Source: Oscillibacter valericigenes (lineage in GTDB: Bacteria > Bacillota > Clostridia > Oscillospirales > Oscillospiraceae). Taken from it: DNA of 64,000 bases. Of this stretch, positions 1 through 64,000 are shown one piece after another (within the stretch, counting starts at the first letter, position 1; the number at the start of each line of letters is the position of its first letter). Below the pieces are notes generated by a model. It had not been told where the DNA came from. It saw only the letters and a program-made list of their open reading frames with translations, and searched no databases. The translations under genes were made by a program, and so were the position numbers. The stretch spans positions 1-64,000 of the forward strand of contig NZ_JACSNX010000006.1 in the NCBI RefSeq assembly GCF_016902445.1. The letters run 5' to 3'.

Positions 1-350
1 CATTGTCGTCGTCGCAAAGTCCGCTCAGCTCCGTTTCCGCCTGCGGCGAAAACTGCGCCCGCTCCCTTGCTCCTCCTCTCCCCACCGCGCGGGGCGCGGC
101 GGGGGCCCCTTTAGGTCTTGCCAAAAGAGAAACGGGCCGTGCACGGTCCAAAGAGAAAAAACGCTACGGCGGGTCGGTCTGCGCAAGCGCAGCCCTCCTG
201 CCGCCGGCGGGGGATGGCTGGCGGTCCCTTGCGGTAGTCAGAGACGGAAACGCGTTGCCCTTGGGGTGACTTTGGGCCCGGGGAAGTCTGGGATACACCC
301 TGCGCCGCTTTTCGCTGCCGCTGGCTTGGTGGTTGATGGGGCTTCTGCAA

Positions 351-431
351 CGGGCCGATGAAGACATCGGCCCCTACGGGAACGCGGAAAGCCATAGTCC
401 TGCCGTAGGGGCGGATGCCCACATCCGCCCG
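351..431. repeat. REP-like nested inverted repeat
   Basis: Two hairpins face each other: GGGCCGATG (352-360) with CATCGGCCC (365-373), and GGGCGGATG (409-417) with CATCCGCCC (422-430). Between them CCCCTACGG (371-379) pairs with CCGTAGGGG (403-411), so the unit can fold as one cruciform-like structure. The plan resembles short interspersed palindromes (REP/REPIN-type). Only one copy is seen in this window. Confidence 0.55.
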
Positions 432-703
432 CTGGTACAGACCCCCACGACCGCCAGGGCAGCGCGTAGCGAAGCGGAACGCGCGGAAAGAGAAGCTGGT
501 CAAATGCGTTCTTGCACCCCGACCAACCACCGCACCCGCGCCGCGGGAATCCGCCATCAAGCCTGTACCGCACCACGCCGCGCCCGTCGGACAGTCCCCG
601 TAAACCCGCAGGCACCATCTCACGCCGACCCCCGTCGCGCGCGGAGGGCCACTGCACCGGAGCGCGTCAAAGCGCCTTTTTCTCTTACACCGGGCGCGGC
701 GCG

Positions 704-733
704 TTCTCTTTTTGGGCAAGACCAAAAAGAGAA
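704..733. repeat. 12-bp perfect inverted repeat
   Basis: TTCTCTTTTTGG (704-715) is followed by GCAAGA and then CCAAAAAGAGAA (722-733). A related partial copy (TCTTGCC followed by AAAAGAGAAA) lies near 116-131. No gene is attached. It could be a terminator of something outside the window or a dispersed repeat. Confidence 0.4.
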
Positions 734-800
734 TGGGGGGCGCATCCCCCCCGTGGAAACGGCCCCCCTGCGGGAGCAGCCCCAGTGGCCGCTGTTCAGC

Positions 801-836
801 GGCAGGAAAAGAAAACGGACCGCCTTTCGGCGGTCC
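801..836 (-). terminator. Rho-independent terminator of spoIIM-xerD
   Basis: On the minus strand GGACCGCC-GAAA-GGCGGTCC (817-836) is followed by GTTTTCTTTT. It lies about 10 bp downstream of the xerD stop. Confidence 0.85.
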
Positions 837-846
837 AAACGCCCCC

Positions 847-1734
847 TTATGCCCGGGGATGGGCCTTCTGATACACATCCTTCAGCTGCCGCTTTACCAC
901 ATGGGTGTAGATTTGGGTGGACGAGATGTCCGCATGGCCCAGCATCTCCTGAATGGAACGCAGGTCCGCCCCGTTCTCCAGCAGATGGACGGCGAAGGAG
1001 TGGCGCAGGGTGTGGGGCGTGATGTCCTTCTCGATCCCCGCCTTTTCCTGATAGTGCTTGATGATTTTCCAGAACCCCTGACGGCTCATGCGCTCGCCGT
1101 TCATATTCACGAACAGGGCCTGCTCGTCCCCGTCTGCGATCAGCTGGGGGCGGATGTCCCGCACATAGTCCTGCAGGGCCTTCACGGCGGTGTGGTACAG
1201 GGGGATGATCCGCTCCTTGCCCCGGCTGGCGCAGCGAAGAAAACCAGCAGACAAGTTCAAATCGTCCAGGTCCAGAGAGATCAGCTCACTGACCCGGATG
1301 CCGGTAGCATACAACAGCTCCAGCATGGCGTGGTCCCGATAGCCCTTGGCGTCCACGCACTGGGGCTGCTCCAGAAACAACTCCACCTCTTTGCTGGTGA
1401 GGATCTCCGGATACTTCCGCTCCGCCCGGTCTGCCGTGATCCCCTTTGCAGGGTTTGCGGCAACAGCCCCGCTGAAGAGCAGATAGCTGTAAAACGCTTT
1501 GACGGAAGCCAGGAATCGGGTCACCGACGCGGCAGATTTTCCCCGCCCGCGCATCCAGCTCATATAGTCCTGGATCATCTCACCGTCCGCCTGCCGCAGG
1601 CCGCAGCCCTGGTGTTCCGCCAGATACTCGGAAAACTGGGTCACATCCCGCAGGTAGGAGGCGATGGTGTTCTGGGAGGCATGCCGCTCCTCTGCCAGAT
1701 AGATCCCGAACTCTGCAATGTCATCTCTTGCCAA
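847..1734 (-). CDS. xerD: tyrosine recombinase XerD
   Basis: Site-specific recombinase that, with a XerC-type partner, resolves chromosome dimers at dif. The 295-residue length is typical. The N-terminal half is the SAM-like core-binding domain; the C-terminal half carries the full catalytic set: R147 (GIRVSE), K173, H241 and R244 (HTLRH), H267 (LGH) and nucleophile Y276. The start chosen is a TTG at 1734, preceded by GGGAGGGG at good spacing; it gives the family length, whereas upstream in-frame codons run back into spoIIM. It follows spoIIM by 28 bp, the arrangement seen in many Clostridia and Bacillus, and ends at a strong terminator. Confidence 0.93.
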   Translation of the reverse strand: MARDDIAEFGIYLAEERHASQNTIASYLRDVTQFSEYLAEHQGCGLRQADGEMIQDYMSWMRGRGKSAASVTRFLASVKAFYSYLLFSGAVAANPAKGITADRAERKYPEILTSKEVELFLEQPQCVDAKGYRDHAMLELLYATGIRVSELISLDLDDLNLSAGFLRCASRGKERIIPLYHTAVKALQDYVRDIRPQLIADGDEQALFVNMNGERMSRQGFWKIIKHYQEKAGIEKDITPHTLRHSFAVHLLENGADLRSIQEMLGHADISSTQIYTHVVKRQLKDVYQKAHPRA

Positions 1735-1762
1735 GGGTGCTCCCCTCCCTCTCTCTTTCTCT

Positions 1763-2398
1763 CTAACCCAGGATCCGCTCCAGCAGCAGCCGCAGCAGCA
1801 CCGGGGACAGCAGCAGATCTCCACACACACCCGCCAGCAGCGCCAGGCAACAGGCGCCGAATCGGGCCCAGCAGGCCCGGCCATAGACCACAGGGGCAGT
1901 CCGCCGTCCACTCCCAAAGGACACGGCCGCCAGCCCTGCCGCCGTCCCCCAGGAGGACGCCGCCAGCAGGAAATAGCAGGGCATGGTCACCAGACACCGC
2001 AGGCCGAACACCGCCATCGCCAGCAACACGCCGTCGGTCCCGAAGGCGGCTGTAAAGCAGCACACGGAAAAAGACAGAAAAAAACCATAGGCCGCCGTCA
2101 CACCGGGCAGCAGCACCACCCCGATGGAGGCGAACCCCAGCAGAAACGCCATCAGCGGATACCGGAAGTAAATCACCAGTGCTGACAAGACCGTCCGGGC
2201 GGTTGGGGCCCCTCCGCCCCCTAACTGCATGTAATCCTCCAGATACCGCCGCAGCTCGTCCCCTGTGGCGTCCGGTACACGACCTGACAGGACCTGTCCC
2301 AAAAAGATGCCGGCCAGAAAGAACAGGGCCAGCAACAGCAGGCGGGGCAGCATGGGCAGCTGGACCGGCGTCCGCTTCGTCAATCTTCTCGTGTTCAA
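1763..2398 (-). CDS. spoIIM: stage II sporulation protein M
   Basis: Membrane subunit of the SpoIID-SpoIIM-SpoIIP machine that drives septal peptidoglycan remodelling during engulfment. The 211 residues have a short basic N-terminus, a first membrane segment at about 20-40, a periplasmic-type stretch, and further hydrophobic segments over about 75-210, including GFASIGVVLLPGVTAAYG, which resembles the conserved core of the family. The start is TTG at 2398, with GAGGCGGA just upstream. The start and its SD lie in one arm of an extended hairpin (2397-2440). It is cotranscribed with xerD. A second SpoIIM-superfamily protein is encoded at 35046-35672. Confidence 0.88.
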   Translation of the reverse strand: MNTRRLTKRTPVQLPMLPRLLLLALFFLAGIFLGQVLSGRVPDATGDELRRYLEDYMQLGGGGAPTARTVLSALVIYFRYPLMAFLLGFASIGVVLLPGVTAAYGFFLSFSVCCFTAAFGTDGVLLAMAVFGLRCLVTMPCYFLLAASSWGTAAGLAAVSFGSGRRTAPVVYGRACWARFGACCLALLAGVCGDLLLSPVLLRLLLERILG

Positions 2399-2440
2399 TC
2401 CGCCTCACCTCACCGCATCCTATGCGGGGGCAGGCGGATT
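2397..2440 (-). promoter_or_regulatory. leader hairpin covering the spoIIM start
   Basis: In the spoIIM leader, AATCCGCCT on the plus strand (2397-2405) pairs with AGGCGGATT (2432-2440), and inside it CCGCAT (2413-2418) pairs with ATGCGG (2422-2427). The arm nearest the gene contains the SD-like GAGGCGGA and two bases of the TTG start codon, so folding would occlude initiation. A sigma-E-like CATAGGAT lies in the same stretch; if it is the -10, transcripts would start inside the hairpin and lose the upstream arm. Confidence 0.5.
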
Positions 2441-2635
2441 TATGTGACGGTTGACGTAAACTTTGTCTTGTACTAACTATAGTTGAATTTGCCGGTTTTC
2501 GCAAGGAATTTACAAGAAATTTCCGTTTTTTGTGAGTTATGACAAAAACTTATGTAAACCGTATTATGTAAACATTATAAAGCATCCCTCTCCTTGGCAG
2601 CTTTCAGGATAGAAAAAGAACAATATGTTGTAGAC

Positions 2636-2671
2636 ATAAAAACGGCGGCGCCCCAATATTTGCCGCCGCCG
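2636..2671 (-). terminator. terminator of the tgt-yajC operon
   Basis: On the minus strand GCCGCCG-like arms (2643-2649 and 2662-2668, 12-nt loop) are followed by TTTTT. It lies about 80 bp after the stop of the membrane protein at 2749. Confidence 0.75.
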
Positions 2672-2748
2672 CTCCCCCTCCTGTTGAGGTGCCAAACCAG
2701 CGGCAATCTCCCAAATGCAAGAGGACAGATCTGTATTTTTGGTGAATT

Positions 2749-3192
2749 TCACAAGCGGACTTTTTCCTTTTTCCGGACTGGCTGGACCCGCTTCCCTCCT
2801 TTCCGACGTCTGCGGCGGCCGCCCAGCACACCGGCCAGCAGACCGCCGCCTGCTCCGCACAGCAGCAGCAGACCGCCCCGGCCCAGCCACGAGATCTGTT
2901 TCCAGCAGAGCAGACTCACGACGATCAGCACTGCCAGAAAACCTGCGGCACACACCAGGGCACTGGGCAGGCTGCCCCAGGGAGACCGGCGGGTACAGGT
3001 CAGCCCCCCCAGACAGGCAGACAGGCAGCATCCCGCCGCCAGGACCGGAAAAGCCCCCGCCTCCGGCAGCACCGCCTTCACCAGCAGCAGCGAGGCCAGC
3101 ACCGTTACCAGCAGATATACCCCCAGAGACAGGGCCACCCCCTGCACAAACACCATCCAGAGCGCAGTGTCCTTCTTCCGCCCATTTCCCAT
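2749..3192 (-). CDS. TIGR04086-type membrane protein
   Basis: A 147-residue protein with four hydrophobic segments (about 15-37, 42-62, 72-95, 103-122) and a strongly basic C-terminal tail (RRRRRKGGKR). Length, topology and position directly after tgt-yajC match the small clostridial membrane protein family named TIGR04086, whose function is unknown to me. The ATG at 3192 is preceded by GGGGAGGGG and T6. That SD forms the second arm of the hairpin after yajC, so expression may be coupled to terminator folding. Confidence 0.7.
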   Translation of the reverse strand: MGNGRKKDTALWMVFVQGVALSLGVYLLVTVLASLLLVKAVLPEAGAFPVLAAGCCLSACLGGLTCTRRSPWGSLPSALVCAAGFLAVLIVVSLLCWKQISWLGRGGLLLLCGAGGGLLAGVLGGRRRRRKGGKRVQPVRKKEKVRL

Positions 3193-3199
3193 AAAAAAC

Positions 3200-3242
3200 C
3201 CCTCCCCTGTCAAGCTCTGTTGGAGCATATGACGGGGGAGGG
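3200..3242 (-). terminator. hairpin between yajC and the next gene, embedding its RBS
   Basis: TGACGGGGGAGGG (3230-3242) and CCCTCCCCTGTCA (3200-3212) match in 12 of 13 positions. On the minus strand the second arm is followed by T6 and then by the ATG of the downstream gene, so the same bases act as terminator arm, T-tract, SD and spacer. T-rich sequence also follows on the plus side. Confidence 0.6.
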
Positions 3243-3258
3243 TGTTTTTATGATGAGG

Positions 3259-3648
3259 TCAGTCCTTCTTTTCCTCTTCTGCGGGAGCAGCCGGCTCATC
3301 CGCAGGCTTTTCGGGGATCTCCTCGGTCTCCTTGACCTCGTCCTTCTTCTCCTCATCCTTCTTCTTGGAAGTCTGAGTGTCGCTGGACTGGACACCGGTG
3401 GTAGAGACAGCCCACTTGGTCAGCTCCATACGGACCCGGTCATCACTGGTCTCGATGACGATGGTATCAGGCTTCACCGTGACGATCTTACCCACGATAC
3501 CGCCGATGGTGGTGATGGTATCGCCCTTCTTCAGACTGTCCCGCATGGCCTGAGCCTGCTTTTTGCGCTTGTTCTCCGGGCGGATCAGCATGAAATAGAA
3601 GACCGCAAAGAGAACGACCAGCATAATGATGGAGGAAGCACCTTCCAT
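3259..3648 (-). CDS. yajC: preprotein translocase subunit YajC
   Basis: Accessory subunit of the SecDF-YajC complex at the cytoplasmic membrane. The 129 residues begin with one membrane helix (about 5-22, ending in the typical FYFMLIRPENKRKK), followed by the conserved cytosolic domain (LKKGDTITTIGGIVGKIV, DRVRMEL) and a long acidic/lysine-rich tail of about 45 residues, longer than in many homologues. It lies between tgt and the TIGR04086-type gene, the standard clostridial order. Confidence 0.93.
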   Translation of the reverse strand: MEGASSIIMLVVLFAVFYFMLIRPENKRKKQAQAMRDSLKKGDTITTIGGIVGKIVTVKPDTIVIETSDDRVRMELTKWAVSTTGVQSSDTQTSKKKDEEKKDEVKETEEIPEKPADEPAAPAEEEKKD

Positions 3649-3722
3649 GTTCGCAAAACTCCTTTTCGTTTCAAAGTCAGAATGACAACATTATAGCAGA
3701 TATGCCAGCTTTTGCAAGGGGG

Positions 3723-4856
3723 TCACGCGCGTTTTTCCAAATTTCCGCTGTAACGGGCCCGGAAGTCGGCGAATGTCCCCTCGTCCAGGGCCTGGCGGAT
3801 GTGGGCGGCCAGCTCGTTGTAGAACCACAGATTGTGCAGCACCGCCAGCCGCAGGGCCAGCACCTCGTCCGCCTTGAACAGGTGCCGGAGGTAGGCCCGG
3901 GAGAAGCGGCGGCACACCGGGCAGCCGCAGCTCTCACTGATGGGGCGGGGGTCTGTGGCGTACTTTTCATTGAGGATGTTCACCGTGCCCTCCCAGGTGA
4001 AGAGTTTGCCGTGACGACCGTTGCGGGAGGGCATGACGCAGTCGAAGAAGTCCACGCCCCGGGCCACGGCCTCGATGATGTTGCTGGGGGTGCCCACGCC
4101 CATGAGATAGCGGGGCCTGTCCGCAGGCATGTGGGGCTCCACTGCCTCGATGATCTCGTACATGACCTCCGCCGGTTCCCCCACCGCGAGACCCCCGATG
4201 GCATAGCCGTCGCAGTCCAGCTTGGCGATTTCCTTCATGTGCCACACCCGCAGGTCCGGAAACGTGGCTCCCTGATTGATACCGAAGAGCATCTGTCCCG
4301 GGTTCACCGTGTCCGGCAGGCTGTTGAGTCGCTCATGCTCCGCCTTGCACCGCTCCAGCCAGCGGGCGGTGCGCTCACAGCTGGCCTTGGCGTATTCATA
4401 GGTGGCGGGATTCTCCACGCACTCATCAAAGGCCATGGCGATGTCGCTGCCCAGGTTGGACTGGATCCGCATGGACTCCTCCGGCCCCATGAAGATCTTT
4501 CTCCCGTCGATGTGGGAGGCGAAGGTGACGCCCTCCTCCCGGATCTTCCGCAGGGACGCCAGGGAGAACACCTGAAACCCGCCGGAGTCTGTCAGGATGG
4601 GGCCGTCCCAGTCCATGAACTTGTGGAGGCCGCCCATCTGCCGAACGATCTGATCGCCGGGCCGCAGATGGAGATGGTAGGTGTTGCTGAGTTCGATCTG
4701 GCACCCCACCTCCTTCAAATCGTGGGCGGAAACGCCGCCCTTAATGGCCCCCTGGGTACCCACGTTCATGAACACCGGCGTCTGGACCACGCCGCCGTGA
4801 GCACAGGAGAATTCGCCGCGTCGGGCGCGGCCCTCGGTCTTGAGCACTCTGAACAT
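3723..4856 (-). CDS. tgt: tRNA-guanine transglycosylase
   Basis: Exchanges guanine-34 for the queuosine precursor (preQ1 or queuine) in tRNAs with GUN anticodons. The full-length 377-residue protein has the TIM-barrel signatures: catalytic aspartate D90 in TDSGGFQVFSL, the second aspartate in GVDFFDCVMPSRNGRHG, and the zinc site C-x-C-x2-C with a later histidine (CGCPVC, VLHN). The ATG at 4856 follows AAGGAG. It is the first gene of tgt-yajC-TIGR04086. Confidence 0.96.
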   Translation of the reverse strand: MFRVLKTEGRARRGEFSCAHGGVVQTPVFMNVGTQGAIKGGVSAHDLKEVGCQIELSNTYHLHLRPGDQIVRQMGGLHKFMDWDGPILTDSGGFQVFSLASLRKIREEGVTFASHIDGRKIFMGPEESMRIQSNLGSDIAMAFDECVENPATYEYAKASCERTARWLERCKAEHERLNSLPDTVNPGQMLFGINQGATFPDLRVWHMKEIAKLDCDGYAIGGLAVGEPAEVMYEIIEAVEPHMPADRPRYLMGVGTPSNIIEAVARGVDFFDCVMPSRNGRHGKLFTWEGTVNILNEKYATDPRPISESCGCPVCRRFSRAYLRHLFKADEVLALRLAVLHNLWFYNELAAHIRQALDEGTFADFRARYSGNLEKRA

Positions 4857-5061
4857 CCAGTGATCTCCTTATATCGAAATATATCTATTCTATACTGAGG
4901 ACGCCTGTTCCATTAAACTGGGCGTCCGGGTCCCGCCGGAGGTGCCGCAAGGTGCGGGCCGCCGAGCGGCGGCCCGGATTATCCCGGGCGGCAGAGCGCC
5001 GTTCCTGCGCACGGTTCCAGTCTGCCGAACTCAAAAAGCGCCCACCCTCGCAGGGGACGTC

Positions 5062-5514
5062 TCAAAGCATCTCCTTGATCTCCTCACAGAAGCTGGCTGC
5101 GGACTCTGTGTCCCGCATCACCAAAAAAGCCGTGTCATCCCCTGCCAGGGACCCCAGCATGAAGGTGATATCCATGTCATCCAGAGCGGCGCACGCGGCG
5201 CTGGCCAGACCCGGCATGGTCTTGACCACCACGATGTTCTGGGCGCTGTCGATGCTGGTAATGCTCTGGCGGAAGATGGTCCGCAGCTTCTCTGCAAAGT
5301 TCAGCTTCGTCCGATTGCCGGACACCGCGTATTTGTACATTCCGCGGCCCACCGGCTCCTTGATGAGGTGCATCTGCTTGATGTCCCGGGAGATGGTGGC
5401 TTGGGTGCTGGTGATGCCCCGTTCCTGGAGCCGGGAGAGCAGCTGCTCCTGGGTCTCGATATTCTCCTGGCTGATGATCTCCAGGATCATGCTCTGCCGG
5501 TCATTTTTCATCAT
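5062..5514 (-). CDS. argR: arginine repressor ArgR
   Basis: Arginine-responsive transcription factor of arginine biosynthesis and catabolism. The 150 residues have a winged HTH (about 1-70, with the STQATISRD recognition helix region) and the C-terminal oligomerisation/arginine-binding domain (GSLAGDDTAFLV). Tandem ATG codons (5514, 5511) follow AGGAGGATTTG; the first is used here. The start overlaps the end of nadK, indicating translational coupling. The 205 bp downstream contains a GC-rich hairpin (4955-4963 with 4968-4976) without a clear T-tract. recN, often next, is absent. Confidence 0.93.
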   Translation of the reverse strand: MMKNDRQSMILEIISQENIETQEQLLSRLQERGITSTQATISRDIKQMHLIKEPVGRGMYKYAVSGNRTKLNFAEKLRTIFRQSITSIDSAQNIVVVKTMPGLASAACAALDDMDITFMLGSLAGDDTAFLVMRDTESAASFCEEIKEML

Positions 5515-6379
5515 CAAATCCTCCTGGAAGCATTTTTTGTGCGAAGATCTCACAAAAACTCCGCTCGGACAGGCGCACCAGCTTCACCACATGCTTGGAC
5601 CGGCGGACCTGTACCTTGTCATCGGCCTTCAGTGCAAAGGCCCGGCTCTCGTCCACGAACAGATACACCGGCTTGCGGCCGTTGCGCTCCAGTTCGATGG
5701 TCAGCGTGTGCTCCGGAGACAGCACATAGGACGAAAACCGCATATTGTGGGTGCAGATGGGACAGACCACCATGGTCTGGGCCACCGGCTCCACCACCGG
5801 CCCTCCGGCGGAGAGCGAGTAGGCCGTGGACCCGGTGGGGGTGGCCACGATGACGCCGTCCCCTGCAATGTCCGCCAGGTGCCGGCCGTCGGAGGAGATT
5901 TTCAAATGGATCACATGGGAGATGGGGCCCTCCCGGATCACCGCGTCGTTGAGACCCAGGTTCGTGTAGATCTGGCGGCCCTCCCGCTGGACGGAGACGT
6001 CCAGCATCATCCGCTGCTCCGTCTGGAAGTCCCAGTCCTTCAGCTTCCGCAGGGCCTCCAGCTCTCCGGCCTCCAGCTCCGCGATGAAGCCCAGCCCCCC
6101 CATGTTGATGCCCAGCACCGGGATCTTGTTCAGGGCCACCAGCTTGGCCAGGTGCAGGATGGTGCCGTCCCCGCCGAAGGTGATCAGCAGGTCGGCGGTC
6201 TTCAGCTCCGCCGTCAGGGGCCGGGTCTTGTAGTCGCCGTAGGCGCCGTCCTTCTGGTCCTTGAAGGGGGGGCACACCACCGTCTGGAACCCCATCTCCC
6301 GCAGGATGGCATCCGCCCGGCGGGTGGCCTCCATGCCCCGGTCCCGGTTGGGATTGGGGCAGAGGATGATCTTTTTCAT
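5501..6379 (-). CDS. nadK: NAD kinase
   Basis: Phosphorylates NAD+ to NADP+. The 292-residue protein has the GGDGT motif (69-73), the NMGGLGFIAE region and the conserved TPTGSTAYSLSAGGP segment of the substrate site. Its ATG overlaps the tlyA stop (ATGA), and its end overlaps the argR start. The operon order dxs-tlyA-nadK-argR is widespread in Firmicutes. Confidence 0.95.
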   Translation of the reverse strand: MKKIILCPNPNRDRGMEATRRADAILREMGFQTVVCPPFKDQKDGAYGDYKTRPLTAELKTADLLITFGGDGTILHLAKLVALNKIPVLGINMGGLGFIAELEAGELEALRKLKDWDFQTEQRMMLDVSVQREGRQIYTNLGLNDAVIREGPISHVIHLKISSDGRHLADIAGDGVIVATPTGSTAYSLSAGGPVVEPVAQTMVVCPICTHNMRFSSYVLSPEHTLTIELERNGRKPVYLFVDESRAFALKADDKVQVRRSKHVVKLVRLSERSFCEIFAQKMLPGGFDDEK

Positions 6380-7200
6380 GTGGTGCCTCCCTCTCCGTGC
6401 TCTTTCAGGGTCTGGTGGGACTCTTCCACCAGGGCCTTGAGGTCAAATGTGCGCTCCTGCCAGGGGCCCTTCTCCAGATACCCCAGGTACTCGATGTTCC
6501 CCTCCGGGCCGCGGATGGGAGAGTACGTCAATCCAAGGACTGTAAAGCCGGATTCCTTCGCATAGTCCAGGAAGTGCTCCAGCACCTCCAGGTGGACGTC
6601 TGGGTCCCGGACCACGCCCTTCTTCCCCACCTTCTCCCGGCCGGCCTCGAACTGGGGCTTTACCAGGCAGGCGGCGTGGCCGCCGTCCTTCAGAAGGCCG
6701 TTCAGGGGCGGCAGGATCAGCTTCAGGGAGATGAAGCTCACGTCCACAGAGGCGAAGTCCAGCTCATCTGGTACCTGCTCATGGGTCAGATACCGGGCGT
6801 TGGTCCGCTCCAGGCACACCACCCGGGGATCGCTGCGGAGCTTCCAGGCCAGCTGGCCGTAGCCCACATCCACGGCGTAAACCTTTTCCGCACCGTTCTG
6901 CAGCATGCAGTCGGTAAAGCCGCCGGTGGAAGCCCCGATATCGGCGCAGACCGCGCCGTGAAGGTCGATGGGGAAGGTCGCCATGGCCTTTTCCAGCTTT
7001 AGCCCGCCACGGCTCACATAGGCCAGTGTGCCGCCCCGGATCTCGATCTGGGCGTCCTCCGCCACGGCGGTGCCGGGCTTGTCCACCCGCTGGCCGTTGA
7101 CAAAGACCTCGCCGCTCATGATGACCGCCTGGGCCCTCTGGCGGCTCTCCTGAAGGCCCCGCTCCGTCAACAGGACGTCCAGCCGTTTCTTTCCGCTCAT
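6376..7200 (-). CDS. tlyA: TlyA family rRNA 2'-O-methyltransferase
   Basis: Predicted SAM-dependent RNA methyltransferase of the TlyA/hemolysin-A family; characterised members methylate 2'-hydroxyls of rRNA. An N-terminal S4 RNA-binding domain (about 1-60, RLDVLLTERGL) precedes an FtsJ-like Rossmann domain with ADIGASTGGFTDCML as the SAM-binding loop. The ATG at 7200 overlaps the dxs TGA (ATGA) and is preceded by GGGAGG; an upstream in-frame extension of five residues is less likely. Length 274. Confidence 0.9.
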   Translation of the reverse strand: MSGKKRLDVLLTERGLQESRQRAQAVIMSGEVFVNGQRVDKPGTAVAEDAQIEIRGGTLAYVSRGGLKLEKAMATFPIDLHGAVCADIGASTGGFTDCMLQNGAEKVYAVDVGYGQLAWKLRSDPRVVCLERTNARYLTHEQVPDELDFASVDVSFISLKLILPPLNGLLKDGGHAACLVKPQFEAGREKVGKKGVVRDPDVHLEVLEHFLDYAKESGFTVLGLTYSPIRGPEGNIEYLGYLEKGPWQERTFDLKALVEESHQTLKEHGEGGTT

Positions 7201-9047
7201 GTACTCGCCTCCCAAACCGCCCGGGCGATGCCCTCGGCGTCGATCCCGGCCTTATGCTGCAACTGGGGCACTGTCCCCTCCGGCAGGAAGGCCTTGCCCA
7301 GATTGATCAATATCAGCTTCTCCGGTGCTGCTCCGTGCTGGGCCAGGATGGCCGCCACCCGCTGGCCCGCGCAGCCGGCGCCGAAGGCGTCCTCCGCCAC
7401 CGCCAGCATCCGCTTGCCGGACAGCCAGGGCGCCAGCGTCTCATACTCCAGGGGGGAGATCTGATTCAGCTTCAGCACCTCCGCCTGGATGCCACGCTCC
7501 GCCAGCAGGTCCGCCGCCTCCAGCGCCTGGTTCACCAGCACGCCGTAGGTCAGGATGGCGGCGTCCGCCCCCCTCCGGAGCCGGACCACCGGCTGACCGG
7601 ATCGGTCCTCCCGATAGGCGCCTTCGCCGCCACGGGGATACCGGACCGCCACAGGGCCGGCGATCTCAAACAGCGCCTGCCGCACCATCTTCCGCAGTTC
7701 GGCAAAGCTGGCGGGGCACAGCACGGTGAATCCGGGGATCTCCGACAGGAACAGGGCGTCAAAGCAGCCGTGGTGGGTCTCGCCGTCGGCGCCCACCAGG
7801 CCCGCCCGGTCCACCCCCAGCACCACGTGGAGCTGCTGGAGAGCCACGTCGTGGATCAGCTGGTCATAGCCCCGCTGCAGGAAGGAGGAGTACACGGCAA
7901 ACACCGGGATCATCCCCTGCTTGGCAAGGCCCGCCGCCATGGCCACTCCGTGCCCCTCGGCGATGGCCACGTCGAAGAACCGGTCCGGAAACTCTTTGGC
8001 AAAGGGAGCCAGACCCGTGCCGTCCGCCATGGCGGCAGTGATGGCGCAGACCCGCCCGTCCTCGGCGGCGCAGGCGGCCAATGTCCTGCCGAACACGGCG
8101 GAGAAGTCGTCTCCGCCCTTCTTTTTCAAGAGACCCGTCTCGGGATCGAAGGGGCCTATACCGTGGAACTTGTCGGGATTCTGCTCTGCAAAGGAGTAGC
8201 CCTTTCCCTTCACCGTCTTCACATGGACCACAACCGGGCACCGGAGCTCCCGGGCCCACTCCAGAACGTGGACCAGGCGGTCCAGATCGTGGCCGTCGAT
8301 GGGGCCCAGGTAGGTGAAGCCCATGTCCTCAAACAGGGTGCTTCCGGGCCACAGTGCTTTTTTCAGTGAGGTCTTGACCTTGTGGTTGAAGCGGTACAGC
8401 CGATTCTCCATGGGATGGGCTCCGAAGAGGCTCCGGTACCACTTCTTGAAATGGTAGTATGCGGGCTTGGAGCGGATCTGGCTCAGGTGGCTGTCCACTG
8501 CCCCCACGTTGGGATTGATGGACATGCCGTTGTCGTTGAGGATGACGATCAGCGGCTCTCTGCTGGCGCCGGCGTTGTTCAGCCCCTCATAGGCCAGCCC
8601 GCCGGTGAGGGCACCGTCCCCGATCAGGGCCAGGACGCTGTAGTCCTCATGCTGTAAAGTTCTGGCCCTTGCCATTCCGAGGGCCACAGACACGGAGTTT
8701 GAAGCGTGTCCGGCGATGAAGGCGTCGTGCTCGCTCTCCCGGGGCTTGGGGAAGCCGGAGAGGCCCCCGAACTGCCGCAGGGTGGAAAACAGCTCCTGCC
8801 GCCCGGTGAGAGCCTTGTGGACGTAGCATTGGTGGCCCACGTCGAACACCAGCCGGTCCCTGGACGTATCAAACACCCGGTGGATGGCCACTGTCAGCTC
8901 CACTGCCCCCAGGTTGGAGGCCAGGTGCCCGCCGGTCTGGGACACATGCTCCACCAGGAATTGCCGCAGCTCCCGGCACAGGGGCTCCAGCTGGTCCCGG
9001 TCCAGGGCTTTCACGTCCGCCGGGGCATGGATATTCTCTAAGATCAA
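7197..9047 (-). CDS. dxs: 1-deoxy-D-xylulose-5-phosphate synthase
   Basis: First enzyme of the non-mevalonate isoprenoid pathway, condensing pyruvate and glyceraldehyde-3-phosphate on thiamine diphosphate. The 616 residues show the TPP-binding region (GDGALTGGLAYEGLNN, with the later N for Mg2+), the pyrimidine-domain glutamate (AIAEGHGVAMAAGLA) and the transketolase C-terminal domain. The start is TTG, preceded by AGAGGAGG immediately after the oapA stop. Together with ispA upstream it makes the region an isoprenoid cluster. Confidence 0.96.
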   Translation of the reverse strand: MILENIHAPADVKALDRDQLEPLCRELRQFLVEHVSQTGGHLASNLGAVELTVAIHRVFDTSRDRLVFDVGHQCYVHKALTGRQELFSTLRQFGGLSGFPKPRESEHDAFIAGHASNSVSVALGMARARTLQHEDYSVLALIGDGALTGGLAYEGLNNAGASREPLIVILNDNGMSINPNVGAVDSHLSQIRSKPAYYHFKKWYRSLFGAHPMENRLYRFNHKVKTSLKKALWPGSTLFEDMGFTYLGPIDGHDLDRLVHVLEWARELRCPVVVHVKTVKGKGYSFAEQNPDKFHGIGPFDPETGLLKKKGGDDFSAVFGRTLAACAAEDGRVCAITAAMADGTGLAPFAKEFPDRFFDVAIAEGHGVAMAAGLAKQGMIPVFAVYSSFLQRGYDQLIHDVALQQLHVVLGVDRAGLVGADGETHHGCFDALFLSEIPGFTVLCPASFAELRKMVRQALFEIAGPVAVRYPRGGEGAYREDRSGQPVVRLRRGADAAILTYGVLVNQALEAADLLAERGIQAEVLKLNQISPLEYETLAPWLSGKRMLAVAEDAFGAGCAGQRVAAILAQHGAAPEKLILINLGKAFLPEGTVPQLQHKAGIDAEGIARAVWEAST

Positions 9048-9063
9048 GTCTGCCAGCCTCCTC

Positions 9064-9627
9064 TCAGCGGTGGAACAGGTGCAGAAACCGTCCCACCCAG
9101 TAGACCACGCTGGTGCTTTTGTTCAGGGCCACCGTCTTGCCCAGAGCCTTGCCGCCGATGGTGAGTCCGGACACCAGCGCCGTCACCGCCACGCTCAGCA
9201 GCACGCTCTCCGGCAGGCTGAAGGCCGCCTGGAGCCGCACCACGATCACGGCAGTGGTGGTGCCGCTGACGATGCCGCAGATGTCCCCCACCACGTCGTT
9301 GCAGACGCTGGATACCCGCCCGGCGTTCCGCAGCAGCATCAGCGCCTCCTTGGCTCCCGGCTCCTTGTGGGCGGCCATGGAGTGAAAGGGCCTGGGGTCC
9401 GCTGCTGTGACTGCCACGCCGATGATGTCGAACAGGATGCCCAGGCCGATAAACACCGCCAGCACCAGCCCGGCCGCCGCCGCGCCCGCTCCGCCAAGGC
9501 TCACCTCAGACGCCAGACTCAGCGCCGCCGACAGACAGATGGCAAGAAAAAAGACCTGTACGGCCCAACGGTAGGGGCCCGGTCGTTCCTTCGCCCGTCT
9601 GCGCTTTTGATTTGGGATATCGCTCAA
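9064..9627 (-). CDS. oapA: OLE-associated membrane protein OapA (DUF21-like)
   Basis: A 187-residue integral membrane protein with about four hydrophobic segments (roughly 20-40, 50-72, 115-135, 140-160) and conserved stretches GILFDIIGVAVTAADPRPFH and CNDVVGDICGIVSG. These resemble the DUF21/CorB-type membrane domain without CBS domains. Its position, immediately after a long structured non-coding segment and before dxs, is that of OapA, the protein that binds OLE RNA at the membrane in Bacillus halodurans. I infer the same role. The start is TTG at 9627, preceded by GGAGGG; upstream in-frame codons run into the RNA and lack an RBS. Confidence 0.82.
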   Translation of the reverse strand: MSDIPNQKRRRAKERPGPYRWAVQVFFLAICLSAALSLASEVSLGGAGAAAAGLVLAVFIGLGILFDIIGVAVTAADPRPFHSMAAHKEPGAKEALMLLRNAGRVSSVCNDVVGDICGIVSGTTTAVIVVRLQAAFSLPESVLLSVAVTALVSGLTIGGKALGKTVALNKSTSVVYWVGRFLHLFHR

Positions 9628-9654
9628 AAAAGTCCCTCCACTTGGGAATGAATG

Positions 9655-10312
9655 CAATCGGCTAAGCCGGCGGCGGAAAAGGTAAATCTTACGGCTTAGG
9701 TACGGGTTGGATTTCCCCGCAGCACACCTCTCGTTGCCGATGGAGGCGGTTCCCCCTTCGGTGCTGCGGCACAGTGTCGCCAACTGTGCCACCCGATCGC
9801 CACTGAGTCCGCACTGCAATCCCTTTTCAGCCCGGTATGACAGCCTAGGTGTTTTCCACCCCAGTCGATCCGTCTCGTTAGCCTCTTTTGCAAACCGGGT
9901 TTCAGGAGGCGATCGGACGGCGGCTCTGGCCAGAGCGGCCGGTCCGTTGTTCCCCCATCCACCCGCCTCACGCAAGGCAGGCTACGTCTGCACACAGCGT
10001 TACGGCCCCGCAGGACCGATGCACCGCACTGCAGGTTCATCAGCTGCTTCGTACGCGGGCCGGAATACCACACTGGGAGTACGTCCGCGCACAAGAACAG
10101 GTCTCCACGGAAACAGGGTCGTCATCACCATGCCATTGGAAAGCGCCCTGAGTCCGCAAGCGCAGGCAAAGCCAGGCTTCCCCCCAGCACCCACCCGAAA
10201 CTGGGCGTATCAAGCAGGCACCAGAGGTTTCATCGGTGTGCCCTTCAGAGGATTTTTAGCCCCTCCTTCGGAGACGGATGATCTGACTAGAATACTGCGC
10301 CGCCGCTTAGCG
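9655..10312 (-). ncRNA. ole: OLE RNA (ornate, large, extremophilic RNA)
   Basis: A gap of more than 800 bp between ispA and oapA with no credible protein, its own consensus promoter and many complementary segments. For example, CTAAGCCG (9662-9669) pairs with CGGCTTAG (9692-9699) near the 3' end. The gene order nusB-xseA-xseB-ispA-[RNA]-oapA-dxs-tlyA is that of the OLE locus in B. halodurans and other anaerobic or extremophilic Firmicutes, and the size (about 660 nt) fits. OLE forms a membrane ribonucleoprotein with OapA (and OapB/OapC, not in this window) linked to stress tolerance. The identity rests on synteny, size and lack of ORFs, not a covariance search. The ends are approximate. Confidence 0.8.
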
Positions 10313-10318
10313 CCAATC

Positions 10319-10347
10319 AGTATAACACAAATCTAATAAATATACAA
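10319..10347 (-). promoter_or_regulatory. sigma-A promoter of the OLE RNA
   Basis: On the minus strand TTGTAT (10342-10347), a 17-bp spacer and TATACT (10319-10324). Transcription would begin near 10312, downstream of the ispA terminator, so OLE-oapA-dxs can be expressed independently of ispA. Confidence 0.8.
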
Positions 10348-10414
10348 CATATTCCGTATATGCATTGGTAAATTTTTTGTGACCTGCAAGGCTGTCTGCC
10401 GCGGATGAACAGGC

Positions 10415-10440
10415 AGAAAAGAGGCCGCCCGCAGGCGGCC
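10415..10440 (-). terminator. terminator after ispA
   Basis: GGCCGCC (10423-10429) pairs with GGCGGCC (10434-10440). On the minus strand it is followed by TCTTTTCT. It separates the nusB-xseA-xseB-ispA transcript from the OLE promoter. Confidence 0.7.
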
Positions 10441-10451
10441 CCAGGTCCTCT

Positions 10452-11333
10452 TCACTTGTTCCGCTCCGCCAGGGAGTCCGCCAGGGCGGCCAGGAAACCG
10501 TCCGCGTCAAAGTCCGCCACCGCGGCCTTGGCCGCCTCCGTATGGGCGCGGACTGCCCGGTCACAGCCGCTGAGCCCCAGCAGGTCCACGAAGGTGACCT
10601 TCCCCTCCTCTTTGTCGGAGCCGATGGGTTTGCCGAACTCCTCCGCGTCGCCGCACACGTCCAGCATGTCGTCCCGGATCTGGAAGGCCAGGCCCAGCTC
10701 CTGGGCGTAGACGTGGGCGGCGGCCATCAGGTCCTCCCCGCCGCCGGCGGCGGCCACGCCGAGACGGCAGGCCCCGGCAATCATGGCCCCGGTCTTGAGG
10801 CGGTGGACCTCCGTCACCTCCGCCTCTGTCCGGGGGGCGTGGAGGGTGTCCAGCACCTGGCCCGCCACCATGCCGTCCGCGCCGGAGGCTTCTGACAGGA
10901 TGCGGCCGCAGATGGCCCGGCGGCCGTCGTCCAGCCCCGGCGCCGTCAGGATCAGGCGGTATGCCTCCGGCTGGAGGGCGTCTCCTGCCAGAACGGCCAG
11001 CGTCTCGCCGTAGACCTTGTGGTTGGTGGGCTTGCCCCGGCGCAGGTCGTCGTTGTCCATGCAGGGCAGGTCGTCGTGGATCAGGGAATAGGTGTGGACC
11101 AGCTCCAATGCGCAGGCCACGGGCAGGGCCGTCTCCCAGTCCGCAAGGCCCGCCAGCCGTGCAAACTCCAGCGTCAGCACCGGCCGGATCCGCTTGCCCC
11201 CCGCCAGCAGGCTGTACCGCATGGACTCGTACAGGTCCCGCCAGTCCGGCTTTCCGGCAAAGAGCGTCTCCAGATACGATTCCACCGCCGTCCGGTACGC
11301 CTCGTACCGGGTCTGGAACACCTGTTCGGTCAT
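10452..11333 (-). CDS. ispA: farnesyl/geranyl diphosphate synthase
   Basis: Elongates DMAPP with IPP to C10-C15 prenyl diphosphates. The 293-residue all-helical prenyltransferase has the first Asp-rich motif (DDLPCMDNDD) and the second (DDMLDV) that bind Mg-diphosphate, with the bulky residues before the first motif typical of short-chain synthases. Its ATG overlaps the xseB stop by four bases. The xseA-xseB-ispA-(OLE)-dxs order links it to isoprenoid supply. Confidence 0.94.
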   Translation of the reverse strand: MTEQVFQTRYEAYRTAVESYLETLFAGKPDWRDLYESMRYSLLAGGKRIRPVLTLEFARLAGLADWETALPVACALELVHTYSLIHDDLPCMDNDDLRRGKPTNHKVYGETLAVLAGDALQPEAYRLILTAPGLDDGRRAICGRILSEASGADGMVAGQVLDTLHAPRTEAEVTEVHRLKTGAMIAGACRLGVAAAGGGEDLMAAAHVYAQELGLAFQIRDDMLDVCGDAEEFGKPIGSDKEEGKVTFVDLLGLSGCDRAVRAHTEAAKAAVADFDADGFLAALADSLAERNK

Positions 11334-11569
11334 GGCTGGGCCTCCTCTCCGAAGGGCAGCTCCAACGGCGCGCCGTCGGGGCCCTTCATCAGCTTGACCA
11401 CCTTCTGCTCCGCCGCGTCCAGCTCCTTGGAGCAGGCGGCGATCAGCTTCGTCCCCTCCTCGAACAACGCCAGGGAGTCCGCCAGGGGAGCGTCTCCCTT
11501 CTCCAGGGCCGCCACGATCTCCTCCAGCCGGGCGATCTCCTGCTCAAACGTCTGTTTCTTTGCGCTCAT
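11330..11569 (-). CDS. xseB: exodeoxyribonuclease VII small subunit
   Basis: Small subunit that assembles in several copies on XseA to form the single-strand exonuclease VII. The 79 residues contain the typical FEQEIARLEEIVAALEKGDAPLADSLALFEEG-type helical hairpin (about 8-40). Start and stop overlap xseA and ispA by four bases each. Confidence 0.95.
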   Translation of the reverse strand: MSAKKQTFEQEIARLEEIVAALEKGDAPLADSLALFEEGTKLIAACSKELDAAEQKVVKLMKGPDGAPLELPFGEEAQP

Positions 11570-12783
11570 GACCGTTCCTCCTTCGTATAGGGCTTGTCCA
11601 CCACGGCGGTGAAGCCGCCCTCTCCCAGGGTGACGGACACCCGGCTGCCCGGTGCCGTCTCCCGATAGCTTTTCAAGATCCTGCCGTTTTCATCCCGGGC
11701 CACGGCATAGCCCCGGCCCAGCACCGCCAGGGGGCTCATGGCGTCCAGGGACGCCGCCAGGGCCGCAAATTTTTGCCGGTGACGGGCCAGCACTGCGCCG
11801 GTCACGTCCCCCAGCCGCTGCTGCAGGTGGTCCAGATCCAGCCGCTTGTCCTGGACGTAGGCCAGGCCGTCGGTCATCACCCGCTTGGACGCCAGGGCGG
11901 TGAGCCGCTGGCGGGCGGCCTCCAGCCGCTGCGTCTCGCTCTGGGCCATCCGCTCCCCGGCGCCCCGGAGCCACCGCAGCAGCTCCACCTGGTCCGGCAC
12001 GGCGATCTCCGCCGCGTTGGAGGGGGTGGATGCCCGCGCGTCCGCCACGAAGTCGGCGATGGTCACGTCCGGCTCGTGACCCACGGCGGAGATGACGGGA
12101 GTCTCGCAGTCGTAGATGGCCCGGGCCACCCGCTCGTCGTTGAAGGACCACAGGTCCTCCATGGACCCGCCGCCCCGGCCGGTGATGATGACGTCCCCGA
12201 TCTTCCACTTGTCCGCGTACCGGATGGCCCCCACGATCTCCGGCGGGGCCTCGGGCCCCTGGACCCGCACCGGCAGCAGGATCACCTTGGCGATGGGGTA
12301 CCGCCGCCGGAGGATGCGGATCATGTCGTGGACCGCCGCCCCGGCGCCGGAGGTAACGATGGCGATCCTCTCCGGATAGGGCGGCAGGGGCTTTTTGTGG
12401 GCGGGGTCGAACAATCCCTCCTTCCACAGCTTCTCCTTCAGCTGCTGGAAGGCTACCGCCAGGTCCCCCACCCCCTCCGGGATCAGGGTGTCGCAGTAGA
12501 GCTGATAGGCCCCGTCCCGGGGAAACACAGTGATGCGGCCGGAGACCACGGCCTTCATGCCGTTCTCCGGCCGGAACCGGAGGCGGGAGGCCTGTCCCCG
12601 GAACATGACACACCGGAGGGCCCCCTCGCTGTCCTTCAGGGTGAAATAGTGGTGGCCGGAGGGGTAGATCTTGTAGTTGGACAGCTCCCCCCGGACGGCG
12701 ACGCCCTGTAAAGCCGGTGTACTGTCCAGAAGGCTCTTCACCAGCTGATTCACCTCTGTGACGCCGTAGATATGTGGTTCCAT
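11566..12783 (-). CDS. xseA: exodeoxyribonuclease VII large subunit
   Basis: Catalytic subunit of exonuclease VII, degrading single-stranded DNA from both ends. The 405 residues have an N-terminal OB-fold (about 1-100, with VRGELSNYK) and the nuclease domain including GRGGGSMEDLWSFNDE, followed by a long helical region. It is translationally coupled to xseB. Confidence 0.95.
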   Translation of the reverse strand: MEPHIYGVTEVNQLVKSLLDSTPALQGVAVRGELSNYKIYPSGHHYFTLKDSEGALRCVMFRGQASRLRFRPENGMKAVVSGRITVFPRDGAYQLYCDTLIPEGVGDLAVAFQQLKEKLWKEGLFDPAHKKPLPPYPERIAIVTSGAGAAVHDMIRILRRRYPIAKVILLPVRVQGPEAPPEIVGAIRYADKWKIGDVIITGRGGGSMEDLWSFNDERVARAIYDCETPVISAVGHEPDVTIADFVADARASTPSNAAEIAVPDQVELLRWLRGAGERMAQSETQRLEAARQRLTALASKRVMTDGLAYVQDKRLDLDHLQQRLGDVTGAVLARHRQKFAALAASLDAMSPLAVLGRGYAVARDENGRILKSYRETAPGSRVSVTLGEGGFTAVVDKPYTKEERS

Positions 12784-12869
12784 ACGCGTTTGCTCCTTGG
12801 CTTGTGCGGGCAGAAAACGAGGAGCCGGACGGCGGCGTCACGCCCCCGTCCCGCTCCGCAGGACTGCCC

Positions 12870-13319
12870 TTATTCCGCTGTCTCCTGGCGCACGAAGGTG
12901 CCCAGGATGCCGTTGATGAACTTCACCGTCTCCGGTGTCTCGTACTTCTTGGCGATCTCCACCGCCTCGTTGATGGAGGCGCCGTGGGGGATGTCCGGCA
13001 TGTACAAGATCTCGTACATGGCCACCCGCATGATGGCGGAGGCCACCAGGGGGATCCGGGCAAAGCTCCACCCCTTGGAATATTTGGCGATATACCCGTC
13101 CAGCTCCGGGGCGTGATCGGCCACGCCCCGCACCAGGCGGCGGATGTAGTCCGCCTGCTTGGCATTGGGCGTCTCCTGATACAGCGGGTCCTCCTCCGCC
13201 AGGGCGGCGAAGGACTCCGGTGTCAGGCGCTCGTCCAGCAGCTCCTCCACCGACTTGTCGGTGAAGCTCAGCTCATAGGACAGGTGAACGGCGATCTCTC
13301 GTGCGGTGTTCCGTACCAT
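12870..13319 (-). CDS. nusB: transcription antitermination factor NusB
   Basis: RNA-binding antitermination factor that with NusE (S10) recognises boxA of rRNA operons. The 149-residue helical protein opens with the characteristic TAREIAVHLSYE region and has the conserved central and C-terminal helices (YIAKYSKGW, LYMPDIPHGASINEAVEIAKKY). It lies upstream of xseA with an 86-bp gap. Confidence 0.93.
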   Translation of the reverse strand: MVRNTAREIAVHLSYELSFTDKSVEELLDERLTPESFAALAEEDPLYQETPNAKQADYIRRLVRGVADHAPELDGYIAKYSKGWSFARIPLVASAIMRVAMYEILYMPDIPHGASINEAVEIAKKYETPETVKFINGILGTFVRQETAE

Positions 13320-13364
13320 AACCTCAACTACGTCCTTTTCTCTCTCTCATTCCCGCCCGGGCCC

Positions 13365-13742
13365 TCAGGCCAAGGTCACGCCGCCCACGTGGATGTTGAC
13401 GGCCTCTACCGAGCAGCCGGTCATGGCCTCCACCGCGCCGATGACGGCCTTCTGGGCGTTCTCCGCCACCTCGGGGATGGGGTGGCCGTACTCCACCGTC
13501 AGATAGATGTCCAGCACCAGAGCGGCGCCGGTCATGTCGATCTTCACGCCTTTGGCCACCTTCTGGGCGTTCTTCTTGTTGGTGACCAGGTCGGTCACGC
13601 TGCCGCCCATGGCAGTCATCATGCCGGACACGCCCTCCACGTCCCGGACGGCGCCCACGGCGATGGCCGCGATGACCTCCTCGGAAATGTTGATGCTCCC
13701 GTTCTCCTCCGGCAGCGTCATATACTCTTTGCTCTCGCCCAT
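13365..13742 (-). CDS. Asp23/Gls24 family envelope stress protein
   Basis: Member of the Asp23/Gls24 family of small envelope-stress-associated proteins, common upstream of nusB in Firmicutes. The 125 residues include the typical core GSINISEEVIAAIAVGAVRDVEGV and AVNIHVGGV near the C-terminus. The ATG at 13742 is preceded by GGAGAGG; an upstream 37-codon extension crosses the promoter and leader hairpin and is rejected. It has its own promoter after the spoIIIA operon. Confidence 0.9.
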   Translation of the reverse strand: MGESKEYMTLPEENGSINISEEVIAAIAVGAVRDVEGVSGMMTAMGGSVTDLVTNKKNAQKVAKGVKIDMTGAALVLDIYLTVEYGHPIPEVAENAQKAVIGAVEAMTGCSVEAVNIHVGGVTLA

Positions 13743-13778
13743 CGTAAGCCTCTCCTTAGTCGTTTGATCCTTGGTAGA

Positions 13779-13853
13779 GGCGGGATGATCCCGCCGCGTC
13801 CCAGGAGAATGGTTCCAGGCCATTATTCTACCATGTTTCCCGGGAAAATACAA
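13779..13853 (-). promoter_or_regulatory. sigma-A promoter and leader hairpin of the Asp23 gene
   Basis: On the minus strand TTGTAT (13848-13853), 17-bp spacer, TAGAAT (13825-13830). The leader then contains GGCGGGAT (13779-13786) pairing with ATCCCGCC (13788-13795). The promoter abuts the spoIIIAH stop, with no terminator between. Confidence 0.75.
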
Positions 13854-13856
13854 CAG

Positions 13857-14420
13857 CTAATTTGAGGCCATGATCTTGATGCCGCTGGCGGGATAGCCGG
13901 TCTCCGTCATGGCGATGTCGGTGATCTTGGCCACGTCCTCCGCCGTCAGCTCGCCGGTGCCGGTGTCCACCACCACGCTGATGCTGTCCTCCCCCATGAA
14001 GGCCACGCAGTCGGCGTAGCCCTTGGCGGTCACCAGGTTCTCGATCTGGGCCTCCTTCATGGTGTAGCCCGCCAGCACGGCGATGCCCTCAGAGGCCTCG
14101 TTGGCCACGGACGTGTCGGCACCGGGCTGGTCCGCCGCCTCCTGCAGCAGGGAGATGGCGTTGTCCCGGGCCTGCTGCCGCGTCAGCCGGGCGGAGGCGA
14201 AGTAGTCGTCTCCGGTGTACACCGCCTCCTCATCCGCCGCGGCTTCACCGCCGTCCTCCTGGCCGCTGACCAGGGTTGCCTCCCCCAGGATCTTGGTGCC
14301 GGTCTCCTCCACGGTCTCCGCCGCCTGCTCGCCGGTGTACTTCCAGTTCAGCGCCACGGCGGCGCACACCAGCAGCGCCATGGTCACCACCACGGCATTC
14401 CGTTTCCATCTCGCGCTCAT
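13857..14420 (-). CDS. spoIIIAH: stage III sporulation protein AH
   Basis: Mother-cell component of the SpoIIIA-SpoIIQ channel linking mother cell and forespore; the C-terminal YscJ/FliF-like domain forms a ring. The 187 residues have one N-terminal membrane helix (about 9-27), an acidic linker and the ring-building domain (AENQ-like helix DNAISLLQEAAD, ending GYPASGIKIMASN). The ATG at 14420 follows AGGAGGAAGAAG; an alternative ATG about 30 bp upstream overlaps the spoIIIAG stop. Confidence 0.92.
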   Translation of the reverse strand: MSARWKRNAVVVTMALLVCAAVALNWKYTGEQAAETVEETGTKILGEATLVSGQEDGGEAAADEEAVYTGDDYFASARLTRQQARDNAISLLQEAADQPGADTSVANEASEGIAVLAGYTMKEAQIENLVTAKGYADCVAFMGEDSISVVVDTGTGELTAEDVAKITDIAMTETGYPASGIKIMASN

Positions 14421-14443
14421 AGGCTTCTTCCTCCTCCAGATCA

Positions 14444-14962
14444 TCACTGCGATTTTGCCACGGTGATGCGGTCTGCGGAAAGGCCGGTCAGCGCGGCCAC
14501 CGCCTCCGTCACCGCCAGCTTCACGTCCGCCCGGTCTCCCCCCTGGCACACCACCAGGGCCCCCCGGTAGGTGGGATACACCGTCCGGGTCACCACCGGT
14601 GTCTCGGCGCTGCCGCCGTCCACCAGCACGGTCTGGGAGGAACGGGAATAGTCCTCCGGCGCCGCCGTGGAGCCGCTGTAGGACAGCTCCGAGTCCTCCG
14701 CCAGCTGCCGCTCGCCGTCCGAGTCCACCGTCAGCAGCACCCGGACCTCCCCCACGCCCTGGATGCGGCCCAGGATGTCCTCCATCTCCTCCTGGAGCTC
14801 TGCTTGAACGGCTGAGACTGCCTGGGGTGAAGTCCGCTCCGCCGTCTCTTCTCTCCCGCTGGGCCATAGCAGCAGCAGTACGCCCGCCAGGGCTACCAGT
14901 GCCACGAATTTGTACTTGTCCCATATCCTTCGCACTCCTTCAGTCTTCTGTGTTCCGCTCAT
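14444..14962 (-). CDS. spoIIIAG: stage III sporulation protein AG
   Basis: Ring-forming component of the SpoIIIA feeding-tube apparatus. The 172 residues have a membrane helix (about 17-34) and an extracytoplasmic domain with GVGEVRVLLTVDSDGE and VVTRTVYPTYRGALVVCQG, typical of AG. The ATG at 14962 overlaps the 3' end of spoIIIAF by 23 bp and is preceded by GGAGAGGCAGG. Confidence 0.92.
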   Translation of the reverse strand: MSGTQKTEGVRRIWDKYKFVALVALAGVLLLLWPSGREETAERTSPQAVSAVQAELQEEMEDILGRIQGVGEVRVLLTVDSDGERQLAEDSELSYSGSTAAPEDYSRSSQTVLVDGGSAETPVVTRTVYPTYRGALVVCQGGDRADVKLAVTEAVAALTGLSADRITVAKSQ

Positions 14963-15425
14963 GCCAAACCTGCCTCTCCGCCGGGATGCCCAGTTCTGTC
15001 TCCAGAGCGGACGCAAGCGCCTCCGACCGCGCCCCCGCCAGCTCCGCGGACCAGGGGACCGGGACGCCGTCCTCGCCGGTCCGGGTCTCCACCCGGACGG
15101 TCACCTCCGCTCCCAGCTCGCCCGCTTTGTTCAATATATATGCTTCGGTCTGCTCCGCTATGATAGAAGCCATGGCCTCTGTCTGCGTGTCCGCCAGCTC
15201 CGCCTGCCGCTCCTCCACCGCCGTCTGGTAGTCGGAAAGATCGAGCGCCAGCCGGTCCAGGTCCGCCCCCAGCACCGGCTGCAGCAGCACCAGCAGCAGG
15301 ATGAGCCCGCCGGTGAAGCCCGCCGCCTTCCGCACGGTGCCCGGCGGGATCAGGCTCTGGGCCGCCGACAGCAGCACCGACACCAGCACCACGGAGGTCA
15401 GCCACACCCGCACCGCCTCCATCAT
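14940..15425 (-). CDS. spoIIIAF: stage III sporulation protein AF
   Basis: Membrane component of the SpoIIIA complex. The 161 residues carry two N-terminal membrane helices (about 5-23 and 33-52) and a soluble C-terminal domain. The ATG (15425) overlaps the TGA of spoIIIAE in ATGA; the following ATG is an alternative start. The same frame continues open far into spoIIIAE, but that part is not coding. Confidence 0.88.
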   Translation of the reverse strand: MMEAVRVWLTSVVLVSVLLSAAQSLIPPGTVRKAAGFTGGLILLLVLLQPVLGADLDRLALDLSDYQTAVEERQAELADTQTEAMASIIAEQTEAYILNKAGELGAEVTVRVETRTGEDGVPVPWSAELAGARSEALASALETELGIPAERQVWHERNTED

Positions 15426-16495
15426 GGCATCACCGCCCCCACGGAGGCCAGCACGGAGATGAGCAGCAGCAGCGCGCAGCTGCCGGTCATGCCCAGGATG
15501 AGCCCGAAGGCGCCTCCCAGCCCGTCGATGAGCTTGCACAGCCCCGGCGCCCCCACCACGGAGGCCAGGTACGCCGTCCCCTTGTACAGCAGGTACTGGA
15601 CCCCCAGCTGCAGAAAGGGATAGGCGCAGGCCGCCAGGATGGCCAGCATTCCGAAGACGCCGATGGTGTTCTTCAGCATACCGGCCCCGGCCAGCACCGT
15701 CTCCGACGCGTCGGCGATGATCCCGCCCACCACCGGCACCACGCCGGAGATGGCGGCCTTGGTCACCTTCACCGTGGCGCTGTCCGCGGAGCCGGAGATG
15801 ATCCGCACCACGGAGAGGTACACGGTGAACACCAGCAGCGCCGTGGTGAGCAGCCAGGTCACCAGCTTCTTCAGCCCCTCGGCGATGGCCCCCAGCCGGT
15901 TTTCCGGCAGGCAGGCCGCCGCCGTCAGCAGGCCGATGTACAGGTACACCAGGGGCAGCAGCAGCTCCCGGATCAGCCGCAGCAGCAGGTCCACGAAGAA
16001 CACGGTGGACACCTGCTGCACCGTGGCGGTGGTGATGGCTCCGCTGGCCGCCGTGGCCGTCGCCAGGGTGGGCAACAGCGCCTGGGAGAAGTCCGCCAGC
16101 TCCCCGATGGTCTGGCTGCCCAGGCCCATCAGGGTGTCCAGGCTCCCGGCGGAGGCCAGGGTGATGGACAGCGCCCCCGCCATGGGCAGAAACGCCGCGC
16201 CCTTTCCCTGGATGCCCTGGGCGAAGCCCTCCACCGCGCCGCAAAGGACCACCACCAGCAGCACTGCCGCCGCGCCCCGGGTCCGCTCACGGACCACGTC
16301 TCCCACCTGGTCCGCCAGCCGGGAGAGGATATTCCCCACGCCCTGGGCAAAGCCTGTCCCGCCAGAGAGGTCCCCGTCCGCCAGGTCCTCCGCCGCCTCC
16401 GGGGCGGCGCGCTCCAGGTCTGCCGGCAGGTCCGACGCCCTGGCGGAGGTGGTCAGCGCCAGCACCAGCGCCGCCAAACAGATCCACCATTTCAT
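15422..16495 (-). CDS. spoIIIAE: stage III sporulation protein AE
   Basis: Polytopic membrane subunit of the SpoIIIA channel. The 357 residues begin with a signal-like segment (MKWWICLAALVLALTTS) and then have about eight hydrophobic segments, with the conserved VVPVVGGIIADASETVLAG region. The ATG at 16495 overlaps the spoIIIAD stop; an in-frame upstream extension is the antiframe of AD. Confidence 0.92.
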   Translation of the reverse strand: MKWWICLAALVLALTTSARASDLPADLERAAPEAAEDLADGDLSGGTGFAQGVGNILSRLADQVGDVVRERTRGAAAVLLVVVLCGAVEGFAQGIQGKGAAFLPMAGALSITLASAGSLDTLMGLGSQTIGELADFSQALLPTLATATAASGAITTATVQQVSTVFFVDLLLRLIRELLLPLVYLYIGLLTAAACLPENRLGAIAEGLKKLVTWLLTTALLVFTVYLSVVRIISGSADSATVKVTKAAISGVVPVVGGIIADASETVLAGAGMLKNTIGVFGMLAILAACAYPFLQLGVQYLLYKGTAYLASVVGAPGLCKLIDGLGGAFGLILGMTGSCALLLLISVLASVGAVMP

Positions 16496-16881
16496 CCCAT
16501 CAGCTCCATCAGCATGTCCAGCACCGCCCGCAGCAGCGGCAGGGCCGCCAGCAGGGCGCAGAGGGTCCCCGCTGTCTCCACCACGGAGGCCAGGGCGCTC
16601 TCGCCCGCGTCCCGGCAGAGATTTCCCCCCACCTGCACCACCAGGGCGATGCCGATGGTCTTGTACAGGGGCGTGAACAGGTCCGGCGGCACGCCGCTGC
16701 CTGCGGCCAGTTCCTCCAGGAAGGCCAACAGCTCCTCCACGACGCCTGCCAGCGCCAGGGCCACCACCACGGCGGCCCCCACCGCCAGCAGCAGCGCCGT
16801 CTCCGGACTGCCCCGCTTCACCACCAGGGCCAGCAGCGCCCCCACCACGCACAGCCCCGTCACCTGGATGACCTGCTCCAT
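16492..16881 (-). CDS. spoIIIAD: stage III sporulation protein AD
   Basis: 129-residue membrane protein of the SpoIIIA complex, with helices at about 5-24, 29-50, 74-95 and 99-125 and the conserved LFTPLYKTIGIALVVQVGGNLCRDAG stretch (part quoted). Four-base overlap with spoIIIAE and one-base gap to spoIIIAC. Confidence 0.92.
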   Translation of the reverse strand: MEQVIQVTGLCVVGALLALVVKRGSPETALLLAVGAAVVVALALAGVVEELLAFLEELAAGSGVPPDLFTPLYKTIGIALVVQVGGNLCRDAGESALASVVETAGTLCALLAALPLLRAVLDMLMELMG

Positions 16882-16882
16882 G

Positions 16883-17077
16883 TCAGAAGTCGAACAGGGA
16901 CTTGATGAGGTCGAACAGGTCGCTGATCTCCTGCACCATCAGCATCAGTACGCACACCAGCCCCGCCAGCACCACCATCAGCCCCTGCTCCTCCCGGCCC
17001 GAGCGGATCAGCAGCTGGTTCAGCACCGCCACCAGAATGCCGATGGCGGCGATCTTGAAAATCAAATCCACTTCCAT
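16883..17077 (-). CDS. spoIIIAC: stage III sporulation protein AC
   Basis: 64-residue two-helix membrane protein (helices about 5-25 and 32-52) of the SpoIIIA complex, ending in the usual IKSLFDF-like amphipathic tail. Confidence 0.92.
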   Translation of the reverse strand: MEVDLIFKIAAIGILVAVLNQLLIRSGREEQGLMVVLAGLVCVLMLMVQEISDLFDLIKSLFDF

Positions 17078-17089
17078 GTGTCGTCCTCA

Positions 17090-17587
17090 TCAAATCAGTA
17101 AGATCACCAGCAGCGCCGCGCCGGAGAGCCACAGCGCCGCGGACCGCTTCTCCGTCTCCTGTCGGCGGTCTCGGGTGAGCTCCAGGTCCTTCCGCAGCGA
17201 TTTGTTGGTAAGTAAGATTGCTTTACAGATATTCTCCTCATCTCCCTGGAGCGCGTCTCCCATGGCTGCCAGGGCCTGCCGGTCCTCCAGGCGCAGGGGC
17301 AGGGCCTCGGCGGCGGAGCGCCAGCTCTGCCCCAGGGGGGCGCCCCGGGCCAGCGACGATGCCACGGAGGTACAGAACGCCCGGACGTCCGCCGTCCGGT
17401 CCCGGCCCAGCGTCCCCAACAGCCGGGGCAGGCTGGTCCGGCGGAGCCGGATCTCCTCCGCCATGCGGTCCAGCAGGGCGATGAGGTCCGCCAGCGTGTC
17501 CAATTCCCGCCTGCGCTCCGCCAGCCCCCGCCGCCAGGCCCAGGCGCCGGCCCCCAGGATGCACGCCGCCCCCAGCAGCTTCACCAT
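17090..17587 (-). CDS. spoIIIAB: stage III sporulation protein AB
   Basis: 165-residue protein with N- and C-terminal membrane helices (about 3-20 and 150-165) and a helical soluble core containing the LADLIALLDRMAEEIRLRRTSL segment (part quoted), resembling the GspF/T2SS platform fold. Its start overlaps the spoIIIAA stop by seven bases. Confidence 0.9.
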   Translation of the reverse strand: MVKLLGAACILGAGAWAWRRGLAERRRELDTLADLIALLDRMAEEIRLRRTSLPRLLGTLGRDRTADVRAFCTSVASSLARGAPLGQSWRSAAEALPLRLEDRQALAAMGDALQGDEENICKAILLTNKSLRKDLELTRDRRQETEKRSAALWLSGAALLVILLI

Positions 17588-18495
17588 GGCAGTTCCTCCA
17601 CTTCATACGTCCTTCCGCTTCCCTCCCGGCGGATGCAGACCGCCAGGCGGAACACCCCCTCCGCCAGCAGCTGCCGGTACAGCGGCCGCTGGTCCAGCTG
17701 CTCCGCATCGGCGGCGTGGATGGTGGCCAGCAGCCCCACGCCGCAGCCGGCGGCCTGGACGGCGGCCCGCAGGTCCGCCTCCGCCGTGATCTCGTCCACG
17801 GCGATGACCTGGGGGTTCATGGCCCGCAGGGCCATTGGAATGCCCAGAGCCTTGGGACAGGCGTCCAGCACATCGGTCCGGAGGCCCACATCCATTTGGG
17901 GCGCGCCCCGGACCATCACCGCCACCTCCCCCCGCTCGTCGATGAGGGAGACCCGCAGGCCCGGTCGTCCCGCCCCCCCTGTGGAGAGGCACCGGACCAG
18001 GTCCCGCAGCAGCGTGGTCTTGCCGCCCCCCGGCGGGGACAGCAGCAGGGTATTCTGATACCGCCCCGCCTGGAACAGCCGGGGGACGATGTCCTCTCCC
18101 ACGCCCCGCCGCTCCCGGGCGATGCGGACGGCGGCGGAGGACAGATCCCGCAGGGCGGTGTTCTCCCCGCCCTTCATCACCGCCGTGCCGCACAGCCCCA
18201 CCCGGAAGCCGCCCCGGACGGCCAGATACCCCTCCCGCAGGGTCTCCGCCGCCGCGTAGCGGGAGTAGTCCGTGGCCAGGTCGCAGAGGTCCTCCAGGTC
18301 CTCCGTCGTCACGGCATCCCCAAGAGACCGCTCCCCCTCCGGCAGCAGCACCGCCAGCGGCCGCCCCGCCCGGAGGCGGAACTCCTCCGCCAGCCGTCGC
18401 ACCTCCGGCGGCTGGGCCAGTGCCAGGCTCCGCAGCCGGCCCGGCAGCACCCGGGCCGCCTCCTCGTACCGGCGGATGGCCGTCTCGTCCTCCAT
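17581..18495 (-). CDS. spoIIIAA: stage III sporulation protein AA (ATPase)
   Basis: Secretion-ATPase-like P-loop protein that powers or assembles the SpoIIIA apparatus. The 304 residues show Walker A SPPGGGKT (153-160) and Walker B-like VIAVDEI. The ATG at 18495 gives the family length; the preceding 74 codons in frame cross the promoter region. It is the first gene of the eight-gene spoIIIA operon, all overlapping or closely spaced. Confidence 0.93.
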   Translation of the reverse strand: MEDETAIRRYEEAARVLPGRLRSLALAQPPEVRRLAEEFRLRAGRPLAVLLPEGERSLGDAVTTEDLEDLCDLATDYSRYAAAETLREGYLAVRGGFRVGLCGTAVMKGGENTALRDLSSAAVRIARERRGVGEDIVPRLFQAGRYQNTLLLSPPGGGKTTLLRDLVRCLSTGGAGRPGLRVSLIDERGEVAVMVRGAPQMDVGLRTDVLDACPKALGIPMALRAMNPQVIAVDEITAEADLRAAVQAAGCGVGLLATIHAADAEQLDQRPLYRQLLAEGVFRLAVCIRREGSGRTYEVEELPW

Positions 18496-18524
18496 GGGCA
18501 GCGCCCCCTTTCGTAACACGCTAT

Positions 18525-18554
18525 ACTCTATGAGAGGTTGTCCCCGGATATGAC
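18525..18554 (-). promoter_or_regulatory. candidate sigma-E promoter of spoIIIA
   Basis: On the minus strand GTCATATC (18547-18554), 14 bp, CATAGAGT (18525-18532). This resembles the mother-cell sigma-E consensus (ATA-type -35, CATAnAnT -10), the known control of spoIIIA in Bacillus. A small inverted repeat (GTCCCT 18560-18565 with AGGGAC 18571-18576) lies upstream. Confidence 0.5.
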
Positions 18555-18590
18555 TGCCGGTCCCTAAAAAAGGGACAGGCTTGTAAAAAT

Positions 18591-18652
18591 GGAAAGTAAG
18601 CTTGACATGAGGGCGGACCTGTGCTATGTTGATAATGGAAAGCAAACTTTCC
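18591..18652 (+). promoter_or_regulatory. promoter and operators of the XRE regulator operon
   Basis: TTGACA (18602-18607), 17-bp spacer, TATGTT (18625-18630). GGAAAGTAAGCTT (18591-18603) overlaps the -35, and the perfect palindrome GGAAAG-CAAA-CTTTCC (18637-18652) covers the start region. The shared GGAAAGnAAnCTT suggests autoregulatory operators for the HTH protein encoded next. Confidence 0.7.
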
Positions 18653-18695
18653 GTCTGTTGTGAGGCGGATGGAGCGGGAGAGGAGGCGGACGCAC

Positions 18696-18899
18696 TTGAA
18701 AAACCGGTTGGAAGCACTGCGCAAGGCCCGGGGCATCAAGCAGGAGGAGCTGGCGGAGGCGCTGGAGGTGTCCCGCCAGACCATCGGGTCCCTGGAGAAC
18801 GGGCGGTACAACCCCTCCATCCTGCTGGCCTTCAAAATCGCCCGGTACTTCGGCACCACCATTGAGGACATTTTCATCTATGAGGAGGGGGAGACATGA
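18696..18899 (+). CDS. XRE-family transcriptional regulator
   Basis: A 67-residue stand-alone HTH protein of the small family whose core reads QEELAEALEVSRQTIGSLENGRYNPS and ends IEDIFIYEEGE (parts quoted); such proteins usually regulate the membrane-protein genes beside them. The start is set at TTG 18696, preceded by AGGAGG, because it gives the standard N-terminus (xKNRLEALRKARGI); an in-frame ATG at 18669 lacks a good SD. Its stop overlaps the next gene (ATGA). Confidence 0.85.
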   Translation: MKNRLEALRKARGIKQEELAEALEVSRQTIGSLENGRYNPSILLAFKIARYFGTTIEDIFIYEEGET

Positions 18900-19315
18900 A
18901 GCGGAAGAGACTTTTAATCGCTCTGCTGGTCATCGGCGTTGTGCTGTGGTGGTTTGGCTTTTACGTGACGTCCTTTATTCCGGATGATGTCCGTCGGTTT
19001 CTCATCTACGCAGGCCCAGTGATCATCGGCATATGCGCAGGACGCCTTCACCGTCTGCGGCGGCTGGCCAGAGATCCCGCTCTGCGCCGGAAGGATGCGG
19101 CGCAGAATGATGAGCGGAACATGGCCATCCAGAATCAAGCCGGAATGATCGCCGGCGGGGTCATAGTCATTTTGCTCTCATTTTCCGCTATGGCATTTTC
19201 CCTCATTACGAGCCTGGGCGTACCGGAATGGATCTCTTACTTTCTTTTTGGAATCTGTGTATGTTATTTGCTGTTGTATGAGATCCTGTACCAATGGCTC
19301 CAGCGGAAGATGTGA
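18896..19315 (+). CDS. small membrane protein with DERN motif (1)
   Basis: 139 residues with four hydrophobic segments (about 6-25, 36-50, 84-106, 113-132) and, in the central cytosolic loop, QNDERNMAIQNQAG. Two more proteins downstream share this plan and motif, so the three are paralogues. Function unknown to me; proteins of this kind often follow small XRE regulators in Firmicutes. It starts in an ATGA overlap with the regulator. Confidence 0.75.
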   Translation: MKRKRLLIALLVIGVVLWWFGFYVTSFIPDDVRRFLIYAGPVIIGICAGRLHRLRRLARDPALRRKDAAQNDERNMAIQNQAGMIAGGVIVILLSFSAMAFSLITSLGVPEWISYFLFGICVCYLLLYEILYQWLQRKM

Positions 19316-19327
19316 GGAGGTTTTGTC

Positions 19328-19751
19328 ATGAATCGCAATCAGAAAAAGCGCCTGTTTCAGCTCCTGCTGGCGGGCGGGTATCGTCCTGCTGGCCCTGGCC
19401 GTTCTGCTGGACGGCCGGGTCTCCGACGCTTTGGGCGGGATGCTCTGCGGCATAGGCTCCGGCCTGCTAGCCATGTCAGGGTCCACCCTGCTGAACCTCC
19501 GCCACGAGGCGAAGCACCCGGAGATGGCCCGGCAGCACGACATCGAACAAAAAGACGAGCGGAACGTGGCCATCCGGAACCGGGCCAAGGCCGTGTCCGG
19601 CGAGGCGCTCCAGTGGAGCGTCCTGGCGGCGGCGTGGCTTTCCATCGGCCTGGACGCGCCGCTGTGGGTGCCCCTGGCCGCCACCGGCGTGTTCGTGGCC
19701 AAATCCATATTGGAGCTGTATCTCATGGTCCGCTATGAGCGGGAGATGTAA
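19328..19751 (+). pseudogene. DERN membrane protein (2), frameshifted
   Basis: The first 16 or so codons (MNRNQKKRLFQLLLAGG) are in one frame and the remainder (IVLLALAVLLDGRVSDALGG..., QKDERNVAIRNRA, ending YEREM) is in another. Removing one G from the GGG at about 19376-19378 restores a continuous 140-residue protein like its two neighbours. This is either a recent inactivating insertion, a phase-variable G/C tract or a sequencing error. An SD (GGAGG) precedes the ATG. Confidence 0.75.
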
Positions 19752-19764
19752 AGGGGGTTCCGAG

Positions 19765-20175
19765 ATGAAAAAGCGTTGGTATCTGCTGATGATAGCGGCG
19801 GGACTCCTGCTTTGCGCAGTCTCCATCCGATTCTTCCAGCGGCTCCCCAAGCCCGTCTTTGCCCTGGTGGCGGCGGGTGGCTCCGTGCTGGTGGGCGGCT
19901 CCCTCGGCTCCCTGCTGTGCCGGGGCTTTCAGGTACAAGATCCGGTACTCGTTCAGGCTTACAAGGAACAGCTCGACGAGCGGAACACCATGATCAATGA
20001 AAAGGCTTCGGCCCGGGCCGCCCGGATCGTCCAGTATTCCATCCTGTATTTTGGCCTGGCTTACGCCCGCTTTCTGGATCTGCCCATGTGGATCACCTGG
20101 GGTCTGATCGGTTTCTGTCTCATATGGGCCCTCCTGGAATATGGCCTTACCATCTGGTACCGGCATAGGATGTAG
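19765..20175 (+). CDS. small membrane protein with DERN motif (3)
   Basis: 136 residues with paired N-terminal and C-terminal membrane helices (about 6-24, 30-48, 88-104, 110-130) and the loop motif QLDERNTMINEKASA. Paralogue of the two preceding genes. The ATG at 19765 is preceded by AAGGGGG; a ten-codon upstream extension overlaps gene 2. Confidence 0.75.
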   Translation: MKKRWYLLMIAAGLLLCAVSIRFFQRLPKPVFALVAAGGSVLVGGSLGSLLCRGFQVQDPVLVQAYKEQLDERNTMINEKASARAARIVQYSILYFGLAYARFLDLPMWITWGLIGFCLIWALLEYGLTIWYRHRM

Positions 20176-20182
20176 CAAAGCA

Positions 20183-20209
20183 GGGGCCCCGGCAGTATGC
20201 CGGGGCCCC
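20183..20209. terminator. bidirectional hairpin between convergent genes
   Basis: GGGGCCCCGGCA (20183-20194), loop GTA, TGCCGGGGCCCC (20198-20209): 12 perfect pairs between the plus-strand DERN operon and the minus-strand gene at 20223. The T-tracts are poor. Confidence 0.65.
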
Positions 20210-20222
20210 GCCGCGCTGCCGC

Positions 20223-21053
20223 TCACTTGCAGCAGCACTGGATGTCGTCGCAGCTCTCAGGGGCCTTGACGGTGTTGGGCGGGAAGAACTCGCCCACCGG
20301 GAAGGAGATGTTCCGGAACAGGGCACAGGGGTCCTCGCATCCGTCGCCGCAGGCACACTCCTTGTCGGGCATGCAGTAGTCGTACACCGGCACCAGCAGC
20401 TGGGTGTCCCGCTCCAGCCGGACGATGGAGAACTGACCCAGGGTCACATAGATCCTCCGGCTGTCGTCCCCGCTGGAGAGCTCACCGCCGAAGCAGTCGT
20501 TGACAAAGGACGGCACCTCGCACAGGTCGCAGTCGCACTCCCGTTTGCCGCAGCAGTCCAGGATGCGGGCATCCAGCACGATGGGATCCACAGCCTCCAC
20601 CACGGCGATGGGGGCGTTGGCCCGCTGCATCATCTGGGGATCCGGGCCGCCGGCCGCCATCTGGGAGGAGAAGATCTTGGCGCTCCCCTCGCTGCCGAAC
20701 AGGATGGCCCGCTTGTCAAAGACGCACAGGCCCTCCACCGTCACCGGGACCGGGCAGCTGAGATAGGCCTGGAGGGTGACATGGTAGAAGAAGCGCATAT
20801 CCACAGTGTAAAAGCCCCGGTTGAAGCTGACGGGCTCCACGTCCACATACACGTACAGCAGTCTGGCGCTGCCGCCCTTCACAGACAGGGCGCGGTTGAT
20901 GGTATCCACACACTGCAGCTTGGGGTAAAACCGCAGGTCCTCGATGCAGTCCTTGTCGCGGCAGGAATCATAGATCTTCCTGGTATGGATGCAAACCGCC
21001 TCCCGGATGCCGCAGGAGTCTCCCACGGGACCGGGCATCACTTTCTCAGGCAT
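20223..21053 (-). CDS. conserved cysteine-rich protein of unknown function
   Basis: 276 residues, no signal peptide or membrane helix. Cysteines cluster in CCGKRECDCDLCEVPSF (about 168-184), CACGDGCEDPC and the C-terminal CCCK. Between them are beta-rich segments (RLLYVYVDVEPVSFNRGFY, YVTLGQFSIVRLERDTQLLV). I do not recognise a named family. Cys-rich cytosolic proteins of this type in spore formers are often coat or spore-surface components, but that is only a guess. The ATG at 21053 is preceded by AGGAGG. Confidence 0.6.
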   Translation of the reverse strand: MPEKVMPGPVGDSCGIREAVCIHTRKIYDSCRDKDCIEDLRFYPKLQCVDTINRALSVKGGSARLLYVYVDVEPVSFNRGFYTVDMRFFYHVTLQAYLSCPVPVTVEGLCVFDKRAILFGSEGSAKIFSSQMAAGGPDPQMMQRANAPIAVVEAVDPIVLDARILDCCGKRECDCDLCEVPSFVNDCFGGELSSGDDSRRIYVTLGQFSIVRLERDTQLLVPVYDYCMPDKECACGDGCEDPCALFRNISFPVGEFFPPNTVKAPESCDDIQCCCK

Positions 21054-21218
21054 TGCAATACCTCCTAATAAGTAGCTGGTGAAAGAGAAGCTCTTTCAGT
21101 CCAGTGTATGCAGCCTGCCGCCAATGGTGCGGCGTAGAAATTCGGACTATACAAACCCGGCGGTCTTGGGGTATAATACAAATGTATGCAATTCCCATCG
21201 GCCAAGGAGGTGCCGCCT

Positions 21219-21758
21219 GTGCCCGGCTTTATTCATGACAAGCTGGAGATCAAATTCCTGATCCTGTACATCACTGCCCGGGTGATCGAACCGATCCCCT
21301 TTGATACAGTGTGGGACCTGGCCATGTGCGACGAGGGCGTGGATTACTTTGACTTCTCCGAGTGCCTGGCGGACCTGGTAAAGACCGGACATCTGACGCT
21401 GTCGGCGGACGGGCTGTATGCCATCACGGACAAGGGGCTGCGGAACAGTCAGATCTGTGAGTCCAGCCTTCCCTACTCCGTGCGGCTGCGGTGCGACAAG
21501 AATCTGTCCGCCTGCAACCGCCATCTGCGGCGGAAGAGCCAGGTAAAAGCCTCCACGGAGAAGCGGCCCAACGGCACCTATACGGTGCGGCTGGAGCTGT
21601 CGGACGACATGGGCAGCGTGATGGATCTGCGTCTGGCCATCCCCCGGGAGGACATGGCCGCCATGCTGACAGAGCGGTTCCGGAAGTCCCCGGAGCGGCT
21701 GTACGGTGAGATCATGCGGGCCCTGATGTCCTCTGAGCCGGAGGAAGAAACGCTGTAA
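21219..21758 (+). CDS. DUF4364 family protein
   Basis: 179-residue protein with the beginning GFIHDKLEIKFLILYITARV and the winged-helix-like body of the clostridial DUF4364 family, thought to be DNA-binding but uncharacterised. The start is a GTG at 21219, preceded by AAGGAGG; the ATG 33 bp upstream lacks an SD. TATAAT (21172-21177) lies about 45 bp upstream with only a weak -35. Confidence 0.75.
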   Translation: MPGFIHDKLEIKFLILYITARVIEPIPFDTVWDLAMCDEGVDYFDFSECLADLVKTGHLTLSADGLYAITDKGLRNSQICESSLPYSVRLRCDKNLSACNRHLRRKSQVKASTEKRPNGTYTVRLELSDDMGSVMDLRLAIPREDMAAMLTERFRKSPERLYGEIMRALMSSEPEEETL

Positions 21759-21790
21759 TTCCCAACAACAAAATTGAGGAGGTTTTCACT

Positions 21791-22030
21791 TTGCCGCTTA
21801 TGTTTCTGACCGCCGTCGGCGCGTTCATCGTGGGGCTGACCGTACGGCTCATCTTCCAGCGCCTCCGCCGTCCTTGGATCGTGACGCTGGTGCTGCTGCT
21901 TCCTGCGATCTTCTACGGATGCATCTATCTGCTGCAGTCCCCCACCCAGGGGGTGCTGGACTCCCTGCTGTGGGCCGGTCCCATGGCCGCCGGCGGAGTA
22001 ATCGCTGAGATCGCCTTCCGGCGTGGGTGA
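21791..22030 (+). CDS. small hypothetical membrane protein
   Basis: 79 residues, TTG start preceded by GAGGAGG. Three hydrophobic segments (about 3-20, 30-47, 55-74) occupy almost the whole protein. It follows the DUF4364 gene by 32 bp, so it is probably cotranscribed. No family recognised. Confidence 0.6.
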   Translation: MPLMFLTAVGAFIVGLTVRLIFQRLRRPWIVTLVLLLPAIFYGCIYLLQSPTQGVLDSLLWAGPMAAGGVIAEIAFRRG

Positions 22031-22117
22031 GTCCACGAGATCGGAGGTCCTTATGGATGTTGCAAGTATCCTGATAATCGCCGTCTGCGGCGCCAGAAGA
22101 TCTCATAAAAAGAAAGA

Positions 22118-22149
22118 CGCCCGTGTCCAGTGGACACGGGCGCTTTTTT
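22118..22149. terminator. bidirectional terminator before dnaE end
   Basis: CGCCCGTGTCC (22118-22128), loop AGT, GGACACGGGCG (22132-22142) followed by T6 on the plus strand; A-rich sequence on the left gives a T-tract on the minus strand too. It serves both the DUF4364 operon and dnaE. Confidence 0.88.
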
Positions 22150-22156
22150 CTCAACT

Positions 22157-25651
<3,495 letters not shown>

Positions 25652-25717
25652 GGCGCACTCCTGTTTGAATTCCTGAAAAATCTATTCGAATATTGGCTCA
25701 CCCGCCCTCCGGCGGGT

Positions 25718-26164
25718 TCATCTTTCTCCCGCCTCCGCCAGCATTTGTTCCAGGATCTCCACTGCCGTGACCACCATGATGTCGCAGTGGCTATGGGCCC
25801 CCAGCCGGAAAGCGGCGGGCGTGGCCTCCGTGGCGCCGGGGGCGACAGTCCGCAGGTCCCCGCAGCGAGTGTGACCAAACACCTCCTGGAACCGGCGGCG
25901 GAACTCCTTTGCCTTGGGATAGACCGTCTTGTGCCCGCCCCGATCCGCCGGATCAGCATGCAGCCGGCTGAGCACATAGACACCGCCGCTGACGGCGCCG
26001 CAGACCTCTTCGTGACAGCCGCCCATGCCGCCGCCGAATCCGCTCATGGCTGCCGCCAGCTCATCCGGTGTCGTCCCCAGCAAATCCGCGAAGGGGGCCG
26101 CCACCGCCTGGGCACAGTTGTATTTTTCCTTGCGATAGTTGAATGCCAATGCACAACGATCCAT
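25718..26164 (-). CDS. C_GCAxxG_C_C family protein
   Basis: 148-residue probable redox protein of the C_GCAxxG_C_C family: NCAQAV near residue 17, GFGGGMGGCHEEVCGAVSGG (about 42-61), then single conserved cysteines in CGDL and HCD. The cysteine pattern suggests metal or redox chemistry; no substrate is known to me. It lies between whiA and dnaE. Confidence 0.85.
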   Translation of the reverse strand: MDRCALAFNYRKEKYNCAQAVAAPFADLLGTTPDELAAAMSGFGGGMGGCHEEVCGAVSGGVYVLSRLHADPADRGGHKTVYPKAKEFRRRFQEVFGHTRCGDLRTVAPGATEATPAAFRLGAHSHCDIMVVTAVEILEQMLAEAGER

Positions 26165-26205
26165 AATATTCCTCCATTTTTCAATATCTATAAAGTATTT
26201 TTACA

Positions 26206-27105
26206 TTACAATTCTTTTGACAGCTGCAGGAGCTTCCGCAGTCGGTGGTTCAGGCAGGACTTTGTCACCGGCGGATCGAATTCCTCCGCCAGCTCACTGA
26301 GGGTCAGCTCCGGATTCTCCAGCCGCAGAGAGGCCGTCACCTGCAGCTTCTCCGGCAGCTGCTCCAGCAGCCCTGCCTCCCGGAGACGCCGGATAGCCTC
26401 CAGCTGCTCCTGGGCTGCCTCCACCGCCTTGTCCAGGTTGGCGCTGTCGCAGTTGAGGCGGCGGTTGACGCTGTTGCGCAGATCCTTCTCCAGCTTGGCG
26501 GACATGACGCTCATAGCCGCCACCGGAGCGCCGATGAGGGTGAGAAAGTCTTCGATCTGGTCGCTCTGTTTGAAATAGGTGATGCAGCTGCCGTTGCGGG
26601 TGACGCTCTTGGGAGGATAGCCGCACTCCCGCAGCAGCACTTCCAGCTCCCGGCTCACCTGCAGATGGGAGGTGGCCAGTTCCAGATGGTAGCGCTTGGC
26701 GGGGTCTGTAACGCTGCCGCCGGCAAAAAACACCCCCCGCAGAAAGGATGCCCGGCAGCAGTCCTCCTCCAGCAGTCCGAAGTTGATGTGGAGGGCCAGG
26801 TTCTGCTCCGGGCTGAAGCCCAGCAGGTCCACGATCCGGCGGATCTTGGCCTCGTCGGTGATCTGGAACACCAGCTTTCCGGTCTCCCCCGCCTCCGGCG
26901 TCCGGTCAAACCGGATGCTGAAGGCACGCTGGAACAGCTTGGGCAGACGGCCGGCCAGGGCGGGATTGCCGGTGATGATCCGCACCTCGCCGGCGCTGAA
27001 GGTGTTGCAGTACAGCAGGATGCCGTAGGCCTCCGCCCGTGCGCAGCAGAGCTTCTGCACCGGCAGGCGGCACAACTCGTTTTTCGCTTCAAAGGAAAAG
27101 GACAT
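26206..27105 (-). CDS. whiA: DNA-binding protein WhiA
   Basis: WhiA, with an N-terminal LAGLIDADG-like domain (GVFFAGGSVTDP) and a C-terminal HTH (LTLSELAEEFDPPVTKSCLNHRLRKL, part quoted), 299 residues. It is linked to sporulation or cell division control in Gram-positives. It is the last gene of hprK-rok-murB-rapZ-yvcK-whiA. Confidence 0.95.
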   Translation of the reverse strand: MSFSFEAKNELCRLPVQKLCCARAEAYGILLYCNTFSAGEVRIITGNPALAGRLPKLFQRAFSIRFDRTPEAGETGKLVFQITDEAKIRRIVDLLGFSPEQNLALHINFGLLEEDCCRASFLRGVFFAGGSVTDPAKRYHLELATSHLQVSRELEVLLRECGYPPKSVTRNGSCITYFKQSDQIEDFLTLIGAPVAAMSVMSAKLEKDLRNSVNRRLNCDSANLDKAVEAAQEQLEAIRRLREAGLLEQLPEKLQVTASLRLENPELTLSELAEEFDPPVTKSCLNHRLRKLLQLSKEL

Positions 27106-27147
27106 AGGGGGTCTCCTTCAACATGGGTCTTTCCGCATGGCGGATCC

Positions 27148-28206
27148 TCACTTCCGGTCCTCCATGCGGTAGGGATCTCTCTGAGGGCTGAACCGGGCGC
27201 CGGCGATGCGGACGCTCCGCTCTGCGTGGAGCAGGATCAGCTCCCGGGCCAGATCGTCCGGGTGATGGCGGACAAAGCCATTCTCCACCGTGGCCACCGG
27301 CCGCTCCACGACCTCCACGCCCAGAGCCTCGCAGGCGGCCCGGTCACAGCGGATGCGCTCTGCCCCCTCCTCCGCATACCGTGCGGCCACCGCTTTCGGG
27401 ATGGGAGAGGAGTTGGTCAGGCACAGGCCGAACAGCCCCGGCACTGAGTGGGCAAAAATAGCAGCGATGTGGTCGGAGACGGTATAGCCCTCCGTCTCTC
27501 CCTCCTGCGTCATCACGTTGCACACATAGACCTTCAGCGCATCGGAGGCACAGATCGCCTCCACGATCCCCCCCACCAGCAGATTGGGGATGATGCTGGT
27601 ATACAGGCTCCCGGGACCCAGGACGATCATGTCCGCCTCCGCGATGGCGGAGAGGGCCTCCGGCAGGGCGCGGGAGTCCTCCGGGATCAGCCGCACCTGG
27701 CGGATGCGGCAGTCCTCCTGCTTCTTGCAGTAAAAGATCTTGGACTCCCCAACCACTGTGGCGCCGTTTTCGAATTCCGCCTCCAGCTTCACGTCCGCTG
27801 TGGTCACCGGCAGCACCCGGCCGGTAATGGCCAGGACCTGGCTCATGCGGCGCACCGCCACATCGAAGGACGGCGAAATGCCGTTCAGTGCCGCCAGGAA
27901 CAGATTGCCGAAGCTCTGTCCCGCCAGGGACCCCTCCGTAAAGCGGTAGTGGAGCAGCTCCCGCATTACCGGCTCCGTGTTGGCCAGGGCCTCCATGCAG
28001 TTGCGGATGTCCCCCGGCGGGGGCATCCCCAAGTCCTGGCGCAGCATACCGGAGCCGCCGCCATCATCCGCCACCGTGACAATGGCGGAGAGATTTTCCG
28101 TATATTGCTTCAGTCCCCGCAGCATGGTGGACAGGCCATGGCCGCCGCCGATGACAGCCACCCTGGGACCGTGCACCCGGGGGACGCGGTATTCCTGCTC
28201 TTTCAC
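27148..28206 (-). CDS. yvcK: YvcK/gluconeogenesis factor family protein
   Basis: 352-residue CofD-like protein with the start VAVIGGGHGLSTMLRGLK, DDGGGSGMLR and LGPGSLYTSIIPNLLV. YvcK binds UDP-sugars and is needed for growth on gluconeogenic carbon and for cell-wall homeostasis. The start is GTG, within a few bases of the rapZ stop. The adjacency rapZ-yvcK-whiA is conserved. Confidence 0.93.
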   Translation of the reverse strand: MKEQEYRVPRVHGPRVAVIGGGHGLSTMLRGLKQYTENLSAIVTVADDGGGSGMLRQDLGMPPPGDIRNCMEALANTEPVMRELLHYRFTEGSLAGQSFGNLFLAALNGISPSFDVAVRRMSQVLAITGRVLPVTTADVKLEAEFENGATVVGESKIFYCKKQEDCRIRQVRLIPEDSRALPEALSAIAEADMIVLGPGSLYTSIIPNLLVGGIVEAICASDALKVYVCNVMTQEGETEGYTVSDHIAAIFAHSVPGLFGLCLTNSSPIPKAVAARYAEEGAERIRCDRAACEALGVEVVERPVATVENGFVRHHPDDLARELILLHAERSVRIAGARFSPQRDPYRMEDRK

Positions 28207-28209
28207 CTC

Positions 28210-29073
28210 TCAGCCTCCCCGCATCATGTCCCGGTGATTTTCCAGCGCCTGATAGCCCTGTTCCCGGATAAAGCCCGCAAGAGCGTGAGTCACCGCCACA
28301 GAGCGGTGATGTCCTCCCGTGCAGCCCACGGCGATGGTAAGAGAGGTCTTCCCCTCCTCTGCATACAGAGGCAGGGAGAAGGCCAGCAGGTCCTCCAGCC
28401 GCTTCATGTAATCCTGGGTCTGGGGGAAGTGGAACACGTAGTCCGCCACTGCCTTGTCCAGCCCCGTCTGATGCCGCAGGTCCTCAATGTAAAACGGGTT
28501 GGGCATGAACCGCACATCAAACACCAGGTCCGCCTCCATAGGAAGGCCGTATTTGAATCCGAAGGAGAGAACGCTGACCGTCATGCCCCCCTTCTCCCCT
28601 TCCTGATCAAACAGGCGCAGCAGTTCGCCCCGCAGCTGGGCAGTAGAGAGCCGGGAGGTGTCGATGACGAAGTCCGCCCGCTCCTTGACAGGGGCCATCA
28701 GCGCCAGCTCCTTCTCCACTGCATCCTCCAGGGAATCGGCACCGGCCGCCAAGGGATGGCGGCGGCGGGTCTCCTTGTACCGCTTGATGATGGTCTCCGG
28801 GGAGGCCTCCAAAAACAGCATCCGGCACACGGCATCCATGGCCTTCAGCTTATCCAGCACATCGAACAGCTCCGTGAAGGAGCTGGCGGTCCGCACATCG
28901 TACACCAGGGCCACCCGGTCGTACCGGCCGTTGCCCCCGGCACAGAATTCCGCAAATTTCAAAATCATGGCGGCGGGCATGTTGTCCACGATATAGAAGC
29001 CCATGTCCTCCAAAAAGGAGGCCGCCTTGCTCTTCCCGGCCCCGGAGAGGCCGGAGATGATGAGGATCTCCAT
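28210..29073 (-). CDS. rapZ: RNase adapter / nucleotide-binding protein RapZ
   Basis: 287-residue P-loop protein, Walker A GLSGAGKS (8-15), and the C-terminal domain with GCTGGHHRSVA. In E. coli it controls GlmZ decay and glmS; in Firmicutes it is the YvcJ-type homologue. The ATG at 29073 is chosen for the usual MEILIISGLSG start; a GTG three codons upstream sits too close to the SD-like AGAAGGG. Confidence 0.93.
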   Translation of the reverse strand: MEILIISGLSGAGKSKAASFLEDMGFYIVDNMPAAMILKFAEFCAGGNGRYDRVALVYDVRTASSFTELFDVLDKLKAMDAVCRMLFLEASPETIIKRYKETRRRHPLAAGADSLEDAVEKELALMAPVKERADFVIDTSRLSTAQLRGELLRLFDQEGEKGGMTVSVLSFGFKYGLPMEADLVFDVRFMPNPFYIEDLRHQTGLDKAVADYVFHFPQTQDYMKRLEDLLAFSLPLYAEEGKTSLTIAVGCTGGHHRSVAVTHALAGFIREQGYQALENHRDMMRGG

Positions 29074-29091
29074 GTCCCACACCGTCCCTTC

Positions 29092-30012
29092 TCAGTCGAT
29101 GATCTTCACTTCCGGTTCCAGACGGACGCCGGTCATGTCAAGCACCCGATCCTGGATCTGCCGGATCAGCGCTGTCACGTCGGCGCAGGTGGCCCCGCCC
29201 CGGTTGATGACAAAGCCCGCGTGCTTCTCGCTGACCTGGGCGCCGCCCACCGTCAGCCCTTTCAGACCGCACTGGTCGATCAGCGTCCCGGCGAAGTATC
29301 CCTCCGGCCGCTTGAAGGTGCTGCCGGCGCTGGGGAATTCCAGCGGCTGGCTGGTTCTGCGCTTTTCCAGCAGCTCCCGCATCCGGTCCCGGATAGCCGC
29401 CGGGTCTCCGGGTGAGAGCCGGAATACCGCCCGCAGCACCACCGCGTCCGGGTGGTCCGTCAGGAAGCTGCGGCGGTAACCGAAGGCCATCTCCGATCCG
29501 GAGAGGGTCCGGATACCCGCCTCCGGCAGCAGCAGCGTCACGGACCGGATCACCTGGGCCATCTCCCCGCCGTAGGCGCCGGCGTTCATGCACACTGCGC
29601 CGCCCACCGTGCCGGGGATGCCGTGGGCGAACTCCAGCCCCGCCAGTCCCTGCCGGCAGGCGAAATCCGCCACCCGTGCCAGGGATGCTCCGGCCTCTGC
29701 CGTCGCCTCATCCGCTGTCTCCCCCGCCTCCACGCGATTCAGCGCGGCGGAGGTATCGACCACCAGCCGGTCCAGGCCCGCATCCGGACACAGCAGATTG
29801 GTGCCGTTGCCGATGACCAGGGGCCGGGCGCCGCAGGCTACGGCATGGTCCAGCAGCAGCACCAGCTGCTCCCCCCGCTCCGGGAAGGCCATCCGCCGGG
29901 CAGGGCCGCCGATGCGGAAGGAGGTATGGCGGCTCATGGGCTCATCACACGCCACTCGCAGATCCGGCAGATACTCCGCCGTCCATTTGTCCAAATCAGT
30001 CCACCAGTCCAT
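29092..30012 (-). CDS. murB: UDP-N-acetylenolpyruvoylglucosamine reductase
   Basis: FAD-dependent enzyme making UDP-MurNAc for peptidoglycan. The 306 residues have the FAD-binding SFRIGGPA and GNGTNLL, GIPGTVGGAVCMNAGAYGGE, the catalytic-site serine in SAGSTFKRPEG and the C-terminal NRGGATCADV. The start ATG is preceded by GAGGAGG. Confidence 0.96.
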   Translation of the reverse strand: MDWWTDLDKWTAEYLPDLRVACDEPMSRHTSFRIGGPARRMAFPERGEQLVLLLDHAVACGARPLVIGNGTNLLCPDAGLDRLVVDTSAALNRVEAGETADEATAEAGASLARVADFACRQGLAGLEFAHGIPGTVGGAVCMNAGAYGGEMAQVIRSVTLLLPEAGIRTLSGSEMAFGYRRSFLTDHPDAVVLRAVFRLSPGDPAAIRDRMRELLEKRRTSQPLEFPSAGSTFKRPEGYFAGTLIDQCGLKGLTVGGAQVSEKHAGFVINRGGATCADVTALIRQIQDRVLDMTGVRLEPEVKIID

Positions 30013-30024
30013 TCCTGGACCTCC

Positions 30025-30975
30025 TCATGTTGAAGTTGCCCGGCACAGCAGTGCCGCGCCGATGATGCCGGCATCGTTGCCCAGCTCTGCCCGCAGGATC
30101 CGGGCGGACCGGCCGCCGTGGCGGCTGTAGCACAGCTCTCCCACCCGATGCCGCAGGGGTTCCAGCAGCAGCGCCTCCGGCGCACCGGCCACGCCGCCCC
30201 CGAAGGCCACCGCCTCCGGCCGCAGGAGATTGATGAGGTTGGCGGTCCCCTCCGCCAGATTCTCCACATAGTCCCGGCACACGGTCAGGGCCGTCTCGTC
30301 CCCGGCTTCCGCCGCCAGGAAGGGCGTTCGGCCATCCACGGTGCCCTGCTCCGCCGCCAGACGGTGGAGCAGGCTCTCGGGGTGCGCCTTCATGGCAGCC
30401 CTGGTCCGGCGGATCAGCGCCGGGGCGGCAGCATACTGCTCCCAGCAGCCCCTGCGGCCGCAGGGGCAGGGCTCTCCGCCGGCGCGGAGCACCATGTGCC
30501 CCGCCTCGCTGGAGGCCTCGCCGCCCCGCAGGCGGCCGTCCAGAATGATGCCGGCCCCGATGCCGGTGCCCAGGGTCAGCACCACAAAGTCCCGGACGCC
30601 CCGGCCCGCGCCCTGGAAGTACTCCCCCACGGCGGCGCAGTCTGCGTCGTTGCCAAGCAGCACCGGCACATCCATATGGCTGCGGAAGAGCTCCGCAAGG
30701 GGCACATGGGCCAGGGGGATATTGGGGGTAAACAGCACCTCGCCGCCGGAGACGGCCCCCGGCAGGCCGATGCCAACGGAGACCACATCCTGGCACGTTC
30801 CGCCGGCGGCCTGCAGCACTTCCGCAGCCAAAGCCGCCAGATCCGCTGCGAAGGTCTCCGCCCCCCGGAATTTCAGCGGACGATGCGCGGAAGCCAGCAG
30901 GCGGCCTGCCTCATCCGTCACGCCGGCCTTCAGGTTGGTGCCGCCCACATCGATGCCGATAAACAGGCCGCTCAT
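30025..30975 (-). CDS. ROK family glucokinase-type protein
   Basis: 316-residue ROK protein: ATP-binding DVGGTNLK (9-16), the catalytic GNDADCA, and zinc site CPCGRRGCWE. No DNA-binding domain, so it is a sugar kinase rather than a repressor; glucokinase is the likely activity given its place beside hprK. Four-base overlap with hprK. Confidence 0.88.
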   Translation of the reverse strand: MSGLFIGIDVGGTNLKAGVTDEAGRLLASAHRPLKFRGAETFAADLAALAAEVLQAAGGTCQDVVSVGIGLPGAVSGGEVLFTPNIPLAHVPLAELFRSHMDVPVLLGNDADCAAVGEYFQGAGRGVRDFVVLTLGTGIGAGIILDGRLRGGEASSEAGHMVLRAGGEPCPCGRRGCWEQYAAAPALIRRTRAAMKAHPESLLHRLAAEQGTVDGRTPFLAAEAGDETALTVCRDYVENLAEGTANLINLLRPEAVAFGGGVAGAPEALLLEPLRHRVGELCYSRHGGRSARILRAELGNDAGIIGAALLCRATST

Positions 30976-31913
30976 TTCTGCCTCCGGCTGCCCATGTCCG
31001 CCCGCATATCCACCCGCTGGGCCAGCTCCTGGGCGGCGTTGAAGCCATAGCGCCGGTGGCGGTTGTTCATGGCGGCCACTTCCACGATGCTGGCCAGGTT
31101 CCGGCCCGGACGCACAGGGATGGTGACACAGGGGACCTCCACGCCCATGATGTCGATGTGGTGATCCTCCAGCCCCAGGCGGTCATAGATCTTCGTCTCG
31201 TCCCACTGTTCGAACTGGACCACCAGGTCGATCTGGGATTCCTCCATGATGGCGCTCATGCCGAACAGCTGCCGCACATCGATGACGCCGATGCCGCGCA
31301 GCTCGATATAGTGGCGGATCACCTCCGGCGCGGTGCCGATCAGCTGGTTTGAAATGCGGCGGATCTCCACCGCATCGTCCGCCACCAGCCGGTGGCCCCG
31401 CATGATGAGCTCGATGGCAGATTCGCTCTTGCCGATGCCGGAGTCTCCGGTGATCATCACACCCTCGCCGGCGATGTCCAGCAGCACGCCGTGGCGGGTG
31501 ACGCAGGGAGCCAGCACCCGGTTCAGATATTCGATCGTGTGGCTGGTAAACTCCACTGTGGTCTCCTGGGTGCGCAGCAGAGTGCGTTCATGGCCCTGAG
31601 CGCTCTCCAGGCACTCAGGGAAGCACTCCAGGCCCCGGGAGATCACCAGGGCCGGAATGTCGTAGAGAAACAGATCGTCAAAGCACTTGCGCCGCTGCTC
31701 TGCCGTCAGGCCCCCCAGATAGGTGATCTCCGCCTTGCCCAGCACCTGGAGCCGGCGGGGGTCAAAGTAGTCGTAAAAATTATGGAACTGCAGGCCGGGC
31801 CGGTTCACGTCCGTGATGGTCAGCAGCGCCGTGTCATAGTCGCTGCCCCTGTTCAGCACCTCCAGATCGAAGAGGGCCACCAGCTCCGAAATTTTCAGGC
31901 CGTGTTCTTGCAT
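30972..31913 (-). CDS. hprK: HPr kinase/phosphorylase
   Basis: Phosphorylates HPr on Ser46 for CcpA-dependent carbon catabolite control. The 313 residues have Walker A GDSGIGKS (156-163) and the HPrK signature ELRGIGVIDVRQLFG. The ATG at 31913 follows GGGGAGACG; the frame extends 86 codons upstream through the promoter and is not coding there. It is the first gene of the operon. Confidence 0.95.
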   Translation of the reverse strand: MQEHGLKISELVALFDLEVLNRGSDYDTALLTITDVNRPGLQFHNFYDYFDPRRLQVLGKAEITYLGGLTAEQRRKCFDDLFLYDIPALVISRGLECFPECLESAQGHERTLLRTQETTVEFTSHTIEYLNRVLAPCVTRHGVLLDIAGEGVMITGDSGIGKSESAIELIMRGHRLVADDAVEIRRISNQLIGTAPEVIRHYIELRGIGVIDVRQLFGMSAIMEESQIDLVVQFEQWDETKIYDRLGLEDHHIDIMGVEVPCVTIPVRPGRNLASIVEVAAMNNRHRRYGFNAAQELAQRVDMRADMGSRRQK

Positions 31914-32030
31914 ATCGTCTCCCCATTTCTTCCGGCAGCCGGTGTCCGGTGCCGTATTCTCGCAGCCCGGGCGCACGCCCGGCGCAGTGGATGAAATCGC
32001 AGCGCCCGCATAGGGCGCGGAAGTATCTAT

Positions 32031-32059
32031 ATTATATATGAATCGAACCGTTTGCGCAA
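32031..32059 (-). promoter_or_regulatory. sigma-A promoter of the hprK operon
   Basis: On the minus strand TTGCGC (32054-32059), 17 bp, TATAAT (32031-32036). The leader (about 110 nt) contains two GC hairpins, GCGCCC (32002-32007) with GGGCGC (32013-32018), and CCGGGCG/CGCCCGG near 31965-31981. Confidence 0.7.
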
Positions 32060-32146
32060 CACCCAGCCGCCGCTTTCCCCCAGCCCTTGCCAGGGAAGGC
32101 CGGATGTGGTAGGATATGGGGCAGCGCGGACAGATACAAGTGAACA

Positions 32147-32210
32147 GATAAAAGATAAGAGATCCCCGCACCGGAAATATCTTTTATCCCTGATCTTTGA
32201 TCTCTTATCT
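32147..32210 (+). promoter_or_regulatory. overlapping alternative hairpins upstream of crcB
   Basis: GATAAAAGATA (32147-32157) pairs with TATCTTTTATC (32178-32188). AGATAAGAGATC (32153-32164) pairs with GATCTCTTATCT (32199-32210). The two left arms share five bases, so the hairpins are mutually exclusive. The second ends 34 bp before the crcB start. I find no fluoride riboswitch signature here. Confidence 0.5.
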
Positions 32211-32244
32211 CCACGCGCAACTCTGCTGCAAAGGTGGTATTGCA

Positions 32245-32610
32245 ATGCTGAACTGTCTCGCCGTCGGCCTCGGGGGCTTCGTGGGCTCCGTCTGCCGGTA
32301 TCTGATGGGGCTGCTGCCCCTGGGCCGGGACTGGGCCTTTCCCATCCGGACCTTTGCCATCAATCTTTTCGGAGCCTTTGTCATCGGGGCCATCACAGCC
32401 CTGGCGGTGAAGCGGGCAGATCTGGATCCCAGGCTGGTGCTGTTCCTCAAAGCCGGAGTCTGCGGCGGCTTCACCACGTTCTCCTCCTTTGCGCTGGAGA
32501 CCGGAGACCTGCTGCAAGGCGGCCACCCGGCTGCGGCCCTGCTCTATGCTTTGGCCAGCCTGACACTGGGTGTGCTGGCGGTCTTTGCCGGAGCCGCTTT
32601 GGTCCGCTGA
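32245..32610 (+). CDS. crcB: fluoride efflux channel CrcB/Fluc
   Basis: 121-residue four-helix membrane protein of the CrcB/Fluc family, with the conserved GGFVGSVCRYLMG, NLFGAFVIGA and CGGFTTFSSFALE. Fluc channels export fluoride as antiparallel dimers; only one gene is present here, so a homodimer is expected. The ATG at 32245 is preceded by AAAGGTGG. Confidence 0.93.
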   Translation: MLNCLAVGLGGFVGSVCRYLMGLLPLGRDWAFPIRTFAINLFGAFVIGAITALAVKRADLDPRLVLFLKAGVCGGFTTFSSFALETGDLLQGGHPAAALLYALASLTLGVLAVFAGAALVR

Positions 32611-32660
32611 CCGCCCTGGCGGGCCATTCGAAAAAACCTTCGTTTTTTTGAAAATTTTAC

Positions 32661-32689
32661 TTGCATTTTTCTTCTGTTTCTGCTATGAT
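32661..32689 (+). promoter_or_regulatory. promoter of rpmB
   Basis: TTGCAT (32661-32666), 17 bp, TATGAT (32684-32689), with TGC just before the -10 (extended -10). Confidence 0.8.
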
Positions 32690-32743
32690 ACCAGTTGTGC
32701 CTGTGAAAGGCACGGAGTACGCAACGGCAAGGAGGTGCAACGG

Positions 32744-32932
32744 ATGGCTAAGTGCGAGTTCTGCGATAAGGGCGTTACGTTCGGCATCAAGGTCTCCCAC
32801 TCTCATCGGCGTTCCAATCGGACTTGGAAGCCCAATGTGAAGCGTGTGAAGGCGATCGTCAACGGATCTCCCCGCCATGTGTATGTTTGTACCCGGTGTC
32901 TGCGTTCCGGTAAGGTCACCAGAGCGGTCTGA
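32744..32932 (+). CDS. rpmB: 50S ribosomal protein L28
   Basis: 62-residue L28. Four cysteines in two pairs (CEFC near 4-7 and CTRC near 48-51) mark the zinc-binding C+ form. The ATG follows AAGGAGG. It is monocistronic between its own promoter and terminator. Confidence 0.96.
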   Translation: MAKCEFCDKGVTFGIKVSHSHRRSNRTWKPNVKRVKAIVNGSPRHVYVCTRCLRSGKVTRAV

Positions 32933-32946
32933 CTTGGACAAACGAA

Positions 32947-32975
32947 ATCCCGAACCACCCGGTTCGGGATTTTTT
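32947..32975 (+). terminator. terminator of rpmB
   Basis: ATCCCGAACC (32947-32956), loop ACCC, GGTTCGGGAT (32961-32970), T6. Confidence 0.92.
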
Positions 32976-33011
32976 ATTGCCCGCCCGGTTTCAGAAAGGA
33001 GCTGACCTGTC

Positions 33012-33488
33012 GTGGAGCACCCTATCCTCCCCCTGCGGAACATGCCCGCTCTGGCGGAGCAGGCCGCCGGCTGGTTCAGCCGCTGCTGGGGCATCCCGGA
33101 GGCGGAGTACCGGGAGAGCATCGCGCGGTGTCTCCGCTGCCTCTCCCCCGTCCCCCAATGGTATGTGATCGCGGACGGCGGCCGCCTGATCGCCGGGGCC
33201 GGCGTCATTGAAAACGACTTCCACGACCGGCCGGATCTGACGCCCAATCTCTGCGCCCTGTTCGTGGAGCCGGACTGGCGGTGCCGGGGCCTCGCCGGCC
33301 GGCTGCTGGACTTCATCCGCCGGGACCTGGGGGCCATGGGCATTCCCCGTCTGTATCTGGTGACGGACCACACGTCCTTTTATGAGCAGTACGGCTGGGC
33401 CTTCCTGACCATGGTCACCGGAGACGACCGCACCCAAGAGCGGATGTACACCACCCCCACCCTGCCGCCGGATACAATCGGCCCTTGA
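33012..33488 (+). CDS. GNAT family N-acetyltransferase
   Basis: 158-residue acetyltransferase with the acetyl-CoA loop in CRGLAGRLLDFI (about 95-106) and C-terminal YEQYGWAFL. Substrate unknown. GTG start preceded by AAAGGAGC. The gene ends where the gltX promoter begins. Confidence 0.82.
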   Translation: MEHPILPLRNMPALAEQAAGWFSRCWGIPEAEYRESIARCLRCLSPVPQWYVIADGGRLIAGAGVIENDFHDRPDLTPNLCALFVEPDWRCRGLAGRLLDFIRRDLGAMGIPRLYLVTDHTSFYEQYGWAFLTMVTGDDRTQERMYTTPTLPPDTIGP

Positions 33489-33513
33489 CATTCCAGGGGT
33501 TTCAGGGGATAAT
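33485..33513 (+). promoter_or_regulatory. promoter of gltX
   Basis: TTGACA (33485-33490), 17 bp, GATAAT (33508-33513). The leader to the ATG is only about 40 nt, too short for a T-box. Confidence 0.8.
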
Positions 33514-33558
33514 GTACGTTGTTATTTTCTGTAATTTACCCGATATGGAGGTATTTGC

Positions 33559-35049
33559 ATGGCTTTGGATCAGAGCTTTTTCCAGGAGATGGAGGCCCGA
33601 ATCCCCAAGGGCAAGGTCCGTACCCGGTTCGCCCCCTCTCCCACCGGCTATATGCACGTGGGCAATCTGCGCACGGCGCTGTATACCTGGCTCATCGCCC
33701 GCCACGCGGGCGGAACGTTCATCCTGCGGATCGAGGACACGGACCAGGGCCGTCTGGTGGAGGGCGCCACGGACGTGATCTACCGCACCATGGCGGAGTG
33801 CGGCCTCACCCACGATGAGGGCCCGGACGTGGGCGGCCCCGTGGGCCCCTATATTCAGTCGGAGCGCCGGGACCTGTATCAGCCCTACGCCCATCTGCTG
33901 GTGGAGAAGGGCGCCGCTTACTACTGCTTCTGTGAGAAGTCCGAGTCTGAGGAGGACGCCGGAGACTTCGATCGGGCGGACGACCCCTGCCGGGAGCTGG
34001 ATCCCGCCGAAGCCCTCCGCCGGGTGGAGGCCGGAGAGCCCTATGTCATCCGGCAGAAGATCCCCCACGAGGGCGTCACCACTTTCCACGACGTGTCCTT
34101 CGGCGACATCACCGTGGAGAACAAGACGCTGGACGACCAGGTGCTGCTGAAGCGGGACGGCCTGCCTACCTACAACTTCGCCAACGTGGTGGACGACCAC
34201 CTGATGGGCATCACCCACGTGGTCCGGGGCAGCGAGTACCTCTCCTCCGCCCCCAAGTACAACCTGCTGTATGAGGCCTTTGGCTGGGAGATCCCCACCT
34301 ACGTCCACTGCTCCCCCGTCATGCGGGACCAGCACAACAAGATGTCCAAGCGCCACGGTGACCCCTCCTATGAGGACCTGAAGGCTCAGGGCTATCTGAC
34401 GGAGGCCATTCTGAACTACGTGGCCCTGCTGGGCTGGGCCCCCAAGGGCGAGCGCAGCGAACAGGAGATCTTCTCCCTGGACGAGCTGGTGGCCGCCTTC
34501 GATATCGCCGGCATCTCCAAGTCTCCCGCCATTTTCGACATCGACAAGCTCACCTATTTCAACGCCACGTATCTCCGCGCCATGGCACCGGAGGCGTTCG
34601 CAAAGGCCGCAGAGCCCTATATCCGTCAGGCTGTGAAGAACCCCGCCATCGATGTGCATGCCGTGGCCGCCCTGCTGCAGGCCCGGTGCGAGAAGCTGAC
34701 GGAGATCCCCGAGAAGGTGGACTTTTTCGATGCGCTGCCCGACTACGGCGTGGACTTCTTCACCAACAAGAAGTCGAAGACAAATCCCGAAGTCTCTCAG
34801 GCCATGCTGGAGGCCGCCATCCCCGCCCTGGAGGGCATCGGCGACTGGACCCAGGATGCCGTCCATGACACGCTGATCGCCCTGGCGGAACAATTGGGCG
34901 TGAAGAACGCCACCCTCATGTGGCCGGTGCGGATCGCCGCGGCCGGCAAGCTGGTGACTCCCGGCGGCGCCGTGGAGATCTGCCACATTCTGGGCAAGGA
35001 TGAGACCCTGCGCCGTCTGCGGCTGGGACTGGACAAGCTCCGGGCATGA
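33559..35049 (+). CDS. gltX: glutamyl-tRNA synthetase
   Basis: Class I aminoacyl-tRNA synthetase, 496 residues, with the HIGH-like motif PTGYMHVGN (about 28-36) and KMSKRHGD around residue 265. Whether it is discriminating cannot be told by eye. The stop overlaps the next ATG (ATGA). Confidence 0.96.
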   Translation: MALDQSFFQEMEARIPKGKVRTRFAPSPTGYMHVGNLRTALYTWLIARHAGGTFILRIEDTDQGRLVEGATDVIYRTMAECGLTHDEGPDVGGPVGPYIQSERRDLYQPYAHLLVEKGAAYYCFCEKSESEEDAGDFDRADDPCRELDPAEALRRVEAGEPYVIRQKIPHEGVTTFHDVSFGDITVENKTLDDQVLLKRDGLPTYNFANVVDDHLMGITHVVRGSEYLSSAPKYNLLYEAFGWEIPTYVHCSPVMRDQHNKMSKRHGDPSYEDLKAQGYLTEAILNYVALLGWAPKGERSEQEIFSLDELVAAFDIAGISKSPAIFDIDKLTYFNATYLRAMAPEAFAKAAEPYIRQAVKNPAIDVHAVAALLQARCEKLTEIPEKVDFFDALPDYGVDFFTNKKSKTNPEVSQAMLEAAIPALEGIGDWTQDAVHDTLIALAEQLGVKNATLMWPVRIAAAGKLVTPGGAVEICHILGKDETLRRLRLGLDKLRA

Positions 35050-35672
35050 GACGGTTTCTCCTGGCGCAGTTCTCTCCCGTCCTCCAGGCCTGGCGGAACG
35101 GGTATGAGGGTGAGGTCCGGCGCTCCGTCATTGCCTTTTTCGTGCTGATTCTTCTGGCCTTCGGCGTGTGCCTGGCGGTACCGGAGGTTCGGCTCGGCCT
35201 CTCCGCCTATCTGCAGGGTTTTTATCAGGACATGGACCTGACGGATGAGACGGGAGCCCTCTCCCCTTTGGCGCTGTTCCTCAACAATCTGCGGGCCTGT
35301 GTGGTCACCATGCTCTACGGGCTGATCCCCTATGTCCGCATGCCCGCCCTGGCGCTGGGGATGAACGCTGTGGTGCTGGGCGGCATGGCCGCTGTCTACG
35401 CCGCAGCGGACTCCACCATGCTGCTGTTTGCCGCCGGACTCCTGCCCCACGGCATTTTTGAGCTGCCGGCACTGATCCTGTCCTTTTCCATGGGCCTGTA
35501 TGTCTGCGGGCATCTGACCCGCCGGGTCCGGGGCGACAGCACCGCTCTCTCCCTGCGCCGCTGCGCATCCCTGAGCATGCGGCTGCTGGTGTTCCTGGTG
35601 CTGCCCCTTCTGATTCTTGCCGCTGTGACAGAGGCCTATGTGACGCCTCTCGTCATGGGTCTGTTCCTCTAA
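35046..35672 (+). CDS. SpoIIM-superfamily (DUF95) membrane protein
   Basis: 208 residues, about five hydrophobic segments, with NNLRACVVTMLYGLIP and LLPHGIFELPALILSFSMG, the conserved core of the SpoIIM/DUF95 superfamily. It differs from the spoIIM gene at 1763 and probably has another role. Cotranscribed with gltX. Confidence 0.82.
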   Translation: MRRFLLAQFSPVLQAWRNGYEGEVRRSVIAFFVLILLAFGVCLAVPEVRLGLSAYLQGFYQDMDLTDETGALSPLALFLNNLRACVVTMLYGLIPYVRMPALALGMNAVVLGGMAAVYAAADSTMLLFAAGLLPHGIFELPALILSFSMGLYVCGHLTRRVRGDSTALSLRRCASLSMRLLVFLVLPLLILAAVTEAYVTPLVMGLFL

Positions 35673-35700
35673 TTTTGATCCACAGAAAGGACTTCCGACC

Positions 35701-36708
35701 ATGAGTAAAACCACCATTCCCTCCGGCTACCGGATGCCCCTCAGCAACAACGAGCTGCAGCGGGCCATCGAACTGATCCATCAGGAGTTCCAGCACAGCC
35801 TGTGCGTGCGGCTGAACCTCCACCGGGTGTCCGCCCCTCTGTTCGTGGACGGCCGCACCGGCCTGAACGACGACCTCAACGGCGTGGAACGCCCTGTCTC
35901 CTTCGACATTCCCGACGTGGGCACCGACGGGCAGGTGGTCCACTCCCTGGCCAAGTGGAAGCGCCTGGCCCTGAAGCGGTACGAGTTCCCGGAGGGCACC
36001 GGCCTCTACACCAACATGAACGCCATCCGCCGGGATGAGGAGGTGGACAACCTTCACTCCATCTACGTGGATCAGTGGGACTGGGAAAAGCATATCTCTC
36101 CCAAGGACCGGAATTTGCTGTACTTAAAGGAAACTGTGCGGGACATCGTGGGGGCCATCTGCGACACCTCCGCCGCTCTGCGCAACGCCTTCCCTGTCCT
36201 GACCTTCAAGCCGGACCGGGACGTGTATTTCATCACCACCCAGGAGCTGGAGGACCGCTTTCCCGACCTGACCCCCAACGAGCGGGAGCGGGAGATCTGC
36301 CGCAAGCACCGGACTGTGTTCCTGATGCAGATCGGCAAGACCCTGGCCTCCGGCCAGCGCCACGACGGCCGGGCTCCGGACTATGACGACTGGGAGCTGA
36401 ACGGCGACATCCTCATGTGGAATCCCGTGCTGGAGCGGAGCTTTGAGCTGTCCTCCATGGGTATCCGGGTGGATGCCGCGGCTCTGGACCGTCAGCTGAC
36501 CGCGGCAAACTGCAACCAGCGCCGGGAGCTGCCCTTCCACAAGATGCTGCTGAATGGGGAGCTGCCCCAATCCATCGGCGGCGGCATCGGCCAGTCCCGG
36601 CTGTGCATGCTGCTGATCGGCACCTGCCATATCGGCGAGGTGCAGGTGAGCCTGTGGGATGCGGACACGCTGAAGATCTGTGAAGAGGCCGGTGTTACGC
36701 TGCTGTAA
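35701..36708 (+). CDS. asnA: aspartate-ammonia ligase
   Basis: Ammonia-dependent asparagine synthetase, 335 residues, class II synthetase-like fold, with RVSAPLFVDGRTGLNDDLNG near the N-terminus and GGGIGQSRLCMLL near the C-terminus. The gltX-asnA pairing joins two aminoacyl/amino-acid functions. ATG preceded by AGAAAGGA. Confidence 0.95.
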   Translation: MSKTTIPSGYRMPLSNNELQRAIELIHQEFQHSLCVRLNLHRVSAPLFVDGRTGLNDDLNGVERPVSFDIPDVGTDGQVVHSLAKWKRLALKRYEFPEGTGLYTNMNAIRRDEEVDNLHSIYVDQWDWEKHISPKDRNLLYLKETVRDIVGAICDTSAALRNAFPVLTFKPDRDVYFITTQELEDRFPDLTPNEREREICRKHRTVFLMQIGKTLASGQRHDGRAPDYDDWELNGDILMWNPVLERSFELSSMGIRVDAAALDRQLTAANCNQRRELPFHKMLLNGELPQSIGGGIGQSRLCMLLIGTCHIGEVQVSLWDADTLKICEEAGVTLL

Positions 36709-36731
36709 AGGAGAAATACAATACAGAAAAG

Positions 36732-36764
36732 GCCGCCTGCTGCAGAAACAGCAGGCGGCTTTTT
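36732..36764 (+). terminator. terminator of the gltX-asnA operon
   Basis: GCCGCCTGCTG (36732-36742), loop CAGAAA-type, CAGCAGGCGGC (36749-36759), T5. Confidence 0.92.
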
Positions 36765-36790
36765 CCTTTGATAATCCCCAAAAACAGGAG

Positions 36791-36821
36791 CAGCCCCGCC
36801 GGAGAGACCCCGGCAGGGCTG
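36791..36821 (-). terminator. terminator of fprA
   Basis: CAGCCCCGCCGG (36791-36802) with CCGGCAGGGCTG (36810-36821); T-rich on both sides, so it can act in both directions. Confidence 0.8.
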
Positions 36822-36835
36822 TTTTTTGGTCAGGC

Positions 36836-38041
36836 TCAGTGGCGCAGCTCGTCAGCGATGGACTCAGCCAGGCACTCCAGGCTGCGGCGCTGGGCTTCCT
36901 TCACGGAGGACTTCAGCGTCACGGTGCCCTCCATCACCCGCATGTCCTTCATTTCCTCCAGCAGCTTGGTCATCAGCATGCCGGAGCGGGCAGCCCAAGT
37001 TCCGTTTTCAATCAGGGCCACAGAGCGATTCCGCAGCCCGTGGCAGGCCAGGTCCCGCAGGAAGTTCTCCATGGGGGTGTAGATCTCCCCGTTGTATGTA
37101 GCGGAGGCCAGCACCAGATGGCTGCACCGGAAGGCCTCGCTGACCAGGTAGGACACATCGGTGTGGGACACATCGTACAGGGCGATGTTCTGCACGCCCT
37201 TCTCCGCCAGACGGCAGGCCAGGATCTCGGCGGCATTTTCCGTATGGCCATAGATGGAGCCGCAGAAGATGGCCACGGCCCTGTCCTCCGGGGTGTAGGT
37301 GCTCCACAGCTGGTATTTCTCCAGGAACCAGCCAATGTTTTCCCTCCAGATGGGGCCATGGAGGGGGCAGATCATCTGGATGTCCAGTCCGGCGGCCCGC
37401 TTCAGCAGAGACTGGACCTGGGCACCGTACTTGCCCACAATGTTGGTATAATACCGGCGGGCATCATCCAGCCAGTCCCGCTCAAAGTTCACCTGATCGG
37501 CAAAGATGTTGCCGTTCAGGGCGCCGAAAGTACCGAAGGCATCAGCGGAAAACAGGACTTTGTCGGCAGCGTCATAGGTCACCATGACCTCCGGCCAGTG
37601 GACCATGGGCGCCATCAGGAACGTGAAGGTGTGGCGGCCGGTGGTGAGCGTATCCCCCTCCTTTACCACAACGGTGCGGCTGGAGATGTCGCAGTCAAAG
37701 AACTGGCCGATCATGGGAACGGTCTTGGCGTTGGCCACCACCTGAACGTCCGGCCAGCGGCGCAGCAGCTCGCCCAAAGTGGCGCAGTGGTCCGGCTCCA
37801 TATGGTTCACGATCACGTAGTCCAGGGGCCGTCCCGCCAGGGCAAACTCCAGATTCTCAAAGAACCGCTCTCCCACGGCCTTATCCACCGTGTCCAGCAG
37901 CACGGTCTTCTCATCCAGCACCAGATAGGCGTTGTAGCTGACGCCCCGGGGGATGGGGAATACATTTTCAAACTTGGCCAGCCGCCGGTCAGAGGCTCCC
38001 AGCCAATACAGGTCCTCGTGGATGTTCGTCACGCAGTGCAT
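36836..38041 (-). CDS. fprA: FprA-type flavodiiron protein
   Basis: Reduces O2 (and sometimes NO) to protect anaerobic metabolism. The 401 residues have a metallo-beta-lactamase-like diiron domain with ligands H80, E82, D84, H148, D167 and H228, then a flavodoxin domain (FCGSIYGHTENAAEILA, SATYNGEIYTPMENFL). No rubredoxin domain is attached. SD GAAAGGAAG before the ATG. Confidence 0.94.
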   Translation of the reverse strand: MHCVTNIHEDLYWLGASDRRLAKFENVFPIPRGVSYNAYLVLDEKTVLLDTVDKAVGERFFENLEFALAGRPLDYVIVNHMEPDHCATLGELLRRWPDVQVVANAKTVPMIGQFFDCDISSRTVVVKEGDTLTTGRHTFTFLMAPMVHWPEVMVTYDAADKVLFSADAFGTFGALNGNIFADQVNFERDWLDDARRYYTNIVGKYGAQVQSLLKRAAGLDIQMICPLHGPIWRENIGWFLEKYQLWSTYTPEDRAVAIFCGSIYGHTENAAEILACRLAEKGVQNIALYDVSHTDVSYLVSEAFRCSHLVLASATYNGEIYTPMENFLRDLACHGLRNRSVALIENGTWAARSGMLMTKLLEEMKDMRVMEGTVTLKSSVKEAQRRSLECLAESIADELRH

Positions 38042-38076
38042 AGTATGATTTCTTCCTTTCTAATGCGCAGAGCGCA

Positions 38077-38114
38077 GCAAAGCGGTGTAGCATTGATATC
38101 CTACACCGCTTTGC
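38077..38114. terminator. strong hairpin between ntpD and fprA
   Basis: GCAAAGCGGTGTAG (38077-38090) with CTACACCGCTTTGC (38101-38114): 14 perfect pairs, 10-nt loop, no T-tract on the minus strand. It marks the end of the V-ATPase operon or stabilises its 3' end. Confidence 0.6.
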
Positions 38115-38122
38115 GCATTTCG

Positions 38123-38815
38123 TCAAGTCTTGCGGAACTGCTCCAGGGCCTCCGCGTCCCGTTTTCTCTGCTCCTCGATGGACTGCTGCAGCAGCATATC
38201 CTTCACCTTCATCAACCGGGTAGTGGTGGCGCGGTCGTTCTCGTCCAGCTTCATGGTGATATACCGGATGGAGTCTTGGGTGTTGGGAATCACCACATAC
38301 TCCAGCGCGTTCACCCGGCGGCGGGTCTTTTCGATCTCCTCCGCCATCAGCTGGGCAGCCTTCTCCACCTCTGCCAGCTTCAGCATCTTTCGGAACACCT
38401 TTCCCAGAGCGTCCACCGCCGTGTCCAGCTCACCGGAGGTGGCGGCGAAGCCGTAGGGGTAGATGTCCGCGTCGGACCGGGTCTGGGTCTGGAAGTCATA
38501 CACAGGCACATTGACCGACATGATATTCTTGGTGGTCTGCGTCAGCTTCACGCTCTGCTTGGGGTACAGCAGAGCCTGCTCCAGGGCCTGGGAGCTCATC
38601 AGGGCGGAGGCCACGGTAAAGGCGCCGTGGACCGTCATCAGCTCCTCCTCCACCTCCTGCCGGAGGGCGCGGACCTCCCGGACCGTGTCCAGGAACTGCT
38701 TCATCAGCTCGTCCCGCTTGTCTTTGAGCAATTTATGGCCCCGCTGGGCGGTGCGCAGCTTCCCCTTCAGGCGGGTGAGCTCCATCCGGGTGGGGTTGAC
38801 CGTGATATTGGGCAT
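38123..38815 (-). CDS. ntpD: V-type ATP synthase subunit D
   Basis: Central rotor stalk subunit, 230 residues, predominantly long coiled helices (about 5-75 and 125-215) with the usual NPTRMELTRLKGKLRTAQRGHKLLKDKRDEL region (part quoted). The ATG at 38815 is preceded by GGAAGGAAG; a GTG three codons upstream is an alternative. Confidence 0.95.
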   Translation of the reverse strand: MPNITVNPTRMELTRLKGKLRTAQRGHKLLKDKRDELMKQFLDTVREVRALRQEVEEELMTVHGAFTVASALMSSQALEQALLYPKQSVKLTQTTKNIMSVNVPVYDFQTQTRSDADIYPYGFAATSGELDTAVDALGKVFRKMLKLAEVEKAAQLMAEEIEKTRRRVNALEYVVIPNTQDSIRYITMKLDENDRATTTRLMKVKDMLLQQSIEEQRKRDAEALEQFRKT

Positions 38816-38848
38816 AGCAATCACTTCCTTCCAGCCGTACCCATCGGG

Positions 38849-38985
38849 GCCCCGCGATCAGCGGGGCGGCGCTTTTGCGCCGTGCCAAGCGTTTTTGCCA
38901 ATGGCAAAAACCTTGCCGAAGGGCACATTCACTGTGCCCAAGGATCTTCAAAATCCAAGGGTACCCAGAAGGAGCTCACTGCTCC
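38849..38985 (-). repeat. hairpin array between ntpB and ntpD
   Basis: The 160-bp gap contains consecutive hairpins: GCCCCGC (38849-38855) with GCGGGGC (38861-38867); GGCGC (38868-38872) with GCGCC (38877-38881); GTTTTTGCC (38891-38899) with GGCAAAAAC (38903-38911); GGGCACA (38921-38927) with TGTGCCC (38933-38939); and GGAGC (38971-38975) with GCTCC (38981-38985) across the ntpB stop. No T-tract follows in the direction of transcription. Confidence 0.6.
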
Positions 38986-40358
38986 TTTTGGGGCCAATAC
39001 TTTTCGATATACTCCGGCTTGATGCGTTTGAGCTCGCTCTTGGGCAGGATGCTCAGCAGCTCCCAGCCCAGGTCCAGCGTCTCCTCGATGGAACGGTTCT
39101 CCTCATAGCCCTGGTTCACATACCGCCGCTCGAACTCGTCGGCGAATTTGGCGTACAGCAGGTCCGTGGGCGTCAGGGCAGCCTCGCCCAGGATGCTCAT
39201 CAGCTCCTTGTTGTCCTTGCCGGTGGAGTAGGCGGCGAACAGCTGGTTCATGGTGTCGGCGTGATCCTCCCGGGTCCTGCCCTTGCCGATGCCCTTATCC
39301 TTCAGACGGCTCAGGGACGGCAGCACGTCCACCGGCGGGTGGATGCCCTGGCGGTACAGCGCCCGGCTCAGGATGATCTGCCCCTCGGTAATATAACCCG
39401 TCAGGTCCGGGATGGGGTGGGTCTTGTCATCCTCCGGCATGGTAAGGATGGGGATCAGCGTGATGGAGCCGGGCTTGCCCAGCTGACGGCCCGCCCGTTC
39501 GTAGATGGTGGCCAGGTTCGTGTACAGGTAGCCTGGGAAGCCCCGCCTGCCGGGGACCTCCTTCTTGGCGGCGGAGACCTCCCGCAGGGCCTCGGCGTAG
39601 TTGGTGATGTCGGTCATGATGACCAGTACATGCATATCCTTCTCAAAGGCCAGATACTCGGCGGCGGTCAGGGCCATCCGGGGGGTGGCGATGCGCTCCA
39701 CTGCCGGGTCGTTGGCCAGATTGGAGAACATGACCGTCCGGTCGATGGCGCCGGTGCGCTTGAACTCGCTGACGAAGAACTCCGACTCCTCGAAGGTGAT
39801 GCCGATGGCGGCAAACACCACGGCGAACTTGGAGGTGTCGTCCCCCAGCACCTTGGCCTGCCGGGCGATCTGGGCCGCCAGATTGGCGTGGGGCAGGCCG
39901 GAGCCGGAGAAGATGGGAAGCTTCTGCCCACGGACCAGGGTGTTCAGCCCGTCGATGGTGCTGACGCCGGTCTGAATGAACTCGTTGGGGTAGTCCCGGG
40001 CCGCCGGGTTCATGGGCAGGCCGTTGATGTCCCGGTACTCCTCCGCCAGGATGTCGGGCCCGCCGTCGATGGGCCGGCCCATACCGTTGAACACCCTGCC
40101 CAGCATGTCGGCGGACACGCCCAGCTGCAGGGGGTGGCCCAGGAAGCGGACCTTGGCGTCGGCCAGGTTGATGCCGGCGGCAGACTCGAACAGCTGGACC
40201 ACGGCGGTGTCGCCGTTGACCTCCAGCACCTGGCCCCGGCGGACGGAGCCGTCGTGGAGCTCCACCTCCACCAGCTCGTCATAGGTGACGCCCTCGACCA
40301 TGCGGACGATCATCAGGGGGCTGGCGATCTCCTCGACCGTTCTGTATTCCCGGATCAT
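38976..40358 (-). CDS. ntpB: V-type ATP synthase subunit B
   Basis: Non-catalytic nucleotide-binding subunit of the A3B3 head, 460 residues, with the [16 protein letters not shown] region in place of a Walker A and [17 protein letters not shown]. Its ATG overlaps the ntpA stop. Confidence 0.96.
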
Positions 40359-42127
40359 GCGTCCTCCCCTCCTTCCTCCGCGATGGCAGTAATCTCCTGC
40401 TCCATCTCGGCGGAGATCTGCTCATAGACCTGCTGATATTCCTCCACCGGCACGCTCTTGGCCCGGCCCAGCTTCTCCCGGGCGGGGATGGCGAAGAGCT
40501 TGCCCACGGCCGCGCCCTTGGCGATGGCCTCCCGGCACAGCTGGTCGTACCGCAGGATCATGGCCAGCAGCTTTTCCTGCCGGTCATAGCTGGAATAGCC
40601 GTCCACGTCCGTGAAGGCGTTCTGCTGCAGGAAGTCCTCCCGCACCATCCGGGCGGTCTCCAGCGTCAGCTGGTCCGCCGGGGACAGGGCGTCCTTGCCC
40701 ACCAGCTGGACGATCTCGTTGAGGCTGGCCTCCTGCTGCAGGATGCTCATGGCCTTGCCGCGGTCCTCCAGGAATTCCGGCCCCAGGTTCTCGTCGAACC
40801 AGGGCTTCAGGGAGTCCAGATACAGGGAGTAGGAGTTCAGCCAGTTGATGGCCGGGAAGTGGCGCTTGTAGGCGAGAGACGAATCCAGCGCCCAGAAGAC
40901 CTTGACGATCCGCATGGTGGCCTGGGCCACGGGCTCGGACAGGTCGCCGCCGGGCGGCGACACGGCGCCCACGGCTGTCAGGCTGCCCCGGCGGTCGTCG
41001 GAGCCGATGCAGGCCACGCTGCCGGCCCGCTCATAGAACTGGGCAAGGCGGGAGGCCAGGTAGGCGGGATAGCCCTCCTCGCCGGGCATCTCCTCCAGCC
41101 GGCCGGACATCTCCCGCAGGGCCTCCGCCCAGCGGGAGGTGGAGTCGGCGATGACCGCCACGTCATAGCCCATGTCCCGGAAGTACTCCGCGATGGTGAT
41201 GCCGGTGTAGACGCTGGCCTCCCGGGCGGCCACGGGCATATCGGAGGTGTTGGCGATCAGCACCGTCCGCTTCATCAGAGACTCGCCGGTGCGGGGGTCC
41301 TTCAGCTCCGGGAACTCCCGCAGCACGTCCGTCATCTCGTTCCCCCGCTCGCCGCAGCCGATGTAGACCACGATGTCCACGTCCGACCACTTGGCCAGCT
41401 GGTGCTGTACCACGGTCTTGCCGGAGCCGAAGGGCCCGGGCACGGCGGCGGTACCGCCCTTGGCGATGGGGAACATGGTGTCGATGACCCGCTGGCCGGA
41501 GCACAGGGGCCGCTTGGGGGGATACTTGTGCTTATAGGGCCGCCCCACCCGGACCGGCCACTTCTGCACCATGGTCAGGGGCACGTCCTCCCCCTTGTCG
41601 GTGCGGAGGGTGGCCACGGTCTCCTCCACGGTGAAGGAGCCGCTCTGGATCTCCGTGATGGTGCCGCTCAGATTGGGGGGCACCATGATCTTGTGGAGCA
41701 CCACCGGCGTCTCCGGCACGGTGCCGATCACGTCGCCGCCCACCACCTTCGTGCCGGGGGTGACCGCGGCGGTGAAGTCCCACTGCTTCTCCCGGTCCAG
41801 GGCGGGGACCTCCACGCCCCGGGTGATGTTGGCCCCCACCTTCTCCACGATCTTCTCCAGGGGCCGCTGGATGCCGTCGTAGATGCCCTCGATCATGCCG
41901 GGGCCCAGCTCCACACTCATGGGGGCGCCGGTGGTGACCACCTCCGCCCCCGGCCCCAGGCCGGAGGTCTCCTCGTACACCTGGATGGAGGCGGAGTCCC
42001 CCTTCATAGTCAGGATCTCGCCGATCAGATGCTGGGGGCCCACACGGACCACGTCGGACATATTGGCGTCCGCCAGGCCCGTGGCCACCACCAGCGGTCC
42101 GGATACCTTTACGATCTTACCGCTCAA
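40355..42127 (-). CDS. ntpA: V-type ATP synthase subunit A (catalytic)
   Basis: Catalytic subunit, 590 residues, Walker A GPFGSGKT (231-238), the A-type insert domain (about 110-200) and [21 protein letters not shown]. It is separated from ntpF by a 241-bp gap filled with hairpins, the only long gap before the A3B3 head genes. Confidence 0.97.
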
Positions 42128-42192
42128 ACTCGCTCAACCTTCTTTCAAACCAGTTTCGCCAGAAGGAATCGGCCCACTTGGGAAAAGGGCCA

Positions 42193-42372
42193 GGAAAAGC
42201 GCCGCTTTTCCGGTTCTTCCGCCGTCAGGCGGAAGAAGAATTTCCAATCATTTTCGGCAGGGCGTGTACCTGCCGAAAATACCCCGACCCGTGCGTCCTT
42301 GGGACGCACACACCAGTGACCGATGTCACTGGTGGTTGGGGGTGTAAGGGGGGGAGCCTGCTCCCCCTTTAC
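42193..42372 (-). repeat. hairpin array between ntpF and ntpA
   Basis: Consecutive perfect or near-perfect inverted repeats: GGAAAAGC 42193-42200 with 42204-42211; TTCTTCCGCC 42214-42223 with 42228-42237; ATTTTCGGCAGG 42250-42261 with 42269-42280 (12 bp); GTGCGTCC 42291-42298 with 42302-42309; ACCAGTGAC 42312-42320 with 42325-42333; and an imperfect GTAAGGGGG/CCCCCTTTAC pair at 42343-42372 overlapping the ntpF stop. Five or six hairpins in 180 bp of operon-internal RNA. Confidence 0.7.
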
Positions 42373-42689
42373 AGAATATCCGCGCCCACCGCTCTTTGAA
42401 TGGAGCGTTTGATGTTTTCCATGCCGATGCCAAGGGAGCCCTCCCGGCCGGGGATCAGGATGATGGCGGGCCGCAGCTCGTCCTTGTACCGATCCAGCAC
42501 ATCCGGCAGATCCTTTGCCAGCTGCTCCGTCAGGTAGATGATGCCGCAGTCGCCGCTCTTCGCCAGCTCCCGAATGGTCTCACGGGCCTCCTCCGGGGCC
42601 GTGACGGGGTACGTCTCCAGCCCCAGGGCCCGGAAACCCATGACGGATTCCCAGTCGCCGACGGCGGCGATCCGATATGTGACTGCCAT
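42369..42689 (-). CDS. ntpG: V-type ATP synthase subunit F
   Basis: 106-residue Rossmann-like central-stalk subunit (AAVGDWESVMGFRALGLE, CGIIYLTEQLA, ending IQRAVGADIL). In the Enterococcus hirae naming this is NtpG; elsewhere subunit F. Follows subunit C by 12 bp. Confidence 0.93.
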   Translation of the reverse strand: MAVTYRIAAVGDWESVMGFRALGLETYPVTAPEEARETIRELAKSGDCGIIYLTEQLAKDLPDVLDRYKDELRPAIILIPGREGSLGIGMENIKRSIQRAVGADIL

Positions 42690-42701
42690 CTCGCCGCCTC
42701 C

Positions 42702-43712
42702 TTACAGATAACTCGCCCGCAGGCGGGTCCGGATCACAGCCGGGTCGATCCCAGCCATCCGGCCCATCAGCACGATGCGGAGATTCGTGTACTCCGTCTC
42801 CCGCGCTGCCAGGTACCCCACCAGCGGAGCCTCGCCGAAGGGCACGTACCGGGCACCTGCCAGATAGTCCCCCAGGGCGTCGTCACACCGCTTTTCAAAC
42901 TCTGTCAGCGGTCCGCCGCTCAGGGCATCAGCCCCTGCCTCCGCCGCGGTGCGGAACCGGGTGGCACCGTACAGATCCCGCAGTCCGGTCCCGCCGCCGG
43001 AGGCGGCTTTCAGCACCGCGTCCGGGGAGATCTCTCCCCCCTCCAGCAGCACGCCCAGGAGAAAGTCGGTGCCCTTCCCCATCCGCAGCGTCCGCACAGC
43101 CGTCCGCAGGTTCACCGCGTCGATCTGCACAGCCACATAGCCCCGGAGGAACGCGCTGCCGGTGGCATCCGCCAGATCGGCCATATCCCGGTAGGCAGCC
43201 CGGTCCAGCACGATGTCGCTGAGCTGAGGATCCCGGGTGGTCTCCAGCACCTGCCGAGCCTCCGCCACAGCGGCGGCCAGAGGCTCCGGCAGCTTTTCCA
43301 GCTCCCGCTCCCGGACGGCCTCCGCCAGATCGGCGGCGGGCACCCGTCCCATATCCATCAGCATGTGGTCCGCAGGGACGCCCATGACCTCCGCCTTCAG
43401 CAGGGCCTTGACGTTGTGATAGTCGTATTTGATCTTGAACAGCTCCAGATACCGCTTGTCCGGCATCCCCTCCGCCAGGTCGGCCATGGTATCCTCCCGG
43501 ACGGCGGCCAGCGCCGCATCCATGGTCTCCGGCCGTGCGGCATCCAGCTGGGGATAGCCCCACTCCTGCAGGAGCTTTGCCGCCTCTTCACCGGTCTTGG
43601 CCTCCAGGATCTGTTCCAGACGTTCTTCGGTCAGAAGCCTGGTCTCCAGCGATTTCACCCGGGTGGAGATCACCAGATAGTCCGTGTCCCGGATGGTCTG
43701 TTTCCTTGCCAA
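42702..43712 (-). CDS. ntpC: V-type ATP synthase subunit C
   Basis: 336-residue helical subunit (AtpC/d-type) that sits on the membrane ring and holds the central stalk. It begins with YLVISTRVKSLETRLLTEE and ends IDPAVIRTRLRASYL, as in the family. Confidence 0.93.
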   Translation of the reverse strand: MARKQTIRDTDYLVISTRVKSLETRLLTEERLEQILEAKTGEEAAKLLQEWGYPQLDAARPETMDAALAAVREDTMADLAEGMPDKRYLELFKIKYDYHNVKALLKAEVMGVPADHMLMDMGRVPAADLAEAVRERELEKLPEPLAAAVAEARQVLETTRDPQLSDIVLDRAAYRDMADLADATGSAFLRGYVAVQIDAVNLRTAVRTLRMGKGTDFLLGVLLEGGEISPDAVLKAASGGGTGLRDLYGATRFRTAAEAGADALSGGPLTEFEKRCDDALGDYLAGARYVPFGEAPLVGYLAARETEYTNLRIVLMGRMAGIDPAVIRTRLRASYL

Positions 43713-43725
43713 GCCGCCTCCCCCC

Positions 43726-44412
43726 TTACGTCTCCGGGAACAGCAGCTTCGCCACCGCTCCCGCAGTCTGCTCCCGCTCGGACCGGATCATGGCATCAAA
43801 GGTGCAGTTGACCTCGATCCGTCCGTTTTTCAGGATGAAGCCGCCCTGCATGGGCCGGGTCTCCTCCGATAGGGTCAGCATGGCTGTGCCCTGAGCAAAC
43901 GCGCTGACATTAGCCGCTACCTTGTTCAGGAAGCTGGCCACCGCACCGTCCCCCAGGGGCAGCTCCGGTGCCGCCGCTCTGGCCAGCAGGTCGTTGGCCC
44001 GGGACACCGCAGCCCTTCCTGCTTCCTCCCTGTCCTCCGGAGAAAAGACGACCTCTTCTTTCCCGGTGGAGGAGGCACGGACCAGCATCGCCGCCAGCAG
44101 ATCCACATACTGCTCCTTCGGCAGGGCGCGGAGCTTCTCCAGTGCCCGCTGATAGGCCTGCTCCACCATCTCCTGCTTCACAGTCAGCAGAGACTTGCGG
44201 GCCTCCATCTGAGCCGCGCTGACAAGGCGCTCCTCCCGCTCCGCCGCGGCCTTCTGGCTGCGGACCAGCAGGTCGGCGTCTTCAGCCGCCGCCTGGGAGC
44301 GGTACTTGGCCGCAATGGCCTCCGCCTGCGCATGGGCGTCCCCCAGGATGCGGTCGATCTCCGCCTGGGTGTCCGCATCGATCCGCGCCGTGATCTTTTC
44401 GATTCCATTCAT
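43726..44412 (-). CDS. ntpE: V-type ATP synthase subunit E
   Basis: Peripheral stalk subunit, 228 residues, N-terminal long helix with Ala/Glu/Gln-rich coiled coil (about 1-110) and the globular C-terminal domain ending GAVAKLLFPET. Pairs with the G/H-type subunit encoded at 46885. Confidence 0.92.
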   Translation of the reverse strand: MNGIEKITARIDADTQAEIDRILGDAHAQAEAIAAKYRSQAAAEDADLLVRSQKAAAEREERLVSAAQMEARKSLLTVKQEMVEQAYQRALEKLRALPKEQYVDLLAAMLVRASSTGKEEVVFSPEDREEAGRAAVSRANDLLARAAAPELPLGDGAVASFLNKVAANVSAFAQGTAMLTLSEETRPMQGGFILKNGRIEVNCTFDAMIRSEREQTAGAVAKLLFPET

Positions 44413-44455
44413 CGCGTGTCACCGCCTTTCCGTCTTGGTGCCGTGGAATGGCCCG

Positions 44456-46883
<2,428 letters not shown>

Positions 46884-46884
46884 G

Positions 46885-47199
46885 TCAGTCTTTCACAACC
46901 CTTCCGACGATGAGATCGGCGGCCGCGTCCAGCCGGCTCTCCGCCTCCCGGCGCAGGGTCTCTCCCTCCGCCTGGGCGGCCCGGCTGATCTCGTCCCCTT
47001 TGGCCTCTGCTCTGGTCTCCGCCTGCCGGAGCAGCTCCCGGCCCCGGTCCGCCGCCGCAGCCCGCGTCTGCTGTAAGAGCGCAAGACCGTCCCGCTGGGC
47101 GTCGGCGATGATCTGTTTCGCCTTTGCTTCTGCGGCTGTCTTGCGCTCCCGGTTTTCAGCCTCTACCTGTGTGATGTTCTCGATCACTTCCAATGGCAT
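46885..47199 (-). CDS. V-type ATP synthase subunit G/H
   Basis: 104-residue, almost wholly helical, Ala/Glu/Arg-rich coiled-coil protein (EAENRERKTAAEAKAKQIIADA, part quoted) ending DLIVGRVVKD. It is the peripheral stalk partner of subunit E (NtpF/AhaH type). First gene of the operon. Confidence 0.9.
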   Translation of the reverse strand: MPLEVIENITQVEAENRERKTAAEAKAKQIIADAQRDGLALLQQTRAAAADRGRELLRQAETRAEAKGDEISRAAQAEGETLRREAESRLDAAADLIVGRVVKD

Positions 47200-47339
47200 T
47201 TCACTTCACCTTCTCTCCGTCTGCAATATCCCCTTTGCTTTTCAGTCCTCTCTGGGGTCGTGTCAATAGGTTCTCCGGAATGTGGGCCCGCCTCTCGGCC
47301 GGCCGGCGGAAATGCGTGGGTGTCTCTCAAGATAATTTT

Positions 47340-47368
47340 AGTATAGGTTCTCCGTTCCGCCAATGCAA
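47340..47368 (-). promoter_or_regulatory. sigma-A promoter of the V-ATPase operon
   Basis: On the minus strand TTGCAT (47363-47368), 17 bp, TATACT (47340-47345); leader of about 130 nt to the first ATG. Confidence 0.8.
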
Positions 47369-47524
47369 GGAAATTTTGCACAGATTTTCCGGTTTCTTTC
47401 TTTTGCACAAACTTTTTTCGAAAAAATCTATATATGCAACATATAAAATCACGCAAACGTATCCATTTCGTGAAAATCAGAGAAATAGTTTATAATTTAA
47501 CGCTGTTTTTGGCATTGCGCATCC

Positions 47525-47554
47525 ACGAAAAAACCGGCCTTCCTTCACCGGTTT
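47525..47554 (-). terminator. terminator of the coiled-coil gene
   Basis: AAACCGG (47531-47537) with CCGGTTT (47548-47554); on the minus strand followed by T6. About 80 bp past the stop. Confidence 0.75.
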
Positions 47555-47633
47555 CAGCGATAGGTTCTCATGCAGCGGCGGATTCTATACAGCGCGGATG
47601 CAGAGAGAGCCGGGTCCCTGCCCGGCTCCTCTG

Positions 47634-48278
47634 TCATTTCTTCTTTTTTTCCGGATCCGCCCGCTGTTCCAGCAGTGCCGCCAGTTCGTTCAGTTCGGTC
47701 CCGGCCTGATCCATCGCCCGCGGCAGCTGAGACAGGTTCACCTCCACCTTCCGCAGCTCCACCGTCACCTGTGCGGCAGTGGTCTCAAAGGCGGACATCA
47801 GAGCGGTATACTGCGCTCGGAACAAGTCCACGGTCCGGCGGAGCTTTGCAAGGGTGGACGCCTCCAGCTCAGCGGCGCGCTTATGGGCATCACATTCGAT
47901 ATCGCCCACCCGGTCCCGGAACTGCGCGTAGGCCTCTGCCTCCGGGCGGAGCCGTTCCAGTTCCGCAGCCAGTTGCTCGGCCTCTGTCCGGGCAGATTCC
48001 AGCGCCTGCCGGGCAGCCTGCTCCTGTTCCAGCTTGGTGCGGGCCTGGTCGAACTGCGCCTGGGCTTCCTCCCGCAGGGCAGTCTCCGTGTCCAGCCGGG
48101 TCTGCAGCTCCCGGAGCTGGGACCGAAGGCGCTCCGCCTCCGTCTGCAGGCTCTCATTTTCCTGCTGCAGCTGATCCTGGCGCTCCGCCGTCTCCTTGGA
48201 AGTCTGCTCGATATAGTGGATCACGTCCTGCTTGTCAAATCCGCCGAACGCAACGGTTTTAAAGGTATAATTTTCCAT
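47634..48278 (-). CDS. DivIVA-like coiled-coil protein
   Basis: 214 residues. The N-terminus (FKTVAFGGFDKQDVIHYIEQ) resembles the short DivIVA/GpsB membrane-binding domain, followed by a long coiled coil (about 25-125), then a second helical region and a lysine tail. Likely a cell-division or polar scaffold protein. The first 20 residues decide the call; the coiled coil itself is not informative. Confidence 0.65.
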   Translation of the reverse strand: MENYTFKTVAFGGFDKQDVIHYIEQTSKETAERQDQLQQENESLQTEAERLRSQLRELQTRLDTETALREEAQAQFDQARTKLEQEQAARQALESARTEAEQLAAELERLRPEAEAYAQFRDRVGDIECDAHKRAAELEASTLAKLRRTVDLFRAQYTALMSAFETTAAQVTVELRKVEVNLSQLPRAMDQAGTELNELAALLEQRADPEKKKK

Positions 48279-48383
48279 GGCCCGGTTCTCTCTTTCCTTC
48301 TGATCGGTGATGATCCCACTCTAACACAGAAATCCTCCATTGACAAGGGTTTGAAAAATAAGAAAAAAATCCAAAAAAAGGTC

Positions 48384-48412
48384 TTGCATTTTAAAAGCAG
48401 ACGTGCTATTAT
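48384..48412 (+). promoter_or_regulatory. promoter of tRNA-Arg
   Basis: TTGCAT (48384-48389), 17 bp, TATTAT (48407-48412), 23 bp before the tRNA. Confidence 0.85.
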
Positions 48413-48435
48413 AAATAAGCTGTCCGACAGGACAT

Positions 48436-48512
48436 GCGCCCTTAGCTCAGCTGGATAGAGCGTCTGGCTACGGACCAGAAGGCCGGGGGTTCGAATCCCT
48501 CAGGGCGTACCA
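48436..48512 (+). tRNA. tRNA-Arg (anticodon ACG)
   Basis: 77 nt including encoded CCA. Acceptor GCGCCCT pairs with AGGGCGT, the D-arm is GCTC...GAGC, the anticodon stem TCTGG/CCAGA encloses CTACGGA, and the T-loop is TTCGAAT. The 3' part, from the anticodon loop on, is supplied by the integrated element; the original 3' half remains at 56698-56747. Confidence 0.97.
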
Positions 48513-48517
48513 GGAAA
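48468..48517. repeat. attachment site (left, within tRNA-Arg)
   Basis: Identical over 50 bp to 56698-56747. It starts in the anticodon loop and runs five bases past CCA. Confidence 0.93.
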
Positions 48518-48518
48518 G

Positions 48519-48549
48519 CCACCCATTTCGTGAGATTTGGGTGGTTTTT
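48519..48549 (+). terminator. tRNA terminator supplied by the element
   Basis: CCACCCA (48519-48525) with TGGGTGG (48538-48544), then T5. It differs in sequence from the original terminator kept at the right end. Confidence 0.75.
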
Positions 48550-48590
48550 CTTAACTTTTTAAGGCACTTTATAATTGTGTGTCTGCATCT

Positions 48591-48609
48591 TGGCGCACAT
48601 TTAGCGCAC
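48591..48609. repeat. tandem GCGCAC boxes near the left att site
   Basis: GGCGCACA (48592) and AGCGCAC (48603) are spaced 11 bp apart. The same two boxes, in the other order but the same orientation and spacing, occur at 56562 and 56573. Candidate arm-type sites for the integrase. Confidence 0.45.
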
Positions 48610-48655
48610 GGCGCATAAAAAGCGGGCCTCCTATTGGGGGTCCGCTCTTCTTGAT

Positions 48656-50044
48656 TTATGCGTTTCTTCTTCTCAGCATAATATCGGCAATACACTCTGT
48701 TGCCTGGGCCTTTGCCTCTTCTATGACGTGGGAATAAATGTCGCTTGTGGTCGATGTCTGACTATGGCCCAACTGTTTGCTCACGGTTACAATATCAGTT
48801 CCGTTTGCGATCAAGATACTTGCCACGGAATGGCGGAATGCGTGCGGATTGATATGGGGAAGTCCGTGCTTCTTGGAAAACTTATTCAGCCATGCGGTAA
48901 TGCTGGTGGGGTTCATCGGCTCCCCGTTATCCTGGGTAAACAAATAGCCGGTGTTGTGCCACCGATCCCCGTTGACAAGCTGAAGTTCAGCTTGCGCTAC
49001 TCTGTAATGTCGAAGCAAAGCAACGGTCTCTGACGGGATATTAACAAATCGGGTCAAATCTGTTTTGGTGGTAGTCTCATATATACCGCGCTCTTTTGAA
49101 TAGCACAGGTTCACACTAATCTCTAACCGCCCATGATCCAGGTCCACATGGTCCCATTTCAATCCGGCAATTTCTCCGCGCCTGCACCCTGTCACAATTA
49201 ATAGGTGTGTCAGTACACGCCACTTTTCTGGCACCATGTCTAGGGCCTCCAGAATTGCCGTGATTTCTTCCGGCTGGAAATAGTTCGGCGTTTTTCGAGA
49301 GACAGACGGAGGACTTGCCTTCTCCGCCGCATTGTATGGTACGAGCATTTCCCGTTCCGCTTGGTTCAGTACAGTGTGAATGAAACGGTGGTACTCCAGG
49401 ACCGTCTTATTTGAAAGCGGCTTACAGTTCTTGGATAGGTCAAACAGCTCGTCTAATGGTAGGTGAAGAGTTTCAGCGATTGCCACCGCCTTCTCTCCAT
49501 TGATTGCCTCTCCCCTGCAAGCCTGAGTGACTGTAGTATGAGATACAGAAGCAGCCTTGCCAAGAGCTTCACGGGTCATTCCTGCCGCCTTGATTTTTTC
49601 TGCTAGGTCTGGTTTTCCTTTTGCCTTGACGATACTCAATCGAGCACTGGAATCTTGGAGAGATTTATAGAATCTGTTTAGGTGCTGCGGCCGGAGGTCT
49701 ATTAACTTCACATTCCCGAACACTTGATCTATCCGCCGCAGAAGATCCCGGTAGCCTCGCACGGTATTGTGCTTTGCCCCGTTGCTCTCCTTCAGCGCAA
49801 TCACATAATTTGCATAGTCTGTAAAGGTCCATTTCTTGTCAGTCTGAAATCCCTGCTCCAGCTCGGTTTCAAACTGGATTGCAACCTTCTGTGCCTCTTT
49901 GTCTGCCCCTGTGGGACTCATGCCAGCCGGTGGTGTCCATGTCTTATAGTGGCGTATCTGCTTTCCGGTACTGTCTCGACCATTAGACACTGTGATTTTA
50001 TAGCTGATCCCGGACTTCCCTTCCAGCTTCTTAACTGTTGCCAA
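48656..50044 (-). CDS. int: site-specific tyrosine integrase with inserted HTH
   Basis: 462 residues. N-terminal arm-binding domain (about 1-65), core-binding domain (about 70-240) and catalytic domain with R288, K327, H401/R404, H427 and Y437. Between about 145 and 205 the core-binding region is interrupted by an XRE-like HTH segment (MTREALGKAASVSHTTVTQA..., ending LHLPLDELFDL). It is expected to catalyse integration at tRNA-Arg. It lies inward of the left att site, four bases after the regulator gene. Confidence 0.93.
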   Translation of the reverse strand: MATVKKLEGKSGISYKITVSNGRDSTGKQIRHYKTWTPPAGMSPTGADKEAQKVAIQFETELEQGFQTDKKWTFTDYANYVIALKESNGAKHNTVRGYRDLLRRIDQVFGNVKLIDLRPQHLNRFYKSLQDSSARLSIVKAKGKPDLAEKIKAAGMTREALGKAASVSHTTVTQACRGEAINGEKAVAIAETLHLPLDELFDLSKNCKPLSNKTVLEYHRFIHTVLNQAEREMLVPYNAAEKASPPSVSRKTPNYFQPEEITAILEALDMVPEKWRVLTHLLIVTGCRRGEIAGLKWDHVDLDHGRLEISVNLCYSKERGIYETTTKTDLTRFVNIPSETVALLRHYRVAQAELQLVNGDRWHNTGYLFTQDNGEPMNPTSITAWLNKFSKKHGLPHINPHAFRHSVASILIANGTDIVTVSKQLGHSQTSTTSDIYSHVIEEAKAQATECIADIMLRRRNA

Positions 50045-50047
50045 CTA

Positions 50048-50263
50048 TCATTCCCCCTCTCTTTGCCCCTCAGAGACCGCAGAAACGGCGTTATCCCTCT
50101 CCATAGCCTCATCTATAGCCCGGTTGATAAAGCCGTTCACACTCTCTCCCTGGGCCTCTGCGTGGGCTTTGATGGCGTCCTTCTTGCCCTTTGGGACTGT
50201 CAGGTTAATACGATCCAATTTTTCAGCTATCCATCCATTTCTATATTCTGATTTGCTGGCCAT
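50048..50263 (-). CDS. Arc-type ribbon-helix-helix regulator
   Basis: 71 residues with the RHH core RINLTVPKGKKDAIKAHAEA and SVNGFINRAIDEA. Cotranscribed with int. Its promoter overlaps one of three ATATTGCGCAATAT-type palindromes, so it probably represses itself and int, and the divergent genes. Confidence 0.82.
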   Translation of the reverse strand: MASKSEYRNGWIAEKLDRINLTVPKGKKDAIKAHAEAQGESVNGFINRAIDEAMERDNAVSAVSEGQREGE

Positions 50264-50320
50264 GCTTCTCCCTTCCGGGGGGAGCTTATTTTTTTATGCT
50301 CCCTCTCCCATTGTAGCTTT

Positions 50321-50349
50321 ATTATAGCATCCATTTCAATATTGCGCAA
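50321..50349 (-). promoter_or_regulatory. promoter of the regulator-int operon
   Basis: On the minus strand TTGCGC (50344-50349), 17 bp, TATAAT (50321-50326). The -35 lies inside operator 1. Confidence 0.75.
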
Positions 50350-50418
50350 TATGCAATTTGAATAGATATTACGCAATATATTTGGTTGCTTTGTCAATTG
50401 ATATATTGCGCAATATAT
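50339..50418. promoter_or_regulatory. three palindromic operators and plus-strand promoter
   Basis: ATATTGCGCAATAT at 50339-50352; ATATTACGCAATAT at 50366-50379; and the extended copy at 50401-50418 (core 50403-50416). A plus promoter TTGTCA (50391-50396), 17 bp, TATATT (50414-50419) has the third palindrome in its spacer. One repressor could thus shut both directions. Confidence 0.75.
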
Positions 50419-50583
50419 TATATACTATAATCACAGCAAGGGACAAGAGATGCGACGGACAGGCCGGGGACGAGCCGGACATTCCCTCTAAATTCTCAAA
50501 TCCCAGGCGGGACTGCTTCGTGAAGGCCGGTGACGTTCCGGAGAGCACCAAACCAGCCGCCAGAACATAAGGAGGAACAAAAG

Positions 50584-50853
50584 ATGAGCATCAACGAACT
50601 GGAAATGAAGTGTCGGGAGCTACGGCAGCTGCAAGCCCTGATTGACGAGGCCCAGGCAGAGGCGGAGACTATCAAGGACGCCATCAAGGCCGCTATGGGC
50701 ACGCAGGAGGCCATCCAGGCCGGAGAGTACAAGATCACCTGGAAGCCCGTCACCACGGCCAGACTGGACGCCACGGCCCTGAAAAAGGCCCTGCCGGACG
50801 TGGCCGAACGGTTCACGAAAGAAACCACCGTCCGCCGCTTCTCCGTGGCATGA
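50584..50853 (+). CDS. small phage-type protein (replication/recombination accessory)
   Basis: 89 residues: a coiled N-terminal half (MKCRELRQLQALIDEAQAE) and a C-terminal part ITWKPVTTARLD...VRRFSVA like small proteins encoded beside phage recombination genes. Exact function unknown. SD AAGGAGG. Its stop overlaps the next start. Confidence 0.65.
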   Translation: MSINELEMKCRELRQLQALIDEAQAEAETIKDAIKAAMGTQEAIQAGEYKITWKPVTTARLDATALKKALPDVAERFTKETTVRRFSVA

Positions 50854-50981
50854 TGGAGGCCGTGGTCACCATCGCCGGGGCGGTGTATCTCACGGACAAG
50901 CTGTTTTCCCTGGTTGACTGGATTGAGAAAAAGAAGGACCTCCCCCGTGCGCCTGGCAGCAGAACGGAGAAGGACCTGTAA
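50850..50981 (+). CDS. 43-residue small protein
   Basis: Starts in an ATGATG that overlaps the previous stop. One hydrophobic helix (about 4-23, VVTIAGAVYLTDKLFSLVDW) followed by a charged tail. No family recognised; the coupling and clean codon structure support expression. Confidence 0.45.
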   Translation: MMEAVVTIAGAVYLTDKLFSLVDWIEKKKDLPRAPGSRTEKDL

Positions 50982-51059
50982 GCACCAACCACCACAAGGG
51001 GGCCGGTGAGTTCATTATATCCGGCTCCCTCTCAAAAATCAACAGAAAGAGGCAATAAG

Positions 51060-51281
51060 ATGGAAGCAAGAAAGATTGACATGAACGACGTGCGGTTTTC
51101 CTTAGAGCAGATCAACGCAGTTTTCGGCCTGGTTATGGACGATATAGAGCAAGAGAACCAGGGAACCGAAGAATATGCGGAGTTATTCCGCAACCGCGCA
51201 GAGAATGTATATATCCCGGCTCTCGACCTGATCCAGGGGGCTATCTGTGAACTTTGGAAACGTGTGGAGGAAAGCGTATAA
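51060..51281 (+). CDS. 73-residue hypothetical protein
   Basis: Acidic helical protein (MEARKIDMNDVRFSLEQINA, IEQENQGTEEYAELF). SD AGAGG is weak. Last of the plus-strand trio; a terminator follows. No family recognised. Confidence 0.6.
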   Translation: MEARKIDMNDVRFSLEQINAVFGLVMDDIEQENQGTEEYAELFRNRAENVYIPALDLIQGAICELWKRVEESV

Positions 51282-51289
51282 AGATAGAA

Positions 51290-51318
51290 GGGAGCTACCC
51301 AGCCGGGCGGCTCCCTCT
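51290..51318 (+). terminator. terminator of the plus-strand trio
   Basis: GGGAGC (51290-51295) with GCTCCC (51310-51315), inner CCC/GGG pairs, then TCTCTTT. Confidence 0.6.
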
Positions 51319-51323
51319 CTTTC

Positions 51324-51596
51324 CTAATTTCTCACTATCCGCCGTTTTTTCTTCTTGCGCTCCGCCCGGACAACCCGCAAGACGGCGGCCCGGTATTCAG
51401 CACGAGTTTCCTCAGCCAGCTGCACCCCGGCCAACTGCTCAATCATGGCGGAGCGAAGATCGGCCATGTACCGTCTCTTCTCGCCGCTGGCAATCCCACC
51501 CAGCCGGGCGATCTCCTTTTGTTCCTCCGGCGGGAGTGTGCCAAATGGACGCAGGTTTTCCAAACTTTTTTCGCTGATTTTTCTGTGTTTATGCAT
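51324..51596 (-). CDS. KGG-like small phage protein
   Basis: 90 residues with EEQKEIARLGGIASGEKRR, the glycine/lysine motif of small phage and stress proteins, and a basic C-terminus (RAERKKKKRRIVRN). Start overlaps the sigma-factor stop by eight bases. Function unknown. Confidence 0.65.
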   Translation of the reverse strand: MHKHRKISEKSLENLRPFGTLPPEEQKEIARLGGIASGEKRRYMADLRSAMIEQLAGVQLAEETRAEYRAAVLRVVRAERKKKKRRIVRN

Positions 51597-52227
51597 ACTG
51601 TCTCAATTCCCGGTTTTTAGGGTGCCGCAGGAGCCGCAGCCCCTTCTGCTCCGCCGCCCTCGCTGTGGCCCTTGTGATGCCCATTCTGTCCGCTGTCTGA
51701 TCCACTGTTAGGCCGTGGCAATGTTGTCGCAGCACCACCGCCCGCCTCTGGTCCTCTGTGAGGCCGTCAAGGGCCGTTGCAAGGGCTTGTTTCCGCCGCT
51801 GCTGATAGTCCAGCTCTGCAACAGCTTCAATCTCTTCTTCGGAGCGGGGATCTTCTATGACGTCCGCCAGGGTCAAGTCCTCGCCGATCTCGCCGTTCAG
51901 AGGCATATCCAGTGATAGGGCGTGGTGAATAGGGTCTCGCTTGTCTCTTTGCGTCCGCATCCCCGCCGCCTCTGTAAAAGCCCCCTTCAGCTTCAAGCCG
52001 TACCAAGTGAGGAATGCTCCGGCGGCGGGGTCCCAGCTCTCCAGCGCCTCCAGAAGCGCCAGGAACGCCACTTGTATGTAATCCTCCAGCACCATGCCGC
52101 CGCGTCCTTCCATCGCCCTGTACCAGCGATAGGCCCTATCGTGAGCAAACCGCCGGACCGCCTCCCAAAGTTCCAGAATGTCAGCTCGTCCAGACTGGAC
52201 CGCCGCCGCGATTTTGCTTGCTTCCAT
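51589..52227 (-). CDS. sigma-70 family RNA polymerase sigma factor
   Basis: 212 residues with region 2 (LEDYIQVAFLALLEALESWDP) and region 4 HTH (LTVDQTADRMGITRATARAAEQKG, part quoted) but no region 3. The ATG at 52227 is preceded by GGGAGG; the in-frame 15-codon extension lacks an RBS. An element-encoded sigma could switch on its own or a helper's late genes (inference). Confidence 0.85.
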   Translation of the reverse strand: MEASKIAAAVQSGRADILELWEAVRRFAHDRAYRWYRAMEGRGGMVLEDYIQVAFLALLEALESWDPAAGAFLTWYGLKLKGAFTEAAGMRTQRDKRDPIHHALSLDMPLNGEIGEDLTLADVIEDPRSEEEIEAVAELDYQQRRKQALATALDGLTEDQRRAVVLRQHCHGLTVDQTADRMGITRATARAAEQKGLRLLRHPKNRELRQYA

Positions 52228-52382
52228 TGCAAAGCCGCCTCCCTCGTGGTAGAATATGGATAACAGCTTCACGCTCCACCACGAGGGCCGCTCTCATTCT
52301 CTGAGGGCGGTTCTTTTTAGGCCGCACAAATCTCACTATACTAAGGATTAACCTTCAGCGGTTTCTGCGGCTTTCTGGCGGC

Positions 52383-52616
52383 TTATACGGGGTTTCCGGT
52401 GTCCTCTGCAATCATCAGCAACAGGCGCAACGCCTCCGGGGATTCCTTCAAGGCCGCAAGGTCAAGGGTCACGGTTTTGCCCCGCTTGCTCTCTCCGCTG
52501 CCATCTGTCCAGGAAGGGCGGGAGATTGCCAGCTTCTCGGCCTCCCTGTAATATTCCAGCTCATTTTTCCTTGTGCTGGCGCTGATCGGCGTTTCAGTTT
52601 CCCAATAGTTCATCAT
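52383..52616 (-). CDS. 77-residue hypothetical protein
   Basis: Short polar protein (NYWETETPISASTRKNELEY...). Tandem ATGs at 52616 and 52613 follow AAGGTGG, overlapping the end of the nuclease gene. No family recognised. Confidence 0.6.
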   Translation of the reverse strand: MMNYWETETPISASTRKNELEYYREAEKLAISRPSWTDGSGESKRGKTVTLDLAALKESPEALRLLLMIAEDTGNPV

Positions 52617-52899
52617 CACAACCACCTTTTCGGTATAGTCTTATCCAGTCCTCCAGCTTCATCACCACCAGCCACGGGGAGCGGGAGCGGCGGAAGAATA
52701 CGGTGGGCGCTCCGTCCTGGAAGCGGTTGGCGTCCCGCTCCGCCTGGGCCATCCATTCGGACAAGCGCACCTGTTCGCACCGCTTGGCCTCAATGTGGAT
52801 TCCGTGGAGGCCGGTCAAGTCCGGCACCTCTCCATAGCTCTGTGCCCGTCCCGGCTGCACATCGTAGCCGTACCCCTGGAGAAGCCGGGAAAGCTCCAA
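52594..52899 (-). CDS. PD-(D/E)XK nuclease (Holliday-junction-resolvase-like)
   Basis: 101 residues with the active-site pattern PD(28-29)...IHIEAKR, followed by ERDANRF and LEDWIRLYR. Small stand-alone nucleases of this form occur in phage replication modules. The start is uncertain: TTG at 52899 is used, but the preceding in-frame codons (SKGRRGE) look conserved, so a non-standard start upstream is possible. Confidence 0.75.
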   Translation of the reverse strand: MELSRLLQGYGYDVQPGRAQSYGEVPDLTGLHGIHIEAKRCEQVRLSEWMAQAERDANRFQDGAPTVFFRRSRSPWLVVMKLEDWIRLYRKGGCDDELLGN

Positions 52900-52930
52900 T
52901 TCGCCCCTTCTCCCCTTGCTCTGGCTTGCT

Positions 52931-53050
52931 CTACCCGTCAGAACCGCCCCCGTTCACAAGGGTTTCGTCTATGCGTTCAAGCTCCTCTGCGATCCGCTCC
53001 AGATTGATAGCTATATCTTCTAGGACGGTCATTAAGCGATCATTCATTGA
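52931..53050 (-). CDS. 39-residue small protein
   Basis: ATG preceded by AAAGGAGA. One amphipathic helix (MTVLEDIAINLERIAEELERI) and a Gly-rich tail. No known family. Confidence 0.5.
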   Translation of the reverse strand, partial: SMNDRLMTVLEDIAINLERIAEELERIDETLVNGGGSDG

Positions 53051-53174
53051 AAATCTCCTTTCCACGGGCGGGTTACGGCTGGTTACGGTTAAAAACATAC
53101 TTTTAAAAAATTGGAAATGACCCCTTCTTATAGGGAGGCTTGTATTCAGCCGTAACCTGTCGTAACCCAAAACT

Positions 53175-55415
53175 TCAAACCGTTGCGGCATAAGGGTTCC
53201 CGAACTTTGCCTCCAAGTCAAGTCGTAACCCCAGCCACGCTTTTCTGTTCTTCGGCCGTATTTTTGGGAACCCCGCCGCCTCCATTGTGGTATCAAAGTC
53301 GTTAAGCCGCCGCACATAATCGCCGGTGCTTTCCGCCCACTCTCTGTATTCTCGGTAAAGGTCTGCCGCCCCCACACGGGCGTTTGGTTCTCTGATGCAT
53401 CGTTCATTGATGAAGTTTGTCAACCAGTCCTCCCGCTCCCTATATGCCTCGGTTGCCTCCTCCACCACTTCGGGGATCTGGAGCCGCAAACCGTTGCGGA
53501 CAAAATTCACCGCGCCCTCAATGGCCCATGACAGGATAGCGCCGCCCGCCTCCTTCACCAGCACATCGGCATAGTTCTGTATGCCCGTCCCTGCCGGTAT
53601 GGTGGCGTTGAATGGTACGACGATCAGCCGCCGCCATGTCCCGTCGTCGGTGGAGCCGACACGGGGAAGATGGTTCGTGAACAGTACAAGTGTATGGGTT
53701 TGTTTCACCGTCTCCGGCTGCTTGAATTTTTCTTCAATCACAAGGCGGTCTGTACTGGCAAGCTGCTTTAGTGTCGCAACGCTCAACCTTTGGTGTTCTT
53801 CCAATTCCCCAGTGACTACCAGCCGCCGCCCCCGCAAGGTGGCAAGGGCCGCGCCCTTGTTAGCCCGGTCGGTGGTTATCACCTTAATGTCGATACTGCC
53901 GGTATAGTCCCCCAGGGCAGCGCCCAGGGCGTTAAAATAGGTGCTCTTTCCGTTTCGTCCGCCGCCGTAGGCCATAATAATGCCCTCCTGGTAAACCGCC
54001 CCAATGAGTGACATACCGGCCACAAGTTGGAGAAAACCTCTCACGCTGCCGTCACCGCAAGTAATGGTGTCAAGAAATGCGCTCCACATCTCGCTCCCTT
54101 TGGTGTCCGGCCCGGTCTGCGTGATCTGGCTGCAATAGGCCGCCCGCTCGTGGGGACGGAGCCGCCCGGTGGTCAAGTCCACGATCCCGGCGGGGGTGTT
54201 TAGGTCAAAGGGATTTGCGTCCAGCCTATCTGCCTTGATGACAAGGGCCGGTTTAGACAGCTCCAGCATATTCTTGATACGGACGGCATTCCGGCTATTT
54301 TTGGCGTGGGTGAGATAGGCTTTCGCCCTTGCTGCATCGGCTTTCACCTTTTCCAGCGCGTCGGCATCCTCCGCCGCCCCTGTTTCCGCATGTTTCGCCG
54401 TAGCTTCTGCCACTTGGAGCAACGCCGCCCGGTTTCCCTCTTTTGCCTCCTGCAACATCTTTTCAGACAGTTCCAGCGCCCAAGCGGTGGCCTTGTGGTC
54501 GTCCCGCTCCCAGCGTTGACCATTCCACCACAACCAGCCCAGGGCGTCGGTATATATCAGATCATCCTGATACACACGGGAGAACACAGCGGCGTTTCCT
54601 GCGTCTGAGTAGTCCGGGGGCTTTACGCTGTCTGTATTAGCGGCAACCGGCCCCCGCTCATAGCGCCCGGCGCTTTTGGCAATCGCCTCCACTTCCCGAT
54701 CAGAGAGTGGCGGGGAACACCTGGAGCGGTTCTCCTCCATCAATGCGGCGGTGATTGCCTTTTGGCTCAGTCCCTTCCCCCGCAGGGAGGACGCCAACTT
54801 AAAGAGTACATCATTCCGCTGCCCCTCTGCGACCTTTCCAGGGACCTCTGTGTGCTTGGTCTGCTTTGGCTTGTCCTTCTTGCCCTGGAGCATAAGACGG
54901 TGGAGCCATTCGGGAAGCGGGGCCAGTGATACGTTTTTCGGCGTACTGCTGGCCTCCCACTCGTAGCAACGCCCTGTTTGGGGGTGCTTGGACGGCGGCG
55001 CGACAATATAGCCGCCCGTGCCCCGATAGTCCAGGCCGGGGGCAAAGCCCACCGTCACGGTCAGGGCCGGGTCGTCACACTGGAAGTAGTAGTGAACACC
55101 TCCGCCGCCGGTCAGACAAGTCCAGGTTTCAGGGAGGGGGCCATACTGCTGTTCCAGGTCTGCGAGGGTTTCGTCCCCAAACTTCCCGGCATCGTGGTCT
55201 ACATCCACATCCAGCACCACCAGGCCGCTTCCGGTAGCGATTGCAACATTGTATGTACTGCCGCCGCCCCACCATTCCGCAATCTGCGCTGGGTCTGTGG
55301 TGGCGTCTTTGCATCCGTGCGGAGTGGCTGGGACTTTTCCGTTACAGGGGAACACCCGAAGCCCTAGTCCCTCCGTATAGTATTTCGCACATCTCAAGAA
55401 GGTGTTATCCGCCAC
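53175..55415 (-). CDS. bifunctional primase-polymerase / SF3 helicase
   Basis: Replication protein of P4/D5 type, 746 residues. N-terminal prim-pol domain with metal-binding D69, D71 (and D73) in VVLDVDVDHD and GGGGVHYYF; a primase C-terminal segment; a D5-type N domain; and a superfamily 3 helicase with Walker A GGGRNGKST near residue 490 and VVTGELEEHQRLS. It gives the element autonomous initiation of replication. The start is GTG at 55415, five bases after the preceding stop. Confidence 0.9.
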   Translation of the reverse strand: MADNTFLRCAKYYTEGLGLRVFPCNGKVPATPHGCKDATTDPAQIAEWWGGGSTYNVAIATGSGLVVLDVDVDHDAGKFGDETLADLEQQYGPLPETWTCLTGGGGVHYYFQCDDPALTVTVGFAPGLDYRGTGGYIVAPPSKHPQTGRCYEWEASSTPKNVSLAPLPEWLHRLMLQGKKDKPKQTKHTEVPGKVAEGQRNDVLFKLASSLRGKGLSQKAITAALMEENRSRCSPPLSDREVEAIAKSAGRYERGPVAANTDSVKPPDYSDAGNAAVFSRVYQDDLIYTDALGWLWWNGQRWERDDHKATAWALELSEKMLQEAKEGNRAALLQVAEATAKHAETGAAEDADALEKVKADAARAKAYLTHAKNSRNAVRIKNMLELSKPALVIKADRLDANPFDLNTPAGIVDLTTGRLRPHERAAYCSQITQTGPDTKGSEMWSAFLDTITCGDGSVRGFLQLVAGMSLIGAVYQEGIIMAYGGGRNGKSTYFNALGAALGDYTGSIDIKVITTDRANKGAALATLRGRRLVVTGELEEHQRLSVATLKQLASTDRLVIEEKFKQPETVKQTHTLVLFTNHLPRVGSTDDGTWRRLIVVPFNATIPAGTGIQNYADVLVKEAGGAILSWAIEGAVNFVRNGLRLQIPEVVEEATEAYREREDWLTNFINERCIREPNARVGAADLYREYREWAESTGDYVRRLNDFDTTMEAAGFPKIRPKNRKAWLGLRLDLEAKFGNPYAATV

Positions 55416-55419
55416 AGTA

Positions 55420-55821
55420 TCACCACGCTTCCGATCCCTCGATGGCCTCAGCCGCCGCCAGGATCTCCTTTGCACGGTGGCGGAGTGACTGCACACATGC
55501 CTCGCATTCCTGCTGGCTGCCGGGCAGAAAATAGCCGCTTGCGTTGTCTGACAGAATAGGAACACCTTGCCGCCGCTCTGCATGGATCTGCAGCCTGACT
55601 TCTCGCTCTGTCAATCCAGTTAGCCGGACAAGGTCCTGAAGGTGGAGGCCGTTCTCCGATCCGGTCATCAATAAAGAGGCAATTCCTCCCGCTTGACCTC
55701 CGCCGCGCCTAGTGTTATCATTCAAAATGGAAGCAGAGGGCGCCTTGCCAGTTGTCCCCGTTTCCGCCGCCCCTGTCAGCGTTGCCGCGCTGGTGGGGGC
55801 TTTTTTCTTGCTTTTTCTCAT
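55420..55821 (-). CDS. primase-associated winged-helix protein
   Basis: 133 residues: a disordered Lys/Ala/Thr-rich N-terminus, then a winged helix (LQDLVRLTGLTEREVRLQIHAERR, part quoted) and a Cys-containing helical end. Proteins like this sit immediately before phage primases. The ATG at 55821 is set inside a longer frame that would overlap the excisionase gene. Confidence 0.65.
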   Translation of the reverse strand: MRKSKKKAPTSAATLTGAAETGTTGKAPSASILNDNTRRGGGQAGGIASLLMTGSENGLHLQDLVRLTGLTEREVRLQIHAERRQGVPILSDNASGYFLPGSQQECEACVQSLRHRAKEILAAAEAIEGSEAW

Positions 55822-56003
55822 ACCGCCGCCTCCAGATACCGTTCTACGGCCTCGCGGCTCACCAGGAACTTGTTCCCCACCTTTGCAGCAGGGATTACTC
55901 CCGATGAAACCAGTCTCCGCAGTCCACTCTTGGTGAGAGCGCAAGATGGATCGTCGGCCTTAAGCTCCTGATACATTTGATCGATTGTCCGAACCCGCGT
56001 CAT
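55818..56003 (-). CDS. excisionase-like HTH protein
   Basis: 61-residue MerR/HTH_17-type DNA-binding protein (LTKSGLRRLVSSGVIPAAKVGNKFLVSREAVERYL, part quoted). The ATG at 56003 is preceded by GAAAGGAG. It may direct excision or start the replication operon. First gene of the minus-strand operon to 51324. Confidence 0.78.
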   Translation of the reverse strand: MTRVRTIDQMYQELKADDPSCALTKSGLRRLVSSGVIPAAKVGNKFLVSREAVERYLEAAV

Positions 56004-56393
56004 ACGATACACTCCTTTCAAAGATTAGCATAGCACAGAGCGCTTTTTGCAGTATCACCCACACTAAATAAAGAACTGTAAATGTTTTCGGTCTCCTTGC
56101 TACCGATTTGAATTTTTATGAGTTTTTGCAAACATTTGCTCTGTCTCTGCAACCTCATTCTATCATTTATTATGTCATGCGGCAACATTTAACTTTAGGT
56201 GTATATCACATTGAATTGACACCCTAAAAATTAAATGCGAGACGTATTTTTTTGTACACGGCGGCTATATTTTATCACTTTTTACTAATAATTATTTATT
56301 AATTGTGATTAAATATTTATTCTAGGGAAACCTAAAAAATAATTTCTACATTTTCACTGAATTTTGACGGTATCGGGTCCTCTATCAGCTGGC
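56004..56393. other. AT-rich gene-free segment of the element
   Basis: Strikingly AT-rich against the GC-rich neighbours, with no open frame of note. It lies upstream of the replication operon. The position and composition suit a replication origin or promoter region; I see no clear iterons. Confidence 0.5.
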
Positions 56394-56579
56394 TCACCCG
56401 TTCACGCCATACTCCTTGCCGATGCGGCCAGCGGTGCCGTCTTTGATTTCACGTCTGGACTTAAACGAACTGGACATTTTGTCCGCTTCGTTTTTCGCGT
56501 TGGCATTTCCAGGCTGTCCGCCAATAGCCATCTTCTCCGCCTCGTACTGCACCCACCATTTAGCGCACATTTGGCGCAC
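56394..56579 (-). pseudogene. remnant of a replication/partition-type HTH protein
   Basis: 61 codons (KWWVQYEAEKMAIGGQPGNA..., RIGKEYGVNG) recall the middle of phage/plasmid ParB-like HTH proteins, but the frame stops just where the recognition helix should follow. No RBS. It is probably a fragment left by recombination near the att site. Confidence 0.4.
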
Positions 56580-56580
56580 A
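56562..56580. repeat. tandem GCGCAC boxes near the right att site
   Basis: AGCGCACA (56562-56569) and GGCGCACA (56573-56580), 11 bp apart, matching the pair at 48592/48603. Confidence 0.45.
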
Positions 56581-56697
56581 AAGATATAAAAGAATGCCGC
56601 AGTCTATGACAGACTACGGCAAAACCAAACCCGTAAACCATTGATATATAAGGTTTTTTTTGATGATGTAAAAAATTATAAAAAGCAAATTTTCCAA

Positions 56698-56747
56698 CTA
56701 CGGACCAGAAGGCCGGGGGTTCGAATCCCTCAGGGCGTACCAGGAAA
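56698..56747. repeat. attachment site (right)
   Basis: Identical to 48468-48517; the displaced 3' portion of the original tRNA-Arg gene. Confidence 0.93.
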
Positions 56748-56780
56748 CCCGCTGATTTCTTTGAAATCGGCGGGTTTTTT
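56748..56780 (+). terminator. original terminator of tRNA-Arg
   Basis: CCCGCTGATTTC (56748-56759), loop TTT, GAAATCGGCGGG (56763-56774), T6. It may also terminate the minus-strand operon ending at 56872. Confidence 0.85.
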
Positions 56781-56871
56781 GTACTTTTTCGAGGGTTTCA
56801 TTTTCTGCCCTGTGATTTGCCCCACGAACGGCCCCGCTCTCCGCTTGAAAAGGCCGGAAGAATCGGACGAT

Positions 56872-57828
56872 TCAGGCGTTTCCGTCCGCAGCTTCAATTC
56901 CATGGAACGGCCCCTTCTCAGGTCGTGCTTTGAGGGCGGCCTTCTGTGGTCTGTCATGCGCCCGCAAGTCCCGCAGCACTGCGCCGATGTCTCCGTCAAT
57001 GCAGATGGCGCGGCGCCCAAGTGCCTGCGGTGCGAAGGCCTGTCCGGTGTTGACGCAGGCATAGACTGCCTGCCGGTTCTGCAGCGTCAGATGCCAGAAT
57101 GGATATTTGATGATAGAGGGGGTGTTGTACCCCACACCCAGCTCCCAATACAGCGTTTTCCCTTCTGCGTGACGCCGGAGGAACGACTCATACCGCGCTG
57201 CCGCCCGGTCCCAGCCCGCATCCTGCACGAATCTGCCGTCAGAGCGCAGGTTCATGGCCGCAGGTCTGCCGCATCTGGGACACCGGGGGATCTGTTCTGT
57301 GGGGATGCGCAATCCGCGCTGTTCCTCCAGCATCCGGCGGACGCTCTCCCGGTTGTCCCAGGTCTCACAGCAGCAGGGTTCCGCGCACTGGAACAGGCCG
57401 TAGTCCCCCTGGGTGTAAAAAAGGCGCTCTTTTTCGAACCCGGCCTTCTGGAAGCAGTGGTCCACATTGGTGGTGAGGACAAAATACTCCTTGTCCTGCA
57501 CCAGCTCCAGCAAGTCCCGGTAGACCGGCTCCGGCGGGTCCAGGTAACGGTTCACCCAGATATATCGGCTCCAGTAGGCCCATCGCTCCTCCGGTGTGCG
57601 GTAGGGATAAAAGCCGCCGGTGTACATGTCGTGAAAGCCGTAGGCGGCTTCAAAGTCCCCGAAATATCGGGAAAAACGGGCCCCCGCATAGGTGAATCCG
57701 GCAGAGGCGGACAGACCGGCCCCGGCGCCGATCACAACGGCATCTGCCTCCCGGAGCGCCTGGGACAGCCGTGCCTCCGCCCGGAGCTGCGGCTGGTGCG
57801 CCGGATTTTTCAGATCTTGCAGCAGCAT
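56872..57828 (-). CDS. class-M-like sirtuin (SirTM-type ADP-ribosyltransferase)
   Basis: 318 residues. NAD-binding GAGAGLSASAGF (34-45), TTNVDH (119-124) and two zinc cysteine pairs (QCAEPC; CPRC). Where deacylase sirtuins have the catalytic His-Gly, this protein has Gln140 in FYTQGDYG, as in the SirTM class that ADP-ribosylates proteins. Known SirTMs sit with a macrodomain, LplA2 and a GcvH-like protein; none of these is nearby. The ATG at 57828 follows AAAGGAGGTGAG and lies 17 bp after the nitroreductase stop, so it ends the peptide operon. Confidence 0.8.
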   Translation of the reverse strand: MLLQDLKNPAHQPQLRAEARLSQALREADAVVIGAGAGLSASAGFTYAGARFSRYFGDFEAAYGFHDMYTGGFYPYRTPEERWAYWSRYIWVNRYLDPPEPVYRDLLELVQDKEYFVLTTNVDHCFQKAGFEKERLFYTQGDYGLFQCAEPCCCETWDNRESVRRMLEEQRGLRIPTEQIPRCPRCGRPAAMNLRSDGRFVQDAGWDRAAARYESFLRRHAEGKTLYWELGVGYNTPSIIKYPFWHLTLQNRQAVYACVNTGQAFAPQALGRRAICIDGDIGAVLRDLRAHDRPQKAALKARPEKGPFHGIEAADGNA

Positions 57829-57845
57829 GCACCGCTCACCTCCTT

Positions 57846-58457
57846 TCAAACTCGCAGGATCCGCCCCTCTTTCCGGGGCTTGGGGGTGGGATGGGCATCG
57901 TCTGCTTTGGGATAGCCCAGGAGCAGCTGCATCACTGCATAGTAGTCCGCGGGGATCCCCCACCTCCCCAGCGTCTCCTGCCCGAAGGGATCGTCGAAGG
58001 CAGGCCACCCCTGGCCAATATAGCAGGAGCCCACGCCGAGAGCGTCTGCCGCCAGCATCATGTTCTCGGCGGCAACAGCGCAGTCCTCGGCCGCGAAGAG
58101 GAAGTTCTTCGGCCCGAACAGCGTGATCACTGTGGGTGCCCCGTAAAAGGCGTCTGTGATCCCGGGATCATCGGCGATGCTGGGCTGCTCCCTGGAGACA
58201 TAGCTGGATGCTGTGGCCATCCGGGGATGGGAGTTGGCCCGCTTGATCCGTCCCAGCCGCACATTGACCGCCCGGTCCTGACTGACAACAAAGATCGGAC
58301 CCTGCCGGCCGCCGGCACTGGGAGCGTACAGCCCTGCCTGCAGGATCTGCTGCAGGATCTGCTGCAGCTCCTCCTCCCGCACCTGTTCCGGTGCGAACCG
58401 GCGGATGGACCGACGGTGCAGGATCGTCTCCATAACTGCATGTTTCCGGTTTTCCAT
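57846..58457 (-). CDS. nitroreductase family protein
   Basis: 203-residue FMN-dependent oxidoreductase: RRSIRRFAPEQV (15-26), YAPSAGGRQGP, and GVGSCYIGQGWPAFDDPF with GYPKADDAHPTPKPRK near the end. Substrate unknown. Two bases separate it from the upstream gene. Confidence 0.87.
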   Translation of the reverse strand: MENRKHAVMETILHRRSIRRFAPEQVREEELQQILQQILQAGLYAPSAGGRQGPIFVVSQDRAVNVRLGRIKRANSHPRMATASSYVSREQPSIADDPGITDAFYGAPTVITLFGPKNFLFAAEDCAVAAENMMLAADALGVGSCYIGQGWPAFDDPFGQETLGRWGIPADYYAVMQLLLGYPKADDAHPTPKPRKEGRILRV

Positions 58458-58459
58458 CT

Positions 58460-59059
58460 TTATTGCACCTCCTGTGTGTCATATGGATTTGGCAGCGTAT
58501 ATCGCATTTGCGGCAGCCCCCTGGAAAAAGAGCGGAATTCCGCCCGAACCTCCGTCAGGTAATAGGCTACCACCATGTCGCGGGCCTCTCCGAACTGCTC
58601 CGTTAGGATGGGACTCTCCGCAAAGCAGCGGCTGACGATGTCCTCGTCCTTTGTGAAGTTCACCCGCCCGCCCAGGCGGAGATAGGTCCTGGTCTCCGGG
58701 TCGCAGACGCAGATCTGGATATAGGGGTGGGCCTTCATTTCTTCATAGGATGTATAGAATTCCACGGTGTCGAAGTACAGCACGCCGTCCGTTTCAAACT
58801 TGAACTCGATGGGACGGATCTGCGGGTCCCCGTCCTGTCCCAGGGTGGCCGCGTACTGCAGCGGAAAGCGGTCCAGCGTCCTGACCACCACATCCAGGCC
58901 GTCCTCATAGTCCAGAGACTGAAAAAACTCCAGATTTGTCACATCCCGATGCTCCTGTTCCGTGATATACGACCAGACTGACACAAACACCAGAAGGATG
59001 CCCATCACCACCAGCAGGACTTTCTGCACGGTGAAACAGCGTGTCTGCTCCCGGTTCAT
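58460..59059 (-). CDS. membrane-anchored pyridoxamine-phosphate-oxidase-like protein
   Basis: 199 residues: an N-terminal membrane helix (about 11-31) followed by a PNPOx-like FMN-binding split barrel (QYAATLGQDGDPQIRPIEFKFE, LYFDTVEFYTSYEEMKAHPYIQICV, both parts quoted). The TM anchor is unusual for this normally soluble fold. The ATG overlaps the maturase stop, so it is likely part of the same pathway. Confidence 0.8.
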   Translation of the reverse strand: MNREQTRCFTVQKVLLVVMGILLVFVSVWSYITEQEHRDVTNLEFFQSLDYEDGLDVVVRTLDRFPLQYAATLGQDGDPQIRPIEFKFETDGVLYFDTVEFYTSYEEMKAHPYIQICVCDPETRTYLRLGGRVNFTKDEDIVSRCFAESPILTEQFGEARDMVVAYYLTEVRAEFRSFSRGLPQMRYTLPNPYDTQEVQ

Positions 59060-60087
59060 CCGATCTCCTTCCAGCACTGGGGGTCGGCGGCATAGAAGCT
59101 GCCGTCCCGCCCGCTGGCCACCGCCGGGCAGCCCCGGCACCAGGGCTGCAGCTCGCACTTGGCGCACTTCTCAAACCTGGCGTAGTCCCGGTACTGCTCC
59201 ATCTGACACACCCACAGGTCTGCCAGCCGGTCGCTGAACACATTGCCGACCTTGCTGTTCTGCACCCGGCGGCAGGCGTACACGTCGCCGGTGGGCAGGA
59301 TGGTCAAATGGCAGTTGCCGCAGTTGCAGCCGCCGTAGATCATCCCCTCCTGCGCGTTCTCCGGGATACGGAACTCGCCCGTCTCATACTCGTACAGGGT
59401 CCACAGGTGATCCTTCTTGTTGAACCAGGTCTCACAGCCGGCGGCCTCATACGCCTTGAACTTTCTGTCACAGTCGGCCAGCAGCTGGCGGTAGCGCAGG
59501 GGCTCGATACCCACGTCCTTCTCCTCGCTGGTGGGGCAGTAGCGGGAGAAGGCGAACACATCCGCTTTGTGGGCCACCACGGTGTCGATCAGTTCCGGGA
59601 TCTCGTCGATGTTAGTGCCGGAGACCGTGGTCATGACCACCGCCCGGATGCCCGCCCGCTTGAGACAGGCGATCTTCTCCAGAGTGCAGTCGAAGCTGCC
59701 GGGCTTGCGGAACCAGTCGTGGGTCTGGCGCAGGCCGTCCAGGGACAGCTGGTACTTCTCACAGCCGTACTCCTTCAGCCGCCGGCACACCTCGTCATTC
59801 AGGTGGAACGGATTGCCCAGGATGGTGAAGGGGATGTGGTGCTCCTTCATCAGTCCCAGCAGGTCCCAGAAGCTGGGGTGCAGGATGGGGTCGCCGCCGG
59901 TGATGTAGAAGTAGGGCAGGCGGTGGTAGACCTCACAGAAGTCCAGGCAGTTGTAGAAGGTGTCCTGCATCTGGGGCCAGGTCATGGCGTCCAGCTGCTT
60001 GCAGGCGTCCTCGGCAAAAATGTAGCAGTGCTTGCACCGCTGATTGCATTCATCGGTGATGTGCCACTGAAAGGCAAAGTATTCCAT
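59056..60087 (-). CDS. radical SAM/SPASM peptide maturase, ACGX system
   Basis: 343 residues. Radical SAM cluster C14-x3-C18-x2-C21, GGDPILHP, and a C-terminal SPASM domain with extra Fe-S cysteines (GGCNCGNCHL, ACRR, KCAKCELQPWCRGCP). It follows a gene for a short Cys-rich peptide with ACGx repeats, the arrangement of the ACGX-type RiPP systems. The repeat C-x3-D is that of Cys-Asp thioether (ranthipeptide, freyrasin-like) substrates, so a thioether-forming reaction is inferred. The ATG at 60087 is preceded by GGAGGAAAC. Confidence 0.88.
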   Translation of the reverse strand: MEYFAFQWHITDECNQRCKHCYIFAEDACKQLDAMTWPQMQDTFYNCLDFCEVYHRLPYFYITGGDPILHPSFWDLLGLMKEHHIPFTILGNPFHLNDEVCRRLKEYGCEKYQLSLDGLRQTHDWFRKPGSFDCTLEKIACLKRAGIRAVVMTTVSGTNIDEIPELIDTVVAHKADVFAFSRYCPTSEEKDVGIEPLRYRQLLADCDRKFKAYEAAGCETWFNKKDHLWTLYEYETGEFRIPENAQEGMIYGGCNCGNCHLTILPTGDVYACRRVQNSKVGNVFSDRLADLWVCQMEQYRDYARFEKCAKCELQPWCRGCPAVASGRDGSFYAADPQCWKEIG

Positions 60088-60205
60088 CTCAAGTTTCCTC
60101 CTGATCGTTTGTTCTTTGAGAAGGGGGCGCATTTCCCAAAACACGGAGCAGACTCCGTCCCTTGGGAAGTGCGCCCCCGCAGGCTGCCCCGCGGGGGGCG
60201 GGCGC

Positions 60206-60359
60206 TTACTGCTTGTCGCCGGCGCCGCAGGCGGTGGGCTTGGGGTCGGCGGCTCCGCAGGCCGGCGGGCTTGTCCCCGGCGCCGCAGGCGCTCCCACAG
60301 GCGGAAGACGCCTTGTCCTCAGTCTTGCGGCTCCAGCCAAACAGATTCTTCAGTGCCAT
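60206..60359 (-). pseudogene. ACGX-repeat precursor peptide, one-base frameshift
   Basis: ATG preceded by AAGGAGGAAC. Frame 1 reads MALKNLFGWSRKTEDKASSA then CGSACGAGDKPA. After about codon 32 the expected continuation, ACGAADPKPTACGAGDKQ-stop, is in another frame. Removing one C of the pair near 60262-60263 gives a 50-residue peptide with three C-x3-D units (C25-D29, C34-D38, C44-D48) and one further Cys. As sequenced, the frame runs on into the maturase region as an Arg-rich tail. Real mutation, frameshifting or sequencing error cannot be told apart here. Confidence 0.72.
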
Positions 60360-60417
60360 GATCAGTTCCTCCTTGGATCTTGTTTTGCGGTCAGGCATCT
60401 GCCTGATCCTTGCCCAC

Positions 60418-60446
60418 AGTATATCGGTCGGAAAAGCTCGCCACAA
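60418..60446 (-). promoter_or_regulatory. promoter of the ACGX peptide operon
   Basis: On the minus strand TTGTGG (60441-60446), 17 bp, TATACT (60418-60423). Confidence 0.65.
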
Positions 60447-60451
60447 GTACG

Positions 60452-60485
60452 CACTTTTTTATGACTCAGTCACTTTTTTGTAACT
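60452..60485. promoter_or_regulatory. candidate HxlR operator (direct repeats)
   Basis: CACTTTTTTATGACT (60452-60466) and CACTTTTTTGTAACT (60471-60485), 19 bp apart, with TGACTCAGTCA at the junction. They sit between the two divergent -35 boxes. Confidence 0.6.
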
Positions 60486-60487
60486 TC

Positions 60488-60516
60488 TTGACCGGCCGGG
60501 GCCCGGATACTATAAT
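60488..60516 (+). promoter_or_regulatory. promoter of the HxlR gene
   Basis: TTGACC (60488-60493), 17 bp, TATAAT (60511-60516). Confidence 0.85.
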
Positions 60517-60557
60517 AGATTGAAAATCGGCGGATCCATCTGAAAAGGAGGTCACCC

Positions 60558-60902
60558 ATGCTGACAAAAGAGGAAATGCCCGCCTGTCCGGTGGCGACCA
60601 CAGTAGCACTGGTCGGCAGCAAGTGGAAGCTGCTGATCCTCCGCAATCTGCTGGCCCGGCCCTGGCGGTTCAATGAGATGAAGAAAAGTCTGGATGGGAT
60701 CAGTCAGAAGGTCCTCTCCGACAGACTGCGGTCCCTGGAGGAGGACGGGATCGTCACCCGGACGGTCTACCCGGAGGTCCCGCCCCGGGTGGAGTACTCC
60801 CTGAGCGAGCTGGGTGAGTCCATGCGTCCGATCATTTCCGCCATGGAACAGTGGGGGCGCGACTATCAGGAGCTGGTGCAGGGCAAAGTCCCTTCCCGTT
60901 GA
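60558..60902 (+). CDS. HxlR family transcriptional regulator
   Basis: 114-residue winged helix of the HxlR/DUF24 family: CPVATTVALVGSKWKLLILRNL, RFNEMKKSLDGISQKVLSDRL and VPPRVEYSLSELG. A conserved N-terminal cysteine (C10) could sense electrophiles or redox change. Divergent from the ACGX operon, sharing its control region, so likely its regulator. SD AAAAGGAGG. Confidence 0.93.
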   Translation: MLTKEEMPACPVATTVALVGSKWKLLILRNLLARPWRFNEMKKSLDGISQKVLSDRLRSLEEDGIVTRTVYPEVPPRVEYSLSELGESMRPIISAMEQWGRDYQELVQGKVPSR

Positions 60903-61028
60903 CCGCTCCGCAGGTCTTCCGGCAGTGCTCGACAGCGGCGTGGCCGTATGCTACAATGTCTGCAGAAGCGCCCAAGCCGCAAATGCCCTGTGCGGGGCGG
61001 AGACTTGGAAAGGAGGTCATTGGGCTTG

Positions 61029-61808
61029 ATGGAAATCAAAAGGATCGATCCGGAAAAACGGCTGTCGTTTCAGGAGCTCATGCAGCTGTATCTATACAGC
61101 GCCATCCGTTCAGGCACCGGGAAGCTGCCGGAATACCGGTCGTGGCGGCTCACGGAGGGCCTGATCCGCGCCTTCAACCAGGAGGAGCGCAGCGTCCTCC
61201 AGAACAGACTGGACGCGCTGCTGCGGCAGGATCCCGGTCCGGTCGCCGCGCTCCGCCGCACATACGAGGCGCAGCCCTGGGAGGTCGAGAAGCCCGTGAT
61301 CTGGGACGACCGCAGCAAGAGCAACTACTACATCTCCAATCTGGAGGACTCTCATCGCTTCGAGGTATATGCCGAATGGGTTTTCCGGCAGTACGGCATC
61401 GATATCGGGCTGTTCTACGGCAGGCAGCAGCAATATGAGGTCGGCGAGACGAGGGCCGGCATCGAGATCAAACACGACAAGAAGTCCCAGGAAACCGGGA
61501 ATTACTACTTTGAGTACATGGAGCGCCTCACCGCCCAGGGGAGCTGGGTGGAGAGCGGCCTTTTGAAAAAGGACAACACCCGCTACTACTTCTACGGGGT
61601 GATCGGCGACTATCTGATCCTCCCCAAGGACCGCCTGATGGACTACTACCGGCGCATCGTTCTGGAAAACGATCCACCTGCCGGCTGCCGCAAGGCGGAG
61701 GCCCTGAGAGGGACGTCGAAGGGATTCCTCCTGCCCAGGGCGGAGGCCGTCAAGATCAGTCTGCCCATCGCTCAGGTCGCCCAGGCCCTGCGCAGTCAGA
61801 CGTCCTGA
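61029..61808 (+). CDS. probable PD-(D/E)XK-fold protein
   Basis: 259 residues. The central part FEVYAEWVFRQYGIDIGLFYG...GIEIKHDK...NYYFEY looks like a PD-(D/E)XK nuclease core with IEIK as the E-x-K motif. The rest is helical. The ATG at 61029 follows AAAGGAGG at a rather long 12 bp; TTG at 61026 is an alternative. No partner methylase is nearby, and the substrate is unknown. Confidence 0.6.
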   Translation: MEIKRIDPEKRLSFQELMQLYLYSAIRSGTGKLPEYRSWRLTEGLIRAFNQEERSVLQNRLDALLRQDPGPVAALRRTYEAQPWEVEKPVIWDDRSKSNYYISNLEDSHRFEVYAEWVFRQYGIDIGLFYGRQQQYEVGETRAGIEIKHDKKSQETGNYYFEYMERLTAQGSWVESGLLKKDNTRYYFYGVIGDYLILPKDRLMDYYRRIVLENDPPAGCRKAEALRGTSKGFLLPRAEAVKISLPIAQVAQALRSQTS

Positions 61809-61846
61809 GGTCTCTGCACACCGCCCGGAGCCGTCCGGCAAAAAAT

Positions 61847-61886
61847 ACGCCCCCGGCTGCCTGGATATCCAGGCAGCCGGGGGCGT
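61847..61886. terminator. 40-bp perfect palindrome
   Basis: Symmetric about 61866/61867: ACGCCCCCGGCTGCCTGG (61847-61864) mirrors CCAGGCAGCCGGGGGCGT (61869-61886) around ATAT. It has an A-run on the left and a weak T-run on the right. Probably a terminator of the preceding gene. Confidence 0.65.
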
Positions 61887-61990
61887 TCTGCTGTATAGAT
61901 GGGCCAGGCCACAGACGCGGACAGAGGCAAACGGCGATGCATCGTCCATCCCCTCCCTGTCGCCCTTCCGTGTGCGGCATCTGCCGTCTC

Positions 61991-62032
61991 CGTGATCTCA
62001 TCACAGTCCGGCGCATCGATCTGCGGTATAAT
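61991..62032 (+). promoter_or_regulatory. Crp/Fnr-type site and promoter of the ferredoxin operon
   Basis: GTGAT-CTC-ATCAC (61992-62004) is a Crp/Fnr half-site pair; TATAAT (62027-62032) follows with no recognisable -35. Site centre to expected start point is about -41, the class II activator position. Confidence 0.65.
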
Positions 62033-62062
62033 GGACCCACTTGATTTTGGGGGAGGCATTGT

Positions 62063-62272
62063 ATGAATTCCGTGAAAAAGCGGCGCAGAGCCGTGGTGGA
62101 TCCATCGGCCTGCGTGGCCTGCGGCTGCTGTGTGAAGGTCTGTCCGCTGCAGGCCATCGAGGTCGTCCGGGGCATCACGGCCCAGGTCCGGCAGGAGAAA
62201 TGCGTGGGCTGCGGGAAGTGCGCCAGAGAGTGCCCGGCCAGCGTCATCGTGATCCGGGAGGTGGAGGCATGA
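62063..62272 (+). CDS. 4Fe-4S ferredoxin-type protein
   Basis: 69 residues with two 4Fe-4S motifs (CVACGCCVKVCP and CVGCGKCARECP). Basic N-terminus (KKRRR). Its stop overlaps the next ATG. Likely electron donor to, or subunit of, the membrane protein encoded next. Confidence 0.88.
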   Translation: MNSVKKRRRAVVDPSACVACGCCVKVCPLQAIEVVRGITAQVRQEKCVGCGKCARECPASVIVIREVEA

Positions 62273-62844
62273 GGAAGCACTGGTATGATAATCTGTGGAT
62301 CGTCTCGCTCCTGTACCTTCTGCTGGGGTTCTTCAACATCCTGTTTGCCTGGCTGGGCCTGCTGTGCTTTTTCATCCCGCTCTTCATCGCCGTGGCCGGC
62401 GGGACGAAGGGCTACTGCAACCGCTACTGCGGACGGGGCCAGCTGTTCAGCCTGCTGGGCGGGCGTTTCGGGCTGTCCCGCAGGCGGGATATCCCCGGCT
62501 GGATGAAGAGCAAGGCCTTCCGATACGGCTTTCTCGTCTTTTTCTTCGCCATGTTCTTCCTGATGCTGTGGAACACCTATCTGGTGTTCGCCGGGGCGCA
62601 GGATCTGGGGCAGGCGGTCACCCTGCTGTGGACGTTCCGGCTGCCCTGGAACTGGGCCTATCACGGCACCCTGTTCCACCCCGGCGTGGCGCAGTTCGCC
62701 TTCGGCTTCTACAGCGTCATGCTGACCTCCACCGTCCTCGGTCTGATCACGATGGTGCTGTTCAAACCCCGCAGCTGGTGCGTCTACTGCCCCATGGGCA
62801 CCATGACACAGCTGATCTGCCGGGCAAAAAACGGCCGTGCCTGA
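62269..62844 (+). CDS. NapH/NosR-type 4Fe-4S membrane protein
   Basis: 191 residues, about four membrane helices (16-45, 86-108, 120-140, 150-168), and cysteines in YCNRYCGRGQ and CVYCPMGTMTQ that resemble the cluster-binding CxxCP motifs of NapH/NosR/CcoG proteins, but shorter. Probably moves electrons across the membrane with the ferredoxin. Partner enzyme not in the window. Confidence 0.75.
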   Translation: MRKHWYDNLWIVSLLYLLLGFFNILFAWLGLLCFFIPLFIAVAGGTKGYCNRYCGRGQLFSLLGGRFGLSRRRDIPGWMKSKAFRYGFLVFFFAMFFLMLWNTYLVFAGAQDLGQAVTLLWTFRLPWNWAYHGTLFHPGVAQFAFGFYSVMLTSTVLGLITMVLFKPRSWCVYCPMGTMTQLICRAKNGRA

Positions 62845-62855
62845 CGGCGCCGCCC

Positions 62856-63521
62856 TCACGCCCTGTCGTCCTGCAGTCTCCGCAGCTTCTCCTCGTCCAG
62901 GAGCTGCACCATGCCCCGGGAGAGCCGCACCATGCCCTCGCTCTGGAAATAGCGCAGCATGCGGGTGACCACCTCCCGGTGGGAGCCCAGGTGGTTGGCG
63001 ATGGTCTCATGGGTGATCTTCAGGGCACTGGTCCCCTCGATGGCGGCCTCCTCCAGCAGGAAGGCCGCCAGCCGCTTGTCCATGCTCTTCCACATGACCT
63101 GTTCCATCAGCCACATGACCTCTGAAAACCGGCTGGCCATCAGCTCGTTGGTGTAATTGGCCACCGGCGCGGACACCTCCATGAGGCTCTGGTAGACCTC
63201 CGGGGAGATGACCCAGATCTCCGTGTCCTTCTCCGCCTCGATGGTGACCTCAAACTGGATGGAGCGCATGATGCAGGACGCGGAGAGAAGGCACAGATCC
63301 CTGTCGAACAGGCGGTAGATGGTGATCTCCCGCCCCTCGTCAGAGAGGATATAGGCCCGGAGCTGTCCCGACTTCACCAGAAGGAGCCCCGTGCAGTCCG
63401 CGTTTCCGTTGTGAAGGATCGTTCCCTTCCCGACGCTCCGAAACGCCAGATTGCCGAGGATGCGCGCCTGCTGGTCCGCATCCAGCCGGTCCCAGATGGG
63501 AAAACAGTCCTGAAAGGTCAT
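62856..63521 (-). CDS. Crp/Fnr family transcriptional regulator
   Basis: 221 residues: cyclic-nucleotide-binding-type beta barrel (about 15-120), dimer helix and C-terminal HTH (THETIANHLGSHREVVTRML, part quoted). No N-terminal Fnr-type cysteine cluster; scattered cysteines (C6, C43, C76, C83). The effector is therefore unknown. Converges with the ferredoxin operon and diverges from thioredoxin. Confidence 0.92.
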   Translation of the reverse strand: MTFQDCFPIWDRLDADQQARILGNLAFRSVGKGTILHNGNADCTGLLLVKSGQLRAYILSDEGREITIYRLFDRDLCLLSASCIMRSIQFEVTIEAEKDTEIWVISPEVYQSLMEVSAPVANYTNELMASRFSEVMWLMEQVMWKSMDKRLAAFLLEEAAIEGTSALKITHETIANHLGSHREVVTRMLRYFQSEGMVRLSRGMVQLLDEEKLRRLQDDRA

Positions 63522-63547
63522 CCTATGTCCCTCCTCATCGTCTTCTC

Positions 63548-63576
63548 AGTATAGTGGACGGGGCTTTTGCTGTCAA
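63548..63576 (-). promoter_or_regulatory. consensus promoter of the Crp/Fnr gene
   Basis: On the minus strand TTGACA (63571-63576), 17 bp, TATACT (63548-63553). Confidence 0.88.
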
Positions 63577-63604
63577 CCGCCCTGTCGGCGGACGGCCCCG
63601 GATC

Positions 63605-63648
63605 TTCTGTGATGTCATCACAGAAAAAAACAGACTTTGGGTTATACT
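63605..63648 (+). promoter_or_regulatory. Crp/Fnr-type site and promoter of thioredoxin
   Basis: A 21-bp perfect palindrome (63605-63625, core TGTGATGTCATCACA) precedes TATACT (63643-63648), with no good -35. Centre-to-start distance is about 40 bp, almost as at the ferredoxin operon. Confidence 0.7.
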
Positions 63649-63679
63649 AAGGTCAAACACAAGAAAGGAGCTGACCAGC

Positions 63680-64000
63680 ATGGCGGCTATCAATATCAAT
63701 CAGGAACAATTTCAGCAGATGACGGACAGCGGCAGACCTGTCCTGGTGGATTTCTGGGCTCCCTGGTGCGGCTACTGCCGCCGGATCGGGCCCGCGTATG
63801 AGAAGGTCGCGGACGAATACGGCGACCAGCTCACCGTTGCAAAGATCAACATCGACGAGGAGGCCGCGCTGGCCGAGGCGGAGCAGATCGAGGTGATCCC
63901 CACCCTGGTCCTGTACCGGGACGGAAAGGCCGTGGACTCCATCGTCAACCCCGAATCCAAAGCAGCCATCGAGCAATTCATCCGGGAGGCCCTGGCAAAG
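63680..64000 (+). CDS. thioredoxin (cut by window edge)
   Basis: 107 codons without a stop before the window ends. Active site WCGYC (about 29-33, in DFWAPWCGYCRR) and the cis-proline region IEVIPTLVLYRDGK. The ATG at 63680 is preceded by AAAGGAG. The protein appears almost complete. Confidence 0.92.
   Translation, partial: MAAININQEQFQQMTDSGRPVLVDFWAPWCGYCRRIGPAYEKVADEYGDQLTVAKINIDEEAALAEAEQIEVIPTLVLYRDGKAVDSIVNPESKAAIEQFIREALAK

Follow-up and report, generated by a model that had tools for sequence, protein, structure and literature searches.

The minus strand of a 64,000-nucleotide stretch of the Oscillibacter valericigenes genome (contig NZ_JACSNX010000006.1, positions 1 to 64,000; hereafter the window) encodes an OLE RNA whose locus is ordinary and intact in its partners and surroundings and unusual in its OapC site. 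A further-reaching reading, to which we assign a probability of roughly 0.45, is that Oscillospiraceae carry a structural class of OLE RNA whose kink turn (k-turn) 1a has been abolished by insertion of an evolving hairpin, that the particle persists, and that OapC either acts wholly through k-turn 1b or has been lost, the losses falling mostly where J4a/5 has changed as well. Among conserved bacterial RNAs OLE ranks with the largest, and it has no known biochemical job. A preliminary description of this DNA had proposed the RNA and its neighbour OapA; the extra hairpin and the altered OapC site were not seen in it.

Identity of the RNA and genomic context

The Rfam covariance model for OLE (RF01071; gathering score 50 bits) matches positions 10319–9651 of the minus strand across model positions 1–616 (387.4 bits, E = 2.8e-110), one of two Rfam matches above the gathering score in the window, and it is practically certain that this region is a genuine OLE RNA. 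The preliminary description had placed such an RNA within 9600–10350 on this strand, in a gap of more than 800 bp without a gene between ispA and a DUF21-like gene, and both statements stand: 824 bases separate the end of ispA at 10452 from the TTG start of oapA at 9627, and the gap is explained by the full-length match that lies in it. A single copy was found in the genome assembly (2.84 Mb, 106 contigs, 96.5% complete).

According to Pfam, the minus strand reads spoIIIA genes, Asp23/YqhY, nusB (12870–13319), xseA (11566–12783), xseB (11330–11569), ispA (polyprenyl synthetase; 10452–11333), OLE, oapA (9064–9627), dxs (7197–9047), a tlyA-type S4/FtsJ methyltransferase gene (6376–7215), NAD kinase and argR, in agreement with the order from nusB to tlyA given previously. 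We take nusB-xseA-xseB-ispA-RNA-oapA-dxs-tlyA to be the order of the B. halodurans OLE locus as well. The spoIIIA genes lie at 13857–18717, directly upstream of Asp23/YqhY-nusB; Pfam recognizes AA, AB, AC/AD, AE and AH, with a sixth reading frame giving no match. They fit the earlier label of a gut-type spore former, as do the nearest named relatives, Candidatus Oscillibacter excrementigallinarum and Candidatus Oscillibacter pullicola, with OapA identities of 94% and 93%.

The preliminary description had also credited the RNA with a consensus promoter, which a strict sigma-70 scan over 9000–10500 did not return (no promoters found). A promoter-like element (10347–10319, minus strand) can be read by eye, consisting of TTGTAT (10347–10342), 17 nt and TG-T-TATACT, with the −10 box at 10324–10319. 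A best-match promoter scan of 136 distinct upstream stretches scored 8.5, against 6.6 for base-shuffled sequence; the TG extension of the −10 box occurs in 85 of 135 stretches, and similar patterns precede the RNA in relatives, at a distance that varies. A strong terminator-like hairpin just 3′ of ispA (10421–10442, minus strand; nine pairs, eight of them G–C, then TTTT) sets OLE apart from the genes upstream, so that OLE probably has its own promoter. Since the first bases of the model match overlap the −10 box, the true 5′ end probably lies at about 10308–10312.

Partner proteins

The oapA gene encodes 187 residues on the minus strand behind a Shine–Dalgarno sequence, GGAGGG, and was assigned from Pfam and alignment. 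The protein is diverged, its match to PF01595 (CNNM/DUF21-like) scoring 28.7 bits, barely over the cut-off of 28.4. It contains neither a CBS nor a CorC domain. The DxxxD motif, described as distinctive of OapA in the text of PMC11332333, reads DVVGD, and neither aspartate, D111 or D115, varies among 38 aligned rows. OapA shares a CNNM-like domain with the MpfA/CorC/CorB Mg2+ transporters but differs from them in lacking the CBS and CorC domains and in possessing DxxxD. Two MpfA-type CNNM-CBS-CorC proteins (L032 and L033; G000 C96:32087-32611 and C2:234636-235226) coexist with OLE in this genome; OLE genomes typically carry at most one MpfA according to the text of PMC11332333. Among family loci, oapA often starts with TTG behind a Shine–Dalgarno sequence, not with ATG (position 9627 in the window; 40 family loci, with script-chosen starts). 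In one genome (G029), a 786-residue frame (L259 894-3254) that looks like a secreted lipoprotein from its sequence lies between OLE and oapA, parting them by ∼2.5 kb.

OapB is encoded between map and infA and matches the structure deposited as 'OLE-associated protein B' (PDB code 7k9b; E = 2.1e-7), and one bS21 is encoded in the genome. The only L7Ae-family match in the genome sits between rpoC and rpsL; its best matches are the YbxF structures 3v7e and 4lck (E = 4e-12), and by these marks we identify this predicted L7Ae-fold protein as OapC (YbxF) and not YlxQ. Its GxKQ motif is invariant in 24 aligned rows and supplies the binding glycine, which would correspond to G15 of H. halodurans.

OLE was found in 56 of 200 sampled family genomes, a patchy distribution counted with filters able to lose weak matches, and in 151 of 391 genomes sampled from the class. 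OapA was found in 57 of the 200, among them all 56 OLE genomes; the remaining one (G185) is only 70% complete. This co-occurrence, with the CNNM/DUF21-like match and the DxxxD motif, upholds the earlier assignment of OapA beside OLE. The occurrence of OLE in gut Bacillota, reduced variants included, is already described in the text of PMC11332333, and the presence of the locus alone is not new. The RNA of G184, considered as a possible P7/P8-deleted OLE, was ruled out as such, being truncated by a contig end and aligning from model position 82 on.

Taken by its sequence, the region very probably encodes a functional OLE RNA with its membrane partner OapA. By analogy with H. halodurans, the RNA would be made from its own promoter, dimerize and bind OapA at the membrane, and the particle may help the cell to cope with stress of four kinds (Mg2+, alcohol, cold and carbon); with high confidence we expect an OLE–OapA particle to be active here.

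Structural elements of the RNA

The loops that would make dimer contacts are all present in the sequence of the window. On the minus strand these are the P4 loop CUAAAAAU (10252–10259, from the model alignment), an A–A dimer contact seen by cryo-EM according to the texts of PMC12286853 and PMC12265935, and, in the text of PMC12265935, the kissing-loop partners of P5.1 (CGCCCA, 10202–10207) and P6 (CAAUGGCAUG, 10129–10138) and the symmetric kissing loop of P9 (UGGCCA, 9927–9932). P7–P9 and P13 all align to the model, and the P12.2/P13 region (9725–9760, minus strand), given as the OapB-binding site in the text of PMC12265935, is aligned in full. Energy folding of the isolated P4a–P6 segment gave a structure no more stable than shuffled sequence (z = −0.27), and the minimum-energy fold differs from that of the model; the evidence for structure is therefore the covariance model, not thermodynamics.

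That this RNA is a decaying relic heading for loss is highly improbable: the alignment takes in the dimer loops and conserved blocks, the OapA reading frame is whole, the locus is shared with close relatives and the extra stem covaries, even though OLE is patchy in the family (56/200) and 387.4 bits falls below the 390-bit 'full-length' score in the text of PMC11332333, which belongs to a different model and is not directly comparable. OLE variants 1 (TANB77) and 2 (RF39), as described in the text of PMC11332333, resemble the present case in coming from gut bacteria, in their lower covariance scores and in often missing OapC. They shorten or lose P7–P9 or the P13 site, whereas the RNA of the window retains both and adds sequence at J5/6, and with P7–P9 and P13 aligned it is neither variant.

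Compared with the OLE of H. (Bacillus) halodurans, taken from the Rfam consensus RF01071 and the text of the papers, the locus is alike in its full-length match, in OapA directly downstream, in encoding OapB, OapC and bS21, and in the alignment of P7–P9 and P13. It differs at two junctions. J4a/5, which forms the 5′ side of the kink turn for OapC, reads CC-GAU-GAAA (10228–10236, minus strand) where UC-GAU-GAAG is canonical, and the UUAA of J5/6 is replaced by an extra hairpin (10158–10179, minus strand) preceded by G and followed by GC.

An inserted hairpin at J5/6

J5/6, which links P5 to P6, is the canonical short UUAAG in 17 of the 56 family OLE RNAs, and 39, the window included, have a hairpin instead (L045 and L268 among them were re-read individually). 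For other families, 98 RNAs were fetched from 149 non-family matches; all 90 that could be parsed by pattern have a short J5/6, with UUAAG or letters of similar length, as do six of the remaining eight by eye, giving 96 of 98 (L239 and L257 were unread at J5/6). A further 80 named loci, 71 of them parsed at this junction, comprised 23 short and 48 extended. The 87 extended loci (39 + 48) yield 69 distinct inserts, of 15 to 182 nt as cut by script.

The outer four pairs of the insert are standard in all 69. The first is A–U throughout, the second is A–U in 41 and G–C in 28, and pairs 3–7 occur as several pair types that change on both sides. A terminal stem of at least five pairs forms in 87% of inserts and in 5.7% of base-shuffled ones, the register being the best fit for real and shuffled inserts alike. 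The J5/6 insert is, on this pattern of compensating letters, a predicted covarying hairpin common in Oscillospiraceae OLE. The stem in the window itself is weak, with four outer pairs followed by an imperfect inner stem. Some organisms of this group are in culture, among them Sporobacter termitidis DSM 10068, whose RNA (L088) has the extra hairpin. In L041, L043 and L071 the hairpin has expanded to 182, 109 and 117 nt, respectively; the first, with a terminal stem of 20 pairs, could represent a small mobile element.

The type of J5/6 changes at least four times on an OapA tree (56 rows) and at least three times on an rpsL–rpsG tree (47 rows; rpoC, available for 10 of the 47, was mostly dropped). 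The text consulted from PMC11332333, PMC9723947, PMC12265935, PMC12054373 and PMC12286853 mentions no hairpin at J5/6, although figures or supplements may draw one; common variation is named for J6/7 through P8 in the text of PMC12265935. A full-text literature search returned no paper joining OLE RNA with Oscillibacter.

Predicted consequences for the kink turns

In k-turn 1a, J4a/5 pairs with J5/6 (text of PMC9723947), and in k-turn 1b, seen by cryo-EM, it pairs with J6/7 (text of PMC12286853); the two are mutually exclusive and both are candidate OapC sites (text of PMC12054373). Positions 84–92 below follow our own assignment to the H. halodurans numbering used in the text of PMC9723947, made without the H. 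halodurans sequence. In the window, a hairpin stands next to P5 where k-turn 1a has the UUAAG strand of J5/6, and with that strand gone OapC should be unable to use the published k-turn 1a here. The elements of k-turn 1b are in place as read from the sequence, namely C85 and GA in J4a/5 and the GGAG of J6/7, which model alignment places within a conserved GUGGAGA (10102–10108, minus strand) as the predicted 3′ strand; position 84 would pair non-canonically in this turn, C opposite A.

Short-strand RNAs are nearly uniform at these positions: the J4a/5 bulge is GAU in 15 of 17 from the family and 89 of 98 from other families (L255 by eye), and position 92 carries G in every one of the 17 and in 97 of the 98. 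The 39 extra-hairpin RNAs have U (17), C (nine), A (nine) or G (four) at position 84 and A (25), G (11) or U (three) at position 92; their bulge is UGU in 26, GAU in four, GUU in four, UUU in three and GGU and UAU in one each. C85 is kept in all 39, and so is the GGAG of J6/7 (36 GGAGA, one GGAGG and two GGAGG by eye). Positions 84 and 92 have thus drifted while C85 and GGAG are kept. The pairs peculiar to k-turn 1a therefore appear to have been released, whereas the 5′ core common to both turns and the strand of 1b persist. K-turn 1b is not fully canonical in these RNAs, because its second C-helix pair (position 84 with an A in J6/7) is unmaintained.

The inserted hairpin could instead be a replacement type-1a kink turn, with its own flanks, G–A before and GC after, substituting for UUAAG. 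The flanks are indeed conserved (82 of the 87 loci have GC after the stem, and all 69 distinct inserts begin with an A–U pair), but we could draw no pairing with J4a/5 comparable to that of GAAG with UUAA, and the shift of position 92, from G in all 17 short-strand RNAs of the family to A in 25, G in 11 and U in three of 39, is what loss of the old pair would predict. We consider a replacement turn unlikely. As regards the window, the likeliest arrangement would be for OapC to dock on k-turn 1b, J4a/5 pairing with J6/7, a proposal that we put at even odds.

OapC and the type of OLE RNA

OapC was typed with rpsL as the anchor. All 15 testable short-strand family genomes have it (two were untestable). 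Of the 39 extra-hairpin genomes, 13 have OapC and 17 lack it, two are unclear at contig ends and seven were untestable; the genome of the window belongs to this type and retains OapC. Outside the family the search covered 80 of the 98 genomes, and 75 had rpsL, with an OapC match in 65 and none in ten; 64 of the 65 matches lie beside rpsL by eye and one (G203) is split by a contig end. The ten genomes without a match fall in three families (f10, f42 and f59). In their RNAs (L194, L195, L220–L222, L239–L241, L257 and L258) the bulge is changed in nine of ten, to GUU in six, and J5/6 is short in all eight that were read there.

Remaining L7Ae matches in OapC-lacking genomes were considered as a moved OapC and rejected for the loci fetched, all nine of which look like YlxQ. 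Eight came from eight different members of the group of 17 extra-hairpin genomes without OapC; the ninth was a second match in a genome that has OapC. NusA-like and YlxR-like motifs occur on the strand of the match in nine of nine; these motifs are short and fuzzy, and on the nine opposite strands the former matched 0 times and the latter twice. One weak match to the OapC model (15 bits) was seen.

It is possible, if somewhat doubtful, that the OLE particle works without OapC at the RNA, the protein (YbxF) being kept for other k-turn RNAs, the kink turn of OLE being an RNA fold only and the hairpin marking loss of OapC function. OLE and OapA are retained in the 17 of 30 testable extra-hairpin genomes without OapC at rpsL, and L7Ae-family matches (YbxF and YlxQ pooled) occur in 158 of 200 family genomes regardless of OLE. 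The conservation of J6/7 extends to genomes with and without OapC, and so OapC alone does not account for it. Against this, OapC seemingly constrains the bulge: with 120 of 154 genomes having an OapC call and kinship ignored, none of the 93 genomes with OapC has a middle U, against 12 of the 27 that lack the protein (L255 by eye), and the corresponding counts within the extra-hairpin genomes alone are 0 of 13 and 6 of 17. GAU, likewise with kinship ignored, is found in 81 of 93 genomes with OapC versus two of 27 without it.

The state of OapC changes at least twice on the OapA tree (56 rows) and at least three times on the rpsL–rpsG tree (47 rows), and absence occurs on the trees only among the extra-hairpin rows of the family. 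The trees themselves cannot tell gain from loss; we read the changes as losses because OapC occupies its place at rpsL in 65 of 75 other-family genomes. One extra-hairpin genome without OapC (G105) keeps the GAU bulge, and in G242, from another family, OapC is missing although J4a/5 is canonical and J5/6 short. With so few changes of OapC, and with G242, G105 and the eight short J5/6 strands read in OapC-lacking genomes of other families speaking against a simple coupling, the apparent coupling between extra hairpin and OapC absence is suggestive only.

Implications

J5/6 tolerates up to about 180 extra bases and may be a useful place for tagging or imaging. OapC is essential in H. halodurans, yet only some 45% of the organisms with OLE have it according to the text of PMC11332333. 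A group from which k-turn 1a has been removed, and in which OapC is kept or absent depending on the member, would provide a natural experiment on the site of OapC and on the need for it. If the reading of an OLE class with a destroyed k-turn 1a is true, this turn would be dispensable and the Oscillospiraceae would offer a natural series of OLE particles, some retaining OapC and others lacking it.
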